In this document: piece after piece, positions 1 through 64,000 of the stretch
Layout: each line of letters opens with the position of its first letter
Position numbering within the stretch: position 1 is the first letter of the stretch
DNA from: a candidate division BRC1 bacterium HGW-BRC1-1
Lineage (GTDB): Bacteria; Sumerlaeota; Sumerlaeia; Sumerlaeales; Sumerlaeaceae
DNA: 64,000 nucleotides
Direction: 5' to 3'
NCBI GenBank assembly: GCA_002842095.1
Contig: PHCB01000013.1
Coordinates: 1-64,000 of the forward strand
Notes under the pieces: model-generated
Databases searched by the model: none
What the model saw: the letters and a program-made list of their open reading frames with translations, nothing else
What the model was told of the DNA's origin: nothing
Made by a program: the position numbers and the translations under genes

Positions 1-202
1 CACAATTCGACACCCCACCGCACCAAGAGTCTGTAATCCTTTGAATCGAAAACGCTCTGAAAGCGGGCCTGCTTGAAAAACGGTTTGGCCGGGGGAGAAC
101 GTCTGGCGGCGACCGGCGGGGGCGCCGGTCCCACATTGGGTGGGTCTGATTTAGGGGGGGTGAGGGTGAGAGCGGGCGGGCTGAAAAACCCAGGTTGGAG
201 CC

Positions 203-227
203 TGTCTCACGAGGGTATCGTGAGACA
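203..227 (-). terminator. hairpin downstream of gdhA
   Basis: A perfect 10-bp stem (TGTCTCACGA / TCGTGAGACA) with a 5-base loop lies 12 bases after the gdhA stop codon. On the minus strand it is followed, about 13 bases later, by a run of five T. The T-run is not adjacent to the stem, so this is a likely but not classical intrinsic terminator. The 200 bases before it, at the window edge, show no gene. Confidence 0.5.
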
Positions 228-238
228 GACTCCACTGA

Positions 239-1582
239 TCAGACGATACCCTGGGCGATCATGGCGTTGGCTACTTTGGTGAAGCCGGCTATGTTGGCGC
301 CGAGGACGTAATTGTCGGGGCTGCCGTATTCGGCGGCGGTGAAGCGGACGTTGTTGTGGATGGTTTGCATGATCTGGCGGAGGCGGTTGTCGACTTCTTC
401 GCGGGTCCAGGAGATGTGCTGGGCGTTCTGGGCCATTTCGAGGCCGGAGACGGCGACGCCGCCGGCGTTGGCTGCCTTGCCGGGGCCGTAGAGGATGTTG
501 TTGGCGAGGAAGTAGTCGACGGCGTCGGGCTGGGTGGGCATGTTGGCACCCTCGGCCACGAGGGTGCAGCCGTTGGCCACGAGGGCTTTGGCGTCGTCGA
601 GGTCGATCTCGTTCTGGGTGGCGCAGGGAAGGGCGCAGTCGCACGGGATGCCCCAGGGGCGCTTGCCTTCGAAGTATTCGGAACCCGGGAATTGGGCGGC
701 GTATTCGGCGATGCGTCCGCGGCGTTCGTTTTTGAGCTCCATGACGTAGGCGAGCTTCTCGGCGTCGATGCCGTCGCGGTCGAGGATGGTGCCGCCGCTG
801 TCGCTGAGGGTGATGCACTTGCCGCCGAACTCGTTGACGCGCTCGACGGTGTATTGGGCCACGTTGCCGGAGCCGGAGACGGTGCAGGTTTTACCTTCGA
901 TGCTTTCGCCACGGGTGGCGAGCATTTCCTCGGTGAAGTAAGTGAGCCCATAGCCGGTGGCTTCGGGGCGTATGAGGGAACCGCCCCAGCCAAAGCCCTT
1001 GCCGGTCATGGTTCCGGTAAACTCGTTGGCAAGGCGCTTGTACTGGCCGAAGAGGTAGCCGATTTCGCGTCCGCCCACGCCGATGTCGCCGGCGGGAACG
1101 TCGGTGTCTGGGCCGATGTGGCGTACGAGTTCGATCATGAAGCTCTGGCAGAAGCGCATGACTTCGTTGTCGCTTTTGCCCTTGGGGTCAAAGTCGGATC
1201 CGCCCTTGGCGCCGCCCATGGGGAGGGTGGTGAGGGCGTTTTTGAAGATTTGCTCGAAGGCGAGGAACTTGAGGAGGCCAAGGTAGACCGTGGGGTGGAA
1301 ACGCAGGCCGCCCTTGTAGGCACCAATGGCGTTGTTGAACTGGATGCGGAAGCCGCGGTTGACCTGGTAGTCGCCCTTGTCGTCGATCCAGCCGACGCGG
1401 AAGATGATCATGCGGTCGGGTTCGACGAGGCGCTCGAGGACGGCGTTGTGGCGGTATTTGGGGAAGCGGTCAAGGCAGGGCTGCAGGCTGTGAAAGACTT
1501 CGCTGAGGGCCTGATGGAACTCGGGTTGATGGCCCGTCTTGGCGCGGACTTCGGAGATAAAATGTTCAACGTCATAGGTCAT
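239..1582 (-). CDS. gdhA: NADP-type glutamate dehydrogenase
   Basis: A 447-residue protein of the hexameric glutamate dehydrogenase family, which interconverts 2-oxoglutarate plus ammonia and glutamate in the cytosol. Visible family blocks are GGLRFHP (residues about 91-97), the catalytic-lysine region PMGGAKGGSDFDPKGKSD, PAGDIGVGGREIGY, and the Rossmann segment TVSGSGNVAQYTVE followed by the C-terminal NAGGVAVSGLEMAQN. Length is the usual one for the small bacterial enzyme (about 447). The ATG is preceded by AAGGA nine bases upstream. It stands alone between a hairpin and a 0.5-kb gap, so it is probably monocistronic. NADP rather than NAD use is inferred from the subfamily, not from a decisive residue. 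Confidence 0.95.
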   Translation of the reverse strand: MTYDVEHFISEVRAKTGHQPEFHQALSEVFHSLQPCLDRFPKYRHNAVLERLVEPDRMIIFRVGWIDDKGDYQVNRGFRIQFNNAIGAYKGGLRFHPTVYLGLLKFLAFEQIFKNALTTLPMGGAKGGSDFDPKGKSDNEVMRFCQSFMIELVRHIGPDTDVPAGDIGVGGREIGYLFGQYKRLANEFTGTMTGKGFGWGGSLIRPEATGYGLTYFTEEMLATRGESIEGKTCTVSGSGNVAQYTVERVNEFGGKCITLSDSGGTILDRDGIDAEKLAYVMELKNERRGRIAEYAAQFPGSEYFEGKRPWGIPCDCALPCATQNEIDLDDAKALVANGCTLVAEGANMPTQPDAVDYFLANNILYGPGKAANAGGVAVSGLEMAQNAQHISWTREEVDNRLRQIMQTIHNNVRFTAAEYGSPDNYVLGANIAGFTKVANAMIAQGIV

Positions 1583-2109
1583 GCGGATATGTCCTTCTTT
1601 ATTAGGTTAAAATATCTGGTAATGCCCCGCGCCCCGGGAGACTAACGGTGGTGTATGGCCCGCCATGTGAGCAGCACACCCCTCGGAAAAGCAAACGCAG
1701 CGCAGGGAAAAGTATTTCGCCTTCTTAAAAAGAGGAAACGCGGTCAGAACAAAATGGTGTCAAACCAAATCGCGGATGGTTCTTTTTGCGCGGTTTGTTC
1801 CAAATCAAACCCTGCCGGTTTCCAACCGCTCATGAACGCGGATGAGCCCGAATATGAAAGCGGGACAAAATGCCCGGCACATCGAAGAAAAAATCGGGGT
1901 CGGGGCTCATGCCGGGATAGAGAAAAGGGCTTCCGAGGGGGAAAGAAAAGAAAGGCGTGAACCGTGGATAAGTTCGCAATTCTCATTGACGCTTATTTCG
2001 CGCAACCGTTAGGTTTTCCGTTAACTCGCGGTGAGGTTTTATCAGCGGGGACGCCCCTCAGGCTTTTGCCGGGGTGAAAATCCATACCGTTACAGGGAGA
2101 GAACGACTC
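1583..2109. other. intergenic region, no gene supported
   Basis: A divergent gap of 527 bases between gdhA (-) and the SPOR/TPR protein (+). Short open frames here have no family signature and poor composition. A TTGACG box at 1986-1991 could be a -35 element for the downstream gene, but no good -10 follows at the right distance. A small GC-rich hairpin (GGGGACGCCCC region, about 2046-2056) lies in the 5' leader of the next gene. I see nothing that decides a function. Confidence 0.4.
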
Positions 2110-4950
2110 TTGAAGCGTCTCTTGGTGGCACTGGCCCTGGGGGCCCTGACTGTTTCATCGACGCCGGTAATCGGCGCAAATATGACCCGCAGTTTGGCGG
2201 GTGGTGCGGGGCAGGAAGCTCCCGCGCCGGGCGGCGCGATGCCGGGATTGAGTGCGGTGAATGAAGCCGCACCAACGGGCTCCGGCGGATGGCGTGTTCT
2301 CGTGGCCACGGGCATTGACGAGGGTGCGGCGCAGCGGTTTGCGGGGTCATTGAGGCTGGATGGTTACTCTCCCGTTACCGTGGAAACCGATGCCAGCGGT
2401 GGCAAAGCTGTGTATGTGGGCGACATGCCCAACGAGCCGGCGGCGCGGGCGCTGATGGATGATCTGGTGCGCGACAAGGGTTATTCGGCGGTGGGAGTGG
2501 AAGGTCCGGGCCAGGCGACGGCGCCCGTGGAGCAGAGCACTCTGCCCGCAGCGACAGCCACGACGAAAGTGTTTCGTGTGATGGTGGATGAGTTTCCGGG
2601 AGGAAGCCAACAAGCCGCCGACAGCCTGAAAAAAGCGCTGCTGGATGACGATTATCTGAACGTGGAAGTGGTGACGCAGCCCGACGGAAACATGCGTGTT
2701 ATGATGGGTTCCTTCCCCGCGGAAGCAGACGCACAAAAACTTTCGTCTCTGCTGAACAGCGAGGGTTATGCGCGGGCGTCGGTGGTGACGGGGCAGTCTG
2801 CACCCGTCGTTGCAGCGGGCGAGGCGATGCCGCAGTTGTCCAACGACGCACTCGCGGGGCTGACGCCTCAGCAGCAGCAGGAAATGTTGAAGCTGCTGCG
2901 CGAACTGAGCGCGGCCCAGGCGGGCCAGGCCATGAGTCTTCAAGAAACCGAAGATCTGCGGGCGCGTGTGAAACAAGCCCAGAGCGGAACAGGCGGCAAC
3001 ATCCTGAGCACAGCGCGCCAGAGCCAGCAGGATTTAGTAGAAAAGAAGAAACAGATAGACACGTTATACGCTGCCTCGCGCGAGGCGATGATGTCTCAGA
3101 AGTGGGACGATGCGCAGGCGAAGCTGGATGAAGTGAGAGCGATTGCTCCCGACGATGTTCTGCTGACCTCGAAGCAAATGCGGCTGGATAACCAGCGCAA
3201 GAGTGGGGCAACGGCTGATTCTCCGTCGGGAAATCTGGATGAGTTGCGTCGCCTGGCCAATGAGGCCTTTGAAAAGGGTGATCTGAAAGGCGCATTGCCA
3301 CGCTATCAAACACTGCTGGCGAACAACCCAAGCGACGGCGAGCTGGCCAATCGGATCGGCGAAATAAACAACCGCCTGGAACCTCGCAAAGAAGCCGAAG
3401 GCGAGGCGGCGGCAAGCACCATGAGTTCGCTGCCGCCGTGGGTCATGTGGGGTGGAGGCGCCCTGCTGTTGGTGGTGTTGATTCTGGCGGTGATGCAGTT
3501 CATCAACATGCGTCGGGAAAAAGAACTGATCAATGAAGTCAAAGGGATGTCGGCGTCATCGGCGAAGCAACGAGCCGCCGCCGCCGAGCCTAAAAACAAA
3601 CGCGCAGGTAGAGGCTCGATCACCGGCGCGGCAGCCGGTGGCCTGAGCGGCACCAGCACCTTAAGCGGTATGGATGCATTCGACCCCATGCCCGATCCGG
3701 TTGACATGAACGCCGACGAACAGCCCCAACCCGAAGTTCAGGAAGAATTCGTTTCAGACCAAACCAAGGCTCCGCGCTTTCAAGATGCACCGATGGGTGA
3801 GCCGGATATGTTGGTTCTGCCCGATCTGAACTTAACGCCTCCGGAAGGCGTTATCTCACGGACGCCCCCTCCGGCTCCGATACCCGAACCACCCGCCCCG
3901 GAACCAGTCGAAGAAGCACCAGTGGCCATGGGTGACTCGGTTGATTTGTCGAACTTCGATTTTTCGTCCCTCTCGTCTCCATCGGAAACGCCCGCAGCGC
4001 CCGCAAGCGCACCAGCGGATGATTCGCCGTTTGGGCCGGGCGGGTTGAATCTCGACGATTTGATGGGCGCGTCCTCATCACCAGCAGGTGTGCCGGTGCC
4101 CGAGGGAATGGAATTGCCTGATCTGGGAATTCCGCCCATGCCAACTCCATCTGAGGGGATGGGATCGTTGTCCCTGCCAGAAGATCTGGTGCCGGCCAAC
4201 CCCGGACCGCCCGATCCTCTGCCCGCCGGTTTTGAGGAAACTGCGAAACTCGACAGTGTGCCCGGTTCGGACCTGCCGCCCACCGTTGATCCCGGCGAGA
4301 CCCATCCGAAAGCGCCGGCTGCGGCACAAGAAGAAGCTCCCAAGGTGGAAGCACCTGCGGCTCCCGTAGCTCCGGCCGGACCGGAAATCTTCTTCAAGCA
4401 AGATCTGACCGAGGTGGCAGTGGGCCAGAAACCCGCCGAGTGGCAGGGCGAGTATGATTACGCCTCGCTGTTGGTTTCCGAAGAAAATCCGCCGAATGGT
4501 GCGGGCAAGTACCTCAAGTTCGAAAAGCGCACGGGTGCCGGCAGCGCGAACTTCACGCTCCGCTTCCCCAATGCGGCGGGCCGCGTGATGGTGGATTTTG
4601 ATCTGCGCTGCGACGATAAAAACAAGTACCTGCTGGGCTTCTATGTGGAGAAGGACGAGGATTTCAAGCAGTCGGTCCACACGATCGTGCACCGCATTGA
4701 TTCCAAAACCCCGCCCACATTGCGCATTCAGGGCGAGCCGATCGCCTATGAACTGGGCGCGTGGCGTCACATCCGCTTCGAGATGAATCTGTTGTCGGGC
4801 ACCGTGACGGCACTGGTGGACGGCAAACAGGTGGTGCGCGATGCAAAGCTTCCCAGCAATCCGGCGTTTGTGAACACACTCTCCATCCGCGACAACCTGG
4901 CCACCACGGGCGTATTGTGTCTGGCCAATATTCAGGTGACAGGCGTTTAG
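2110..4950 (+). CDS. SPOR-TPR-transmembrane-lectin-like protein
   Basis: About 946 residues. I chose the TTG at 2110 because it follows AGGGAGAGA and begins a clean signal sequence (MKRLLVALALGALTVSSTP); a GTG at 2074 in frame is the alternative. Two SPOR-like repeats (about residues 60-130 and 150-230 by the longer start) are followed by a coiled-coil/TPR stretch, one transmembrane helix (PWVMWGGGALLLVVLILAVM, roughly residues 445-470), a long Pro/Ala/Glu-rich linker, and a C-terminal 190-residue beta-rich domain resembling concanavalin/LamG folds. SPOR domains usually bind denuded peptidoglycan. By normal topology the SPOR part is periplasmic and the C-terminal domain cytoplasmic, which is odd for a lectin fold. 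The giant CHC2-TPR gene follows after 100 bases and may act with it. Function is unknown. Confidence 0.75.
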   Translation: MKRLLVALALGALTVSSTPVIGANMTRSLAGGAGQEAPAPGGAMPGLSAVNEAAPTGSGGWRVLVATGIDEGAAQRFAGSLRLDGYSPVTVETDASGGKAVYVGDMPNEPAARALMDDLVRDKGYSAVGVEGPGQATAPVEQSTLPAATATTKVFRVMVDEFPGGSQQAADSLKKALLDDDYLNVEVVTQPDGNMRVMMGSFPAEADAQKLSSLLNSEGYARASVVTGQSAPVVAAGEAMPQLSNDALAGLTPQQQQEMLKLLRELSAAQAGQAMSLQETEDLRARVKQAQSGTGGNILSTARQSQQDLVEKKKQIDTLYAASREAMMSQKWDDAQAKLDEVRAIAPDDVLLTSKQMRLDNQRKSGATADSPSGNLDELRRLANEAFEKGDLKGALPRYQTLLANNPSDGELANRIGEINNRLEPRKEAEGEAAASTMSSLPPWVMWGGGALLLVVLILAVMQFINMRREKELINEVKGMSASSAKQRAAAAEPKNKRAGRGSITGAAAGGLSGTSTLSGMDAFDPMPDPVDMNADEQPQPEVQEEFVSDQTKAPRFQDAPMGEPDMLVLPDLNLTPPEGVISRTPPPAPIPEPPAPEPVEEAPVAMGDSVDLSNFDFSSLSSPSETPAAPASAPADDSPFGPGGLNLDDLMGASSSPAGVPVPEGMELPDLGIPPMPTPSEGMGSLSLPEDLVPANPGPPDPLPAGFEETAKLDSVPGSDLPPTVDPGETHPKAPAAAQEEAPKVEAPAAPVAPAGPEIFFKQDLTEVAVGQKPAEWQGEYDYASLLVSEENPPNGAGKYLKFEKRTGAGSANFTLRFPNAAGRVMVDFDLRCDDKNKYLLGFYVEKDEDFKQSVHTIVHRIDSKTPPTLRIQGEPIAYELGAWRHIRFEMNLLSGTVTALVDGKQVVRDAKLPSNPAFVNTLSIRDNLATTGVLCLANIQVTGV

Positions 4951-5050
4951 CGGAGAGGGTTAACTCTCTGGCATTTGATCGGGATTTGCACCTTGCAACA
5001 CCACCATGGTGAGATCTGATCGCAACGAGTCGAAGCATGGTTGAGGATTT

Positions 5051-8000
5051 ATGGACACTGCCGTAGCCACAGGTTTTCAGCAGGAGGTTAACCAGCGCAT
5101 TGATGCGGTGGAGCTGATCAACCATATTGGCTATGCCGTGGACAAAGTGCAGGTTGTCGGCGAGTCGATCAAATGCTTCTGCCCCATCCATAAGGATGCG
5201 CGGTTTCGGTCGCTTCTTGTGGACACAACCCGCCGCACCTTCAAATGCACGATCAAGACATGCCCGGGAGTGAGTGGTGGCTCTCTGGTAGATTTGGCCG
5301 CTCTGGCCTTGAACCTGCCACGTTTGGACGCGGCCGCTCGCGTGGCCCACGCGCTGAAGTTGCCGCTGGACCCGGAATGGTACGACAAGCTGGCGTCGTT
5401 CGCGTTGGATGAGGCCAGGGTTGCCGCGGAAGCTGGTAACGCGGAAGGGCGCGAGGCAGCCATTCGCAAGGCCATCGCATGGCATCCGTCTGCGGCGGCA
5501 CCACGGATGATGCTGGCGCAAATGCTGGCCGAGGCGGGTAATCTGGTGGCGGCCCGCGATGAGTACTGCCAGGCTGCGGAAGTGGCGCTGGAAGCGGGCA
5601 ATCACGAAACGGCAAACGAAGTGCTGACGGCCGCCACGGCGCTGTTACCCGAGGATGAAGACATTCTGTTCATGCGCATCCACGGGGCGGAACTTCGCAA
5701 CGACACGGCGATGCTGGCGGCGCTGCTGGACCAGATGGCATCCATCCGCGAAGTGGCGGGCCGGCAGGCCGACAACGTGGGGGTGCTGACCCAACTGGCC
5801 GAGTTGACGCCCGACGACGCTCAACTACATTTGCGCCTGGCTAACGCCCATGAGTTGCGCCATGATATCAACAACGCCGCCACGGCCCTGGAGAAAGCGG
5901 CCGAGTTGCTGACAGCCGAGGGCAAGGGCGACGAAGCGGTGCTACTTCTGGAGAAGATTCTCCAATTCGATCCGGGCCGCCTGAAAATGCGCGCGCGCAT
6001 TGCCGACCACTTGCTTCAGGATGGCGAGTATGACCGGGCGAAGGCGCACATTTTTGAGAGCGTGAATCTGATGATGGAGCGCGGCGACCTCGTGTTGGCC
6101 GCCGAAACCGTGCGCAAGTGGTTCAGCGTGGAGCCCGAAAGTGTGGAGGCCCACGAGAGTCTGGCGCGCATCGCCACAGACATGGGTGACCCGGCAGAGG
6201 CCGCGCGGGAGCTGAGGGCTTGCGCCGAAATTTTTCGAGCGAAAAACGACCACGCAACAACGCTTGAATACCTGTACCGGATCAAATTTCAAACCCCCGA
6301 CGATGTTGCGTTGCGTCGCGATATCGTGGACGAACTTCGCAAATCCGACAAGAACCAACCGGCGGCGCTGGAATGTCTGGACCTGGCGGAAGTGCATCAT
6401 GCGCGCAGCGAGCCCGACGAAGACACTGCGGCACTTCGCGAAGCAGCATCTCTGGACCCGACTCCCTCCTTCCGTCTGATGGTGGCCGATATTCTGGCGG
6501 ACCGGGGTCGTGCCGATGATGCGGCCGATATGGCGCTGGCTGCGGCGGACGCTGCGGAAAGTTTGGGCGATACGCAAACCGCGCTGGAATGCATCGGCCG
6601 GTTTTTGCAGTCGAAACCTGATGACGTGGAAACAATCCATCGGCGCGTTCGCCTGCTATGGAAAGCTGACGAAGAACGCGAGGCCATGGCCGCATCAGCG
6701 GATCTGGCACCGCATCTCATGGGTCCGGAGAAGGTCGCCGAGGCCCGCGAGTTGCTTGCCGAGGCCGCCGCCCACGCTTCGCTGGCGAATGGCGGGCAGG
6801 CGCTGGCACTGTATCGGTTGGCGTCTCAAGCCGGGACCGCCCACGAAGCCATGGCTTTTTATGGCGCAGCGGTGCATGAGCTGACGACCGGCGATGATTT
6901 CAGCGAGGCGCTGAGTATCGCGCTGGCAGGGCTGGAACTCGTGCCCGAAGAAGGCCGGCTGCTGACAGACGCTGCAAGGTTTGCGGGCGAAGTGGGGCTG
7001 CACACGGATCGCGCAGGTTACCTCGTACGGTTGGCGAATCAACTGAATGAGGCCGGAGAAGCGCACAAGGCGATCGAAGCGCTCGGACAGGCTCTGGATT
7101 CGACCCCCGATGAAGAACCATTGCGCCGGCGTTTGGCTGACCTTCAGTTGCAGACCTCGCAGCGCGATGAGGCTCAGGCCACATGGCGCGATTTACTCGC
7201 GCGGCAGGAGGCTCTGGCCCCCGATGATCTGGACGCACTGCTTGCCCTCAATCACGAGTATCTGGCATTGTTCCCCGAAGACCAGATGACCCGTCGTTCC
7301 CTTGCCGAGCATCTGGCCGGGGCAGGGCGTCTCGCCGAGGCGAACCGCCAATTCTCGGTGTTGTTGCATGCGGCCGAAAAGGCCGGAGATATCCCTACTG
7401 AGTTGGATGTACGCCAACGGCTGGTGCAGTTGGAGCCGGACAACAGTCGGTTGCGAATCGAGCTGGCTCAAGCCTGCGAACGCGCCGGCGATACGCCCGG
7501 TGCGGTGCAGATGCTGCGCGAAATTGCCCACGATTGTTCCGGTGCAGACAAACCGGAGGAAGCCGCCGAGGCGCTGCGTCAGGCGGTGTTGCTGGAACCG
7601 GAAGACCCAGTGTTAACGCTCACGCTGGCGAACGCCGAACGGACGGCCGGCAACATGGCCGCCTTCAAGGCAACGTTGGAACGTCTTCTGGAGCTGGGCG
7701 AAGCCGGTCCGGGGTCCGAGTTTTATCGCGAGGAAAGCCGTCGTTCACTGGAGCAAAAGCGGCTGAAGGACGCGCGGGACGAAACGCAGCGGTGGCTGCA
7801 ATTCTCACCCGAAGATTTGGATGCACGCGAGCAGTTGGCGACCATCCACATTCGGCAGAAGCATCCGCGTCTGGCAGTTGAAAACTGGCTTGCGGTGGCC
7901 GAAGCGTCGCGCGCAACCGACCCCGAACGGGCAGCGCGGGCTCTGCGCAATGTTGTGGAAACCGATCCGGAAAATACGCAGGCGCGCCAGAGTCTGAGCC

Positions 8001-11000
8001 AGGTACTGCTGGAGTCGGGTCAGGAGCAGGAAGCGCTGGAACAGATGCGGCAGCTTGCCGACAGTCTGATCGACCGCAGGGCTTACAAGGAGGCTTCCAC
8101 GCTTCTTGCGCGCATTCTGGAGTACGACACCCAATCGGTGGATACGCTCCGGCGTCTGGCTTCGCTGGTGCATGAACATGAAGGTTTCGAGAAGGCCGCC
8201 CCGAACATCCGCAAGTTGCTGGCGGTTATGCGCGAGTCTTCCGCGCCCGACGACGTGGCCGCGCAGTATGAGTCCATCGTCAAACTCCAGGGTGCGGATC
8301 TCAGTTTCCGTTCGGAATTTGCCGATTACCTGACTGAACTCGGGCGAACCGCCGAGGCAAAGTCTCAGATGCTTCAATTGGCTCAAGTTTATCGCGATGA
8401 GTTCAACGATCCGGTTCGAGCCATTCAGTTGTTCGGTCGCGCCACATCGCAGTTTCCGGAGCCCGCCGACGCTCGCATTTTTGAGGAGGTCGCATCGCTG
8501 CATCTGGCTTTGAACGTGCCGGAGTTTGCTGCGGAAGCGTTTCGTGAAGCCGCGCGTTTGTTCCTGCAACAGGACGACCTGGCCGGTGCCGAAAGCGTGA
8601 TGCTTCGTTTAATCGATCTGCCGGCATCGCTCCCCGCAGACCTTGCCCGACTGGGACGTATCCAGCACATGCAGGGTCGCGAAGAGGAAGCGGCTGCGAA
8701 CCTCCGCCGTGCGTTGGACGAGGGAGATGCAGCTGCATCGCTGAGCCCCGGCGAACGGCGCGAGATGTGCGATCTGCTTCTTGAAGCCGATCCGCACGAC
8801 GTAAAAGCCATCATCATGTTGCTCGACTCACTGTCGGTCGAGGAAGCATCGTCGCGCTCCCATGAGATTCAGGCGCGGCTTGCCCTGGATGGGAAAACGG
8901 CGGAACGTACCGCGGTGCTGCGCCACGCGGTGACGCTGTCGCCCGACGATATTGGCCTTCATCGCCATCTGGCCGGTGCATTACGGGAGGAGGGAGAACA
9001 GACCCTTCTGGCCCACGAACTGACCATCCTCTGCCGCCATGCCATCGAGATGAATCTGCCCGATGACGCCAGCACGTTGCTTGACGAACTGACGGACCTG
9101 CCGCTGGATGCCGAGGCAACGCTGGCTGTGGGCGATTTGCTGAACAGCGCCGGTCACACCGAGAAAGCGGTGCACCGCTACTGCGAGGCAGCGCAGGCTT
9201 TTGCCGATGCGGACGACGAAACCCATGCGGCATCGGCATTGCGAAATGCGGCCGAGCTTAGCTCGTCTTCACTGCCCAGCAGTTCCGTGGCGGCAATTTT
9301 CCGGCGTACGCGGGGCGACCGCATGTTGGTGCCCGTGGTGCGCGATCTGCTGGACAAAGCGCTGAAGGCGCGCAATCGGACGCCTTCGCTTCTCATCGGC
9401 ACGGCCCTCCTTGAAACATGTACGCCGAAAGAAGTGGACGAGCTTCTGCGCCACATCGATAAAACGGCAGGAAGCGGTTTCCTCGCCACCATTGGTGGGG
9501 CCCACACCGACTGGCTGTTGGCGCGTGACCAGACCACCGAGGCCCTGCGCATCATTCGATTGATCACTGAAACAGCCCCTGATACGCCCGAGTCGTGGTG
9601 GCTCGCCTCGCAGATTTATCGCAAGGTCGAGAACATGTCCGCCGCCGGCGAAGCCTCCTTAAAAGCGGCCCAGTTGTTCTCACAGGCAGGCGCGGTGACC
9701 GAGGAGGAGACATGTTATCGCGAAGCCCTTGAAGAGCTTCCTGATGACATTGGCGTTCTGGAAACGCTGGCTCATTTTTACGAGCGTGAGCGCCGGTTGC
9801 AGGAATCCGTGGAAATGATGCACCGCATCGTGAGCATGGCGGAGCGCGAGGACGACGCAGAAACAACGCTGCGCTGGTTGAGCCGCATAGTTGAGGTGCT
9901 GCCCGGCGATGCAGTCGCCCGCGAACATATCGTGCAAAACCTGCTGAAGGAAAACCGCACGGGCGAGGCAGTTACGCATCTGATGAAGCTGGCCGGCGAC
10001 CACGTGAACGCCGGACGTATCGAAGAGGCGATTGCAACCTACGAGCAGGCCCATGTGCAGCAGCCAAACAATGCGGAGATTCTGACCTGTCTGGTGGATC
10101 TGGTAACGGAGAACAATCAGCCCGAGCGTTTCGACAAGTTCAGCATCGCTCTCGCCGAGGTACACGCCGCTAACAGCGACCTGAAACTGGCCGGTCTCAT
10201 CCTGAACACCCTTCTTCAGACGCACCCCGACAATCTCGCGGCGATGACGCGGCTGGCGGAGTTTTCCCGGCAAGCCGACGATACGCGCACCGAAATTCGC
10301 ACGCTCAATCGACTGGGTCACAAGCAGGCAAAAGCGCGCAACTACGAGGCTGCGGTGGCCGCATTTGAACGGTTGCACGAAATCCAGCCCGATGACACCG
10401 ACACGATGGAAATGCTGGTCGATTGTTGCGTGGCCGGCTCGATGACGGACAAAGCAGCGTTGTACGCAGTGCGTCAGCTTGATCTGGCGCGATTGAATAA
10501 CGACCCGGTCTTGCTGCAAAAGGCGGCTGGCAAGGTTCTGATCATCGACGCAGATAACCCCGTGGCTCTCGACGCCATGGGCAACTGTCTGGCGGAAGAA
10601 ACACCCACCGACGCCGCAAAATATCTGCACCGCGCGGCCAAACAATTTGAGGCCCTGGGCGATGTCAGCGGGGCGGCTCTCTCACTTCAGAAGGCCCTGG
10701 AACTGGCCCCCGACGATGCCGGAGGCTGGGCAACCCTCGCACGACATCATAAAACCCTCAATGATCTTCCGGCACAAAACCAGGCCCTGATGATGCAGGC
10801 GAATGTTCTGGCGGGCAAGGGAGAGAAGGCTGCCGCTGCCAAGATTGTGAAAAGCGTTCTGGCGGGCAAGGATGTTGAAACGGAGATTCATGAGAAAGCC
10901 CTTCTCATCTGGAAAACCATCGATGATACCAAGGCCGCCATGGTCGAGCGCATTCACCTGGCCGGGCATTACATCAAGGAAGGCAACTATGCCGCAGCGG

Positions 11001-12847
11001 AAGAAACCATCGAGCGCGGCCTGACAGCAGAACCCGAGAATCTTGAGCTTCAGGAGCAGCGTATTGCTTTGTTGAAATCCTCGGGGCGTCCTGAAGAGAC
11101 AACATTTCACATGCGTGGATTGGCGGAGCGTCTGCTGGCGGCGGGCGAACTTCGCCGGGCGGCAGACCTGTACTCAGAACTGCTGACTTTAACACCCCAC
11201 CTCATTGATGTGCGTCGTCAACTTGCCGACCTCTGGCGCGAGTTGGGCGATAATGAGCGGGCCGACGAAGAAACCGTGGAAGCCATGCGGTTAATGCTGA
11301 AGGACGATGAACACGAAAGCGCACGGGAACTGGCCGATGAACTGCTGGCAAAGCGCCCCGGCGATGTGGATATCCGGCACCAAGTCGCTTCGGTTTTCCT
11401 TGGCGAGGGCCGCCCGGAGGTTGCATCGCGCTGGTTCGTCCAGGCCGCCTCGATGGCGCTCCAGGCTGGCGATCAAAAGCGCCAGATGGAACTGCTCCGC
11501 ATGGCTGTCACTGCCCGCCCGGGCGCGCCCGAATATCTCGAACAACTTGCCGAAGCCTGTGTGGCGGCGGGCGAAAACACGCAAGCAGCCGACGCCTATC
11601 ACCGCCTTGTGGAGCGGCACATAGAACAGCATCGCTTTAATGACGCGGTGAACGCTGGCAAAAGTTTGCGTGCTCTTGCTCCGCAAGACCCCAAGGCACG
11701 CCGGACACTAATTGACCTGTATGAGAAGATGGGCGCGCGCGAGGAGCGGATTGCCGAGATGCAGGATCTTGCAGCTCTCGAACGCTCGCTGGGCAACGTC
11801 GAGGAAGCTGTGGATGTGTATCGCAAACTGACTCAGCTCAAACCCGACGATGTGCCCCTGTTGCAGCGCTACATTGAACTCTTCGAGCAGGTGGGCAACG
11901 AAGTTGAACTGCTGGATGATTATCTCCGCCTTGCCGACGCCCAGGTGCGACAGGGGCAATTTGTGGAAGCCACGAAGACCTACGAAAAATTAATGGCGGT
12001 CAATCGCCGCAGCACATTGGGGCGCGAACGATTCATCCAGTTCCTGCAAACCCTCGGGCAAAAATCTCGTGCCGTTGCGGAAATGACCAAGCTGGCGGAA
12101 ATATACACCACCTCCAATCGCCATGAGGAGGCGACCCGCACGCTCCAGGTGGCCTTTGGTCTCAACCCGGAAAATTATGAGCTGGCTGATATGCTGGCGG
12201 AATCTGCGGAGAAAGCCGGCGATGTCGGTGAAGCCGTTGCCGCATGTGACACTGTGGCGGCCAGGTTGGAAAAGAACGATCCTCAGAAAGCAGCGGCCCT
12301 TCTGAAGAAGTTGTTAAACCTCTCCCCCGAGCGACGTGACGTCCGTGAACGACTTGTGGCGCTATTGGAGCGTCTGAGTGACAAAGCTGGGATGGTGGTT
12401 CAATTACGCCGTTTGGCAGAACAGTTGGAGAGCGAGGGATCCGCGGCACAGGCAGAACCTCTGCGGGCCCGCGCAACAACGCTGGCGGGTGAAGCCCGGG
12501 CAGAATTGGAGAAACGTGCCGACGACCATTCCGCCCCCCCATCCCGACGCTATGACGATCTGGTGACCCTCGGTGATTTGCAGACCGAAAGTGGCGATGT
12601 GGACGAAGCATTGGCAGCTTATAATCAGGCACGAAAGATACGCGATGACAACCCCGTCCTCATCCGGAAGGTAATCGATTGTCGGCTCATGGTGGCCCCG
12701 GAGCATGAAGCCCTGCCCGATATGCTGGCCTTGGCAGCCTGCCACGCTCACTTCGGTGATGCGCGAAAGGCGCAAGAAGTCTACGAACAGGTTCTGGGCA
12801 TTGATCCGCGCAACAAAAAAGCGCGCACGGCCCTCGGCATGATCTGA
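5051..12847 (+). CDS. giant CHC2 zinc-finger TPR repeat protein
   Basis: 2598 residues. The N-terminus (residues about 15-95) looks like the CHC2 zinc-binding domain of DnaG primase: C42, C44, H47 in KCFCPIH, then C66 and C71 in KCTIKTC, followed by GGSLVDLAAL, matching the GGxxxDxx block that follows the finger in primase. The second Cys pair is C-x4-C, wider than the usual C-x2-C. The remaining roughly 2500 residues are tandem TPR helices with 34-residue-like periodicity (e.g. LRLANAHELRHDINNAATAL). No TOPRIM or polymerase domain, signal peptide or membrane helix is seen, so it should be a cytosolic scaffold. The ATG has GAGGA just upstream. It follows the SPOR/TPR membrane gene and ends before a bidirectional terminator. 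Its role, and whether the finger binds nucleic acid, are unknown. Confidence 0.85.
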   Translation: MDTAVATGFQQEVNQRIDAVELINHIGYAVDKVQVVGESIKCFCPIHKDARFRSLLVDTTRRTFKCTIKTCPGVSGGSLVDLAALALNLPRLDAAARVAHALKLPLDPEWYDKLASFALDEARVAAEAGNAEGREAAIRKAIAWHPSAAAPRMMLAQMLAEAGNLVAARDEYCQAAEVALEAGNHETANEVLTAATALLPEDEDILFMRIHGAELRNDTAMLAALLDQMASIREVAGRQADNVGVLTQLAELTPDDAQLHLRLANAHELRHDINNAATALEKAAELLTAEGKGDEAVLLLEKILQFDPGRLKMRARIADHLLQDGEYDRAKAHIFESVNLMMERGDLVLAAETVRKWFSVEPESVEAHESLARIATDMGDPAEAARELRACAEIFRAKNDHATTLEYLYRIKFQTPDDVALRRDIVDELRKSDKNQPAALECLDLAEVHHARSEPDEDTAALREAASLDPTPSFRLMVADILADRGRADDAADMALAAADAAESLGDTQTALECIGRFLQSKPDDVETIHRRVRLLWKADEEREAMAASADLAPHLMGPEKVAEARELLAEAAAHASLANGGQALALYRLASQAGTAHEAMAFYGAAVHELTTGDDFSEALSIALAGLELVPEEGRLLTDAARFAGEVGLHTDRAGYLVRLANQLNEAGEAHKAIEALGQALDSTPDEEPLRRRLADLQLQTSQRDEAQATWRDLLARQEALAPDDLDALLALNHEYLALFPEDQMTRRSLAEHLAGAGRLAEANRQFSVLLHAAEKAGDIPTELDVRQRLVQLEPDNSRLRIELAQACERAGDTPGAVQMLREIAHDCSGADKPEEAAEALRQAVLLEPEDPVLTLTLANAERTAGNMAAFKATLERLLELGEAGPGSEFYREESRRSLEQKRLKDARDETQRWLQFSPEDLDAREQLATIHIRQKHPRLAVENWLAVAEASRATDPERAARALRNVVETDPENTQARQSLSQVLLESGQEQEALEQMRQLADSLIDRRAYKEASTLLARILEYDTQSVDTLRRLASLVHEHEGFEKAAPNIRKLLAVMRESSAPDDVAAQYESIVKLQGADLSFRSEFADYLTELGRTAEAKSQMLQLAQVYRDEFNDPVRAIQLFGRATSQFPEPADARIFEEVASLHLALNVPEFAAEAFREAARLFLQQDDLAGAESVMLRLIDLPASLPADLARLGRIQHMQGREEEAAANLRRALDEGDAAASLSPGERREMCDLLLEADPHDVKAIIMLLDSLSVEEASSRSHEIQARLALDGKTAERTAVLRHAVTLSPDDIGLHRHLAGALREEGEQTLLAHELTILCRHAIEMNLPDDASTLLDELTDLPLDAEATLAVGDLLNSAGHTEKAVHRYCEAAQAFADADDETHAASALRNAAELSSSSLPSSSVAAIFRRTRGDRMLVPVVRDLLDKALKARNRTPSLLIGTALLETCTPKEVDELLRHIDKTAGSGFLATIGGAHTDWLLARDQTTEALRIIRLITETAPDTPESWWLASQIYRKVENMSAAGEASLKAAQLFSQAGAVTEEETCYREALEELPDDIGVLETLAHFYERERRLQESVEMMHRIVSMAEREDDAETTLRWLSRIVEVLPGDAVAREHIVQNLLKENRTGEAVTHLMKLAGDHVNAGRIEEAIATYEQAHVQQPNNAEILTCLVDLVTENNQPERFDKFSIALAEVHAANSDLKLAGLILNTLLQTHPDNLAAMTRLAEFSRQADDTRTEIRTLNRLGHKQAKARNYEAAVAAFERLHEIQPDDTDTMEMLVDCCVAGSMTDKAALYAVRQLDLARLNNDPVLLQKAAGKVLIIDADNPVALDAMGNCLAEETPTDAAKYLHRAAKQFEALGDVSGAALSLQKALELAPDDAGGWATLARHHKTLNDLPAQNQALMMQANVLAGKGEKAAAAKIVKSVLAGKDVETEIHEKALLIWKTIDDTKAAMVERIHLAGHYIKEGNYAAAEETIERGLTAEPENLELQEQRIALLKSSGRPEETTFHMRGLAERLLAAGELRRAADLYSELLTLTPHLIDVRRQLADLWRELGDNERADEETVEAMRLMLKDDEHESARELADELLAKRPGDVDIRHQVASVFLGEGRPEVASRWFVQAASMALQAGDQKRQMELLRMAVTARPGAPEYLEQLAEACVAAGENTQAADAYHRLVERHIEQHRFNDAVNAGKSLRALAPQDPKARRTLIDLYEKMGAREERIAEMQDLAALERSLGNVEEAVDVYRKLTQLKPDDVPLLQRYIELFEQVGNEVELLDDYLRLADAQVRQGQFVEATKTYEKLMAVNRRSTLGRERFIQFLQTLGQKSRAVAEMTKLAEIYTTSNRHEEATRTLQVAFGLNPENYELADMLAESAEKAGDVGEAVAACDTVAARLEKNDPQKAAALLKKLLNLSPERRDVRERLVALLERLSDKAGMVVQLRRLAEQLESEGSAAQAEPLRARATTLAGEARAELEKRADDHSAPPSRRYDDLVTLGDLQTESGDVDEALAAYNQARKIRDDNPVLIRKVIDCRLMVAPEHEALPDMLALAACHAHFGDARKAQEVYEQVLGIDPRNKKARTALGMI

Positions 12848-12904
12848 AGCACTTATCGTTTCACTGATCAGCGCATGGGCATGCGACAGCGCCGCATAAA
12901 AAAA

Positions 12905-12941
12905 CCGTCTGGCTCCACGCATTCATGCGGAAACCAGACGG
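12905..12941. terminator. bidirectional intrinsic terminator
   Basis: An 8-bp stem CCGTCTGG / CCAGACGG with a 21-base loop. A run of seven A precedes it and a run of seven T lies three bases after it on the plus strand, so it can end transcription from both sides. It sits between the convergent giant TPR gene (+) and rplQ (-), and so closes both the 2-13 kb unit and the ribosomal operon. Confidence 0.85.
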
Positions 12942-13000
12942 ACATTTTTTTCTTCTGCCGCCGTCAAACCACCTTTTTCGGTGGCTCGGGCGGAGAGGTC

Positions 13001-13489
13001 TTATTCTGCGGAAGCTTCGGCTGAGCCCGACCCGGCACTCTTGGTCTTGCGGGTCTTCGCCTTGGTGGGCTTCTCTTCAGGAGCATCCACCTCGGGGATC
13101 GCCACAATACGATCGACTAACTCGATGTAGGCCATGGGCGCGCCGTCGCCATAGCGGCGGCCGTCCTTGACAACACGCGTGTAGCCGCCGGTGCGCGAGG
13201 CCGCCCGGGGGGCGATTTCGCTGAACAGCTTCTTCACGGCTTCTTTGTTATTCAGGTGAGAAAACGCCAGACGGCGCTTGGCCAGGGTAACGCCGGAGTT
13301 GTCGTCCGCAATCAATCCCACCTTGGCGATGGTAATGACCCGTTCAACAAACTGGCGAAGCTGTTTGGCCTTCACCTCGGTCGTGCGAATCATCTCGTGT
13401 TCGATGAGCGCAGCTGCGAGATTCCGCATCAATGCGGCGCGGTGCTCGGTGGTCCGGTTAAGGCGCGACTTGTGGCGCTGATGGCGCAT
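13001..13489 (-). CDS. rplQ: 50S ribosomal protein L17 with acidic/basic tail
   Basis: 162 residues. The N-terminal 115 residues match L17, beginning MRHQRHKSRLNRTTEHRAAL and continuing NLAAALIEHEMIRTTEVKAKQLRQ as family blocks. The protein is about 40 residues longer than the common bacterial form: a C-terminal tail after IVAIPEVD is rich in Lys, Thr, Ser and Glu and looks disordered. GAGGA stands nine bases before the ATG. It is the last gene of the alpha operon, after rpoA, and ends upstream of the bidirectional terminator. Confidence 0.97.
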   Translation of the reverse strand: MRHQRHKSRLNRTTEHRAALMRNLAAALIEHEMIRTTEVKAKQLRQFVERVITIAKVGLIADDNSGVTLAKRRLAFSHLNNKEAVKKLFSEIAPRAASRTGGYTRVVKDGRRYGDGAPMAYIELVDRIVAIPEVDAPEEKPTKAKTRKTKSAGSGSAEASAE

Positions 13490-13527
13490 TTCGATTTATC
13501 CTCAAGCTTAGGTTAAAGAGTGTTATG

Positions 13528-14538
13528 TTACAGTGACTCGGGAAGCTGGGTGTTGGGGTCGATCGTGAGACCGAAGCGCAGGCCCATTTCCTTCAGGATG
13601 TTTTTGATTTCGTTGAGTGACTTGCGTCCGAAGTTGCGGTACTTAAGCATTTCGCTCTCGGTCTTCTGAACGAGGTCGCGGATGGTTTTGATACCCGCGG
13701 CTTCCAGACAGTTGAACGAACGAACGCTCAGTTCCAGCTCCTCGATGCTCTTGTCCAGCTTGTCTTGCAGAGCCTGAGTCGCATCGGCTGCCAGTTGACG
13801 CTCTTCTTCGGCGGCCAATTCCTCGGCCTGGTCACGCATCGAGATGAAGATTCTCATCTGATCGCTGAGCACCTTGGCGGAGTAGCTGACGGCTTCTTCG
13901 GGACCAATGCTGCCATCGGTCATGACCTCGAGAACAAGGCGGTCAAAGTCGGTGCGCTGACCGGCACGGGCAGCTTCGACCGTGTACTTGACGTTGACGA
14001 TGGGTGAGAAGGCGGCGTCGAGGAAGATGACACCGAACGAGTCGGACAACCCCGATTGTTCCTTCACCTGGGCTGCCGGCATGTAGCCGCGTCCAGTTTG
14101 CACCGTGCATTCCATGTTCAACACGCCGTCTTTTGACAGGTGGGCGATGGTCTGATCGGGATTGAGAATCTCGATCGAGTCGTTGAGTTGGAAGTCTGCC
14201 GCAGTCACGGTCTTCGGGCCTTCGACGTTCAATGAGATCGTCGTCTCGCCCTTGTTACCGTGGAGCTTGATTTGCAGGCTTTTGAGGTTCAGGATGACAT
14301 CCAGCAAATCTTCGCGCATACCCTCGATGGTGTCGAACTCGTGGGTTTTTCCTTCGATGCGCATTGACGTGATGGCAGCACCTTGAACGGAGCTGAGCAT
14401 AATACGACGCAGCGAATTTCCGATAGTGGTTCCGTATCCGCGGTCGAAAGGCTCTGCAGTGAAGCGCCCGTAAACGGCAGACAACGATTCTTTGTCTGTG
14501 ATGAGTTCGCGAGGCGTTCTGACGCTTTTAAATTCCAT
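13528..14538 (-). CDS. rpoA: RNA polymerase alpha subunit
   Basis: 336 residues, the usual length. The N-terminal assembly domain shows YGTTIGNSLRRIMLSS and the insert-domain region; the C-terminal domain (about residues 245-325) carries LELSVRSFNCLEAAGIKTI and RNFGRKSLNEIKNILKEMGL, the helix-hairpin segment that binds UP elements and activators. AGGAGA precedes the ATG. It lies between rpsD and rplQ as in the classical alpha operon and is certainly co-transcribed with rplQ (38-base gap). Confidence 0.98.
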   Translation of the reverse strand: MEFKSVRTPRELITDKESLSAVYGRFTAEPFDRGYGTTIGNSLRRIMLSSVQGAAITSMRIEGKTHEFDTIEGMREDLLDVILNLKSLQIKLHGNKGETTISLNVEGPKTVTAADFQLNDSIEILNPDQTIAHLSKDGVLNMECTVQTGRGYMPAAQVKEQSGLSDSFGVIFLDAAFSPIVNVKYTVEAARAGQRTDFDRLVLEVMTDGSIGPEEAVSYSAKVLSDQMRIFISMRDQAEELAAEEERQLAADATQALQDKLDKSIEELELSVRSFNCLEAAGIKTIRDLVQKTESEMLKYRNFGRKSLNEIKNILKEMGLRFGLTIDPNTQLPESL

Positions 14539-14621
14539 ACATTCTCTCCTGGATTCAAACCCGGGTGTCGAACTGATAAAGACCCATGCGGCGACCGGGC
14601 GGCCACCGCACAGGCTGCGGT

Positions 14622-15248
14622 TTATTTCGAGTAAAGCTCGACGATCAACTGCTCATTGACCTCGGTGGGGATGTCTTCACGCGAGGGGATGCTGAGCATC
14701 TTGCCTGAAAACGTCTCCGGATTCCAGTCGAGCCAGGCCAGGCGGCCACGACTCTTGGCATCTTCGAGGTTTGCGATGATCATTTGATTTACGCGCGAAC
14801 CTTCCGCAAGCACGATCTCATCGCCGGGCTTGGCCAGGAACGACGGGATGTTAACCCGGCGGCCATTAACGAACACATGGCCGTGGTTGACAAACTGGCG
14901 GGCCTGAGCGCGCGAGGCGCCGATGCCGAGACGGTAGACAATATTGTCGAGACGACGTTCGAGCATTTGCAGCAGCACAGTACCCGTCACACCCCGATAC
15001 GAATCGGCCATGGCGAAATACCGACGGAACTGGCGCTCGAGAATGCCGTACGTGCGCTTGGCCTTCTGCTTCTCACGAAGTTGCTGGCCGTAGGTGGTAA
15101 TCTTAGTCCGCGCCTGACCGTGCTGGCCGGGCGGATAATTTTGGCGCTCGATGGCGCACTTTGAAGAAAAACAGCGGGTGCCTTTGAGGAAGAGCTTCAT
15201 TCCCTCACGCCGGCAAAGCCGGCATTTGGCGTCAACGTAACGAGCCAC
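14622..15248 (-). CDS. rpsD: 30S ribosomal protein S4
   Basis: I place the start at the GTG at 15248, giving MARYVDAKCRLCRREGMKLF and 208 residues, the family length. A longer in-frame reading to 15338 adds 30 residues with no match to S4. AGGAGG lies 13 bases upstream of this GTG, a rather long spacing. The two Cys pairs (C-x2-C in AKCRLCRREG and later CFSSKC) are those of the zinc-containing S4 form. The S4 RNA-binding domain is in the middle (MLERRLDNIVYRLGI, ARQFVNHGHVFVNGRRVNIP). S4 initiates 30S assembly and in many bacteria represses its own operon. A 226-base leader with hairpins precedes it. Confidence 0.96.
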   Translation of the reverse strand: MARYVDAKCRLCRREGMKLFLKGTRCFSSKCAIERQNYPPGQHGQARTKITTYGQQLREKQKAKRTYGILERQFRRYFAMADSYRGVTGTVLLQMLERRLDNIVYRLGIGASRAQARQFVNHGHVFVNGRRVNIPSFLAKPGDEIVLAEGSRVNQMIIANLEDAKSRGRLAWLDWNPETFSGKMLSIPSREDIPTEVNEQLIVELYSK

Positions 15249-15474
15249 GGATCGTGTGATGCCTCCTGATATAATCCGCCATCGGGGATAATGTTTCCGA
15301 TGATGGTTGCAACCGGCCCCTTTTACGAGACCTGCCACGCGTCCGGTTTACAATGCGGCCCGATCCGCCAACCCAGATTCTGGGGGGTTGACAGCCCGAA
15401 GGCTCTTTTCTCAGAGGAGCATTTTCCTCCCGGACGAGAAACTTTTGTGAAGCGGTCCTGCCAAATCTGTGTCT
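15249..15474 (-). promoter_or_regulatory. rpsD leader region
   Basis: A 226-base stretch before rpsD, unusually long inside a ribosomal operon. It contains a 6-bp hairpin (CATCGG / CCGATG, 15280-15302) close to the ribosome-binding site. S4 commonly autoregulates through structured leaders, so an S4-binding leader or an internal promoter is possible. I see no convincing -35/-10 pair, so this is inference only. Confidence 0.3.
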
Positions 15475-15738
15475 TTACTGAGGATCTGAATCGCGATTGT
15501 TGCGCCGCAGCACCAGTATCCCGGTCCCCAGCACCACAACCGCAGCCAACGCCGCAGCAGCATGAGTTGCTTCCAGTTCCCCTTTAATTGCGGGGGGAAT
15601 CACAATCAACCCGACAACAACGACCAGCAGAACGACACGTCCGGCAGTGCCCAGAGGGTTCCGCCGAAACCAGACTCGTGAGGCGATGACCAAGATCAAA
15701 GCCAGTCCAAAGACCCAGTATATTCCGATGTCAGTCAT
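15475..15738 (-). CDS. small three-helix membrane protein in ribosomal operon
   Basis: 87 residues from the ATG at 15738 (an earlier in-frame start at 15780 would lie inside a hairpin). Three hydrophobic segments are clear: IGIYWVFGLALILVIAS near the N-terminus, VVLLVVVVGLIVIPPA in the middle and AAAALAAVVVLGTGILVL near the end, with basic residues between the first two and an RRNNRDSD tail. No family is recognised. It is inserted between rpsK and rpsD, where other bacteria have no gene, and it lies just past a terminator-like hairpin. There is no strong ribosome-binding site, so expression is uncertain. It could also be a non-coding leader with a chance hydrophobic frame. Confidence 0.55.
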   Translation of the reverse strand: MTDIGIYWVFGLALILVIASRVWFRRNPLGTAGRVVLLVVVVGLIVIPPAIKGELEATHAAAALAAVVVLGTGILVLRRNNRDSDPQ

Positions 15739-15757
15739 TTGTTCAGGACAAAGAGAA

Positions 15758-15786
15758 GGGGCCGCACCGGATACCGGCACAGCCCC
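15758..15786 (-). terminator. terminator-like hairpin after rpsK
   Basis: On the minus strand a 13-bp stem with three G-U pairs (GGGGCTGTGCCGG / CCGGTGCGGCCCC) and a 3-base loop is followed by a T-rich tract (TTCTCTTTG). It begins 18 bases after the rpsK stop. It would end or attenuate transcription inside the ribosomal operon. Confidence 0.65.
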
Positions 15787-15803
15787 TCTCCAATCTTAAA
15801 AGG

Positions 15804-16214
15804 TCAGACGCGACGACGCTTGGGCGGACGGCATCCGTTGTGCGGAATCGGGGTGACGTCGCGGATGAGCGCGATTTCCAGCCCGACATTCTGCAAGCTG
15901 CGGATCGCAGCCTCGCGGCCACTGCCGGGTCCGTTCACGTAGATTTCCACGGCGCGAAGTCCATGCTCCATGGCCTTGCGGGCAGCCTGCTCGGCAGCCA
16001 ACTGGGCGGCGAAGGGAGTGCTCTTGCGAGAACCCTTGAAGCCGGCCGTGCCACTGGAACCCCAGGAAATGGTGTTTCCGGATTTGTCGGCGATGGTAAT
16101 GATCGTATTATTGAAAGAGGCGAAAATGTGAACGATGCCCGACGCGATATTTTTACGCGCCTTCTTCTTCACTTTGGACGCTGCTGCCGCCCCTTTGGTC
16201 TTCTTGTCAGCCAT
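15804..16214 (-). CDS. rpsK: 30S ribosomal protein S11
   Basis: 136 residues. After a Lys/Ala-rich N-terminal tail the S11 core is plain: [58 protein letters not shown] and the C-terminal [17 protein letters not shown]11 forms part of the 30S platform near the 3' end of 16S rRNA. It starts two bases after rpsM, so the two are translationally coupled. A terminator-like hairpin follows. Confidence 0.98.
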
Positions 16215-16216
16215 TA

Positions 16217-16594
16217 TTATTTAGTATCCTTCTTGCGGGCGCCGACGGTCTTGCGCGGGCCTTTGCGGGTACGTGCGTTGGTACGGGTGCGCTGGCCGCG
16301 GGCGGGAAGTCCGCGCCGGTGGCGCAGGCCACGGTAGCAACCGATGTCCATGAGGCGCTTGATGGATGCGCTCACTTCACGGCGAAGATCGCCCTCTACC
16401 ATCACTTCGTTGGTAATGAGCGTATTGAGCCGGCCAACTTCAGCCTCGTCCAGATCGCGAACGCGCTTGATCGGGTCGATATTGACCTGAGCCAGAATCT
16501 TGCGGGCCGTTGTGGGACCGATTCCATAAATATAGGTAAGGCTTGTCTCAACGCGCTTGTCGCGCGGAAGATCCACACCTGCGATGCGTGCCAT
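16217..16594 (-). CDS. rpsM: 30S ribosomal protein S13
   Basis: 125 residues, normal length. Family blocks: [34 protein letters not shown], and the basic C-terminal segment [20 protein letters not shown] followed by [12 protein letters not shown]13 is in the 30S head and contacts the P-site tRNA. It follows rpmJ by nine bases and is followed by rpsK after two bases. Confidence 0.98.
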
Positions 16595-16603
16595 AGTTCT
16601 CTC

Positions 16604-16717
16604 TTACCCCTGACGCTGCTTATGCTTGGGATTCTCGCAGATTACCCGGAGGATGCCCTTGCGCTTAATGATCTTGCACTTGTTGCAAATCGGTTTGACC
16701 GACGCTCTAACCTTCAT
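16604..16717 (-). CDS. rpmJ: 50S ribosomal protein L36
   Basis: A 37-residue gene, ATG at 16717 to TAA at 16604. It reads [20 protein letters not shown] and ends [11 protein letters not shown], with the C-x2-C and C-x4-H zinc ligands (C11, C14, C27, H32) of the zinc-containing L36 form. Its place between infA and rpsM is the conserved one. Confidence 0.97.
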
Positions 16718-16780
16718 AATCAACACTCATTGTCTTCGTCGCCACTGTCCCGCGCAAGGCGCTACAGGCCGACGTTCGTT

Positions 16781-17041
16781 TTACTTAAACCGGTAGGTAA
16801 TTCGTCCGCGATTGAGGTCATACGGCGACAACTCAATCATCACCCGGTCACCCGGTAGAATGCGAATGAAATTCATGCGCATCTTGCCCGAGATATGGGC
16901 GAGGATCACCATGCCATTTTGCAGTTCAACGCGAAACATGCAGTTCGGAAGAGGTTCGACAACCCGACCTTCGAGCTCGATACCCTTTTCTTTACTGCTC
17001 TGGCGCGCCGGCCTTGGGCCGCCGGACAGTTGTGCTTTCAT
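16781..17041 (-). CDS. infA: translation initiation factor IF-1
   Basis: 86 residues from the ATG at 17041; an in-frame TTG at 17062 would add seven. The S1-like fold is clear: [40 protein letters not shown] and the C-terminal [19 protein letters not shown]-1 blocks the A site during initiation. The protein has about 17 extra N-terminal residues, rich in Arg, Ser and Gly, before the usual KEKGIELEG start. It is the first gene of the operon: secY, adk and map, often found upstream, are absent here. Confidence 0.95.
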
Positions 17042-17160
17042 TTGGCTGCGTTTAGTTGGCAAAGTGCAAATTAACCCCGCGTAGGCTACAGAGACTATTC
17101 CGGTTCATTCACACCGGTAAGCCCCCCGGAGCGGATTTCCGGCAGGCAGATGTTAACAAA

Positions 17161-17215
17161 CGCCGCGACGCCATGAAAATTCGAGATTTCCTGATAAAGG
17201 AAAATTTTCGCGGCG
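17161..17215 (-). terminator. hairpin downstream of secreted protein gene
   Basis: An 8-bp perfect outer stem CGCCGCGA / TCGCGGCG encloses a second AT-rich stem (TTTCCT / AGGAAA). On the minus strand the outer stem is followed by TTTGTT. It lies 40 bases past the stop of the minus-strand gene at 17255 and before infA, so it probably insulates the ribosomal operon from upstream transcription. Confidence 0.6.
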
Positions 17216-17254
17216 CTTTTAATCACCCAAGCGGCGGCTGTAAGGCAGGGCTTG

Positions 17255-18007
17255 TTAATACTCGAAGTCGAAGCGGCCCTTGTTCTCCACGGTTGAGGTG
17301 AGTTTATCCAGTGCGGATAACGATGCGCTCACGTAGGAATCGTCGACTGTGAAGAAACTGGTAAGAATTCCCCGCTGCAAACGCAACAGGCGCAATCTTT
17401 CCTGACGCCCCTGCTCCTCCGTCATCGTCTCGCCGCCCATACCGTAGCGGGTTTTATCGACAAGATCCTTGCGTTCGCGGGCAAAGATTTCGGTCTGGCG
17501 TATGAGGCGTTGCGCGAGAGGCAGATGGGCCGGCGCCACCTGGTCGGGCCCCGGCGTGGGTTCGGGCGTTGGTGTGGGCTCAGGGATGGGGGTTGGTGTG
17601 GGAATAAGGATGACGGGGATGCCCGGCGACACATGCAGGTGCCACCTCCGCCGCTCCATATACTCCCGCGCCGACCGCTTCCCCGCCAGCGTGGCAGAGG
17701 TGCGCTCCATGTCAGCAATCTGGTGATAACCCTGCCGGCCGTCGAGCAGCCGATAGCGATCGAAACCGTAGTCGTAGGAAAAACTATCGGAACGATAAAG
17801 CACCCGCACAGCATTGCCGCCGGTGGATGAGTTCTCGGGTGTGACTACCGTCACATTGAAGAGGGCCAGTCCGTTGGCATCCAGGGCGTGATCGGCCTGT
17901 GCGGTGCGCAAGCCCCCGGCAAGAATCAGGCAGACCAAGAACACCGACGCTCCCGCCAGCCACCGCAGGTTACGGCGGGCATGCTTTGTTACCGATTCCG
18001 CTTTCAT
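17255..18007 (-). CDS. secreted or lipid-free envelope protein, unknown
   Basis: About 250 residues from the ATG at 18007, which has GAGGAG ten bases upstream (a GTG nine bases earlier is too close to that site). An N-terminal basic segment and hydrophobic helix (WLAGASVFLVCLILAGGL) ending TAQADHA look like a signal peptide with cleavage after TAQA. A region with Tyr and Phe follows, then a Pro/Thr/Glu linker made of PTPxPEP repeats (about residues 135-158), then a Gln/Arg-rich helical segment. No family is recognised. The two-part layout with a stiff linker suggests an exported envelope protein. It is monocistronic. Confidence 0.65.
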   Translation of the reverse strand: MKAESVTKHARRNLRWLAGASVFLVCLILAGGLRTAQADHALDANGLALFNVTVVTPENSSTGGNAVRVLYRSDSFSYDYGFDRYRLLDGRQGYHQIADMERTSATLAGKRSAREYMERRRWHLHVSPGIPVILIPTPTPIPEPTPTPEPTPGPDQVAPAHLPLAQRLIRQTEIFARERKDLVDKTRYGMGGETMTEEQGRQERLRLLRLQRGILTSFFTVDDSYVSASLSALDKLTSTVENKGRFDFEY

Positions 18008-18259
18008 GCGGGACACGCTCCTCGTTGGTGCTTCCGGACAGAGTTCATAAGGTTATGACGACAGTTTTGGTGCAAACCGTCAACCAATTCATATTTTTCC
18101 CGCTGTTGGATTGAGAATGTCAGAAGCCTGATGGAAATTCATTTCTGCAAGCTACTGAATGGTGGGACAAAGAATATGGAACCAATCTTTGAGCCATCAG
18201 ATCCTCGCGCATTTTCCGCGCTTGCCAATGCCGCCGGATGTTCGTAGCTCACACTCCTC

Positions 18260-20203
18260 ATGAAAAGAATCAGAATATGGATCAACCTGGCCCTCGTGCT
18301 GCTGGTGGCCTTTGCGTTGCGGCGCTGGGGGCTTGCGGCGGAGTCACCCGGGCTCGAAGAAATCATGGGGCTCTCCCTCGCCCATGGCGGTTTGCGTGCC
18401 CACCTTCACTCTCAGTTTCCTGATTTTGCCCCACCCGCCTATCTCATTTTTCTGAGCTTGATGACGTCCATCGGTGGGAAATTGTGGGCGGCGAGGTTCT
18501 TGTCGCTTCTGGCGGGAGTGGCTGCACCGGCATTGCTTTATCTGATGGGCCGCCGACGGCTGCCAAGCCATGCTGCGGGGATCGCCGCGCTGATGCTGGC
18601 GGTCAATGCGCTGCACATCTTTTTCTCTCAGGAAGCGCAACCCACCGCGCTTTTCAATCTGATGACGGTGGCCGGACTCATCCTTCTCATCCGCAGCGCA
18701 GAGAACAACAAGCTGCGCGACTGGCTTCTTTATAACGCCGTGGCGGTGGCCATGGTGCAAACCCACCGCAACGGAATTTTCGTGGTGGCGGCGTTCGCGC
18801 TGGTTCATTTTATCAAACCATTTCTCCCACCCGAACCCCATGTGGTGGGTAGTGTGCGTCCGGGCCGGGCGGTCGCCAGGGCCGCCATAAACTACGGCAT
18901 CATCCTCGCCATATCGCTGCCATGGCTGGTTATTTCCATGCCGGTTGATCCTCCCTATCTTGTCACTTCTGTCACGGCTCTGGATTTCCTGGCCGTGTTC
19001 AACCGCAACTTTTGGTTCGGAGTTTCAACGCTCATTCCATTTCATCTCGTTTTTCTGGCAGGGGCGTTTTACGTACTTCTATTGCCGCCCATTATCCGCG
19101 CCGTTCGATCGATGGAGTTTCGAATCATCGCACCGTTGATCGCATTTATCGCAGCCCTGCTGCTCATGTTCGGAGTGAATCATATTCCCTCGGAGCGCCC
19201 CATTTCCGCGGCCGAAGCGGCATCCATCACCACGCCACTTTTTGCGGTGAGCGTGGGCATCCTGCTGGCATTGTGTAACCTTTATGTGCGCCTGTCCCTT
19301 GTGGCGCTGGCACTGGCACTGGCGCTGACCGGCACCGTACGTCAGCGCCAGAATGAAGATAAAGTTCCGTGGAACAAGCTGGCCGTTGAAGTGCGGCGCG
19401 TCGCTGACCCGAAGGATCTTATCGTTTTCTGGCCCGATTTCACCACCACGCTCGGCCATTACTTTCTCAACGAAGATTACCAGATTGCCTCCGCTGGCGA
19501 GTTGTTTGAAAAGTGGGCCGGGCAACCGGAGAATCCCAACGTGTTTTTCGTGCTGACCCAATACCCCATGGAGGGCTACCACGCGAATACGTTTCCCGGC
19601 GCTCTGAGCCAGTACGCCCGCACGCAAAAAGTGTGGGGCGACAGGATGAACCAAATCCTGCAGGCGAACACCCTCGACATGGCCACGCTGCGGCAATGGT
19701 ACCAGGAGCCGAAGTCGCTTAACATCATCGACGCCCACACTTCCGCCACCCAGTTCATTTTCACCCCGGCAGATGCGGCGTTCAAAGACGAAAAGCAATT
19801 CCACTACAAACGCCCCGACCTGAACTACGATTATGAAGACGGGCGCAGGGCCGTGTGGACGGCGAAAAAAGATGTGGAGTTGATTCTGCCCGTTACCCTG
19901 GCTCCGGGGTCGTATGTGCTGAAGGTGCATTGCGCGCCGGACTACTATCAGGCCTCCACGGGCGTGGAACATGATCGCGAAGTGACCGTGGAAATTCGCA
20001 CGGGCGAGGAGCGTCGCACCGCCACGATCACCGCAGAAACCACGCTACAACGGAGCTTCACAACGGAGACAGAAATGAAGACCCTGAAGGTACATATCAC
20101 CGCCTCGCCCATGCTGAAACTGGGGCGGCCGGAGAATGCGCAACTGGGGCTGAAAATTTACTCCATCAGCATCGATTCGCTTGAGGGCGACAACGCCTTC
20201 TGA
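18260..20203 (+). CDS. GT39/ArnT-like integral membrane glycosyltransferase
   Basis: 647 residues with about ten hydrophobic helices in the first 350 residues and a soluble C-terminal half. The layout, with an acidic residue pair soon after the first helix (ESPGLEEIM) and a second-loop region LARFL-like block (LWAARFLSLLAGV), resembles the PMT/ArnT/GT39 family, which moves a sugar from a polyprenyl-phosphate carrier to protein or lipid on the outer face of the inner membrane. The usual Asp-Glu of the first loop is not plain. The last 150 residues (from about VELILPVTLAPGSYVLKVHC) look like a beta-sandwich. It stands alone, convergent with the next gene with five bases between stops. Confidence 0.65.
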   Translation: MKRIRIWINLALVLLVAFALRRWGLAAESPGLEEIMGLSLAHGGLRAHLHSQFPDFAPPAYLIFLSLMTSIGGKLWAARFLSLLAGVAAPALLYLMGRRRLPSHAAGIAALMLAVNALHIFFSQEAQPTALFNLMTVAGLILLIRSAENNKLRDWLLYNAVAVAMVQTHRNGIFVVAAFALVHFIKPFLPPEPHVVGSVRPGRAVARAAINYGIILAISLPWLVISMPVDPPYLVTSVTALDFLAVFNRNFWFGVSTLIPFHLVFLAGAFYVLLLPPIIRAVRSMEFRIIAPLIAFIAALLLMFGVNHIPSERPISAAEAASITTPLFAVSVGILLALCNLYVRLSLVALALALALTGTVRQRQNEDKVPWNKLAVEVRRVADPKDLIVFWPDFTTTLGHYFLNEDYQIASAGELFEKWAGQPENPNVFFVLTQYPMEGYHANTFPGALSQYARTQKVWGDRMNQILQANTLDMATLRQWYQEPKSLNIIDAHTSATQFIFTPADAAFKDEKQFHYKRPDLNYDYEDGRRAVWTAKKDVELILPVTLAPGSYVLKVHCAPDYYQASTGVEHDREVTVEIRTGEERRTATITAETTLQRSFTTETEMKTLKVHITASPMLKLGRPENAQLGLKIYSISIDSLEGDNAF

Positions 20204-20208
20204 GGCGT

Positions 20209-21942
<1,734 letters not shown>

Positions 21943-22441
21943 GCAAAAAATCTCACAGACACGTTAGATTGTATGCAGCCACAGACGCAACAGGGATTTT
22001 GAGAATCCTAAAGAAGGTAATGGGACTGCTTAATTTTCTGCTTCTGCAACGATATGCGTCCTGTTGACGGTTTTTCAAGCGCGATATGGGGTAACGCACT
22101 GCCATTTGAGGTGATGGGGCATTGCGGATAACCAACAATCCGAAGCAAACATAATGCTCGGAGCAGCAGTGGGTTTTTCAGCAGTCCTGCTTCCTTTCCA
22201 AGTCAGCGTCGCGCCCCACTTTTTGGTCGAATTGCGACCGGTGTGCAACCGGTGTGCAAGCGGTGTGCAAGCCCCCAAAACCCCCACCCTGAGATTGCAT
22301 TCCTCCGAGTCTCTGGGCCTCTATGGTGATATTCTGTTTTCGCTTTTGCCTCTCCCTTGCCACCACTTTTCTAACCCCTGCTTCCTCTCCACCTCGCTCT
22401 TGGGCGGCGCCGCCAGAAAACTCGTGAAAAGATCACGGGCC
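21943..22441. other. intergenic region with short tandem repeat
   Basis: A 499-base gap between the start of the FHA kinase gene (-) and the stop of the HAD phosphatase gene (-). No gene is supported. It holds a three-copy 11-bp tandem repeat (described separately) and is otherwise less GC-rich than the surrounding genes. Any promoter for the FHA kinase would lie at its left end, but I see no clear boxes. Confidence 0.4.
22237..22269. repeat. three-copy 11-bp tandem repeat
   Basis: Three head-to-tail copies of ACCGGTGTGCA, the third with one change (AGCGGTGTGCA). They are exactly 11 bp apart, about one helical turn, which would place each copy on the same DNA face. Confidence 0.8.
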
Positions 22442-23116
22442 TTAAGACTGCACGGCACCGTGGAGCCAGGCGCAGAACTCATTCCATGTGGTGAAGAGAT
22501 GTTGCGCCCCGGCTTCGCGCAGCTCATCGGGGTTGGCGGTGGCAGCCCACGCCGCGCCGACAGCCACCACGCCGCAGGCAAGCGTGGCGCGCATGTCGCC
22601 GGGCGCATCGCCAATGTAGGCGCATTCGTTGGGGGCCACGCCCGCCTCGGCCATCACCTCGGCAATGTGTTGCTGTTTGCGACACCCCTCCGGCTCGCCC
22701 ATGCGCACATAGTCAAACTCGCCCAGCAGGTCGAGGCGGGCCAGCGAGATAGCGCTGGTGCCGGGACCCTTGCCGGTGATGAGAGCCACGCCCACCTGCG
22801 CTTCGTGAAGCTCCGCCAGCAATTCCGGCACCCCCTCGAAGAGGGCCGGCAGCATGGCGTCGTGGGCCGCTTCATATTCGGCAAGGTAAACAAGCAACGC
22901 CTCCTCCCACCGGTCGGGCAGGTGGCGCTGCAAGATGCCATCCTCCGACGGACCAAACATGCCGCGTACCTCGCCCTCGGTGGGGACAGGCAACCCCAGA
23001 CGCTCGTGCATGCGCTGAAACGCCGCGACAACCAGCGGGATGGAATCGGCAAGCGTGCCATCGAAATCGAACATAACCAGACGCAGAGGCGCTTTCGGAG
23101 AAGGAGAAGTGGACAT
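22442..23116 (-). CDS. HAD-superfamily phosphatase, phosphoglycolate phosphatase-like
   Basis: 224 residues from the ATG at 23116; a reading from 23200 adds 28 residues that look non-coding. HAD motifs are complete: nucleophile block VMFDFDGTLADS near the N-terminus, ALITGKGPGTS as the Thr/Lys motif, and YIGDAPGDMRA as the metal-binding acidic motif. A helical cap (about residues 20-90) places it in subfamily I with phosphoglycolate phosphatases and pyrophosphatases such as PpaX. Substrate is not determined. The ribosome-binding site is weak. Confidence 0.85.
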   Translation of the reverse strand: MSTSPSPKAPLRLVMFDFDGTLADSIPLVVAAFQRMHERLGLPVPTEGEVRGMFGPSEDGILQRHLPDRWEEALLVYLAEYEAAHDAMLPALFEGVPELLAELHEAQVGVALITGKGPGTSAISLARLDLLGEFDYVRMGEPEGCRKQQHIAEVMAEAGVAPNECAYIGDAPGDMRATLACGVVAVGAAWAATANPDELREAGAQHLFTTWNEFCAWLHGAVQS

Positions 23117-23200
23117 GCCCCCCAACAAGGTGGGACCGGCCAGGGAGTTCAAGGGGGAAATGGCGTACCCATCCAACCCCGCTCCACCCTGGTTCTGCAC

Positions 23201-23232
23201 CCCATCCCTCCCATGCCTCCCATACTTCCCAT
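23201..23232 (-). repeat. 9-bp-period ATGGGANNN repeat, copy 1
   Basis: Four CCCAT units start at 23201, 23210, 23219 and 23228, exactly 9 bases apart; on the minus strand they read ATGGGANNN repeats. It lies between the HAD gene and the FAD oxidoreductase gene. The same array type occurs at 46083 and 58339. Confidence 0.75.
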
Positions 23233-23337
23233 TTTCAATAATTACCGGTCCCGTTCTCTTTCCGGTTTACTGTTTATCTGCCGGGCTGAATCCCTTCTTA
23301 AAATCCAAACACCTCTCATGAAAGATTGGAACTAACG

Positions 23338-25155
23338 TTGAAACCCTTCTATTTAATTCTCCTCGCACTCCTTGCGGGCACCTCGCCCTCCCCCGCCGCC
23401 GATCCGTTTGAAGTCGACGTCCTCATTGTTGGCGGTGGCACCGGAAGCGTTCCGGCGGCTCTGGCGGCTACGCGCAACGGGCGCAGCGTGGTCATTCTGG
23501 AGGAGACGCCGTGGATAGGCGGGCAGTTGACGTCGCAGGGGTTGTCTTGCCCGGACGAGCATGGCCAAATTGAGACCGTATCCACCTCATCCTACAGCGC
23601 CTATCGCCGCCTGGTGCGCGATTACTACACGCTGGGCTATCGCCTCTCAGAGGCCGGCCGCGACCAAAAGTTCTTCAACCCGGGCGATGCCTGGGTGAGT
23701 CGTTTAGCCCACGAGCCGCGCGCTGCGCTGGCTGCCATCAACCAGCTTCTCAGACCCGCCACCGACGCGGGCACTTTGCGCGTCTACACGAACACCGTGG
23801 TCACCCGCGTCACCGCTTCGGCGGGCGTGGTGTCTGAGGTCACCGCCGAGCGCGTCATCGCCACCGACCCGCTCACGAAAGAGTTGCTCGTCATCCGCCC
23901 CCGCTACGTGATTGAAGCCACCCTGCTGGGCGATTTCCTCGAGATGGCGGGCGTGCCGTTCAGCGTGGGGCTGGAATCTCAGGCGCAAACCGGCGAGCCC
24001 CACGCCTACCCCGGAGAGCCCGATCCGCGCGGCGTGCAGGGATTCACGCAATGTTTCGCGGTGGAGTTTCGCCCGGGCGAAAGCCACGTCATCGCCAAGC
24101 CCGCGATGTATGAATCCTTCCTGAAGCAAAAGCGCTATTCCCTGAACGGCTTTCCGTTTTTCAGTGTCCCCGGCGCCAAAAATCCCCCCTTCTGGACCTA
24201 CCGTCGGATGATTTCGACCGCCCTTTTCGATGACGCCCGCCTGCCCAACGACGTGGTCGTGATGAATTGGGGCAGCAACGACTACCACGACCGCGACCTG
24301 ATCGGTGCCACGCCCGCCGAGCGCCTCGAAATTCTCGACGAGGCAAAGCAACTCTCCCTCGGGTTTCTCTATTGGCTGCAAACCGAATGCCCCCGCGACG
24401 AGGGGGGCAAGGGCTACCCCGAACTGATGCTGCGCCCCGACGTAATGGGCACCACCGACGGCGTGGCCATGATGCCCTACATCCGCGAGTCGCGCCGCAT
24501 CAAAGCGCGCACCACCGTGGTGGAGCAGGACCTCCACAACACCAGCCCCCTGGTGCGCGCGCGGCTGTTTGATGACTCCGTTGGCATCGGGGAATACTAC
24601 GTGATTGACCTCCACCAGATCGTGGGCGAACCCCGCCCGCTAACCGTGAGACCCAAAGGCGCCTTCACCGCGAAACCGTTTCAGATTCCCCTCGGCGCGC
24701 TCATCCCCGCTGGCGGGGGCAACGTGCTGGCGGGCCAGAAAAATCTCGGCGTGACCCACGTCGCAAACGGCGCCTACCGCATGCACCCCACCGAATGGAA
24801 CACCGGCGAGGCCGCCGGCACCCTCGCCGCCTTCTGCCTGGAGAACAGCGTCACACCCACCGAGGTGCACCAGAGCAAACCGTTAACCCGCCAACTGCAA
24901 AAGCGCTTGGTGAAACAAGGCGTCCCGATCTTCTGGTACGCCGACCTCAACCCCGCCACCCCCGAATTCGCCGGCGCGCAGATGCTCGCCATGGAACAAG
25001 GCCCCATAAACCCCAAAAGTATCAGCTTCTCCGCCGGAGCAAAACTAACCCCAGCCGACCGTAACCTCCTCGGCCCCCAAGCCAAAGACCTCCCCACCAC
25101 CGCCACCCGGCGGGATGCGGCAAAGAAGTTTGAAGAGATGGGCGGGGTGAAATAA
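23338..25155 (+). CDS. secreted FAD-dependent oxidoreductase
   Basis: About 605 residues. I chose the TTG at 23338 because it begins a good signal peptide (MKPFYLILLALLAGTSPSPAA); a TTG at 23326 in frame is possible. The mature protein opens with an FAD Rossmann motif (VDVLIVGGGTGSVPAALAA, then VVILEETPWIGGQLTSQG). The later GTTDGVAMMPYIRESRRI and NLGVTHVANGAYRMHPTEW blocks match the FAD_oxidored family often found in Planctomycetes-like genomes near polysaccharide genes. The substrate is unknown. FAD proteins with a Sec-type leader are odd because flavin must be loaded outside. It is monocistronic as far as visible. Confidence 0.8.
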   Translation: MKPFYLILLALLAGTSPSPAADPFEVDVLIVGGGTGSVPAALAATRNGRSVVILEETPWIGGQLTSQGLSCPDEHGQIETVSTSSYSAYRRLVRDYYTLGYRLSEAGRDQKFFNPGDAWVSRLAHEPRAALAAINQLLRPATDAGTLRVYTNTVVTRVTASAGVVSEVTAERVIATDPLTKELLVIRPRYVIEATLLGDFLEMAGVPFSVGLESQAQTGEPHAYPGEPDPRGVQGFTQCFAVEFRPGESHVIAKPAMYESFLKQKRYSLNGFPFFSVPGAKNPPFWTYRRMISTALFDDARLPNDVVVMNWGSNDYHDRDLIGATPAERLEILDEAKQLSLGFLYWLQTECPRDEGGKGYPELMLRPDVMGTTDGVAMMPYIRESRRIKARTTVVEQDLHNTSPLVRARLFDDSVGIGEYYVIDLHQIVGEPRPLTVRPKGAFTAKPFQIPLGALIPAGGGNVLAGQKNLGVTHVANGAYRMHPTEWNTGEAAGTLAAFCLENSVTPTEVHQSKPLTRQLQKRLVKQGVPIFWYADLNPATPEFAGAQMLAMEQGPINPKSISFSAGAKLTPADRNLLGPQAKDLPTTATRRDAAKKFEEMGGVK

Positions 25156-25254
25156 AAACCCGTTAGAAGCTTGACCCACCCCCTGTGGTAAATCTTCACC
25201 CGCCCTTCCATATCACGGTTGCGAAACTTGCTTCGCCGTGCCACGCAAGCCTTC

Positions 25255-26712
25255 ATGTTCGAACAAGCCTTCAGAAATATTGACGATATTCTCCGCAAAG
25301 AGGCGGGTTGCACCACCGAGCTCGACTACACCGAGCAATCATCCTGGCTCCTGTTCCTGAAATATCTCGATGGGTTCGAGCAGGACAAGGCGATGGAAGC
25401 CGGTCTCGCGGGCAAGGAGTACGACTTCATCCTTTCCCGGCCCTACCACTGGGAAGTCTGGGCCGCGCCCAAGGGCCGGGATGGTAAGCTCGACCATAAC
25501 AAGGCGAAGACCGGCGACGACCTGCGCGATTTCGTGAACCAGAAGCTCTTCCCCTACCTTCACGGCTTCCGTCAGCGCGCCACCGGTGCCAACACCATCG
25601 AGTATAAGATCGGCGAGATCTTCGGCGAGATCAAAAACGAGATACAGAGCGGCTACAACCTCCGCGAGATCATCGACCACATCGACGAGTTGCGCTTTCG
25701 CTCGCAGACCGAGAAGCACGAACTTTCCCACCTCTACGAGGCGAAGATCCGCAACATGGGCAACGCCGGTCGCAACGGCGGCGAGTACTACACCCCGCGC
25801 CCCCTCATCCGCGCCATGGTCAGCGTCGTCGCCCCCCAGATCGGCGAGCGCATCTACGACGGTGCCGTCGGCTCCGCTGGCTTCCTCTGCGAGGCGTTCG
25901 ACTACCTCCAGAAAGCCAACCCCCATCGCACCACCGCACAGAACAAGGCGCTGCAAACCTCCACCTTCCACGGCAAGGAGAAGAAGTCCCTCGCTTACGT
26001 CATCGCCATCATGAACATGATCCTCCACGGCATCGAAGCGCCCAACATCATCCACACCAACACGCTCACCGAGAACCTCGCCGACATTCAGGAGCGCGAC
26101 CGCTTCGATGTCATCCTCGCCAATCCCCCCTTCGGCGGCAAGGAGCGCAAAGAGATCCAGCAGAACTTCCCCATCCGCACCGGCGAGACAGCTTATCTAT
26201 TTCTCCAGCACTTCATCAAGATGCTCAAGGCCGGTGGCAGGGCGGGCGTCGTCATCAAGAACACCTTCCTGTCCAACACCGACCATGCCTCCATCAGCCT
26301 GCGCAAGCTACTGCTGGAAAGTTGCAAGCTCCACACAGTGCTCGACTGTCCCAGCGGCACCTTTCAAGGGGCGGGGGTGAAGACCGTCGTGCTCTTCTTC
26401 GAGAAGGGCGCGCCCACACGAAAGATCTGGTACTACCAACTCGACCCCGGTCGCAACCTCGGCAAGACCAACCCGCTTAACGACGACGACATTGCCGAAT
26501 TCGTGAAGTTGCAAAAGTCAAACGCCGACTCGCTCAAAAGCTGGAGCGTGGACGCCAAGACGGTTGATGCCGCCAACTACGACCTCTCTGTGAAAAACCC
26601 AAACGGCGGCGAGGAAGTGGCCCACCGCAGTCCGCAGGCCATCATGAAAGAAATCGCCGCACTGGACGCCGAGAGTGCAAAACTACTGGCAAGCATCAAG
26701 GCGTTGCTATGA
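25255..26712 (+). CDS. hsdM: type I restriction-modification methyltransferase subunit HsdM
   Basis: 485 residues from the ATG at 25255 (MFEQAFRNIDDILRKEAG). It has the N-terminal helical domain of HsdM, SAM motif I near residue 200 in the form YDGAVGSAGFLCEAF (the usual DPA is DGA here), and the N6-adenine catalytic motif NPPFGG near residue 290. It methylates adenine in the site recognised by HsdS. Its stop overlaps the hsdS start by four bases (ATGA), so the two are translationally coupled. First gene of the defence island. Confidence 0.96.
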   Translation: MFEQAFRNIDDILRKEAGCTTELDYTEQSSWLLFLKYLDGFEQDKAMEAGLAGKEYDFILSRPYHWEVWAAPKGRDGKLDHNKAKTGDDLRDFVNQKLFPYLHGFRQRATGANTIEYKIGEIFGEIKNEIQSGYNLREIIDHIDELRFRSQTEKHELSHLYEAKIRNMGNAGRNGGEYYTPRPLIRAMVSVVAPQIGERIYDGAVGSAGFLCEAFDYLQKANPHRTTAQNKALQTSTFHGKEKKSLAYVIAIMNMILHGIEAPNIIHTNTLTENLADIQERDRFDVILANPPFGGKERKEIQQNFPIRTGETAYLFLQHFIKMLKAGGRAGVVIKNTFLSNTDHASISLRKLLLESCKLHTVLDCPSGTFQGAGVKTVVLFFEKGAPTRKIWYYQLDPGRNLGKTNPLNDDDIAEFVKLQKSNADSLKSWSVDAKTVDAANYDLSVKNPNGGEEVAHRSPQAIMKEIAALDAESAKLLASIKALL

Positions 26713-27911
26713 AGGAGGGGTGGCAAAAGAAGAGGCTAGGCGAGCTCGCCGACATTGAGTTGGGAAAAACACCAGCAAGGGCAAACGCATCGCTTTGGGA
26801 TGGGAAGCGTGAAACGGGTAACGTCTGGCTTTCCATCGCTGACCTCCTTAGCGCCGAGGACAATGTTGTCGTTGATAGCAGGGAATACGTCTCCGACAGA
26901 GGCGCAGCAATGTGCAAGCTAGTTCCAAAAGGCACGCTTCTTGTTAGTTTCAAACTTACGCTCGGACGCTTGGCATTTGCTGGTCGCGATCTTCACACCA
27001 ACGAAGCAATTGCCGCGCTGACGCTCTTCGACGAACGCGAACTATCGAAGGAATTCTTGTTCTGGTTCTTGCAGTTCTTCGATTGGGTGAAGGCCGCTGA
27101 GAACGATGTGAAGCTCAAGGGAATGACTCTCAACAAGGCGAAGTTGAAACAGATGAATGTGCATTTCCCGAAGTCGCTGACCCAGCAGCGCCGCATCGTC
27201 GGCATCCTCGACGAAGCGTTTGACGGCATCGCCACCGCCAAAGCCAACGCCGAAAAGAACCTCCAAAACGCCCGCGCCATCTTCGAAAGCCACCTCCAAT
27301 CCGTCTTCAGGAATAAAAAGTGGAAATGGAAGGCCTTGGGTGACCTATGCGATCGCGTTGAATACGGTTCCTCTGCAAAGTCAAAAAATGAGGGAAGAGT
27401 TCCGGTGCTCCGCATGGGCAACATCCAAGACGGGAAGCTGGATTGGGGGAACTTAGTCTACACGAACGATAAGGATGAGATAGCGAAGTATCTTCTCAAG
27501 CACAACGACGTGCTTTTCAACAGAACAAACAGTCCTGAGTTGGTGGGAAAAACTGCTATATATAAGAGCGAGATTCCAGCTATCTTTGCAGGCTACCTTA
27601 TTCGGATTCACCGCAAGGAAGCCTTGTTGGATGGTGACTACTTGAATTACTTCCTTAATAGCCAAATCGCTTTCGACTATGGCAAGACGGTCGTCATATC
27701 GAGCGTCAACCAAGCTAACATAAACGGTTCCAAATTGAAAGAATACCCAATTCCAGCCCCATCTCTGGTGGAACAACGACAAATCGTCGAGAAGTTTGAC
27801 GCCCTCGCGGCCGAAACCCAACGCCTCGAAAGCCTCTACCAGCAAAAGCTCGCCGCGCTGGAGGCGCTAAAGAAGTCGCTGCTCCACCAAGCATTCACCG
27901 GGGAACTCTAA
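26709..27911 (+). CDS. hsdS: type I restriction specificity subunit HsdS
   Basis: 400 residues with two half-subunits, each a target-recognition domain followed by a long helix: first about residues 1-150 then LTQQRRIVGILDEAFDGIA, second about 205-350 then LVEQRQIVEKFDALAAETQR. The protein sets the bipartite DNA sequence recognised by the complex. The recognition domains are visibly less GC-rich than hsdM and hsdR, as expected for exchange between strains. The site recognised cannot be read from sequence. Confidence 0.95.
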   Translation: MKEGWQKKRLGELADIELGKTPARANASLWDGKRETGNVWLSIADLLSAEDNVVVDSREYVSDRGAAMCKLVPKGTLLVSFKLTLGRLAFAGRDLHTNEAIAALTLFDERELSKEFLFWFLQFFDWVKAAENDVKLKGMTLNKAKLKQMNVHFPKSLTQQRRIVGILDEAFDGIATAKANAEKNLQNARAIFESHLQSVFRNKKWKWKALGDLCDRVEYGSSAKSKNEGRVPVLRMGNIQDGKLDWGNLVYTNDKDEIAKYLLKHNDVLFNRTNSPELVGKTAIYKSEIPAIFAGYLIRIHRKEALLDGDYLNYFLNSQIAFDYGKTVVISSVNQANINGSKLKEYPIPAPSLVEQRQIVEKFDALAAETQRLESLYQQKLAALEALKKSLLHQAFTGEL

Positions 27912-27914
27912 ACA

Positions 27915-28556
27915 GTGTCCAAGAGCATCAATCCGGAGAAGGCGCTCATCTTTCGGATCGTGCATCTGCGTAATGTGGAGTGGATATTCCAGCACGGGTT
28001 GTACTGCCGCAACTCCGAAACCCATGACCCGAACTATGTAAACATCGGCAACATTGACCTCATCGACAAGCGCGCCAAGAGACTAGTTCCGATTCCACCC
28101 GGCGGCACGCTCAGTGATTATGTGCCGTTCTATTTCACGCCATTTTCGATTATGATGTACAATATCAAGACCGGGTACGGAGGCATCACGAAGCGCGAGA
28201 ACTGCGACATTGTCATCTTTGTGTCGTCGATCCAACGTCTCAGAGAACTGGGGCTGCCGTTCCTGTTCACAAACCAACACGCCTATTTGGTGGATACGGA
28301 GTTCATGGGCCGCGACGGGGACCTTGGCGCCATAGACTGGGCGCTCCTGCAAAACCGCGATTTCGAGACCGATTACCATGACCCCGGTAAGCAGGCACGC
28401 TATCAGGCGGAGGCACTGGTGCATAACCACGTACCTCTCGAAGCACTACTCGGGATCGGTTGCCATGATGATAAAGCCAGGGAAGAACTCGAGATGCTCG
28501 TGCGCGCGAGCTGTAAGGAATTGACAGTGAAGGTCACGCCGGGGTGGTATTTTTAG
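27915..28556 (+). CDS. darT: DarT-family DNA ADP-ribosyltransferase toxin
   Basis: 213 residues starting at a GTG four bases after hsdS. It matches DarT (DUF4433): RIVHLRNVEWIFQHGLYCRN as the NAD-binding His segment, VPFYFTPFSIMMYNI in the core, and RYQAEALVHNHVPLEALLGI, where the Glu is the expected catalytic residue. DarT attaches ADP-ribose to thymidine (or guanosine) bases of single-stranded DNA and blocks replication; several act against phages. Its antitoxin gene follows after two bases. Recognition is by motif only; which base is modified is not predictable. Confidence 0.92.
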   Translation: MSKSINPEKALIFRIVHLRNVEWIFQHGLYCRNSETHDPNYVNIGNIDLIDKRAKRLVPIPPGGTLSDYVPFYFTPFSIMMYNIKTGYGGITKRENCDIVIFVSSIQRLRELGLPFLFTNQHAYLVDTEFMGRDGDLGAIDWALLQNRDFETDYHDPGKQARYQAEALVHNHVPLEALLGIGCHDDKAREELEMLVRASCKELTVKVTPGWYF

Positions 28557-28558
28557 TT

Positions 28559-29629
28559 ATGATCCGTTTCGTCAAAGGGAACCTTCTGGAAGCGCCCGTC
28601 GAGGCCGTCGTCAACACCGTCAATACGGTGGGGGTGATGGGTCGTGGAATCGCGCTCATGTTTCGGGAGCGGTTTCCGGAGAACACGCGCGCCTATCAGA
28701 TCGCCTGCAAGGCGGGGCAGGTTCGGGTCGGTGCGATGTTTGTGACCGAGAACGCTGAGTTGACCGGTCTCAAGTGGATCATCAACTTCCCCACGAAAGA
28801 GCATTGGCGCAATCCCTCGCGCATTGAGTGGATCCAATCGGGGTTGGTCGCGCTGAAGGATGTTGTGCGAGAGAATGACATTCGATCCATCGCCATCCCG
28901 CCGCTTGGCTGCGGCAACGGCGGACTGGATTGGGGCGAAGTGCGGCAGCTTATCGAGTCCACCTTCGCCGACATGGATAGCGTGGATATCATTGTTTACG
29001 AGCCAACGGCAAAGTACCAGAATGTCGCCAAGCAGACCGGGGTGGAGGAACTGACACCCGCCCGCGCACTGATTGCCGAGATGGTGCGGCGTTACTGGGT
29101 GCTGGGCATCGAATGCACCCTGCTCGAAACCCAGAAACTCGCATGGTTTCTCGAGCGCACGATCTCGCGACTGGGGCTGGAGGACCCGCTTAACTTACAA
29201 TTCAAGGCCAACCGCTTCGGCCCCTTTGCGTACAGGCTGACGCACCTTCTCAACGGACTCGATGGAAGCTTTTTACACTGCAACAAACGCATAGCCGATG
29301 CTACGGCGTTTGACACGATCTGGTTCGAGGATTCGAAGCGCGATCTGGTGGAGCACTACTTAAAGACCGGAGAAGCCAAGAAATATCTTCCCGCGCTCGA
29401 AGCCGCTGATCAACTCATTGACGGGTTCCAGTCTCCACTCGGGATGGAAGCACTGGCCACTGTGGACTGGTTGCTGAAGCGCGAGGGCGCGGAGCCCACG
29501 CTGGAGGGCATTCTCGAGGGCCTGAGCCGGTGGCCGGCTGGTCTTCCGGCCATACGACGAAAGCAAAAAATCTTCAGTGACAGCCTCCTGACGTTGGCCT
29601 TGGAGCGCATCGAGACCTGCGCGGCGTGA
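28559..29629 (+). CDS. darG: DarG-family macrodomain antitoxin
   Basis: 356 residues from the ATG at 28559; a GTG at 28544 would overlap darT and adds five residues. Residues 1-155 are a macrodomain (MIRFVKGNLLEAPVEAVVNT, VGVMGRGIALMF, IAIPPLGCGNGGLDW) that removes ADP-ribose from DNA. The helical C-terminal half (ALIAEMVRRYWVLG, QKLAWFLERTISRLG, FKANRFGPFAYRLTHLLNGL) is the DarG domain that binds and silences DarT. Both halves are intact, so the toxin should be neutralised. Translation is linked to darT by a two-base gap. Confidence 0.93.
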   Translation: MIRFVKGNLLEAPVEAVVNTVNTVGVMGRGIALMFRERFPENTRAYQIACKAGQVRVGAMFVTENAELTGLKWIINFPTKEHWRNPSRIEWIQSGLVALKDVVRENDIRSIAIPPLGCGNGGLDWGEVRQLIESTFADMDSVDIIVYEPTAKYQNVAKQTGVEELTPARALIAEMVRRYWVLGIECTLLETQKLAWFLERTISRLGLEDPLNLQFKANRFGPFAYRLTHLLNGLDGSFLHCNKRIADATAFDTIWFEDSKRDLVEHYLKTGEAKKYLPALEAADQLIDGFQSPLGMEALATVDWLLKREGAEPTLEGILEGLSRWPAGLPAIRRKQKIFSDSLLTLALERIETCAA

Positions 29630-29720
29630 GGTTTTCTTTTAACGCAAACCCATCCGGCAGACCCGGCCACAGCCCAAGCCTTTTATTTTCAGCACTATGC
29701 TTGCTTAAACGCAAAACCCC

Positions 29721-32087
29721 ATGAACGAAGCCGAGACCAGAGCCGAGTACATCGACCCCGCGCTTGCGGCGGCGGGCTGGGGCATCGTCGAGGGTAGCCG
29801 CATTCGCCGCGAGTATCCCATCACGCCGGGACGCATCGAGGGCCACGGGCACCGGGGGAAGGCGCTGAAGGCCGACTATGTGCTGGAGTACCGGAACACG
29901 AAGCTGGCCGTGGTGGAGGCCAAGGCGTGGAACGAGGAACTGACCGAGGGCGTGGGGCAGGCGAAGGACTACGCGGGGAAACTGGCGGTGCGCTTCACCT
30001 ATGCCACCAACGGCAAAGGTATCTACGGCATCGACATGGAATCCGGCGGCGAGGGTGAACTGGACGCTTACCCCTCGCCCGAGGAACTGTGGAACCGGAC
30101 CTTCGCCAAGGCCAACGCATGGCGGGATCGGTTCGCGGTGGTGCCCTTCGAGGACAAGGGCGGATCGCACCCGACCCGCTACTACCAGGACACCGCTGTC
30201 GCCCGCGTGATGGAGGCGATTGCCGCCGGGCAGGACCGCATCCTGCTGACGCTGGCCACGGGCACGGGCAAGACCTTCATCGCCTTTCAGGTGGCGTGGA
30301 AGCTGTTCTACAGCCGCTGGAACCTGAGCCGCGAGCCAACGCGCCGCCCCCGCATCCTGTTCCTTGCCGACCGCAACCTCCTCGCCAATCAGGCGTATAA
30401 CGCCTTCGCGGCCTTCCCCGAGGACGCAATGGTGCGCATCGCGCCCGGCGAGATTAAGAAGAAGGGAAGGGTGCCCAAGAACGGCAGCATCTTCTTCACG
30501 ATCTTCCAGACGTTCATGGCTTCGGGAAACTCAACCATCGAAACCGAATACTCCACCAGCGAACAGGGCACCGACGCCGAACCCATCAAAGGCTATTTTG
30601 GGGAGTATCCGCCGGACTTCTTCGACTTCATCGTGATTGACGAGTGCCACCGTGGCGGGGCGAACGACGAGAGCACATGGCGCGAAATTTTGGAGTATTT
30701 CTCCCCCGCCGTGCAACTCGGACTTACCGCCACACCCAAGCGACAGGACAACGCCGACACCTACGCCTACTTCGGCGAGCCGGTTTACATCTACTCCCTG
30801 AAGGAGGGCATCAACGACGGCTTCCTGACGCCCTTCCGGGTGAAGCAGATCGCCACCACGATCGACTACTATGTTTACACGTCCGACGACACCGTGATGG
30901 AGGGCGAGATCGAGGACGGGAAGGTCTACGAGGAAAACGACTTCAACAAATCCATTGAGATCCGCGACCGTGAGAAGAAGCGCGTGGAGATTTTCATGGA
31001 GCAGATTAACCAGAACGAAAAGACGATCGTGTTCTGTGCGACACAGAAACACGCACTGCTGGTGCGCGATCTGGTAAACCAACTGAAGGCGAGCGGCGAC
31101 GCGAATTACTGTCATCGGGTGACAGCCGACGACGGCGAGATTGGCGAGCAGCATCTGCGCGACTTTCAGGACAACGAGAAAACGATCCCCACCATCCTGA
31201 CGACCTCGCAGAAACTCGCGACGGGGGTGGATGCGCGGAACATCCGCAACATTGTCCTGATGCGCCCGATCAACTCTATCATCGAGTTCAAGCAGATCAT
31301 CGGCCGGGGCACGCGGCTCTACGACGGCAAGGACTATTTCACAATTTACGATTTCGTGAAGGCCCACCTGCACTTCAACGACCCCGAATGGGACGGCGAA
31401 CCGGAGGAGCCGGAAGGCCCCGTAACCCCAAAACCTCGAACTCCTCCCGCTCATCCGGCCCCCCCCGGACCGGGCGACGGCCCCGGATCACCTCCAAAAA
31501 GAATCAAAGTGAAGCTGGCGGACGGTAAAGCACGCAATATCCAGCACATGATGATCACCACCTTCTGGCATCCCGACCGCACGCCCATGTCGGCCCGACA
31601 GTTCATAGAATTGATGTTCGGGGAATTACCCGAGTTTTTCAGCAACGAAGATGAACTGCGCGCTTTATGGAGCGTTCCGGAAACACGCGCAAAGCTGCTA
31701 CAGGGACTCGCCGAGAAGGGATTCGGCCGGGACCAGATGGCCGAGATGCAACGGATCATCGACGCCGAGAAGAGCGATCTGTTCGATGTGCTGGCGCATG
31801 TGGCCTACGCCCTGCCCCCCCTAACCCGCGAGGAGCGTGCCGCAATGGCCCGCGTCGAAATCACCGCACGGTTCAGCGAGAAACAACGAGCGTTCCTCGA
31901 TTTTGTTCTGGGGCACTATGTGAATGTCGGCTTCGAAGAACTGGACCCGGCGAAGCTCAGTCCTCTGTTGAACCTCCGCTACCACAATTCCATTGCCGAC
32001 GCCGTAGCCGACCTCGGCCCGCCCGTCCAAATCGGCAAGGTGTTCAAAGGCTTTCAAAGGTATCTGTACCAGCAAACCGGGGCGTAG
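29721..32087 (+). CDS. hsdR: type I restriction endonuclease subunit HsdR
   Basis: 788 residues, of the shorter EcoEI-type form. The N-terminus has the nuclease core (KADYVLEYRNTKLAVVEAKAW, residues about 50-70, PD-ExK type). A superfamily 2 helicase/translocase follows: Walker A LATGTGKTF near 180, DECHRGG near 306, LGLTATPKR, and the C-terminal motif VI block QIIGRGTRL. A Pro-rich linker near residue 565-590 precedes a C-terminal helical domain that likely docks on HsdM. It cuts unmodified DNA after translocation. It lies 91 bases after darG, outside the direct coupling, and ends 60 bases from tRNA-Gln. Confidence 0.96.
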   Translation: MNEAETRAEYIDPALAAAGWGIVEGSRIRREYPITPGRIEGHGHRGKALKADYVLEYRNTKLAVVEAKAWNEELTEGVGQAKDYAGKLAVRFTYATNGKGIYGIDMESGGEGELDAYPSPEELWNRTFAKANAWRDRFAVVPFEDKGGSHPTRYYQDTAVARVMEAIAAGQDRILLTLATGTGKTFIAFQVAWKLFYSRWNLSREPTRRPRILFLADRNLLANQAYNAFAAFPEDAMVRIAPGEIKKKGRVPKNGSIFFTIFQTFMASGNSTIETEYSTSEQGTDAEPIKGYFGEYPPDFFDFIVIDECHRGGANDESTWREILEYFSPAVQLGLTATPKRQDNADTYAYFGEPVYIYSLKEGINDGFLTPFRVKQIATTIDYYVYTSDDTVMEGEIEDGKVYEENDFNKSIEIRDREKKRVEIFMEQINQNEKTIVFCATQKHALLVRDLVNQLKASGDANYCHRVTADDGEIGEQHLRDFQDNEKTIPTILTTSQKLATGVDARNIRNIVLMRPINSIIEFKQIIGRGTRLYDGKDYFTIYDFVKAHLHFNDPEWDGEPEEPEGPVTPKPRTPPAHPAPPGPGDGPGSPPKRIKVKLADGKARNIQHMMITTFWHPDRTPMSARQFIELMFGELPEFFSNEDELRALWSVPETRAKLLQGLAEKGFGRDQMAEMQRIIDAEKSDLFDVLAHVAYALPPLTREERAAMARVEITARFSEKQRAFLDFVLGHYVNVGFEELDPAKLSPLLNLRYHNSIADAVADLGPPVQIGKVFKGFQRYLYQQTGA

Positions 32088-32147
32088 ACACGAGGCGCTC
32101 GTTTCAAGAAGCGCACAAACCAAGTCCGGACAATCCATGAAATGAAA

Positions 32148-32223
32148 TGGCTGGCGTGCTAGGATTTGAACCTAGAACCCTCTGATTCAGAGTCAGATGC
32201 GCTGCCAATTGCGCCACACGCCA
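32148..32223 (-). tRNA. tRNA-Gln (anticodon CUG)
   Basis: A complete cloverleaf on the minus strand: acceptor TGGCGTG / CACGCCA, D stem GCGC / GCGC, anticodon stem TCTGA / TCAGA with loop CTCTGAA, and T stem CTAGG / CCTAG with loop TTCAAAT. The discriminator is G and the CCA end is encoded. The loop centre is CTG, which reads CAG (Gln). The 3' end faces the restriction-modification island, the side where mobile islands usually insert. Confidence 0.96.
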
Positions 32224-32288
32224 GCAGGGGGCCTTGGGGCGCTTGGGGCGCACCGGGGCATTGGTGGTTTACCGCGGTGGCAAAGGGG

Positions 32289-33563
32289 TTATTCTTTGCC
32301 GATTTGGTTCAAACCTGGCCCGCCGCTGCCCGGCGTGGGGGCTGTATCCGGCTGCCCCACCGGCGCGGCCTCGAGCCGGGCGGGCAGGCGCAGGACACGG
32401 CTTGACCAGCCAAAGGTGTTCTCCTCGGTGACGGTGAAGGAGTGCAGCCTTATGTGGGAGTCGTAAATATGGGTCAGGTCGTTGGCGTCCATCAGCCCGA
32501 TGCTGATGTAATACGTCTCGCCGTGGAGCGGCACCGAGGGGATGCGCCAGCGCAGGACGGAGGGGCCCTCGGGCAGATCGAAGGCGCGGCCGTGTTCGCT
32601 GGAGTACATCTCGGACACGGCCTGTCCGGCGGTGTGGACGACGATGCAGAGGGTTACGTTTTCCACCGCGCTTTTCGCGACTACGCTGACTTCGATTTCC
32701 ATGGGACCGCCGGACTGGAACACCAGTGTCTCGCGGGCCTCGGCGTCGAGAAAGCGGATTTTGGATAGCACAACCTTGCCCGTGCCGGCGCGGTAGGCCG
32801 AGAGCAACGCCCCGAGGCGCGGGTTGAAGGCGATGGGATCGAACTCGGTAACGGCGCGGTGGACGAAGGGCTGGTACTCACCCAGCACATCGGTGACGGT
32901 GCCGGTGGCGCGCACGACGCCGTCGTCGAGCCAGATGGCGTGGCTGCACATGGCTTCGGCCAGGCCCGGCAGGTGGGTAACAAAAACGATGGTTTTGCCG
33001 GCAGCCTTCATCTTTTCAATTTCGCGCATGCACTTCCACTGGAAGTAGCCGTCGCCCACGGCCAGAACTTCGTCGATGAGCATCACGTCGGGGTCGCACC
33101 GCAGGGTGATGGCGAAGGCCAACCGCATGAGCATGCCCCAGGAGTAGTGGCGCACGGGGGTGTGGATGAAGGGGGCCAACTCGGCGAAGGCGATGATGTC
33201 ATCGAGGCGGGCGGTTATCTCGCTGCGGGGGATGCCGATGAGGGCGCCCTGGAGATAGATGTTCTCGATGCCGTTGAGATCGAGATGAAGCCCGGCGGTG
33301 AGATCGAGCAGTCCGCCCACGCGGCCGGCCACGCGCACGCTGCCGCGCGAGGGGGGCGTGATGCCGTTGATGAGACGCAGGAGCGTGCTTTTGCCGCTGC
33401 CGTTGATGCCGAGGAGCGCGACTGACTGGCCCTCGGGGATGTGCAGGTTGACGTCGCGCAGGGCCCAATGGATGGGCAGGCGGTGGCGCAGACGCTGGAG
33501 AAGCGCGGAAGCGCCCTGGGGCTTGAGCACGTAATGCTTGGCCACGTGGTCGAGATGGATCAT
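32289..33563 (-). CDS. Wzt-type ABC transporter ATPase with sugar-binding tail
   Basis: 424 residues from the ATG at 33563 (MIHLDHVAKHYVLKP). The ATPase has Walker A (GINGSGKST, about residue 52), a signature in the variant form HYSWGMLMRLAFA and Walker B DVMLIDEVLAVGD, all as in exporters of O-antigen and teichoic acid. Residues about 260-400 form an extra beta domain like the C-terminal Wzt domain that recognises the polysaccharide end group. The tail after about 395 is Pro/Gly-rich. The partner permease (Wzm) is not in the window. It follows the methyltransferase by 19 bases, so the pair may terminate and export one glycan. Confidence 0.88.
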   Translation of the reverse strand: MIHLDHVAKHYVLKPQGASALLQRLRHRLPIHWALRDVNLHIPEGQSVALLGINGSGKSTLLRLINGITPPSRGSVRVAGRVGGLLDLTAGLHLDLNGIENIYLQGALIGIPRSEITARLDDIIAFAELAPFIHTPVRHYSWGMLMRLAFAITLRCDPDVMLIDEVLAVGDGYFQWKCMREIEKMKAAGKTIVFVTHLPGLAEAMCSHAIWLDDGVVRATGTVTDVLGEYQPFVHRAVTEFDPIAFNPRLGALLSAYRAGTGKVVLSKIRFLDAEARETLVFQSGGPMEIEVSVVAKSAVENVTLCIVVHTAGQAVSEMYSSEHGRAFDLPEGPSVLRWRIPSVPLHGETYYISIGLMDANDLTHIYDSHIRLHSFTVTEENTFGWSSRVLRLPARLEAAPVGQPDTAPTPGSGGPGLNQIGKE

Positions 33564-33582
33564 GCGCGGCGCTCGGCGGGGT

Positions 33583-34488
33583 TCATTCGCTGAGTTGGAA
33601 AGCCCATAGATCCTGATGGTTATCCCAGCCGCGGGTGGCATGCGAGATAAACCGCAGAGGGGCGTGGGCGGGGTCGGGGGTGGTCAGGGCCCTGCGGAAT
33701 TGATCGGCGTTGTAAACCGCGATGCCATAGCCGGGATGGGCGGGGTCGTAGTCGGCATAGGCCGAGCCGCCCTCGGCAATCTGCCGGCGGTAGTCGCCTT
33801 CCAGATTTGCGAACATGGGGCCGTAGAGAGCGAGGTGGTCGAGACAGCTCAAGCCCTGCGTGCTGAACAACAGCAGCCCGCCGGGGCGAAGCTGGGCGGT
33901 GAGAAGATCGAGGAGAAAACGCCCCTGGGCGGCAGGCAGGTGGGTGAAGAGGGAACCGGCCCAGATGACTTCGTATTTCGCGGGGAAAGTGATGTGAGCG
34001 AAGTCGTCCGTGGAGAGGAGGGGGCGGGCGCCAAATTCCTGCGCAAGGAAGCGCACGGCTTCGGGGTCGATGTCGCAAGCGGTGATGCGGCGGGGGTCCA
34101 TACGCTTGGCAAGCTGGCGGAAGACGCGACCGAACCCGCTGCCCATGTCGAGAAGGGCGGTCACATCGGTCCAGTTTCGGTGGGTGGTTTTGAGGGCGGT
34201 CTCGATCCAGTCGGCGGCCTCGGCGCCCACGGCGATGTAATGGCGGATGTGTTTGTGGGATTCGGAAACGAGCATGGTGTCGTGGATGTGAACGCGGCCG
34301 GGCACGCCGGGATAGGTGAGCGAAAAGAGGCGCGGACCCAGGAGTTTGCCGAAGCGGATCTGCCAGGCATGGCGGCGCGGGTGGGCGTTGCCGTGGGGAC
34401 CCATTTCCACGCGGGTAAATGCGAAGAGGTCAGGCTTCGCGAGGATGCCGGAGATGAGGCGCTGTTGGAGAGATATCCATTGAGACAT
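33583..34488 (-). CDS. class I SAM-dependent methyltransferase
   Basis: 301 residues from the ATG at 34488 (MSQWISLQQRLISGI). The SAM-binding motif I is ALLDMGSGFGRVFRQLA, followed by ITACDIDPEAVRFLAQEFGA, and motif IV YEVIWAGSLFTHLP, a class I fold. The acceptor is unknown. Because it is tightly linked to the Wzt-type ATPase, and because methylation often caps O-polysaccharides before export, a glycan-modifying role is likely. This is inference from context. Confidence 0.8.
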   Translation of the reverse strand: MSQWISLQQRLISGILAKPDLFAFTRVEMGPHGNAHPRRHAWQIRFGKLLGPRLFSLTYPGVPGRVHIHDTMLVSESHKHIRHYIAVGAEAADWIETALKTTHRNWTDVTALLDMGSGFGRVFRQLAKRMDPRRITACDIDPEAVRFLAQEFGARPLLSTDDFAHITFPAKYEVIWAGSLFTHLPAAQGRFLLDLLTAQLRPGGLLLFSTQGLSCLDHLALYGPMFANLEGDYRRQIAEGGSAYADYDPAHPGYGIAVYNADQFRRALTTPDPAHAPLRFISHATRGWDNHQDLWAFQLSE

Positions 34489-34702
34489 GGTGGCTCCCAA
34501 TGGCGTGAGGCGAGGAGGGGTGCGGGGTCAAGGGAGAAAGGTGACGGAGCGACCGGTCCCATATATTCGACATAATCCTTGGGGACAACCTTTGGCGTTG
34601 CAACTCTCGCCTTCGCATTTTCGAATCAGCGTTTAAATGGTCGAGGATCGAGGCCTTTGCGCGGCGATCACCGGCAAATAATCACCAAGGTGGCATTTCT
34701 CC

Positions 34703-36154
34703 ATGGATGGCATGAGTGTTGTCGACTTGTCGCGTGCGCAGTTTGCGCTGACCATCATGTTCCATTACTTATACCCGCCGCTTACCATCGGGCTGGGTCT
34801 GATCATGGTTGTTATGGAGGCCTTTTACCTTAAGACCCGCGACCACCACTATGAGCAAATGGCGCGTTTCTGGACCCGGATTTTCGCGGTGACTTTCGCC
34901 ATGGGTGTGGCCACGGGCATCGTGATGGAATTCCAATTCGGCACGAACTGGTCGGTTTACTCGCGCTTCGTGGGCGACGTGTTCGGCAGCGCACTGGCCG
35001 CCGAGGGTATTTTCGCCTTCTTCCTGGAATCGGGTTTTCTGGCTATTGTGGTGTTTGGGTGGGATCGCGTTTCGCCGAAGGTCCACTTTTTCTCAACGCT
35101 CATGGTCAGCCTTGGTTCGATTTTTTCTGCGGTGTGGATTGTCGTGGCAAACTCGTGGCAGCAGACCCCTGCGGGGCATCACATCGTGCAGGGGCCCAGC
35201 GGCATGCGGGCGGAAATTGTTGATTTCTGGGCGATGGTTTTTAATCCGTCCAGCGTGCAGCGCCTCACGCACACGCTCACGGGCGCTTTCATCCTCGGCG
35301 CGTTTTTCGTGATGAGCATTTCCGCGTTTTATATTTTGCGCCGACGCCACCTCGTGTTTGCGCGACGCTCGTTTACCATTGCGCTCATCATGGGGTTCAT
35401 CGTTTCCGTCAGCCAGTTGCTTCTGGGCCATGCCCACGCGGTGCAGGTTGCCGCAACCCAGCCGGCGAAGATGGCTGCCTTCGAGGGCCTGTTCACCAGC
35501 AGCGAGGGCGGCACCCGCCTGAGCCTGTTCGGCATCCCGGATGAAAAAAACAACGTGCTGCACATGGACATCGGCATACCGAAAATGCTGAGTTTTCTCG
35601 TCCATTTCGATTTCAACAAACCCGTGCCGGGGTTGGACAAATTCGCCCCGGAAGACCGTCCGCCGGTTACCATTCCCTTCATCTCGTACCACATGATGAT
35701 CGGGCTGGGGATGTTCTTCATCGGCATCACGACGTTGGGAGTGTTCCTGTTATGGCGCGGGAAGTTGTTCGAGACGCGCTGGCTCATGTGGATTTTCGTT
35801 TTGGCGGTGGCCGGTCCTTACATTGCCAACCAGGCGGGCTGGGTGTCCGCCGAGGTGGGGCGCCAACCGTGGATCGTGTATGGTTTGCTGCGCACCAAAG
35901 ACGCCGCCTCGCCATCCATTGACGCGTGGGAGGTGTGGGTTTCCATCATCATGTTCACCACGATTTATCTGATGCTTTTTGCGGTGTGGATTTTTGTGTT
36001 GAACGACAAAATCCAGCACGGGCCGGACGAGCCGACCAACACCAAGCCGCCGCGCACCACCGGCGGTGGACTGCTGGACGCCGCCGCTGCGCTGGAATCC
36101 CACGACGTCTCATTGACCGACGCCAAAGACCAACCAGCGCCGGCGAAAGGGTGA
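34703..36154 (+). CDS. cydA: cytochrome bd oxidase subunit I
   Basis: 483 residues with about nine membrane helices. The haem ligand His is at residue 21 ([15 protein letters not shown]), the second His is in the [15 protein letters not shown] block, and the short quinol loop lies before the [20 protein letters not shown] segment. Cytochrome bd reduces oxygen to water with quinol and has high oxygen affinity, pointing to microaerobic respiration. AAGGTGG lies about ten bases before the ATG. cydB follows after one base. Confidence 0.97.
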
Positions 36155-36155
36155 T

Positions 36156-37181
36156 ATGATGACCATCGACTACAACCTGCTGTGGTTCTTTCTGGTGGGC
36201 GTGCTGCTGACCGGATACGCCATTCTCGACGGCTTTGATTTGGGTGTGGGGTCGCTGCATCTTTTTACGCGCAACGACCACGACCGTCGCATTCTGATGA
36301 ACTCCATCGGCCCGGTGTGGGACGGCAACGAAGTGTGGCTGGTTACGGGCGGCGGGGCGCTGTTCGCCGCGTTCCCCGAGGCTTACGCCACGGCTTTCTC
36401 CGGTTTTTATCTGGCGTTCATGCTGGTGCTTTTCGCGCTGATCTTCCGTGCGGTGGCGCTTGAGTTTCGCAGCAAACGCCCCGAGCGCCTCTGGCGCGGA
36501 TTCTGGGATGTCTCCTTCAGCGTCGCCAGCACGCTGGCCGCCCTGCTCTTCGGCGTGGCCGTGGGCAACATGATCCAGGGCGTACCCGTGGGGGCGGACC
36601 GCGAATTCGTCGGGAACCTTCTCACGCTGCTGACGCCCTATCCGCTGCTGGTGGGTGTGCTGACGGTGGCGATGTTCACCATGCACGGTGGCATTTTTCT
36701 GCTGCACAAAACCGAGGGGGAACTTCACCAGTCGGTGCGCATGTGGTGCTGGCGCGCCTTCGGGACCTTTCTGGCCCTTTACATGATCACGACCATCGTC
36801 ACGCTGATCCTGGTGCCCAATGCCACGCGCAACTTTGCCGATTTCCCCTGGGTCTGGATCGTGGTGGCACTTACGGTGCTGGCCATAGCCAACATCCCGC
36901 GGGCACTCTTTCACGATCTGCCGTTGCGCGCTTTTGTTTCCTCCGCTGCAACCATTGCCGGGCTGATCTTCCTCTTCGGCATAGCGATGTACCCGAACCT
37001 GATCGTGTCGAGCCTCGGCCCGGAATTCAACCTGACGGCGGACAACGCAGCGTCCAGCCAGACCACGCTGAAGATCATGGCTATTATTGCGGCCATCGGC
37101 ATGCCCTTCGTGATGACATATACGATCGTGATTTACTGGATCTTCCGAGGTAAAACCCAGATCGCCCCCACGAGCTATTAA
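36156..37181 (+). CDS. cydB: cytochrome bd oxidase subunit II
   Basis: 341 residues with about nine hydrophobic helices. Typical blocks: LLTGYAILDGFDLGVGSLHL near the N-terminus, GPVWDGNEVWLVTGGGALFA, FPEAYATAFSGFYLAFMLVL and the repeated pattern in the second half. It is the partner of CydA in the membrane. It starts one base after cydA, so it is in the same operon. A small CydX-like subunit is not seen after it; dtd follows directly. Confidence 0.97.
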   Translation: MMTIDYNLLWFFLVGVLLTGYAILDGFDLGVGSLHLFTRNDHDRRILMNSIGPVWDGNEVWLVTGGGALFAAFPEAYATAFSGFYLAFMLVLFALIFRAVALEFRSKRPERLWRGFWDVSFSVASTLAALLFGVAVGNMIQGVPVGADREFVGNLLTLLTPYPLLVGVLTVAMFTMHGGIFLLHKTEGELHQSVRMWCWRAFGTFLALYMITTIVTLILVPNATRNFADFPWVWIVVALTVLAIANIPRALFHDLPLRAFVSSAATIAGLIFLFGIAMYPNLIVSSLGPEFNLTADNAASSQTTLKIMAIIAAIGMPFVMTYTIVIYWIFRGKTQIAPTSY

Positions 37182-37184
37182 CCG

Positions 37185-37640
37185 ATGAAGGTTGTGCTTC
37201 AGCGGGTGAGCGAGGCCAGCGTAACCGTGGGCGAACAAACCACGGGGACCATCGGCCACGGACTGGTGGCGCTGGTGGGAATCGCTCACGGCGACGATGA
37301 TTTCACGCTTACCACGATGGCAACGAAGGTGACCAACCTGCGCATCTTCGAGGACGACGATGGAAAGATGAACCGGTCGATCATGGACGTGGGTGGCGCC
37401 ATTCTGGCGGTGAGCCAGTTCACCCTGTTTGCGGACTGCCGCAAGGGTCGCCGACCCAGTTTCCTCGGGGCCGCGCCACCCGGGGACGCCTCGGTGCTTT
37501 TCGATTGTTTTGTGGAGAAACTTCGGGCCACCGGCACGATCGTGGAAACCGGTATCTTTCAAGCCATGATGGATGTGCGGCTGACAAACCACGGGCCTGT
37601 CACCATCATCCTCGACAGCAACGATTGGCCGCGCTCCTAA
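37185..37640 (+). CDS. dtd: D-aminoacyl-tRNA deacylase
   Basis: 151 residues, normal length. Conserved blocks are MKVVLQRVSEASVTV, SQFTLFADCRKGRRPSF (the SQFTL active-site motif), and TNHGPVTIILDS (the cross-subunit NxGPxT motif). It frees tRNA wrongly charged with D-amino acids or glycine. It begins three bases after cydB, so it likely shares the cyd transcript, though the functions are unrelated. Confidence 0.96.
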   Translation: MKVVLQRVSEASVTVGEQTTGTIGHGLVALVGIAHGDDDFTLTTMATKVTNLRIFEDDDGKMNRSIMDVGGAILAVSQFTLFADCRKGRRPSFLGAAPPGDASVLFDCFVEKLRATGTIVETGIFQAMMDVRLTNHGPVTIILDSNDWPRS

Positions 37641-37766
37641 GATTTTTATCACGTATTTGTGGGGCTTGATTTTGCGGACGAAACAACATTGTGTGGTGCA
37701 ATGTAAGGCTCGCGGGGAAACCATGCACCGCCTTGAACCCCATCAGCACAATCAGGAGAAACACCC

Positions 37767-38654
37767 ATGACAGAGAATCGAAAAATCTGGCTCGACGGTC
37801 AGATCGTGGACGAAGCCGATGCGAAGATCAGCGTGTTCGACCACTGTGTTCTTTACGGCGATGGGGTCTTCGAGGGCATCCGCATTTACGATGGCTGTGT
37901 TTTCCGACTGCGCGAACACATCGAGCGGCTCTGGTCCAGCGCCAAGTATATCATGCTCGAAGTGCCCATGAGCCGTGACGAAATGGTGGACGCGGTGGCT
38001 CAAACCGTGCGGGCCAACGGGTTGCGCAATGGCTACATTCGTCTTGTGGTCACGCGCGGAGTGGGCGACCTGGGGCTGAGTCCGGCCAACTGCGGGCGAG
38101 GATCGGTGTTTATCATCGCGGCAAACATCCGGCTGTATCCCGAGGAAGATTACCAAAACGGCATGGAGATTGTAACCGTGCCCACGCGTCGTTACAATGT
38201 CGGCTCGTGGAACGGGCGTGTAAAAAGCTGCAACTACCTCAATAACATCATGGCCAAAATCGAAGGGCAGATTGCGGGCGCCCGCGAGGCCTTGATGCTC
38301 GACCACAACGGTATGGTGGTGGAGTGCACCGGGGATAATATTTTTATCGTGAAGAACGGGGTGGTGAACACGCCCCCGGTTTACCTTGGCGCGCTGCGGG
38401 GTGTGACCCGCGATGCCATAATGGATATTGCCGAAGAGCGGGGCATGGAAGTTCGCGAGGATCCCTTCACGCGGTTTGAAATTTTCGATGCCGACGAATG
38501 CTTCCTCACCGGCACCGCGGCGGAGGTGATCCCGGTGACGCGGCTCGACGGGCGAAGCATTGCCGATGGCTGTCCGGGCCCGGTGACGTTGGAACTGTTG
38601 GAAGCCTTCCGCGAATTGGTAAAGTGCGACGGCGTGCAGGTTTACGAAAAGTAG
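37767..38654 (+). CDS. ilvE: branched-chain amino acid aminotransferase
   Basis: 295 residues, class IV PLP aminotransferase. The catalytic lysine is in GRVKSCNYLNNIMAKIE; VVECTGDNIFIVKNG and the FLTGTAAEVIPV block are also family marks. The N-terminus (FDHCVLYGDGVFEGIRIYDG) has the expected class IV form. AGGAG lies eight bases before the ATG. The family transfers the amino group between glutamate and branched 2-oxo acids. D-amino acid aminotransferase and 4-amino-4-deoxychorismate lyase are in the same class, but the sequence is closest in feel to short IlvE forms. Convergent with the next gene. Confidence 0.88.
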   Translation: MTENRKIWLDGQIVDEADAKISVFDHCVLYGDGVFEGIRIYDGCVFRLREHIERLWSSAKYIMLEVPMSRDEMVDAVAQTVRANGLRNGYIRLVVTRGVGDLGLSPANCGRGSVFIIAANIRLYPEEDYQNGMEIVTVPTRRYNVGSWNGRVKSCNYLNNIMAKIEGQIAGAREALMLDHNGMVVECTGDNIFIVKNGVVNTPPVYLGALRGVTRDAIMDIAEERGMEVREDPFTRFEIFDADECFLTGTAAEVIPVTRLDGRSIADGCPGPVTLELLEAFRELVKCDGVQVYEK

Positions 38655-38664
38655 CGACTGCTTT

Positions 38665-39435
38665 TCAGGGGCGCGTGGATGGCTTGCGCGCGATGCACAG
38701 CAGCGACAAACCAAACGGCAGATCATGATGCCTCAGCCAGCGGGCCTCGGCGCGCATCATGCCCAGCAATGTTGCGTTCATCCATCGCGGCAGCGGGAAT
38801 TCATCCGTGCGCGGCTCGGCGGCGTCGCTACCGATCCAGCGCTTCACGCGACGGAAAACGGCTGCGGGCATATACGCTGTGGCCACCGTGGGCGTAAATC
38901 GCACGACTTCGAATCCGGCGTTCTTCACAAGCCCCTCAAACCCCGCCCGCGTGTAGCGGCGATAATGATGCAGGGCCACGTCGTGGCTGCTCCACAGCGA
39001 CGGGTGGGCGGGCACTGTCATTACCGCCAGCCCACCGGGGCGCAGGACGCGGAAGAATTCGCTCATCACGCGCACATCATCGGGCACATGCTCCACCACA
39101 TCCAGCGAGGCCACGACATCCACGCAGCTATCCGCCAGAGGCATCCGTTGGGCATCAGCGCGACCGAGGCGGGTCAGGCCTCGTTGGCGGCTGTATTGCA
39201 GCGCGAGGGGCGAGAAATCGATTCCCGTGGCGCGGCCAAAACGGGCCAGATCATCCAGCAGCATCCCCGTGCCACAACCGGCGTCGAGTAATCTCAGGGG
39301 TTCTCCCCCCTTATTCAGCATCCCCTCGGAGGCCAGGGCCTGTTCCAGCACACCGAAAATGGTCAAGCGCCGCCCCTGGAACCACCAGTAGTTCTGCTCC
39401 AGGGCGTGCATTTTATGATATTCGTTTATGTTCAA
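38665..39435 (-). CDS. class I SAM methyltransferase
   Basis: 256 residues, starting at a TTG at 39435; an ATG at 39411 would drop eight residues, but the longer N-terminus (NEYHKMHALEQNYWWFQGRR) fits the family form YxxMxxLExxxWWFxGRR. SAM motifs are LLDAGCGTGMLLDDLARFGR, IDFSPLALQYSRQRG and VDVVASLDVVEHVPDD, of the UbiE/MenG-type Methyltransf_11 fold. Acceptor unknown; such genes are often with lipid or glycan loci. It faces ilvE tail to tail with ten bases between, and the 263 bases after its start hold no recognised gene. Confidence 0.82.
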   Translation of the reverse strand: MNINEYHKMHALEQNYWWFQGRRLTIFGVLEQALASEGMLNKGGEPLRLLDAGCGTGMLLDDLARFGRATGIDFSPLALQYSRQRGLTRLGRADAQRMPLADSCVDVVASLDVVEHVPDDVRVMSEFFRVLRPGGLAVMTVPAHPSLWSSHDVALHHYRRYTRAGFEGLVKNAGFEVVRFTPTVATAYMPAAVFRRVKRWIGSDAAEPRTDEFPLPRWMNATLLGMMRAEARWLRHHDLPFGLSLLCIARKPSTRP

Positions 39436-39698
39436 AGGATATAAGAAACCATGATGCTTGTTTGTTGCACCTGTGCAGTCTACGGTTGCAGTTGATTTAG
39501 ATACGAGTCAGGACAAAACCAACAAACTTGGATTGCTCGACAGCCTCAGGCGCGTCGGGATGGGTTTGGGTTGCACCTTTGCAATTCGCCGGAGTCGGAC
39601 GGGGCTACGTCCTGCTGCGGGGGGATGCAAGGAAATTGCCTGCTTGAAACTTTTTGACGCCGACCGATCCGACTTAGCATATACTCCAACCAGACGAC

Positions 39699-41900
39699 AT
39701 GAACCTCAGAGGCCATAATAGACGCGGCAGCACCTTCTTATTGGTGCTGGCTATGCTGTCACTGTTCGCTTTGGCGGTAATTTCGTTCTCGTTCGGGGCT
39801 CGACTTGAGACGCTGTCAGGAGCGAATTTCGCTCTTCAGACACAAGCACGCCTGACAAGCACTTCATCGTTCGCCTCGGCGCTTCCGCTTCTGTCGGAGG
39901 CCACGAGCGTCACCACCACGCTGCAACCCTGGAATCAGGCGCTGGCGGTTACCTCGGCACCCACACGGCGGGCACAGTCGGCAAGCCGTTCCGGCCGCAG
40001 CATGGATCTCCCCGGCACTCAGGCGGTTATCGAAGTCAATGACCTGTCCAGCCGCGTGAATCTCAACACCATCCGCAACCGGCGTTCGCTGGAGCGGTAC
40101 CTCGACGCCGTCTTTGCTTCTGCCAAGGAATCATCCGGCGGCGGCAACGCAGCCCAGCGCGCACGGACTTTGTTTGCCCTGCGCGATGGTCGCTCCGCGG
40201 TTGATATGCTGACCACGCAAACCATGCAACCCGACCTGCGCATGAAGCCCGTGGCGGGTAGCGGTCGGTTCGACACCTTTGCCGATCTGCAAAAGGGCAA
40301 AACCGGTTTGTCCGCAAGCATGTTTACCCCCGAGGAATTGCAAACCCTCGCGCCCCATTTGACCTTATTTTCTCAGAACCCCGAAACTTACACAACGGAG
40401 GATGGTGCCAGCCATTCGCGTAAGGCCATCACCGAGGAAATGTCGGCGGACGAAATCCATGAGGCTCTGCGGGAACTTTTCCCCGGCCACGACAATCGCC
40501 TGCTGCTGCAGTTCGCGGCCAATCTTGCCGACTTTGTCGACACCGACAACGTTCCCACGGTGCTCACCGATCCCAATCATCCCCAGCCCTGGAATGCTCT
40601 CATCGGTTTGGAGAAAGCGCCTTTCATCACCGAAGTCTACCCCGACTCATTAAGTGAGGAAACCGACGCCGGGCAGTTTGTGGAGATCGCCAACCCGTGG
40701 AACGAACCGATTAATCTCGTCAACTGGCGCCTCGCCATTGGCGGCGGGATGAGCGTCGGATCGCCGGGCAGCGTGGTTACCATCAACACGGTGCTTCCCG
40801 CCGGTGGAACACTCGTCCTGACCGACAATTATGAAACGCCGGCCATTAACGCCCCCCCGGGGACCGGTTCGCTGGTTTCCATCTTTGGCCAGCGCGCCGA
40901 TGGTGTCCGTAAAAAGATCGTTGAATCGAGGCAGGTTCAACTTCCCGACAAAAACTCGTTCGTCGTGCTGGCGGATGCCGCCGGCCGTCCCGTGGACGTT
41001 TTCAGTTATACGGAAACGGCGGGGCGCGACACGCGTTCCTCCTACCAACGCAACGACCCGCGCGTGCGTTCCTTCGCAGTGGGTGAGTCGACGCCTTTCG
41101 AACGCGCTCCCGCTGGCATTTACACCGGCACCCCTGAAGACGAGGCGACGTTACGGTCGTCGGTGTCGGGCGCAAACGCCCCCCTGCAAAGCTCGGTTGA
41201 TCTGCTGCGCATCTCCACAGCGTATGTCGGCTTGAGTGGGGCTGAAAATGCGCCGGCTCTTCGGCCGCACCCGTGGCAGATATCCCTGTTGGAAAAACCT
41301 CAACAGGCAGGCGAGCAGACCGTCACCAACCTTGATCTGCGACTCGTGGACATGTTCCTCGTGCCCCAGGTCTGGCCCGAAACAGCCGCCCTTGCAGACT
41401 ACACCACGGCCACGCTCGCCGACCAGCGCACCGCCGATGACGATCTGAAAACAACAATAACCGAGCGCGATGGGACCTATTATTCCTACGGCAAACTGAA
41501 CCTGAACACCTGCGCGAAGGAGGCGCTGTACAGCCTCGACCTCGCGGTGGACGGGCGGGATTTCATGTCGGACGACGTGATTGAGCGCTTCGCGGCCTTC
41601 CGCGATACCAGGCTTGCGGCCCGCCAGACGCCTTTCCGCAATCCCAGCGATTTGCTGATTGCACTCTTCCCGCCGGGAAGTGAGGTTAATCCGGCTGTAC
41701 TGGGCAAGCTTCTCGATCAAACCACCGTCGGATCCAGCGCGTTTGAAGTCGTCACTTCAAACCGCAACCTGCCCGGCGAAGCGAACGGTAAATCCGGCTC
41801 AGGGCAAAGTAACCGCTCCCCTGCCAAGGCGAGCATGCAATGGGCCGTGGCACTTGACAGACAACCTTGCAGCCTGCTTGGTGTGCGGAGTCTGCCGTGA
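39699..41900 (+). CDS. GspK-like minor pseudopilin with lamin-tail-like insert
   Basis: 733 residues. A short basic leader (MNLRGHNRRGS) followed by one hydrophobic helix (TFLLVLAMLSLFALAVISFS) is the GspK/PilX form; the usual Glu at position +5 is absent, as in GspK. AVIEVNDLSSRVNLNTIRNR and later GKLNLNTCAKEALYSL are the two helix-hairpin-helix-like GspK segments. Between them, about residues 305-440, is a beta-rich module (FITEVYPD, GQFVEIANPWNEPINLVNWRLAI, LPAGGTLVLTDN) that matches the lamin-tail (LTD) pattern, unusual in this protein. GspK caps the pseudopilus of type II secretion systems. It precedes five pseudopilin genes on the same strand, from which it is separated by a promoter. 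Confidence 0.78.
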   Translation: MNLRGHNRRGSTFLLVLAMLSLFALAVISFSFGARLETLSGANFALQTQARLTSTSSFASALPLLSEATSVTTTLQPWNQALAVTSAPTRRAQSASRSGRSMDLPGTQAVIEVNDLSSRVNLNTIRNRRSLERYLDAVFASAKESSGGGNAAQRARTLFALRDGRSAVDMLTTQTMQPDLRMKPVAGSGRFDTFADLQKGKTGLSASMFTPEELQTLAPHLTLFSQNPETYTTEDGASHSRKAITEEMSADEIHEALRELFPGHDNRLLLQFAANLADFVDTDNVPTVLTDPNHPQPWNALIGLEKAPFITEVYPDSLSEETDAGQFVEIANPWNEPINLVNWRLAIGGGMSVGSPGSVVTINTVLPAGGTLVLTDNYETPAINAPPGTGSLVSIFGQRADGVRKKIVESRQVQLPDKNSFVVLADAAGRPVDVFSYTETAGRDTRSSYQRNDPRVRSFAVGESTPFERAPAGIYTGTPEDEATLRSSVSGANAPLQSSVDLLRISTAYVGLSGAENAPALRPHPWQISLLEKPQQAGEQTVTNLDLRLVDMFLVPQVWPETAALADYTTATLADQRTADDDLKTTITERDGTYYSYGKLNLNTCAKEALYSLDLAVDGRDFMSDDVIERFAAFRDTRLAARQTPFRNPSDLLIALFPPGSEVNPAVLGKLLDQTTVGSSAFEVVTSNRNLPGEANGKSGSGQSNRSPAKASMQWAVALDRQPCSLLGVRSLP

Positions 41901-41978
41901 GGTTTTTTTCAACTTCGCCCGCGCGGTACGGCGGGCATTGCACCAGAATCATTGTTTTGAGCTTTTTCAGAGCGTCAG

Positions 41979-42007
41979 TTGACAAATTGACGTGAGGGAC
42001 ATATACA
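41979..42007 (+). promoter_or_regulatory. near-consensus sigma70-type promoter
   Basis: TTGACA at 41979-41984, a 17-base spacer, and TATACA at 42002-42007 give an almost perfect -35/-10 pair. The start of transcription should fall near 42014, leaving only about ten bases before the ATG at 42024, with GGAAG inside or just at it. It drives the pseudopilin array. Confidence 0.85.
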
Positions 42008-42023
42008 AACGGCGGAAGATAAC

Positions 42024-42854
42024 ATGATGAAAGCCAACATCCATAGGACCCACCGGACCGGCCGTGGGGGTTTCACGTTGATCGAAATGCTCATCGTGGC
42101 AGCCCTCATCTCGCTGTTCTCCGGTCTTGCGGTCATCAACATCTCCCAACAATTAAAATTGAACCAGCAGAAAGCGGCGGTGGCCGAATGCCGCCAGATC
42201 GCCACGTCGATGAGCTTTGCCTACGACGACATGGGCGTGTTCCCCAAGCTGTGCTTCCTGAAGTTCAACGGGCCGAATCTGGCCGACATGCTGCAGGGCA
42301 CTCCGGTGGTGAACAACCCGGTTTTCGAAGTATACGACAATCAAGTCGGCAACCTCGGGCAGCGCCTGAACGGCCAGTGGAAGGGCGGCTATATGTCCTT
42401 CAACAGTGACCGCCTGGTTAAGATGAATGTTCCCGTCGCAAATCGCGATTACGACTGGCCCGCGGACCCTTGGGGCAACCCTTACGTGGCGTACATGCTT
42501 TACAGCGACCCGACTGAGGTAGACCCTGCCTCCCGTGAGAAGTTTATCGACACGGCAGGAAAGTCCCCCAATTTTCTGGCAGCCGTTGTGAGCTACGGAC
42601 GCAACCGTGTTCCAGGGCTTGGCGAGAACCCCGGCCCCGAGGAAGCTGCCCGCAAAAACTTGCGGCTGTACACCGATGATCCGGGTGGCGATCCCCGCCG
42701 CTTTGTTCTTCTTGATGAAGCACAACTTAACGGGGCCAACCGCGCCGAGAGAATCGACATGGTTCGCATAGCCCCCCGCGCGGGTCAGACCGATGACCCC
42801 AACAGCCCCCGCGTCCGCCAGACTGGTGCCGACGACCGGATTTACGAATTCTGA
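42024..42854 (+). CDS. type II secretion-type pseudopilin, copy 1
   Basis: 276 residues. A 16-residue leader ends in GG; cleavage before Phe17 gives FTLIEMLIVAALIS with Glu at +5, the prepilin-peptidase (GspO/PilD) signature. The long amphipathic helix continues to about residue 75. The DPW motif (DPWGNPYVAY) near residue 150 marks it as GspG-like. The C-terminal third is longer than GspG. The ATG follows GGAAG and the promoter by a few bases. The gene starts the array of five. Confidence 0.85.
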   Translation: MMKANIHRTHRTGRGGFTLIEMLIVAALISLFSGLAVINISQQLKLNQQKAAVAECRQIATSMSFAYDDMGVFPKLCFLKFNGPNLADMLQGTPVVNNPVFEVYDNQVGNLGQRLNGQWKGGYMSFNSDRLVKMNVPVANRDYDWPADPWGNPYVAYMLYSDPTEVDPASREKFIDTAGKSPNFLAAVVSYGRNRVPGLGENPGPEEAARKNLRLYTDDPGGDPRRFVLLDEAQLNGANRAERIDMVRIAPRAGQTDDPNSPRVRQTGADDRIYEF

Positions 42855-42892
42855 CAAGGACCACCTTCGAGAGAAAGAAACGACCACACACC

Positions 42893-43720
42893 ATGGCACG
42901 GAGAATACATAGCATGAGAGCAAAGGCGAGTCGTCACAGCCGACAGGGCGGTTTTACCGCAATCGAGGTGGCAATGGTGGCTACGGTCATCGCGATCCTC
43001 GCCCTCATCGTATTGCCGCTGTTCCGCAATCGCGTTGAGGAAGCTAAACTTGCGGCCGCCAAGGGCGACCTTGCCAGCCTGATGAAGGCGGAGATGGTCG
43101 CCAAGGCCGATACGGGCTATTACTGGCGTCTCGAAGATTTGGACAACGTCCAGGCCGCCCATTCCACGGCGACACCCCTCGCCCCGCCGGCCAACGGCAT
43201 CACGGTGGAAACACCGCCCCTTTACTTCACCCCCCTGGGTGGCGGCAGCACGGTGGAAAATCCGCGCGCCATCACCATCCCCGAGTGGCAGGCGCTGGCA
43301 GGCACGGAAACCGAACCCAAGTTCAAGGGGCCCTATGCCTCCTTTAACCGCTCTATCTCGTATCAGGATCTTCGCAATGCCCCCATCGGGACTCTCGTCC
43401 TTCGTTCCCTTACCGGTGGCAACTATGCCGCCATCCGCGACATTCAGAATGCGGGCACGGGTCTTTACGATGCGCTGGAAAACCGCCACCCCGTGGACCC
43501 CTGGGGAAACCCGTATTTGTTCTTCCCTCCATCGAAGACGTACGGCAGCTATAACTACTCGCTGATCGTCTCGCTGGGCCCCGACGGGCTTCCCGCAGAT
43601 GACACCATTCGCGGTGGCACGGGACTTAATGCGTCTCATTATACCCGAGAAGGCAACAACACCACCGACCCCGCCGATGATTGGCTGGGGCGTGGCGACG
43701 ACATTGAGGTGCGCTTCTGA
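42893..43720 (+). CDS. type II secretion-type pseudopilin, copy 2
   Basis: 275 residues. Leader MARRIHSMRAKASRHSRQGG is cut before Phe21, giving FTAIEVAMVATVIAILALIV with Glu at +5. An in-frame ATG at 42914 could be the true start and would make a 13-residue leader. The GspG motif is DPWGNPYLFF near residue 201. Its stop overlaps the next start by one base (TGATG), so copies 2 and 3 are translationally coupled. Probable role: subunit of a pseudopilus fibre. Confidence 0.85.
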   Translation: MARRIHSMRAKASRHSRQGGFTAIEVAMVATVIAILALIVLPLFRNRVEEAKLAAAKGDLASLMKAEMVAKADTGYYWRLEDLDNVQAAHSTATPLAPPANGITVETPPLYFTPLGGGSTVENPRAITIPEWQALAGTETEPKFKGPYASFNRSISYQDLRNAPIGTLVLRSLTGGNYAAIRDIQNAGTGLYDALENRHPVDPWGNPYLFFPPSKTYGSYNYSLIVSLGPDGLPADDTIRGGTGLNASHYTREGNNTTDPADDWLGRGDDIEVRF

Positions 43721-44457
43721 TGAAAACATACACGAACTTATCTGAAATGGGACACCGCTCCTCCCGCGGCTTCACGATTGTGGAACTGCTGATTGCGGTC
43801 GTCATCATTGGCGTACTCACCGCCATCATTCTTCCCGTTTACGTCAGTCGGGCGGAAGAGGCTCGTCTCACGGCGGCCCGGGCGGATCTGGAATCCATCG
43901 CCACGGCCCAACAGCAGGCGGCCATCGATACGGGTTACTTCTTCCGTTTGTTTGTTCTTGATGACGTTACGGGCGGCGACGGCCTCGCCGCCGACGATCT
44001 GGTTAACGATCGCATCGACGGTATAGCCGACGAGATTCTTCGCGGTGACGCGCTGAACATGCCTCAAATCTTTGTGGATACCAAGCTGGGCACGGTCGTG
44101 ACTCCGGCACTGATCGTCTACAACCGCCTTCTGGTTGGTGATGAGATGCTCGCCTGGAAAGGCCCTTACATCAACATCAGCCGCAAGGTGGGGCAAAAGT
44201 ATACGATCCCGAATACGCCGGTCTCCACCCCGGTGGACCCCTGGGGTTCGCAATATCTTTTCTTCACAAGAGTGGGCGTTATGCAGGAGCCGGCCGGCAT
44301 TATCCAGCTCAACTGGGCCGATTCGGTTAGTGGTGGCAACTACATCGCCAATATTTTCGACCGACCCACGGTTCTGAGTCTGGGTCCCAACAAGTTACCG
44401 GGTGACGGTATCAGTTCGGCATTCGGCACCGACGACGATCTTATTCGTCAATTCTGA
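43720..44457 (+). CDS. type II secretion-type pseudopilin, copy 3
   Basis: 245 residues. Leader MKTYTNLSEMGHRSSRG is cut before Phe18, then TIVELLIAVVIIGVLTAIIL with Glu at +5. The motif DPWGSQYLFF lies near residue 179, and the following strand-rich region holds YIANIFD and LSLGPNKLPGDGIS. It shares its start with the stop of copy 2. Copies 2 and 3 have similar tails ending in GxDDDIxxxF-like acidic residues, suggesting duplication. Confidence 0.85.
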   Translation: MKTYTNLSEMGHRSSRGFTIVELLIAVVIIGVLTAIILPVYVSRAEEARLTAARADLESIATAQQQAAIDTGYFFRLFVLDDVTGGDGLAADDLVNDRIDGIADEILRGDALNMPQIFVDTKLGTVVTPALIVYNRLLVGDEMLAWKGPYINISRKVGQKYTIPNTPVSTPVDPWGSQYLFFTRVGVMQEPAGIIQLNWADSVSGGNYIANIFDRPTVLSLGPNKLPGDGISSAFGTDDDLIRQF

Positions 44458-44500
44458 ACGAGTCTCAACGGAAAGGCACCCCTGAAAGGGAGAACAAGTC

Positions 44501-45265
44501 ATGAAGCGATTCTCACATAATAACCGGCGGGGACTCACCCTCACCGAACTCCTCGTGGTGATGCTCATCATTGGGCTTCTGGCCACTATCGCAGTCCCCG
44601 TTTACGTGACTCGCATGGAGGATGCACGCGTGCGCGTGGCCCGTGGCGAGTGCCGCGAGATTGCCATGGCTGAAGAACAATGCGCGCTTATCCATGGCTA
44701 CTATGTTCCTTTTCAGGTTCTTGACGACAAAGCCGAAATTGATGGAATCACCTCCACCGGCGACGCCATTGATCTTGAACCCTTCAGCAATATCTATCTC
44801 ATCAACCCGCTCATTCCTCCGCTGTTTCAGTTCGGCAGCCAAAGCCTGCTGAGCGACAACAACCAACGGATTCGGAATATCCGCGAACATTGGCAGGGAC
44901 CATTCCTCAACCCTCAGCGCGTATACACCAGTAACGCTGATGCAAAGGATCCCAACTTCGAGAACAACCCGTTGGTGCGCCTCGACTTCCCCCTCGATCC
45001 CTGGGGTGAGGCCTATCGGTTCTACTCGCCTCTGGGCCTCATCGGTTCTTCGTCGTCGCAGCGGACGGACATCGGTCTGAATATCAACTTCAGCGATGGT
45101 TTGTTGACCAACAACGACGACCGCAATTTCCCCCGCTACGCGGTTGTCAGCTGGGGCCGCGACAACACCAGCGAACTCGTGGTGGGTATTTTCAACCGTG
45201 ACGACGTTGTTTATCTCTTCGGCACGCCCGGCGTGGAGTCCACGTTCGGCCTGCGCGACTATTAA
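44501..45265 (+). CDS. type II secretion-type pseudopilin, copy 4
   Basis: 254 residues. The leader is 11 residues (MKRFSHNNRRG) and cleavage before Leu12 gives LTLTELLVVMLIIGLLATIA, with Glu at +5; Leu instead of Phe at +1 is less common. The DPW motif is DPWGEAYRFY near residue 166. The tail holds VSWGRDNTSELVVGIFNRDD and FGLRDY. GGAGA (44489-44493) lies seven bases upstream of the ATG. It follows copy 3 after 43 bases. Confidence 0.84.
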   Translation: MKRFSHNNRRGLTLTELLVVMLIIGLLATIAVPVYVTRMEDARVRVARGECREIAMAEEQCALIHGYYVPFQVLDDKAEIDGITSTGDAIDLEPFSNIYLINPLIPPLFQFGSQSLLSDNNQRIRNIREHWQGPFLNPQRVYTSNADAKDPNFENNPLVRLDFPLDPWGEAYRFYSPLGLIGSSSSQRTDIGLNINFSDGLLTNNDDRNFPRYAVVSWGRDNTSELVVGIFNRDDVVYLFGTPGVESTFGLRDY

Positions 45266-45320
45266 AAATTAACTCGCATCCGGCTCACGCCGGCATGCCA
45301 CCCAAAAAGGCGCTGATCGC

Positions 45321-45965
45321 ATGAAGAACAAAAAAGCATTCACACTCGTGGAACTCCTGGTGGTCGTTCTCATCCTCGGGCTTTTGAGCAGTCTTGCCGT
45401 GGGTGTGTTCACCACGCAGGTCGAACGTGCCCGACGCGCGGCCGCCCGCTCCGACATCGCAACCTTCGCTTTGGGAGTGGATCGCTACCAGATCGACATC
45501 GGGGCCTACCCGCCCAGCGGCAGCAGGATTGCAGGCAATGGTCAGGCGCAGGCTCGCGGGTGTGGCTACATGCAACTGGCTCTCATGCACAGCATGAGCG
45601 GTAACTCTCAGAATACCTCCGGCTCCCTTTGGAAGGGTCCCTATGTCACGGTGCGCAAAGAGAAGCTGGGCGACATCAACGGTACTGTGCTCGAAGAGTT
45701 GGGAACCACGATCGACATCGCCGACGTGCAAATCCTCGACCCCTGGCACCAACCCTATCGTTTCGTGCGCACAGGGCCTGCCCCCGACAATTATGCCTTC
45801 AGCAATCAGGGAACAGAGTTGCCCCCCACGCACCCCTTCTTCGCCACGGAAAGATGGTACAACCCCAGTTCTTTCCAGATTGTCAGCACGGGAAATGACA
45901 ATGCCACATTGGCTGCACCCAACTACGGTACGCAACCGGACGACGTAACGAACTTCGGTCAGTAA
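45321..45965 (+). CDS. GspG-type major pseudopilin, copy 5
   Basis: 214 residues, shortest and closest to canonical GspG. The leader is MKNKKA and cleavage before Phe7 gives FTLVELLVVVLILGLLSSLA, with Glu at +5; the residue before the cut is Ala instead of the usual Gly, which peptidases often tolerate. The helix is followed by LGVDRYQIDIGAYPPSGSR, a form of the GspG block, and the DPW motif is DPWHQPYRFV near residue 140. It ends 40 bases before a strong terminator, so it is the last gene of the array. Probable major pseudopilus subunit. No secretin, ATPase or GspF gene is in the window. Confidence 0.87.
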   Translation: MKNKKAFTLVELLVVVLILGLLSSLAVGVFTTQVERARRAAARSDIATFALGVDRYQIDIGAYPPSGSRIAGNGQAQARGCGYMQLALMHSMSGNSQNTSGSLWKGPYVTVRKEKLGDINGTVLEELGTTIDIADVQILDPWHQPYRFVRTGPAPDNYAFSNQGTELPPTHPFFATERWYNPSSFQIVSTGNDNATLAAPNYGTQPDDVTNFGQ

Positions 45966-46005
45966 TTCCATCTTGGGGGCGCAATGCCCGCCATAAAAAA
46001 CAATA

Positions 46006-46041
46006 GCCCGGTGCTCTCTCCCACAGGAGACGGCACCGGGC
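46006..46041 (+). terminator. intrinsic terminator of the pseudopilin array
   Basis: A 9-bp stem GCCCGGTGC / GCACCGGGC with an 18-base loop, followed by TTTACTTTTG. It begins 41 bases after the stop of the last pseudopilin gene and ends plus-strand transcription before the convergent rpoZ-like gene. Confidence 0.88.
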
Positions 46042-46082
46042 TTTACTTTTGTTGAGTGGGTCAGGTTACAGGAAAGGGTTTT

Positions 46083-46112
46083 ATGGGAGCCATGGGAAGC
46101 ATGGGACCGATG
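46083..46112 (+). repeat. 9-bp-period ATGGGANNN repeat, copy 2
   Basis: Units start at 46083, 46092, 46101 and 46110 (ATGGGAGCC, ATGGGAAGC, ATGGGACCG, ATG), 9 bases apart. It lies between the pseudopilin terminator and the stop of the rpoZ-like gene. Related arrays are at 23201 and 58339. Confidence 0.75.
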
Positions 46113-46128
46113 AAACCACTTTCGACTA

Positions 46129-46566
46129 TCAGAGGTCTTCGTCGTCCACCATGGCGTCGGGGTCAGATGATTCTTCTGCGCCGTCCAGGCCGGACTCTTC
46201 GTCTTCAGCGTCGTCCAGACCGCCCATTTCTTCTGTCATCAGACCGCTTTCGCCTTCACGAAGGGCTTCGAGGGCCATTTCCTGAGCGTCGCGGGCTTCG
46301 ATCAATTCTTTCTGGGCCTCGCGCACCACTTCGAATTCGTCGCGTGTGACGACCTGAAGTTGATCCTCAATGAATTCCTGAGTGGCGACACTAATGGAAT
46401 CCTTCGCTCCGTTGGGAGGGTAAGAATAGATACGCTCGCTGGGTGATTGCAACGCGCGCACACGCCGAGCCAGGGCATTCACAACGAGGTAAATGCCACG
46501 GTTCTCGGCCATCAAGTCACGCACGGGAACTTCAAGAATGTTCTTAGGGAGTACTGGCTTCGCCAT
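46129..46566 (-). CDS. rpoZ: RNA polymerase omega-like subunit with acidic tail
   Basis: 145 residues. The N-terminal 75 residues (PVRDLMAENRGIYLVVNALA, RRVRAL, then SVATQEFIEDQLQVV) fit the omega pattern of a helix with RARxL-like arginines followed by a second short helix. The last 70 residues form a Glu/Asp-rich disordered tail, which omega in other phyla lacks. Omega helps assemble RNA polymerase by binding beta prime. GGAGG lies ten bases before the ATG. It is convergent with the pseudopilin array and divergent from the Mre11-like gene. Confidence is moderate because omega is short and variable. Confidence 0.6.
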   Translation of the reverse strand: MAKPVLPKNILEVPVRDLMAENRGIYLVVNALARRVRALQSPSERIYSYPPNGAKDSISVATQEFIEDQLQVVTRDEFEVVREAQKELIEARDAQEMALEALREGESGLMTEEMGGLDDAEDEESGLDGAEESSDPDAMVDDEDL

Positions 46567-46764
46567 GTTTCAGAGGCCTCCGGAGATGTTGCAAAGGGTA
46601 GGGTGTTTCGACTTCTTCCCAAGTACGAGGGGTACACGGAGACAGGCTCCTTGTTCATCCCATTGATCGCGAACCCATGCCCCCAAGGCCAGCCCGCGAC
46701 CGGGCTCATCCAGCAGAATCGTTTTCCCGTTGCCAATACGAACCGTTGAGACAGGATGGTTAAT

Positions 46765-47994
46765 ATGGCCAGTTTGCGATTTCTTCAATTTTCCGACCTC
46801 CATCTGGACAGTGCATTTTCCGGGGCCCGACTCAATCTGCCGCCTGCAAAGCGCGATCAATTGCGACGTGATGCCCAGACTGCTCTGACAAAAGCCATGG
46901 CTGTGGCCGTGGAGCGCGAGGTGGACGTAATCCTCTGCCCGGGCGATTTGTGGGACGATGAATCGGTTTCTCTGGAAGCGGCGTCGCATCTTTATGATGA
47001 ATTCGCCCGCGTGGCACCGGTGCCGGTTCTCATCACGCCCGGCAACCACGACCCCGGCCATTCGCTGAGTTACCACGACCGGGACTATTACCAGTCGCGG
47101 GTTGGCCGCCCCCACCCGCCCAATGTTCACGTTTTTCCCGCGGGTGGTTTGCAGCACTTTCAACATCCCTCGCTGGAGGATGTCGATTTTTTCGGGCTGG
47201 CCTTCAGTGGCAATGTTCCCCGCACGCAGCGGGCGCTTGCCGATATTCGCTCCAACCCCACCACGCCCGATCACCTGTGCGTGTTTCTGATGCATGGGTC
47301 GCGCGACGATGTTGTCCCCCCTGCGGGCGACGGTGCGCGTCCGATCACGGCTCCCTTCTCGGCCGCAGAACTTCTCGCCACGAATTTCGACTATACCGCA
47401 GTGGGGCACTACCACAGATATTCAGTCATTACAGACCCTGAGACCGGCCTTGTACGCTCCGCCTATGCTGGGTGCACGGCAGCCCGGGGGCTGGATGAGA
47501 CAGGCCTCCATGGGGTGTTGATCGGTGAGATTGACCATGGTGGGGTGATCGCTTCCTCTCTGGAACTCATCGAGGTGGAACCGCGGCGTTTTTTACGGGT
47601 GTCGGTGGAAATTTCAGCCGAAGTGACCAACGCTGCCGCGCTCCAGATGCGTGTGGAATCTGCTCTGAACCAGGCAGGCTGCCGCGCAGAGGACGTCGCA
47701 TTTGTGAAACTTATGGGCTACCTTCATCCCGACCTGACTCAGATACCCATGCCCTCGCCGGAATGGATGGAACGAATCGCGTTCCATGTTGCCTTCGACG
47801 ACTCGGCTCTTGAACCCGAGCACGACCCCGATGCGCTTTCTCCCGACCGTCTCGACGGTGCTTTTGCGCTGAAGATGAAAGAGTTGATGGCCCAGGAAAC
47901 CGATCCCGTGAAATGCGCACGTTTGCGAAAGGCTCTCTTTATTGGTCTGGATGCCCTGAATAACCGCCCCATAAGGCCGCGCGATGCACATTAA
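46765..47994 (+). CDS. Mre11/SbcD-type DNA repair exonuclease (YhaO-like)
   Basis: 409 residues from the ATG at 46765 (MASLRFLQFSDLHLDSAFSG). The calcineurin-like phosphoesterase motifs are complete: FSDLHLDS, CPGDLWDDE, ITPGNHDPG, LMHGSRDD and GHYHRYS, which bind two manganese ions. The C-terminal half is the capping domain. Such enzymes trim DNA ends with a Rad50-like ATPase, here the next gene. The stop overlaps the start of the next gene by 11 bases, so the two proteins are made together. It is nearer to the YhaO group than to SbcD, judging from partner form. Confidence 0.92.
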   Translation: MASLRFLQFSDLHLDSAFSGARLNLPPAKRDQLRRDAQTALTKAMAVAVEREVDVILCPGDLWDDESVSLEAASHLYDEFARVAPVPVLITPGNHDPGHSLSYHDRDYYQSRVGRPHPPNVHVFPAGGLQHFQHPSLEDVDFFGLAFSGNVPRTQRALADIRSNPTTPDHLCVFLMHGSRDDVVPPAGDGARPITAPFSAAELLATNFDYTAVGHYHRYSVITDPETGLVRSAYAGCTAARGLDETGLHGVLIGEIDHGGVIASSLELIEVEPRRFLRVSVEISAEVTNAAALQMRVESALNQAGCRAEDVAFVKLMGYLHPDLTQIPMPSPEWMERIAFHVAFDDSALEPEHDPDALSPDRLDGAFALKMKELMAQETDPVKCARLRKALFIGLDALNNRPIRPRDAH

Positions 47995-50863
47995 CCAAAT
48001 CCACGTGCGGGGCTTCGGGCCTCTGATAAACCGCAAAATTGATTTTGCCGAGAACCGCGTAACGGTAATCTGCGAGCCGAACGAAGCGGGGAAAAGTTCA
48101 CTGGTGGATGCCATGGTGCATTCGTTCTTTTCGTTTGGTGGAGACCGCCGGAAACGGGGATTTCTGCGTTCGGTGGACAAGTACCTGCCCTGGCCATCTC
48201 CAGACGGCGATGGTTCCTACGGGGTGGAAATGACGGTCGTGATGGACGACGGCCGGCGCTTGCGCCTGACGAACGATTTCACCCGGTCTCAACCGCTGGA
48301 AATTCTGGATATGGACCGGGGCCAGACGGTGGAGCAAAACGGCCAGGCCTTTGGTGAAAGATTTTTCCGGATGTCGCTGGATTGTTTCACCAGCACGTAC
48401 GTGCTGCGCCAGAAGGAGGGAGAAGGGAACGCATCGGACCTGCCCGCTCTGGTGGAAAGGGCGGCCGCAAGCACCGGTAGCAAGGATAACATGATAACCG
48501 CTCAAAAAGCTCTGAGCGATCTGGCCAATGTCAGCCTGTCCTATCCTTCGCTGGCACAAGGCTTGATCAAGCCCGACACGCTTCTGGACCGACTGGAGGG
48601 TGCCCTGAGGGGGGCGGAAGAGGACCTGACTGACGCCGCAGCACGATGGGAACGGCATGCGGAGGAAATGAAGGCTTCCGCTGCCATGGACGAAGAACTT
48701 GCAAAGTTAACCCACACCCGCAACGAACTCGAACGCCGCCTCACCAAAGCCGAGTTGCACGAGGTTCGTGAGCATCTGAAAAGTCTGAAGGAGAGCGACG
48801 AGCGCGGACGCCGCCACGCGGAGTTGACGGCAGACCTGGAGCCCTTCGCCCGCTTTTCAACGGTTGATCGCGCGCTTGCGCGCTCGCTCGCGGATGAAGC
48901 CCGGGCGGCGCAATTGCGCCTCGATCGCGCCCGCCAGAGCCCTGCTTCCCGCGAGGAAGAACGCCTTGAAAATCTCGAGGAAGAACTGGCGGCATTCCCT
49001 CCCTCGATGGCCGCAGTGACCCAGACGGATGCGGATAATTTGCGCTGGATGGCCCGGGAACTCCCCGAAAGTAATACCGGGCTAAAATCGCTCGATGCTC
49101 AAATTGAAACGGCCCGTCGCGAAGCCCGCGAAGCGGGGGTGCCCGTGGAAAATTTCGAGGCAATGCGGGAGAAGCTGTCCGGCATCCCAACTGACGATTT
49201 GCGGATGTTGATGGATCAGGAATCCCGCCGTCGTGGCGCGGAGACAGAAACCGCCACGGCCGCCGCGACCCTTGCGGAGGCAGAGAACCAAACGGCAGCG
49301 ACCCAAACCGCTCGTGCCGCACGGCGCTGGAAAGCAAGCGCCGCGCTGATCACTTTCCTGACCATCGGGATTCTGGCATTTGTGATAGCCCTGATTGGCT
49401 TTCCGAAGTCCGCTCTGGCGGCGGCGCTGGGATGTTTGATTGCCGGTGCATTTGGCATGTGGCAAATGCATCTGGCACAGGTGGAGTCGGCCCGGGATCT
49501 GGAACCGGCCCTTGCACGGGAAATTACTGCAAAGGGCGAGCTGGGGCGCATCAAAGAACGTCGCGATGCCGACGAGAGCACGCTGCTCCGGACCATGGCG
49601 CGGCTTCAACTCGATGAAGAAACGCTGCAAATCATCCGTCAGATGTCGCAATGGTCCATCCAACTAACGCCCTATCACGCATTGATGAAATTACGGGATG
49701 CACGCACCAACTCACGGGAGAATCTTCTGAGTGACGCTTCGATAATCCTCGGCAACGTCATGCCCGATGTTCGGCGCGATGAGGTGGACGAAGCCCTTCT
49801 GGAGCGGGCCGTGTTGAAGGTGGGCGATTACCTGCAGAAGTGTCGGTTGAAGGAGCAGATGGGTGCGACCACCGGAGAGCGACGCCGGGAAATGGAAGCC
49901 GCAGCGACACAACTGGCGGAGGCGGACGGCCGCCTCACGGCGATTCTGGACGAACTGCTGGTGCCGCCGGGCACGCGCGAGGAACGCACCGCCGTGCTGG
50001 AGGATGGTTGCGAAAAGGCGCGTCGATTCAACGAATTGGGGGCGGCCCCCTACGCACCCAGCGAACAGGAAATATCGACGGCGGAAAACAGACTCGCTCA
50101 GCTGGAAACCCGCGCCGCCAAGGATGCCCTCACAGCAACCGCGTCGGATGCGGTGGCAGCGCAAGGGCACGACAACCTGAGCGCACCCGCTGTGTTGCGC
50201 GATGAGTTGAACCATCTGGCCCACCGGCGCGAGCAAGTGCGCGAGGATCGCGCCCGACTCTTCAGCGAATGCAGTCGGGCCGCAGACGAGTGGCGGCAGA
50301 CGCAACCGCTCCTGCAGGAAAAAGTTGATCGTTTAAAAATGGAAACGACCCGCCAGCGGGAATTCCTCGAAGCGCTCACCACAACCCGGGAAATTATGGC
50401 GAGCCTCGCCGATGAGATCCATGCCAACTGGGCGGGCGGTTTGAACCAGCGGGTGAATGAGCTTCTGGCCCTGATCAACGACGATTACTTCGAGATGGAA
50501 CTGAACGAAAAGCTGGAGATAAGCGTCAAAGCCAGAAGCACGGGCCGGCGCATGAAGGGTGCCGAGCTTCAACACCTCAGTCGCGGGGCTTACGATCAAC
50601 TGAAGCTGGTGATGCGCACCGCCATCGCGGAATTCGTTGCGGAGGGAAGCGAGCCTCTGCCGTTGATTTTGGATGAACCATTCGCCCATTGGGATGATGA
50701 ACGCTTCGTGAACGCAATGCAGATGCTGAATCAACTGGCCGAGCGCCATCAGATCATTGTGCTCACGTGCCATGCATGGCGCTTTGATAGATTAGCGCAG
50801 GAGCACCCCGCCCTCGCGGCAACCCTGAACCGCTGCAGCCTGAACCCAACCGCGCAAAATTGA
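47984..50863 (+). CDS. Rad50/SbcC-like ATPase with membrane hairpin (YhaN-like)
   Basis: 959 residues. The N-terminus holds an ABC-type ATPase (Walker A EPNEAGKSSLVDAMVHSF, about residues 30-50). A long coiled-coil arm (about 230-440) leads to two hydrophobic helices at about residues 450-492 (ALITFLTIGILAFVIALIG and ALAAALGCLIAGAFGM). The coiled coil resumes and ends with the signature LSRGAYDQLKLVM and Walker B PLILDEPFAHWDDE (about 895). This split layout with a membrane hairpin in place of a zinc hook is that of YhaN. It pairs with the Mre11-like gene immediately upstream. Confidence 0.9.
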   Translation: MHINQIHVRGFGPLINRKIDFAENRVTVICEPNEAGKSSLVDAMVHSFFSFGGDRRKRGFLRSVDKYLPWPSPDGDGSYGVEMTVVMDDGRRLRLTNDFTRSQPLEILDMDRGQTVEQNGQAFGERFFRMSLDCFTSTYVLRQKEGEGNASDLPALVERAAASTGSKDNMITAQKALSDLANVSLSYPSLAQGLIKPDTLLDRLEGALRGAEEDLTDAAARWERHAEEMKASAAMDEELAKLTHTRNELERRLTKAELHEVREHLKSLKESDERGRRHAELTADLEPFARFSTVDRALARSLADEARAAQLRLDRARQSPASREEERLENLEEELAAFPPSMAAVTQTDADNLRWMARELPESNTGLKSLDAQIETARREAREAGVPVENFEAMREKLSGIPTDDLRMLMDQESRRRGAETETATAAATLAEAENQTAATQTARAARRWKASAALITFLTIGILAFVIALIGFPKSALAAALGCLIAGAFGMWQMHLAQVESARDLEPALAREITAKGELGRIKERRDADESTLLRTMARLQLDEETLQIIRQMSQWSIQLTPYHALMKLRDARTNSRENLLSDASIILGNVMPDVRRDEVDEALLERAVLKVGDYLQKCRLKEQMGATTGERRREMEAAATQLAEADGRLTAILDELLVPPGTREERTAVLEDGCEKARRFNELGAAPYAPSEQEISTAENRLAQLETRAAKDALTATASDAVAAQGHDNLSAPAVLRDELNHLAHRREQVREDRARLFSECSRAADEWRQTQPLLQEKVDRLKMETTRQREFLEALTTTREIMASLADEIHANWAGGLNQRVNELLALINDDYFEMELNEKLEISVKARSTGRRMKGAELQHLSRGAYDQLKLVMRTAIAEFVAEGSEPLPLILDEPFAHWDDERFVNAMQMLNQLAERHQIIVLTCHAWRFDRLAQEHPALAATLNRCSLNPTAQN

Positions 50864-50926
50864 GTTTCCCGGTCTGCGTGGGGGGCTGAAAGTCTTTCGG
50901 GTCAATTGCCGCCTGTTGTTGCATAA

Positions 50927-50954
50927 TTGAAACAAGCGGTTCAGCTTGTTTGAA
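50927..50954. promoter_or_regulatory. inverted repeat upstream of the signalling cluster
   Basis: Arms TTGAAACAAGC and GCTTGTTTGAA with one mismatch, loop of six bases. It lies 55 bases before the rsbU-like start. It could be an operator or an RNA hairpin ending the upstream unit; a T-run after it is missing, so an operator is more likely. No clear -35/-10 pair is seen. Confidence 0.5.
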
Positions 50955-51009
50955 GTTACTGGAAATCGCATTCGCGATGTGGCAGTGTAAGCTCTGAAGA
51001 TCAACCGTC

Positions 51010-52509
51010 ATGAATCTCGTTTCCTTATTCTATATTCTGGTCATCGCCGGGCTTGTTTACTGGGTGGTAACTCTGCGCCGCGGCCTCACTGCAAGCGAGG
51101 AATCGCTGGAGTTGAACCAGCGTGAGAAGAAAACTATTTTCATGTTCCTCGACCGTTTGGGCGACCGGTTAACGACCGCAAATCTGGCCCTCGACCCCAC
51201 TCTGGAAATTATCACGGAATACATCCTCGAAGTGACCGATGCCGAAAGCGGTGCGGCCTTCGTGGTGGACCCGGCCGACAACCAACTGGTGGCCAAGGCG
51301 GTGTTGGGGATGTTCCCTCCGCTGATCCCAACGACGGGTTACGTGTTGACGAAACAGAAATATCTGAGCGAGCGGGTGAAGCGCGAGCGCATCCCCATGG
51401 GTCAGGGCGTGCTGGGCATGGCGGCCCTCACGAATCAGGCGATCCTCATAGCGGATGCAGCCCACGATGAACGGGTGCCCAAGGAAGCTCTTGATCACAT
51501 GCCGATTCGCACCATCATGGTCGCGCCTTTGCGTTCCGGTGGCAAGGTTGTGGGCGTGGTGGCCGTGGTAAACAAGCGGGGGGCCGGACCCTTCACGGAG
51601 GAGGATTTGCATCTGCTTCTGCCCCTCTCGGACCAGGCCGCCAACACGGTGGCGTTGGTAAATCTGTATGCCGAGCTTGCCGCGAAGCAGCGCATCGAGC
51701 AGGAACTGCGCGTGGCCCACGATTTCCAGCAGATGCTGCTGCCCAAGAAATGTCCTGATATTCCCGGCTTTGAAATCAGCGCGTTCAGTATGCCCGCCCT
51801 CGAAGTCGGCGGCGATTATTACGACTTCTTTTTCGTGGATAATGAACACCGTTATCTTGGCGTGGTCATCGCCGATGTATCGGGCAAGGGCATCCCCGGT
51901 GCTCTCATCATGTCGCTGGTGCGCAGTACCATCCGCGCCGAGGCACGCCATAATCTCAGCCCGCGCGACGTGCTGATGAACGCCAATGGGCGCACTTATC
52001 AGGACACCAAGGAAAACGTTTTTGTAACCATCACGTATGGCATCCTGGATTCCGTTGAACGAAAATTCCGTTTCGTTCGTGCGGGGCACGAGCCGCTGAT
52101 CAAGTTCCGCGCCGACTCCCCCAACGCCCAGCTCATATCGCCCGATGGCATCGCCATGGGCATGGTGGAGAATGACCTTTTTTCGATGACCGAGGAAGCC
52201 GTGGTGGATCTCGATGGGGGGGATCTGGTGTTGCTATACACGGACGGAGTGGTGGAGGCGATGGACCCCGAGGAGGAAGAGTATGGTCAGAAACGATTCT
52301 TTGATTTCCTTTCCATCAACCGTTCCGAGCCTCCAAAGGAAATCATTGAAAAGAGTCTCGAAGACATTAGAGAGTTTACCAGAGGTCATGCACAGCATGA
52401 TGATATTACCATGATTGCCATCAGTGTGCTGGACCGCGACGCCCAACGAGAATTGCCGGGGTTGGAAACATCCATCGGCAGGAGTACAGGACTCGAAGAA
52501 CAGGGATAA
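51010..52509 (+). CDS. GAF-domain PP2C phosphatase (RsbU/RsbP-like)
   Basis: 499 residues. An N-terminal helix (residues about 5-22, FYILVIAGLVYWVVTL) anchors it to the membrane, followed by a GAF domain (about 55-215; IMVAPLRSGGKVVGVVAVVN) and a SpoIIE-type PP2C domain (about 240-485). Metal-site residues are seen in VGGDYYDFF, ADVSGKGIPGALIM, LLYTDGVVEAMD and HDDITMIAI. In partner switching such a phosphatase dephosphorylates the antagonist protein in response to a sensed signal. The next gene encodes that antagonist, and its start overlaps this stop by one base. Confidence 0.92.
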   Translation: MNLVSLFYILVIAGLVYWVVTLRRGLTASEESLELNQREKKTIFMFLDRLGDRLTTANLALDPTLEIITEYILEVTDAESGAAFVVDPADNQLVAKAVLGMFPPLIPTTGYVLTKQKYLSERVKRERIPMGQGVLGMAALTNQAILIADAAHDERVPKEALDHMPIRTIMVAPLRSGGKVVGVVAVVNKRGAGPFTEEDLHLLLPLSDQAANTVALVNLYAELAAKQRIEQELRVAHDFQQMLLPKKCPDIPGFEISAFSMPALEVGGDYYDFFFVDNEHRYLGVVIADVSGKGIPGALIMSLVRSTIRAEARHNLSPRDVLMNANGRTYQDTKENVFVTITYGILDSVERKFRFVRAGHEPLIKFRADSPNAQLISPDGIAMGMVENDLFSMTEEAVVDLDGGDLVLLYTDGVVEAMDPEEEEYGQKRFFDFLSINRSEPPKEIIEKSLEDIREFTRGHAQHDDITMIAISVLDRDAQRELPGLETSIGRSTGLEEQG

Positions 52510-52880
52510 TGAAGGCATTTAACTACGAAAGCCGAGAATCGGCATGGAACCCCGGCTGCATCATATTCCTGCTGCGCGGATACATCGACGCGCACACGGT
52601 GATCGAATTTGAAAAAGCCGTAAACTCCGCCATTGATGAAGGCGTGAAACAGGTTGTTCTCGACATCAGCGGTCTGAGCTACATTTCAAGCGCCGGTATC
52701 GGGGCCATGATGGGCTTGACCCGGAAATTAACTCAAAACGGCGGCGATCTTATCCTGCTGTCGCCAACCCCGAAAGTGATGGCCATTCTGGAGGGTTTGG
52801 GGTTCACGAAGATTTTCAAAATAGCCAATACCGAGGAGGAAGCCCGGGAGAAACTGAGCGACACCTCAACCTCTCCCTGA
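52509..52880 (+). CDS. STAS anti-sigma-factor antagonist (RsbV-like)
   Basis: 123 residues with a STAS fold. The phosphorylation site is in the block VVLDISGLSYISSAGIGAMM, where the second Ser of ISSAGI is the equivalent of the regulatory Ser. The family binds the RsbW-type kinase when unphosphorylated and frees its target, usually a sigma factor. It sits between the phosphatase and the kinase, with one base of overlap upstream and 13 bases downstream. No sigma factor gene is in the window. Confidence 0.93.
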   Translation: MKAFNYESRESAWNPGCIIFLLRGYIDAHTVIEFEKAVNSAIDEGVKQVVLDISGLSYISSAGIGAMMGLTRKLTQNGGDLILLSPTPKVMAILEGLGFTKIFKIANTEEEAREKLSDTSTSP

Positions 52881-52893
52881 GGCTAACCCAATC

Positions 52894-53373
52894 ATGGTCG
52901 ACGAGCCGGCCAATCAGAAGAACGCCTCGCCGCAAATCGAATTGCGGTGTACGGTTGATCGGGCCATGCTCGGTCCATTGCGCGCGTTTGTCTGCAATGT
53001 CGCAAGGGAACTGGAGTTCACCGAGAAACAGGTGAACGAAATCGAAATCTGCGTGGACGAAGTCTGCGCGAACTGCATGGAGCATGCATACTCCAAAACG
53101 TTCGAGCGGGAATTTCCCAACACCTCCCGCGACCTTTTCATGGAAGTCCATTACCGCGGCGATGAAATGACTGTACGCATCATCGACCACGGCATTGGCA
53201 CCGACGCCAAAGGCCTGCCGCGTATCGCGCACATCGAGGATTATCTCGAACGGGGCCGCGAAAACTTCCGCGGACTGGGCCTTTACCTTATCAGGAAGTT
53301 CATGGACCGTGTGGATTTTCATTCCGCCCCGGGCAAGGGAACCACCGTCGAGATGACCAAGTACCGCCGGTGA
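52894..53373 (+). CDS. RsbW-like serine kinase / anti-sigma factor
   Basis: 159 residues, single GHKL ATPase domain. The N box is EIEICVDEVCANCMEHAY, G1 is IIDHGIGTDA, and G2 is RGLGLYLIRKFMDRVDF, all as in RsbW/SpoIIAB. It should phosphorylate the STAS protein and hold an unknown target. It overlaps the next gene by four bases (GTGA), suggesting coupled translation with the histidine kinase, which is unusual. Confidence 0.92.
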   Translation: MVDEPANQKNASPQIELRCTVDRAMLGPLRAFVCNVARELEFTEKQVNEIEICVDEVCANCMEHAYSKTFEREFPNTSRDLFMEVHYRGDEMTVRIIDHGIGTDAKGLPRIAHIEDYLERGRENFRGLGLYLIRKFMDRVDFHSAPGKGTTVEMTKYRR

Positions 53374-54827
53374 GTAACTCCTCCGACCCACAGGAAGTTG
53401 AACGCTACCAGCAGGAGCTGAATCTGCTGGAGCAGGTTCACGTGGCTCTGGGAACAGCATCGAAACTCGATGACTTTTACCTGATCACGGCGAGTCTGCT
53501 CGTTGACCCAAACGCCTTTGGTTATTCCCGCGCCTTCATTCTTCGATGCGACGAAAGGTGCAACACGTTCATTGGTCGCGTGGCGCTGGGCCTCAAAACA
53601 GCCGAGGAAGATAAAGAATTTCGCAACAGCCTGATGGAGGAAACCCTCCACTTGCAGGAGCTGGTAAAGGCCATCGAAACAGACTCCGGTGAAGCCCACG
53701 CCATTCAGCCCCTTTATGACCTGCGGTACCATACGTTGTGGATCGAGATGTTGCAGGCCGACAGCAAATGCGAAGATTTCAACCTGGCCTTTCGCGATGT
53801 ATCGCTCCATCGAGACGGGCTCCCCTCGAACCATCTGCTGGAGATAGCCGCCACGTCCACCCGCGCTAGCCTGATTGAAGGCGACGGAGCACTTGACGGA
53901 CTCGAGGATTTCATCTCCACGCCCTGCGTGGCCGGCCGTCTGATCACCCGACGCGGTTTGCACGGCATCGTGATTGCCGATTGCTCCTTTGAATCTGATG
54001 GCATGGATGAAGAGCGACTGTATCATTTCCAGTGGCTGCTCAACCATGCCTCCGTCACGTTGGAAAATGTGGAATTGGTGGAAGACCTGACCGCCACCAC
54101 CATCCGCCTGCAAGAGATGGATCGGTTGAAAACCAATTTTCTGTCCATCGTCTCTCACGAATTGCGCACGCCCCTCACGTCCATCATCGGCTTTGTGCAT
54201 TTGCTGTTGAACGAAAAGATGGGTGCCCTCACGCGCCCCCAACTCGATCTCTTGAAGCGTGTCTCGCAACACTCCTCCCACCTTCAGAGCATGGTGAACG
54301 ACATCCTCGAGATTGCCGAAGTCGAGGGCGGTGGCATGGTGAACGTGATGCTGGAGCACGTCGACCCGCTGGAAGCATTCCTCAGTGTGCTGCCGAGGGT
54401 GGAGAATCGCCGGGGGTCGCGGAACATCGTCATCGAGCCCGTGCTTCAGGATACGGTGCCGCTGGTCTGGGCCGACCAGAATGCGCTTGAGCGGGTGTAT
54501 TACCATTTGCTCGAAAATGCCGTGAAGTTCATCCCCACCGAAGGGCGTGTGACCCTTGAATTCAACGAGCACGAGGGGATGCTCGACATAGCCATTCAAG
54601 ATACCGGCATCGGTATTTCGGAAGAGAATCTGAAAAAAATCTTCGACCATTTCTATCAGGTCGATTTCCGCCTTGAGCGTGTCTACGGGGGCATGGGCAT
54701 AGGGCTCACGGTGGTAAAACTACTGCTTGATGCCATGAAGGGGCGCATACGGGTTGAGTCCACCGAGGGGCAGGGCTCACGCTTCATACTCTCTTTTCCC
54801 GTTGTCCCCACAGGTCGGCGTGGGTAA
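53370..54827 (+). CDS. GAF-like sensor histidine kinase
   Basis: 485 residues starting at a GTG that overlaps the RsbW-like stop. The N-terminal half (about residues 15-230) looks like a GAF sensor. The phospho-acceptor His is near residue 262 (SIVSHELRTPLTSIIGF). The ATPase has YYHLLENAVKF (N box), IQDTGIGISEENL (G1) and GMGIGLTVVKLLLDAM (G2). No membrane helix is seen, so it is soluble. No response regulator is next to it. It may feed into the partner-switching genes, an inference from coupling. Confidence 0.9.
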   Translation: MSNSSDPQEVERYQQELNLLEQVHVALGTASKLDDFYLITASLLVDPNAFGYSRAFILRCDERCNTFIGRVALGLKTAEEDKEFRNSLMEETLHLQELVKAIETDSGEAHAIQPLYDLRYHTLWIEMLQADSKCEDFNLAFRDVSLHRDGLPSNHLLEIAATSTRASLIEGDGALDGLEDFISTPCVAGRLITRRGLHGIVIADCSFESDGMDEERLYHFQWLLNHASVTLENVELVEDLTATTIRLQEMDRLKTNFLSIVSHELRTPLTSIIGFVHLLLNEKMGALTRPQLDLLKRVSQHSSHLQSMVNDILEIAEVEGGGMVNVMLEHVDPLEAFLSVLPRVENRRGSRNIVIEPVLQDTVPLVWADQNALERVYYHLLENAVKFIPTEGRVTLEFNEHEGMLDIAIQDTGIGISEENLKKIFDHFYQVDFRLERVYGGMGIGLTVVKLLLDAMKGRIRVESTEGQGSRFILSFPVVPTGRRG

Positions 54828-54891
54828 CAGGTACCAATCACAATCACGCGGTGATCCCGTGGAACACCCGGAGTCTCCCCCTACCTGACCC

Positions 54892-57507
54892 ATGACCACG
54901 CAGAGCAAAATAGAAATAGAAGCCTTGGAAACAAGCCTGGCTGAAGACCCCACCCAAGCGGAAACCTTGAGCCGCCTGGCAGTCCTTTATCACGCCCAGG
55001 GTTGCTTCGATGCGCGGGCGATGGAAATATATGAGCGCGCCCGCGAAGCCCATCCCAAAGACGCCGTAATTGGCGATGCACTGAACATTGCGCATTACCT
55101 TAAGCAACTCCGCCGGTTTACCATCGGGACCCATCAGGCTGATTTGCTGGATCTGCAAGGGTTGCAGGAGTCCATTGATCTGTTGCGCGGCTACCTGCGG
55201 GAACTCGACACTTCACCGGATCTGTTCGCCGCCCTGGGCGATCTTTATCTGGTGAAGGGGCAGGTCCTCCCCGCCATCGGGGCCTATGAAAATGCCCAGC
55301 GTCACGGTTACAAAAACCTCCACGCGATTCTGCAAAGTTATGAATTTGCCGAGAACATCCACACGTTTCAACCCTCCGAGCACTCCTACTTTGCAAACCT
55401 CTATCTGCTGACAGGCCGCAGTGAACGTGCTCTGGAAATATATCGGCAGGCCGTAAGCGAGGGCTTTCACGACCCGGCGGTGGTGGGTGAACTCGTCCGA
55501 TTGATGGAAGAGCAGTCACAGCACGAAACGAACCGTCACGTGCTGAACAATATCGCCATGGATATCACCGAACTGCATCTGAAAATGGGCAACATGGATG
55601 CGGCCCTCACACAGTTTGCGAAGGTGGAATTCCCCATCACGCAACGTTACGAGCTTGTGACTCAAATCGCCGCAGCCCTGACCGAACGCCAGGACTACCG
55701 GGGTGCTTTTGACTATCTCTCGCGCATCCCCGTGGACGACGACAACAAACAACTGCTCAATAAGATTGCCGTGGAACTTGAAAAAATAGGCGACCTTGAT
55801 ACGACCGAATATCTGCTGCGATTCATCAACGAAAACGATCTCCTGATCCGCGAAGCTAACACGCTGCGCGAAAAGGAAATCGAGATTCACACCGAGCTTG
55901 GTCTGGCCGACTACAACGCCTCCAACAGACGCCACGACCAGGCCATGCGGAACTTCACGAATGTGTTACGTCTCGGTTACAAACAGGACGTTTTCGTTTT
56001 GTCGCGCATCGTGGAATTGTTGCCCCTGTTGAAACAGGGCCATACGGACGACTTCGGTTTCATCGGACGCTATTATCTCAAACGGGGCGATTATTACCGG
56101 GCCGCCCAGTTTTTTGATCTGGTGCTGGAACACCGGCAGGACGACGAAGACGCCCGCCAGAAACTTCGGTTCATCTACTCAGCTATTTTGGAGAAAAACC
56201 CCAACCTTCCGGAACTGCGTCTGCGTAGTGGCCACCTCTACATGAACTCCGAACAAACGGAAGCCGCCATCGAGGAATATCGTTATGCGGCCCAGTTTCC
56301 CGAAACAAACATCGAGGCAACCCGGCGTATGGGGATAGCCCACATGAAATTGAAACAATACACCGAGGCCATGGAAGCCTTCCTGCAAATGCCCATAGGA
56401 GAAAACGACCTCGAGAACCTGTATCAGTTGCACGTCGTGATGGATGAGAAGAACCGAACGGGAGACGCCGTGAGTCTTCTGACGCTCATCGGGGAGGTCG
56501 ATGGCACCTACCGCGACACCGCAGAACGGCTGTCCCTGTTGAAAACAAAACTCGCACCGGGAGAAGTGCGCCCCACCTCGGATAACCGTATGCGCGAACT
56601 GATCGGCGACATGGCAACCGGCCGCTACCGTTACATGGAGAAAATCGGCAGCGGCGGCATGGGAATCGTGCACAAAGTTTTCGATTTGAAACTCAACAAA
56701 GTCGTGGCCATGAAGATTTTACGCGACGGCCTCTCCAGTAGCAGCAAAGCTGTGGATCGTTTTTTTCGCGAAGCCCGCATCGCCGCGATTCTCAACCACC
56801 CCAACATCGTCAATATCTTTGATTATAATATTAACAACGTAACGCATCAAAGTTACATCGCGATGGAATATGTCGATGGCCCCTCGTTGCGCGACATCTT
56901 CGAGGAGTATTTTCTGGACGAGCTTCCCCCCACGGACGTTCGAACGGCAGAAGCATTGGTCTACATGGCCCAGGTATGCGACGCTCTGCGCGTGACGCAC
57001 TCGAAGGGCATCATCCACCGCGATATCAAGCCCGACAACATTCTCATCAGTTCCTCCAAAGTTGCAAAAATTACCGACTTCGGCATCGTCCACGTGGAGG
57101 AGGCGACGTTCACCCCCACGGGAGCGTTGATCGGAACACCCCGCTATATGTCGCCCGAGCAGGTACAGGGAGCACGCATTGATGGCAGGGCCGACCTTTA
57201 TAGCATGGGGATCATTTTATATGAGTGGCTCACAGGCACTCCGCCCTTTGTTACGGGCGATGTGGCATACCAGCAGGTAAACGTCACGCCTGCGGCTGTG
57301 TCGGATCTCAACACGGAGGTGCCGGCACCGATGAACAACCTCATTATGAAATGCCTCGAGAAAAATCCGGCAGGTCGTTTCCAGACAGCCCGCGATTTGA
57401 AAGCCGAGATGGAAAACGTATTGAAGATGCTCTGGCCCGAGGGCCCGCCCTCCACCACGGGAGGTGGAGGCCAGCGCGAAGAAGACAACGATCTGGACAC
57501 GGTTTGA
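54892..57507 (+). CDS. TPR-containing Ser/Thr protein kinase
   Basis: 871 residues. The first 570 residues are tandem TPR repeats (e.g. YNASNRRHDQAMRNFTNVLR). The kinase domain fills the C-terminus (about 579-850): Gly-rich loop KIGSGGMGIVHKV, lysine in VVAMKIL, catalytic loop IIHRDIKPDNILI (about 707), DFG in ITDFGIVH and the MSPEQVQG activation-segment end. Kinase at the C-terminus and TPRs at the N-terminus is the reverse of the common bacterial order, and there is no membrane helix. A repeat-mediated partner likely controls it. FHA-GAF kinase at 20.2 kb could be a phospho-reader. Confidence 0.93.
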   Translation: MTTQSKIEIEALETSLAEDPTQAETLSRLAVLYHAQGCFDARAMEIYERAREAHPKDAVIGDALNIAHYLKQLRRFTIGTHQADLLDLQGLQESIDLLRGYLRELDTSPDLFAALGDLYLVKGQVLPAIGAYENAQRHGYKNLHAILQSYEFAENIHTFQPSEHSYFANLYLLTGRSERALEIYRQAVSEGFHDPAVVGELVRLMEEQSQHETNRHVLNNIAMDITELHLKMGNMDAALTQFAKVEFPITQRYELVTQIAAALTERQDYRGAFDYLSRIPVDDDNKQLLNKIAVELEKIGDLDTTEYLLRFINENDLLIREANTLREKEIEIHTELGLADYNASNRRHDQAMRNFTNVLRLGYKQDVFVLSRIVELLPLLKQGHTDDFGFIGRYYLKRGDYYRAAQFFDLVLEHRQDDEDARQKLRFIYSAILEKNPNLPELRLRSGHLYMNSEQTEAAIEEYRYAAQFPETNIEATRRMGIAHMKLKQYTEAMEAFLQMPIGENDLENLYQLHVVMDEKNRTGDAVSLLTLIGEVDGTYRDTAERLSLLKTKLAPGEVRPTSDNRMRELIGDMATGRYRYMEKIGSGGMGIVHKVFDLKLNKVVAMKILRDGLSSSSKAVDRFFREARIAAILNHPNIVNIFDYNINNVTHQSYIAMEYVDGPSLRDIFEEYFLDELPPTDVRTAEALVYMAQVCDALRVTHSKGIIHRDIKPDNILISSSKVAKITDFGIVHVEEATFTPTGALIGTPRYMSPEQVQGARIDGRADLYSMGIILYEWLTGTPPFVTGDVAYQQVNVTPAAVSDLNTEVPAPMNNLIMKCLEKNPAGRFQTARDLKAEMENVLKMLWPEGPPSTTGGGGQREEDNDLDTV

Positions 57508-57571
57508 TAATCGGCACTCCCCCCTGCTTTTGAAAATCGATGACTCCAGCCCCGGTGCGGTACTTTTCCGC

Positions 57572-58330
57572 ATGAACACCTTTAACCCTTCCACGCTCTC
57601 GAAAAACCCGCTCACGCTCACCACTGCCATCTTCCTGTCCTGCGCCACACTACTCCCCATCCCCGCCTTTGCAGCCGGAGTGGAGGGCGGCTATGGCAAA
57701 ACCCCAAACGCAACCGAGGGAACCGTCTCTTCCTGGCCGACGGGAAAAAAACTGATCGCGCTGACTTACGACGATGGCCCGAACACAAAGGTCACCCAAC
57801 CTCTCATGGACCTGCTGGAATCAGAGGGGGTCCCGGCCACTTTTTATCTGCTGGGACAAACGGCCAAGGCGAACCCCAAACTGACCGCAGAAATCCAGCG
57901 GCGCGGCTTCGAGGTGGGCAACCACAGTTGGTCGCACCCACAGCTTACCAAGCTGGGCGTTGACGGCATTAAAAGCCAGCTGCAACGCGCGAACGATGCG
58001 ATGACCGCACCGCGCCCCGTTACCACCATGCGCCCCCCTTATGGCGCTCATAATGCCACGGTGCGGCGTGTGTGCTCCGACATGGGTTTCTCTGTCATCC
58101 TGTGGGATGTGGACACCAACGACTGGCGAAAAGGAACCACCGCCGAGAAGATCGTAAAGACGGTTCTGGAAGAGGCGAAAGATGGATCGATCATCCTGAT
58201 GCACGACCGCCTTCCGACCACGGTGCCCGCCACGCGGCAGATTATAGCTGAGTTGAAAAAGCGCGGATACACGTTTGTGACCGTGTCGCAGCTTCTGGCG
58301 CAGCCACGTTTGTCGGCAAAGAAGCCTTAG
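57572..58330 (+). CDS. secreted polysaccharide deacetylase (NodB family)
   Basis: 252 residues from the ATG at 57572; a longer frame from 57464 overlaps the kinase gene. The leader (SKNPLTLTTAIFLSCATLL with PAFAA) is a signal peptide ending near AFA. The NodB domain has LTYDDGPN (about residue 66), GNHSWSHPQL and RPPYGAHN, which hold the metal-binding Asp-His-His triad. It removes acetyl groups from N-acetylglucosamine in peptidoglycan or exopolysaccharide. A 9-bp repeat array begins eight bases after its stop. Confidence 0.92.
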   Translation: MNTFNPSTLSKNPLTLTTAIFLSCATLLPIPAFAAGVEGGYGKTPNATEGTVSSWPTGKKLIALTYDDGPNTKVTQPLMDLLESEGVPATFYLLGQTAKANPKLTAEIQRRGFEVGNHSWSHPQLTKLGVDGIKSQLQRANDAMTAPRPVTTMRPPYGAHNATVRRVCSDMGFSVILWDVDTNDWRKGTTAEKIVKTVLEEAKDGSIILMHDRLPTTVPATRQIIAELKKRGYTFVTVSQLLAQPRLSAKKP

Positions 58331-58338
58331 TGGGGGGG

Positions 58339-58431
58339 ATGGGAAGTATGGGAAATATGGGAAGGATGAAAAGCAGGGGTGTTAGCAGTTTTTATTGCTC
58401 CCATTATTCCCATTATTCTCATTCCTCCCAT
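58339..58431. repeat. 9-bp-period ATGGGANNN repeat in inverted arrangement, copy 3
   Basis: Units at 58339, 58348, 58357 and 58366 (ATGGGAAGT, ATGGGAAAT, ATGGGAAGG, ATG), then the reverse complement as CCCAT-type units at 58400, 58409, 58418 (CTCAT) and 58427, again 9 bases apart. The two arms can pair imperfectly into a large hairpin with a loop of about 30 bases. It sits just after the deacetylase gene. Confidence 0.8.
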
Positions 58432-58635
58432 CCCTCACCTATGCTAAAAAAAGATTGCAGGAGAACCCCCCGGACCTTGTAACTTGAAGCCAAGGTGGCC
58501 TGTTATCGGGAGGGGTCATGCATTCGCGAGTTTTGAAAGTTCAGCGAATTGAACGACTAATGCCTCTTTGCGGTGACGATCGCTTCGCTTGTGCTCCATA
58601 ATATCCATGATGTTGATTCCGAATTGAAGAAGCTG

Positions 58636-59736
58636 ATGTTCAAACGAAAAAAAACGCCACCGCCTCAAACCTCTCAACGTTCATCCTCTCCGGCCACGCC
58701 CACGTCGCCGACAACGGGTGCTATTTCCGCTGACGAGCAACGCTTTCTCGAGGGCTTTGAGAAAATGGTGAAGGAATCCAAGCCGGAGGTGGATGCGGCC
58801 ACGGAACTGCGCCAGGAGCGCCGTGCGGATTACGACAAAATTGAGGGCAATTTCAAGCCGGCTACCTCGCTTTATGACAGGCGCAAACCGCGCACCGGCG
58901 GCGGCTTTACCCCCGACCCGCCTTCGAACCCCAACAGTACTTCGCCGCGCGACGATCCGCGTTATCGCTCATTCTATCAGGGGCGCGACCAACGCACGGG
59001 TTCTTCTGCTCCGGCTGCAACGCCAACCAGTCCTGCCCGGGCACAAGCAAATTCAACGGACGTAGCTCCCGGCGCCATTGTGCAATTCGACGACAACAGT
59101 ATCGCCATCTTCAAAGACGCCGTGTCTGGCAAGGACTACGCCCTCTTCTATTTCCTGGAGCCGGACATGACTCTGGCTCCCCGCGGCATTTTTCTGGAGC
59201 AGTATGAGATGAGCGTCATTGGCAATCTTTCTGCCGACGCCATGGGCGAGATGACCAGTGCGCGCCAATGGGACCGCGACCAGATAATTTTCCATCTCGC
59301 AAAGTTTGAGTACGCCCAGGCCATACGCCAACTTCTGTTGGGAAATGCGGGACACGGACCTTCGGCCATAGCCGGGGCTCCACCCCAACCAAAATCGCCC
59401 CAAGCTCAACCCGCACCGGCGACATCTCAACCGCCAGGCTCTTCCTCGACGCCTCCCGCAGGCGTGCCGCAGCAGCCCCAGTTCCAAACCGGCGACTCCG
59501 CCGACATGCTGGAGCGTGGTCGCCAGTTGCGTATCAACGTAGGCGGGCGCATGTGGGAATCGATTTACTGGACCAGCGACGAGATCGGGCCCATTGTGGC
59601 GCATAACACCAACCGCGAGTGGGCACTGATGCACCTCGACCTGGCGCGATTCAAAGACGCCATCGAATATGGCAGCGTACTGCCCGAAGCGGATCTTCGT
59701 GCCATTGCCGAATCGGTTGCCCGGTCGGGCAAATGA
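58636..59736 (+). CDS. unknown protein with low-complexity linkers
   Basis: 366 residues from the ATG at 58636 (MFKRKKTPPPQTSQ); a GTG at 58573 in frame is a longer option. The region to about residue 150 is low in complexity (Pro, Ser, Thr, Arg) and likely disordered. A compact segment follows (about 151-240: VAPGAIVQFDDNSIAIFKDA, KDYALFYFLEPDMTLAPRGI), another Pro/Gln/Ser linker, and a C-terminal part (DMLERGRQLRINVGGRMWES, WALMHLDLARFKDAIEYG). No family is recognised. The stop overlaps the RpiB-like start by four bases (ATGA). Confidence 0.6.
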   Translation: MFKRKKTPPPQTSQRSSSPATPTSPTTGAISADEQRFLEGFEKMVKESKPEVDAATELRQERRADYDKIEGNFKPATSLYDRRKPRTGGGFTPDPPSNPNSTSPRDDPRYRSFYQGRDQRTGSSAPAATPTSPARAQANSTDVAPGAIVQFDDNSIAIFKDAVSGKDYALFYFLEPDMTLAPRGIFLEQYEMSVIGNLSADAMGEMTSARQWDRDQIIFHLAKFEYAQAIRQLLLGNAGHGPSAIAGAPPQPKSPQAQPAPATSQPPGSSSTPPAGVPQQPQFQTGDSADMLERGRQLRINVGGRMWESIYWTSDEIGPIVAHNTNREWALMHLDLARFKDAIEYGSVLPEADLRAIAESVARSGK

Positions 59737-60323
59737 AGATCGCCCTCGCTTGCGATCACGCCGGTTTCGCCCTCAAGGATCATCTTGCCAGGCGTCTCAC
59801 CGCTGCCGGCCACGACGTTCAAGACTTCGGCACGCGCAATGAAGATTCTGTCGATTTCGTAGATCACGTTTATCCCGCGACCCTTGCCTTGAGTGAGGCC
59901 CGGGTCGATCGCGCCATTCTCGTTGATGGTGCCGGGTATCCCTCCGGCATTGTGGCGAACATGTTGCCCGGAGTATTTGCCGCCGTAGCAAACGATCCCG
60001 TTTCGGCCCGACTGGCCCGCGAACACAGCAACACCAACGCCCTCTGCATCGGGGGGCGCATCGTGGGCAGCGTCATGGCCGATCAGATTGTCGACACCTG
60101 GCTGGCCACCGATTTCCTTGGCGGGAAATACGCCGTGCGCGTGGACAAGGTGCGCGCCCTGGACGCCAAACACCGCCGCAGCGCAAGCGAACAGGCTCGC
60201 AAGGTAGTCACCGTTAATGATGTGCGCGATGCCCTGCGCCACAAACGTTCGCTGCTATTGGACGACGACACCATCCTGACCCCCAGCGTGAAAGATTTGC
60301 TGGGCGAAGGAACCGTGGGTTAA
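59733..60323 (+). CDS. RpiB/LacAB-family sugar-phosphate isomerase-like protein
   Basis: 196 residues from the ATG at 59733 that overlaps the previous stop. The fold matches RpiB (MKIALACDHAGFALKDHLAR, DFVDHVYPATLALSEARVDR, REHSNTNALCIGGRIVGSVM). In RpiB the block is ILICGTGIGMSIAANK, with a catalytic Cys; in the actinobacterial form a Glu serves. Here the block is ILVDGAGYPSGIVANM, with Asp at the Cys position and no Glu. A 40-residue C-terminal extension (TVNDVRDALRHKRSLLLDDD, TILTPSVKDLLGEG) is not in plain RpiB. The substrate may differ from ribose 5-phosphate. The family is sure; the reaction is not. Confidence 0.85.
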   Translation: MKIALACDHAGFALKDHLARRLTAAGHDVQDFGTRNEDSVDFVDHVYPATLALSEARVDRAILVDGAGYPSGIVANMLPGVFAAVANDPVSARLAREHSNTNALCIGGRIVGSVMADQIVDTWLATDFLGGKYAVRVDKVRALDAKHRRSASEQARKVVTVNDVRDALRHKRSLLLDDDTILTPSVKDLLGEGTVG

Positions 60324-60428
60324 CCGTTTCTCAAACCCACGCGTCGCATTTTCGATTTGCACAAAATGAATCTTCTCCAGAGATTCCCTTCGTGACATTT
60401 TCATTTCGCTCGCTGAGGAATTTCGCTC

Positions 60429-61151
60429 ATGTATGATCTTTCCGGTCGGTCCGTTCTCATAACCGGTGCCTCGCGCGGCATAGGGCGCGCTCTGGCTCAG
60501 GCCCTCGCAGAGGAGGGCGCAAACACCGCACTGCTCGCCCGCTCCGGCGACGAGGTTCATGCGCTGGCACTTAATCTGAAAAAGAAATTTGGCGTGGACG
60601 CCATCGGACGCGCCTGCGACGTGACCGATGCAGGCCGGGTGGCCGCGATGATTGACGAGACCGCTTCGCGGTTCGGTGGTCTTGACCTGGTGATCTGCAA
60701 CGCCGGCATCCTCGGTGCCAAAACCACGCTCGCGGAATACGACCCCCAAGCCTGGGCCCATGCCATGGACGTGAACGTGAACGGATGTTTTTATCCCGCG
60801 CACTTTGCAATGAAGCGGATGAAAATCCGGGGCAAGGGTGGCAGGATTCTCTTCGTGTCGTCGAGCGTTGGACGGAATGTTCGGGCGGGTTGGGGAGCTT
60901 ACAGTATTTCCAAGTATGCTGTGGAGGGACTGTCTCAGTTGCTGGCCGAGGAAGGACCTCTGCTGGGCATCACATCGTTCTGTGTTAATCCCGGCGGAAC
61001 GGCCACCGCCATGCGCGCGGCCGCCTTCCCGCAGGAAGACCCGGCCACGCTGCCCACTCCCGATTCGATAGCAGGGGCATTCCTGCGCATCCTTCGCAAG
61101 AACGACAAGGAACTTAACGGGCAGACCTTCGACGCTGCCGACTATCTCTGA
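60429..61151 (+). CDS. short-chain dehydrogenase/reductase
   Basis: 240 residues. The cofactor motif is VLITGASRGIGRALAQA; NAGIL, the FVSSSVG serine and YSISKYAVEG (Tyr and Lys of the YxxxK active site) complete the classical SDR set. The Arg after the motif (SRGIG) favours NADP. Substrate unknown; the family includes 3-oxoacyl reductases and sugar or steroid dehydrogenases. It lies 105 bases after the RpiB-like gene and overlaps the convergent gluQ stop by ten bases. Confidence 0.9.
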   Translation: MYDLSGRSVLITGASRGIGRALAQALAEEGANTALLARSGDEVHALALNLKKKFGVDAIGRACDVTDAGRVAAMIDETASRFGGLDLVICNAGILGAKTTLAEYDPQAWAHAMDVNVNGCFYPAHFAMKRMKIRGKGGRILFVSSSVGRNVRAGWGAYSISKYAVEGLSQLLAEEGPLLGITSFCVNPGGTATAMRAAAFPQEDPATLPTPDSIAGAFLRILRKNDKELNGQTFDAADYL

Positions 61152-62038
61152 TCCGAGCGCAGCGCTTTCAGCCGTTGCCGCGCCTGTTCAGGAGTTACGC
61201 CAGCCTGGCGCCATTGCGCGATGGTCTGCGATCTGTCGCGCTTGCTCATGCGATTTCCCTCTTCATCCAGAACCAGAGGCACGTGACTGTATAGAGGCGG
61301 TGTCCACCCCAGGGCTCGCATCAGTGCAACCTGCCGTGGAGCGCTGGTAAGAAGGTCTGCACCACGCACCACGCGGGTTACGCCCATCAGGGCGTCATCC
61401 ACGGCGCACACAAATTGATAAGCCCATAAGCCATCGCGACGTCGGATGACGAAATCTCCACACAGGGCGCGGAGGTCGAATTCGTGGGTTCCCATCGTCT
61501 CATCTTCGATTTGCACGAGAGGGTCTCGATCGACCCGAAATCTCAGAGCCGCTCCGGTTGGCAGGGGGCCGTTCAGCTTCATGGTGCTTTCGGAGCAGGT
61601 TCCGGGATAGATGGGTCCCTCCGGGCCATGGGGGGCTGCGGCATCTCCCTGCAAATCGCGCCGGCTGCACGTGCAGGGATAGACGAGTCCGTCCTCAATC
61701 AAGGCGCGCAGGGCGGCCAGATAAATATCGTTACGCTCGCTCTGGCGATAGGGACCCGCGGGTCCGCCAACATCTGGCCCTTCGTCCCAATCGATGCCCA
61801 GCCAGCACAAATCATCGAGGATGCGTTCCTCCGAACCGGCCACGTTGCGGGGTCCGTCGATGTCTTCAATCCGCATAATGAAAACACCATTCCTTGCCCG
61901 GCAATCTTCCCATGCAGCGCATGCGGTGCTCAAGTTACCAAGATGAAGGTCGCCCGTGGGGCTGGGGGCATAGCGGCCCACCGCGCTCGTGCGCGAAACA
62001 GGTGTGAGGAACCGACCGTCGTGCTTATCGGAACTCAT
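61142..62038 (-). CDS. gluQ: glutamyl-Q tRNA(Asp) synthetase
   Basis: 298 residues. The HIGH-type block is RYAPSPTGDLHLGNLSTACA, zinc ligands are in VYPCTCSRRDLQ and YPGTCSES, and the KMSKS block is RMSKRDRSQTI. The missing anticodon-binding domain separates it from GltX and marks it as GluQ-RS, which attaches glutamate to queuosine in tRNA-Asp. Its start overlaps the lspA stop by four bases (ATGA). It follows the DksA-like gene and lspA, echoing the dksA-gluQ pairing known from gammaproteobacteria. Confidence 0.94.
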   Translation of the reverse strand: MSSDKHDGRFLTPVSRTSAVGRYAPSPTGDLHLGNLSTACAAWEDCRARNGVFIMRIEDIDGPRNVAGSEERILDDLCWLGIDWDEGPDVGGPAGPYRQSERNDIYLAALRALIEDGLVYPCTCSRRDLQGDAAAPHGPEGPIYPGTCSESTMKLNGPLPTGAALRFRVDRDPLVQIEDETMGTHEFDLRALCGDFVIRRRDGLWAYQFVCAVDDALMGVTRVVRGADLLTSAPRQVALMRALGWTPPLYSHVPLVLDEEGNRMSKRDRSQTIAQWRQAGVTPEQARQRLKALRSDQR

Positions 62039-62598
62039 GCCGATGGGGTTGGAGAAGGCGGGTCGGGCTCGGCAGAAGGATTCTCAGCGTCCGGTGAAAT
62101 CTTATCTGCCGAATCCATTGCAGGTTTAACGCCAAGTCTCTCATCGAGCTGTTTCGTGAAAATCGCCAGAATGAGAAACCAACCAATTCCAATGCAGATC
62201 GCTGCGTCAGCAACGTTGAACGTGGCAAAATACCAAGTGCCCCGGTGGAAGTGGATGAAGTCGATGACATACTGGAAGCTGATACGGTCATAGAGATTCC
62301 CGACCGCACCGCCCAGGATGAGTCCGGTGGCCACGCGCGCCATGAGCGCAGTTTTGGGCAGACGCCACGCCCACACGAAGAAGATGGCAATCACGAGAAT
62401 ACTGAAGCCGGTTACCACCATGGGATAATCGGCACCAAGGGAGAAGGCGCCCCCGGTGTTATGCTGGAGGAAAAAGTCCAGCAGGCCGGGGATGACTTCC
62501 ATGCGCCCGAAGGGCCTCTGCATCAATCCGTGAGTTGCGTAGTATTTCGTGGCGCGGTCCACAACAAAGACCGCGAACAATGGGATCCAGAACCACAT
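62035..62598 (-). CDS. lspA: lipoprotein signal peptidase II
   Basis: 187 residues with four membrane helices. The active-site motifs are HNTGGAFSLG, GGAVGNLYDRI and YVIDFIHF, where the two Asp residues form the aspartic protease pair. It cleaves prolipoproteins in the inner membrane. A Pro/Ser/Glu-rich tail of about 25 residues (SADKISPDAENPSAEPDPPS) is longer than usual. It lies three bases after the H1/DksA-like gene and couples to gluQ by a 4-base overlap. Confidence 0.96.
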   Translation of the reverse strand: MWFWIPLFAVFVVDRATKYYATHGLMQRPFGRMEVIPGLLDFFLQHNTGGAFSLGADYPMVVTGFSILVIAIFFVWAWRLPKTALMARVATGLILGGAVGNLYDRISFQYVIDFIHFHRGTWYFATFNVADAAICIGIGWFLILAIFTKQLDERLGVKPAMDSADKISPDAENPSAEPDPPSPTPSA

Positions 62599-62601
62599 GG
62601 G

Positions 62602-63942
62602 CTACGGTTTTTTTGTCTCCCGTGAACGGAGATAACTCACCGAGTATCGAGCCCAGGGCTTGATGCGCAGTCGCTCAATTTCGATGGGTTTTCCGGTGCC
62701 AAGGCAATATCCATACTCACCGCGATCCATCGATCGCAAAGCTTCATCGATATCCTTCAGGGTCTCGGCTTCAATGGACCGAATCCCGAGGGCGATCTCA
62801 ATATCCGTGTTTTCGGATGCGGAGTCGGCTAACTGTTGCGAGAAACCCGGCTGGTTGGTAACGCCGTCGTCGTTGTTGTCGCTGAAGGTGCGCTGTTCCA
62901 GATTACGAAGTTCACCGATAATTCGAGTGCGCTCGTTTATGAGGGCATCGCGCAGTTCCTTCATGATCTTCGCCGGAAAAGGTGGCTTTCGTGGACTGAC
63001 AACCCTGTTGCTATCCGAGGTCTCATCCCCCGACGAATGGTTCTGATCGGGCTCCTTCAGTTCCTTCTCGCGACGTGCAGGCACAGGCAACACCTGCGCC
63101 GGGGAGACAACCAGTGTTGGTTTGGTGGGAGTGGACTTTGCCTTCTTTTTAGAAGAATCCGGTCCGGATTTGGGAGCCATCTTCCTCGCCAGACCATCTG
63201 GCAAATGAGACGCCACCTCCTTCACAATCCCCTTGGGTAATTTTTTAGTTACAGACTGCACCATCTCTTCGGGCACAGATTCAGCGATCTTGTCCACGAG
63301 CGAAGTCAGCGCCTTCTTGCCCTGCTTCAACACCTTTTCTTTTATCCCACCTTTGGCGGGAGCGGAGGTCTTCTTTGAGGTTTTGGGTTTGGCCGCCTTG
63401 GCTGGTGTGGCCTTGGCTGGTGCCTTCTTCACGGGTTTGGCCGGGGCCTTCTTTGCAACCTTTGCCGGAGCCTTCTTCGTGACCTTCGCCGGAGCTTTCT
63501 TTACGGCTTTAGCCGGAGCTCTCTTCGCAGGGACCTTCTTCGCGGCTTTCGCCGGTGCTTTTACCGCCGCTTTTTTCACAGGCTTTGCCGACGCTTTGGC
63601 CGGAGCCTTCTTTACGGCCTTCGCCGGAACCTTCTTCACGGCTTTAGCCGGAGCCTTTTTCGTAGTTTTGGCCACAGCTTTGGCCGGTGCTTTCTTCGCG
63701 GCCTTGGCCGGAGCTTTGGCGACAGCTTTCTTCGCGGGCTTGGCCGGTGCAGCCTTCACGGGCTTGGGCGTAGCCTTGCCGGGCGATTTCTTAGCGGGTT
63801 TGACCGGTGCTTTGGCTGGAGCCTTTTTCACGGGCTTCTTAGATGCCTTGGCGGCTGTCTTCTTCACCGGTTTGGAAGTCGCTTTAGCGGGCGTCTTCTT
63901 CTCCACTTTCGCTGCTTTTTTCTTCGGGGTCTGCTTACTCAT
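62602..63942 (-). CDS. histone H1-like tail fused to DksA/TraR-like domain
   Basis: 446 residues. The first 200 are Lys-Ala-Pro-rich (repeating KKAPAKA-type units), like histone H1 and bacterial H1/HC proteins that bind DNA. A linker (about 200-310) includes a helix (KEKVLKQGKKALTSLVDKIA) and leads to the last 135 residues, which form a DksA/TraR-like coiled coil and a zinc-finger remnant: YGYCLGTGKPIEIERLRIKP keeps one Cys and Gly/Thr in place of the others, so zinc binding by four Cys is not possible. DksA proteins bind RNA polymerase. The gene has AGGAGG ten bases before its ATG and leads the lspA-gluQ operon. Confidence 0.85.
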   Translation of the reverse strand: MSKQTPKKKAAKVEKKTPAKATSKPVKKTAAKASKKPVKKAPAKAPVKPAKKSPGKATPKPVKAAPAKPAKKAVAKAPAKAAKKAPAKAVAKTTKKAPAKAVKKVPAKAVKKAPAKASAKPVKKAAVKAPAKAAKKVPAKRAPAKAVKKAPAKVTKKAPAKVAKKAPAKPVKKAPAKATPAKAAKPKTSKKTSAPAKGGIKEKVLKQGKKALTSLVDKIAESVPEEMVQSVTKKLPKGIVKEVASHLPDGLARKMAPKSGPDSSKKKAKSTPTKPTLVVSPAQVLPVPARREKELKEPDQNHSSGDETSDSNRVVSPRKPPFPAKIMKELRDALINERTRIIGELRNLEQRTFSDNNDDGVTNQPGFSQQLADSASENTDIEIALGIRSIEAETLKDIDEALRSMDRGEYGYCLGTGKPIEIERLRIKPWARYSVSYLRSRETKKP

Positions 63943-64000
63943 GTCAGTAGTACCTCCTCAAGACATCGGCACAACGATTGCAAAGGCCCTTATGGGCTTC

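Follow-up and report, generated by a model that had tools for sequence, protein, structure and literature searches.

The window, a stretch of 64,000 nucleotides from a Candidatus Sumerlaeota (BRC1) bacterium, encodes a giant protein whose N-terminus is a genuine DnaG-type (CHC2) zinc-binding domain and whose remaining length is made up of TPR-like repeats with an unusual period. The giant belongs to a phylum-wide set of old paralogues, a few other phyla included, and its gene is genetically linked to that of a protein with SPOR domains, hereafter the partner. These results point to an undescribed family of cell-organising proteins. We speculate, with a probability of roughly 40%, that the giant is a cytoplasmic hub tethered via its partner to septal or polar peptidoglycan and working like SgmX or FimV/HubP.

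Table 1. Positions in the window of the giant, its partner and their parts
Feature	Position	Strand	Evidence
Partner, 958 aa: SPOR, TPR-like, one putative TM segment, linker, jelly roll	2074..4950	+	SPOR match; linkage
Best SPOR domain of partner, residues 70-138	2281..2487	+	PF05036 E 4.6e-10 for the protein, two stretches
Core of predicted internal TM segment of partner, residues 453-471	3430..3486	+	Hydropathy, window protein and orthologues
Predicted C-terminal jelly roll of partner, residues 766-958	4369..4947	+	26-orthologue alignment, model, fold matches
Finger-solenoid giant, type A, 2598 aa	5051..12847	+	Open frame; full-length orthologues
DnaG-type (CHC2) zinc-binding domain, residues 10-108	5078..5374	+	PF01807 sub-cut-off; PDB profile; model; fold search
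Zinc ligands: C44 5180-5182, H47 5189-5191, C66 5246-5248, C71 5261-5263	5180..5263	+	
About 46 TPR-like units of 54 residues, residues ~115-2590	5393..12820	+	Autocorrelation; unit profile; Pfam TPR models

Results

The start codon of the giant agrees with the starts of its orthologues (MDQ.., MDV..), of which the full-length ones measure 2601-2610 aa and share 33-37% identity with the window protein. Five orthologues from one genome family can be aligned over their full length with only a few gaps and share 33-49% identity; the best-conserved stretch of this alignment is the first 54 residues, in the finger, and further peaks lie at residues ~1081-1188, 1513-1566 and 2215-2376. The giant has no evident TM segment or signal. 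A Pfam search over all 2598 residues found no TOPRIM or RNA polymerase domain, confirming the original prediction that the primase catalytic domain is missing, and since the polymerase domain is missing, the giant is no primase on its own. The pair of giant and partner adjoins rplQ-rpoA-rpsD, which lies in the opposite orientation. Elsewhere in the window (20209-21942, minus strand) is a gene for a histidine kinase with an N-terminal FHA domain and a GAF domain.

A single-sequence search left the CHC2 assignment of the N-terminus open because the Pfam CHC2 model (PF01807), searched against the first 129 residues, matched residues 10-67 with an E value of 7e-4 and 19.8 bits, under its 24.9-bit cut-off. 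A finger profile built from 77 family members (profile A3) matched among PDB sequences only the DnaG zinc domains 2au3 (3.5e-7) and 1d0q (1.6e-3), and in a profile comparison it matched the DnaG of the window's own genome with an E value of 5.8e-9. The AlphaFold2 model of residues 1-135 has a mean pLDDT of 94.7, and Foldseek returned 2au3 and 1d0q as its only significant matches, with VIA-align Z scores of 9.9 and 9.1 to the two DnaG structures and human Twinkle next. Profile, model and fold search thus all point to DnaG primase, as the original prediction of a CHC2-type finger had it. Because the model matches the DnaG zinc domains, the fold implies that C44, H47, C66 and C71 come together, and a scattered arrangement of these residues is unlikely. 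All four are invariant in 16 of 16 divergent members, and the four zinc ligands are at least 90% conserved among the 77 members. The five Cys/His residues and the GGSLVDLAAL stretch noted originally are all where they were said to be; C42, however, is not a conserved ligand in the 16 members. Some members have Cys as the second ligand (CPLC), which is compatible with metal binding; among the DnaA-type relatives, those of L126, L127, L129, L130, L131 and L132 have Cys or some other residue in place of the finger His (CPLC and similar).

Beyond the finger, the autocorrelation of TPR scores along the giant has its maximum at 54 residues and an echo at twice that distance, 108, and a profile of the 54-residue unit finds spacings of 54 or near-multiples over most of the protein, with less regularity near residues 700-1300. 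Many Pfam TPR models score over their cut-offs. The expectation of TPR-like repeats up to the C-terminus therefore holds as to their kind but not as to their length, as the unit is 54 residues and not the canonical 34. The number of repeats, left uncounted originally, comes to about 46 units, and the claim of a very large scaffold is supported. The repeat consensus, ARELRRLAEALTAAGDFEEALEALERLLELTPDDLELRERLADLLRKAGDTEEA, reads as a probable three helices per unit, and from the repeats seen in the sequence the whole region would be expected to take the shape of a solenoid. The median spacing is 54 in nearly all relatives with several units (56 in the giant of L074). Among the other proteins of the fetched loci we found no second long array with this period except the rest of a broken family gene (L113), and an ordinary TPR lipoprotein in these loci has a period of 34. 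The 54-residue period is a clear sequence signature for finding more members.

A search of 291 genomes gave strong matches to the family (E < 1e-20) in 37 of the 40 Sumerlaeota genomes, up to five genes each, and outside that phylum in three genomes only (G076, G167 and G221); ordinary DnaG proteins scored far lower than family members in the same search. The contig scan used an alignment of seven sequences, one of 16 being too divergent. The named relatives come from Candidatus Sumerlaeota (BRC1) and one UBP4 genome; they are the basis for the assignment to the phylum, since no 16S sequence turned up in the window's genome. Four types can be told apart: type A, that of the window (about 1250-3110 aa); type B, in which finger and solenoid are followed by a DnaA ATPase (1350-2150 aa); type C, of ~490 aa (about 430-600 aa), with a C-terminal helical stretch of its own; and type D, a stand-alone finger of 128-142 aa. 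In a tree of the finger domains, type B forms one clade, type C nearly so and type A mostly so, with modest support, as would be expected of old paralogues. The window's genome has one gene each of types A, B and C, plus a normal DnaA and a normal DnaG. A search of viral contigs found no relatives, so a phage origin is unsupported.

Several candidates were set aside. The Phycisphaerae match L066 proved to be a GGDEF protein rather than a relative, the G049 match (L040) and most weak matches outside the phylum look like ordinary DnaG, and a PilZ domain suspected by eye in L039 has no Pfam match. We also note a finger joined to a degenerate GGDEF-like domain, by eye without the GGDEF motif (L083:7883-8743, in G167), and, outside the phylum, a 754-aa protein with a weaker CHC2-like N-terminus (L085:5921-8185, in G201).

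Type B proteins, which end in a DnaA AAA+ domain (e.g. L033:4225-9585, that is G000:C8, and those of L035, L038 and L043), occur in most Sumerlaeota genomes. Finger and DnaA part were found in one frame in 26 genomes checked, and 32 of the 40 Sumerlaeota genomes have PF00308 within a frame of more than 600 aa. The DnaA part matches PF00308 with an E value of 3.9e-64 and is 39-46% identical to the DnaA of the same cell. Alignment indicates that it retains Walker A and B, the sensor motifs and the arginine finger, so that the fused paralogue carries the features of DnaA domain III (AAA+, Walker A/B, sensors), and that the proteins end after this domain, the DnaA-box-binding domain IV being missing. 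G000:C8 scores higher with the DnaA profile (322.6 bits) than with the Hda profile (88.3 bits), both below cut-off. In several genome families the DnaA-type gene is followed by genes for two proteins without a Pfam match (L043:552-2609, L043:2606-3193 and relatives), in L043 one small and membrane-type and the other of ~685 aa. In L113 (G001:C14) the DnaA-type gene is split, likely by an assembly gap and not by a real break because the break falls at a run of N.

The partner gene lies directly upstream of the giant gene. Besides SPOR, its product has weak TPR matches, a signal-like start, and basic residues after the internal TM segment, followed by a long linker. Its C-terminal domain has a mean column identity of 56% across 26 orthologues, and the model (pLDDT 95.1) has lectin-like fold matches. 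The jelly roll is single-copy in 38 of the 40 Sumerlaeota genomes and occurs in one of 251 genomes outside the phylum (G167). The partner sits directly beside a type A gene in 22 Sumerlaeota genomes and in G167, and away from the giant in about 16 Sumerlaeota genomes; in G003 and G027 it is present and no family gene was detected. The partner of G003 (L133:6578-8497) has no SPOR domains, and no finger-solenoid protein was detected in that genome.

Type C genes are immediately followed by PilB/PilT-type ATPase genes in G013, G026 and G034, which form one family, and in G021 and G037 of another, and adjoin clpB and der in the window's own genome family. In G076 and G221 a finger-TPR gene is followed by an ExeA-like ATPase gene and two PilB/GspE-like genes. 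PilT-family ATPase matches are unusually many, occurring in all 40 Sumerlaeota genomes with 6-22 matches each (17 in the window's genome), which makes adjacency to PilB/PilT weak evidence alone. Among the NCBIfam profiles, that of SgmX matches the type C protein of the window's genome best, over 175 residues and below cut-off, and it is also among several profiles that the window protein matches below their cut-offs (NF052243, 68.1 bits against a curated cut-off of 1800). Such a match is weak by itself because every TPR protein matches several TPR families. Neither the window's genome nor its family has MglB-type Roadblock proteins, which belong to the SgmX system. These links to the type IV pilus are suggestive only.

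Discussion

The tethered hub that we propose would be a cytoplasmic scaffold of ~286 kDa, with a DnaG-type zinc ribbon at the tip of one very long solenoid whose ~46 units might offer an extensive surface for docking. The denuded glycans to which SPOR domains bind are enriched at the septum (PMC6895207); with its own SPOR domains the partner could grip denuded peptidoglycan there and at young poles. Judging from the charges, the one TM segment of the partner would span the inner membrane and leave the C-terminal jelly roll in the cytoplasm, where it would bind the giant. FimV/HubP proteins likewise combine a wall-binding domain in the periplasm, a TM segment and a TPR-containing cytoplasmic part (PMC12918733), and the cytoplasmic TPR protein SgmX recruits PilB to the pole (PMC7519303). 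The pair might be a division-site or pole organiser, i.e., a wall-anchored platform gathering cytoplasmic machines, with specialised paralogues, one bearing a DnaA AAA+ ATPase and one encoded beside pilus-type motor ATPase genes in two genome families. In favour of this proposal are the adjacency of the two genes in 22 Sumerlaeota genomes and in G167, the type C genes beside PilB/PilT-type genes in five genomes of two families, the PilB/GspE-like genes near finger-TPR genes in G076 and G221, the below-cut-off SgmX profile matches, and a giant without an evident TM segment or signal. Against it stand the roughly 16 genomes with an unlinked partner, the partners of G003 and G027 without a detected family gene, and the missing MglB-type Roadblock proteins; moreover, a lectin-like jelly-roll fold on the cytoplasmic side would be unusual.

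The ligand of the finger is most likely either a nucleic acid or a protein partner. The finger may bind DNA or sense nucleic acid, and the DNA-tethered scaffold of the original prediction is conceivable mainly because of the DnaA-bearing paralogue, although other readings exist. Hda acts on DnaA in other bacteria, and the DnaA-bearing paralogue might similarly act on DnaA or on origin DNA; the finger would then bind ssDNA or RNA as in DnaG, and the family would link the chromosome or the replication machinery to the envelope or regulate initiation. We regard this as doubtful. In its favour, one polypeptide in the 26 genomes checked joins two domains familiar from the initiation of replication, the DnaG zinc finger and a DnaA ATPase whose Walker, sensor and arginine-finger motifs are intact. 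Against it, the charge of the finger is near neutral (family median pI 6.1), domain IV is missing from the DnaA part, the window protein lacks such a part altogether, its conserved neighbour is an envelope protein, and type IV pilus-type ATPase genes adjoin some relatives. That last observation would instead suit a family serving as a whole the type IV pilus and related machines, recruiting motor ATPases like SgmX, with the partner as a FimV-like pilus landmark. We find this improbable: the PilB/PilT-type genes beside the ~490-aa paralogue, the PilB/GspE-like genes near relatives outside the phylum, the PilT-family genes in every Sumerlaeota genome and the SgmX profile matches agree with it, yet the neighbours of the same paralogue in the window's own genome family are clpB and der, no pilus genes adjoin the giant gene, the many pilus-type ATPases per genome weaken any adjacency, and the DnaA domain is hard to fit.

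It might also be supposed that the finger does no more than cap the solenoid structurally, and that the giant is a general protein-binding scaffold for envelope building which plays no part in polarity or with nucleic acids, given that the finger leads straight into a helix (residues 109-132) at the first repeat. To this we attach little credence, since fingers of 128-142 aa also occur on their own and no other part of the giant is as well conserved as the finger, more than a simple cap would require. A more ambitious extension of the tethered hub seems to us a long shot: a phylum-wide system could couple replication-type modules to the dividing wall, the finger reading single-stranded nucleic acid, one paralogue contributing the DnaA ATPase at the far end of a similar solenoid, and the giant being held at the septum by its SPOR partner, so that a single family of giant scaffolds would link the state of replication with division or pole building.

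Whichever reading is preferred, primases are not the only place where a DnaG zinc domain is put to use: here it belongs to a large family of scaffolds, mostly inherited vertically and found almost exclusively in one uncultured phylum, with a DnaA ATPase fused on in one branch. Should the pairing of giant and partner reflect physical docking, the two would represent a bacterial cell-organising hub of a new type, and they would be a direct test case of how replication-type proteins are connected with envelope landmarks. We found no description of the family in the literature outside subscription journals (CHC2 with TPR, DnaA with TPR, or a 54-residue three-helix repeat), and two Sumerlaeota genome papers mention neither TPR, nor the zinc finger, nor DnaA.

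The finger shares with the DnaG zinc domain (PF01807; 2au3, 1d0q) its fold, its ligand order (CxxH...C..C) and its N-terminal position, but its second ligand pair is C-x4-C, in contrast to C-x2-C in DnaG, and it is joined to a solenoid instead of a TOPRIM or helicase-binding part. Like SgmX of Myxococcus (NF052243), the giant has cytoplasmic TPR-like repeats, and its matches, which fall in the N-terminal part of that profile, are long and without large gaps; however, SgmX has 1060 aa against 2598, the scores are far below the profile cut-off, a zinc finger is not described for SgmX (PMC7519303), and the window's genome lacks MglB-type proteins. Like FimV/HubP, the partner combines a wall-binding domain in the periplasm with a single TM segment and an extended cytoplasmic part, as far as the charges indicate sidedness, but it has SPOR and no LysM match in Pfam, ends in a jelly roll in place of the FimV TPR domain, and leaves the solenoid to a separate protein, the giant. 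Finally, G000:C8 has the AAA+ domain III of DnaA and Hda with its Walker, sensor and arginine-finger motifs and, like Hda, no domain IV, but unlike in either of them this AAA+ domain sits at the end of a finger-solenoid protein of 1350-2150 aa.
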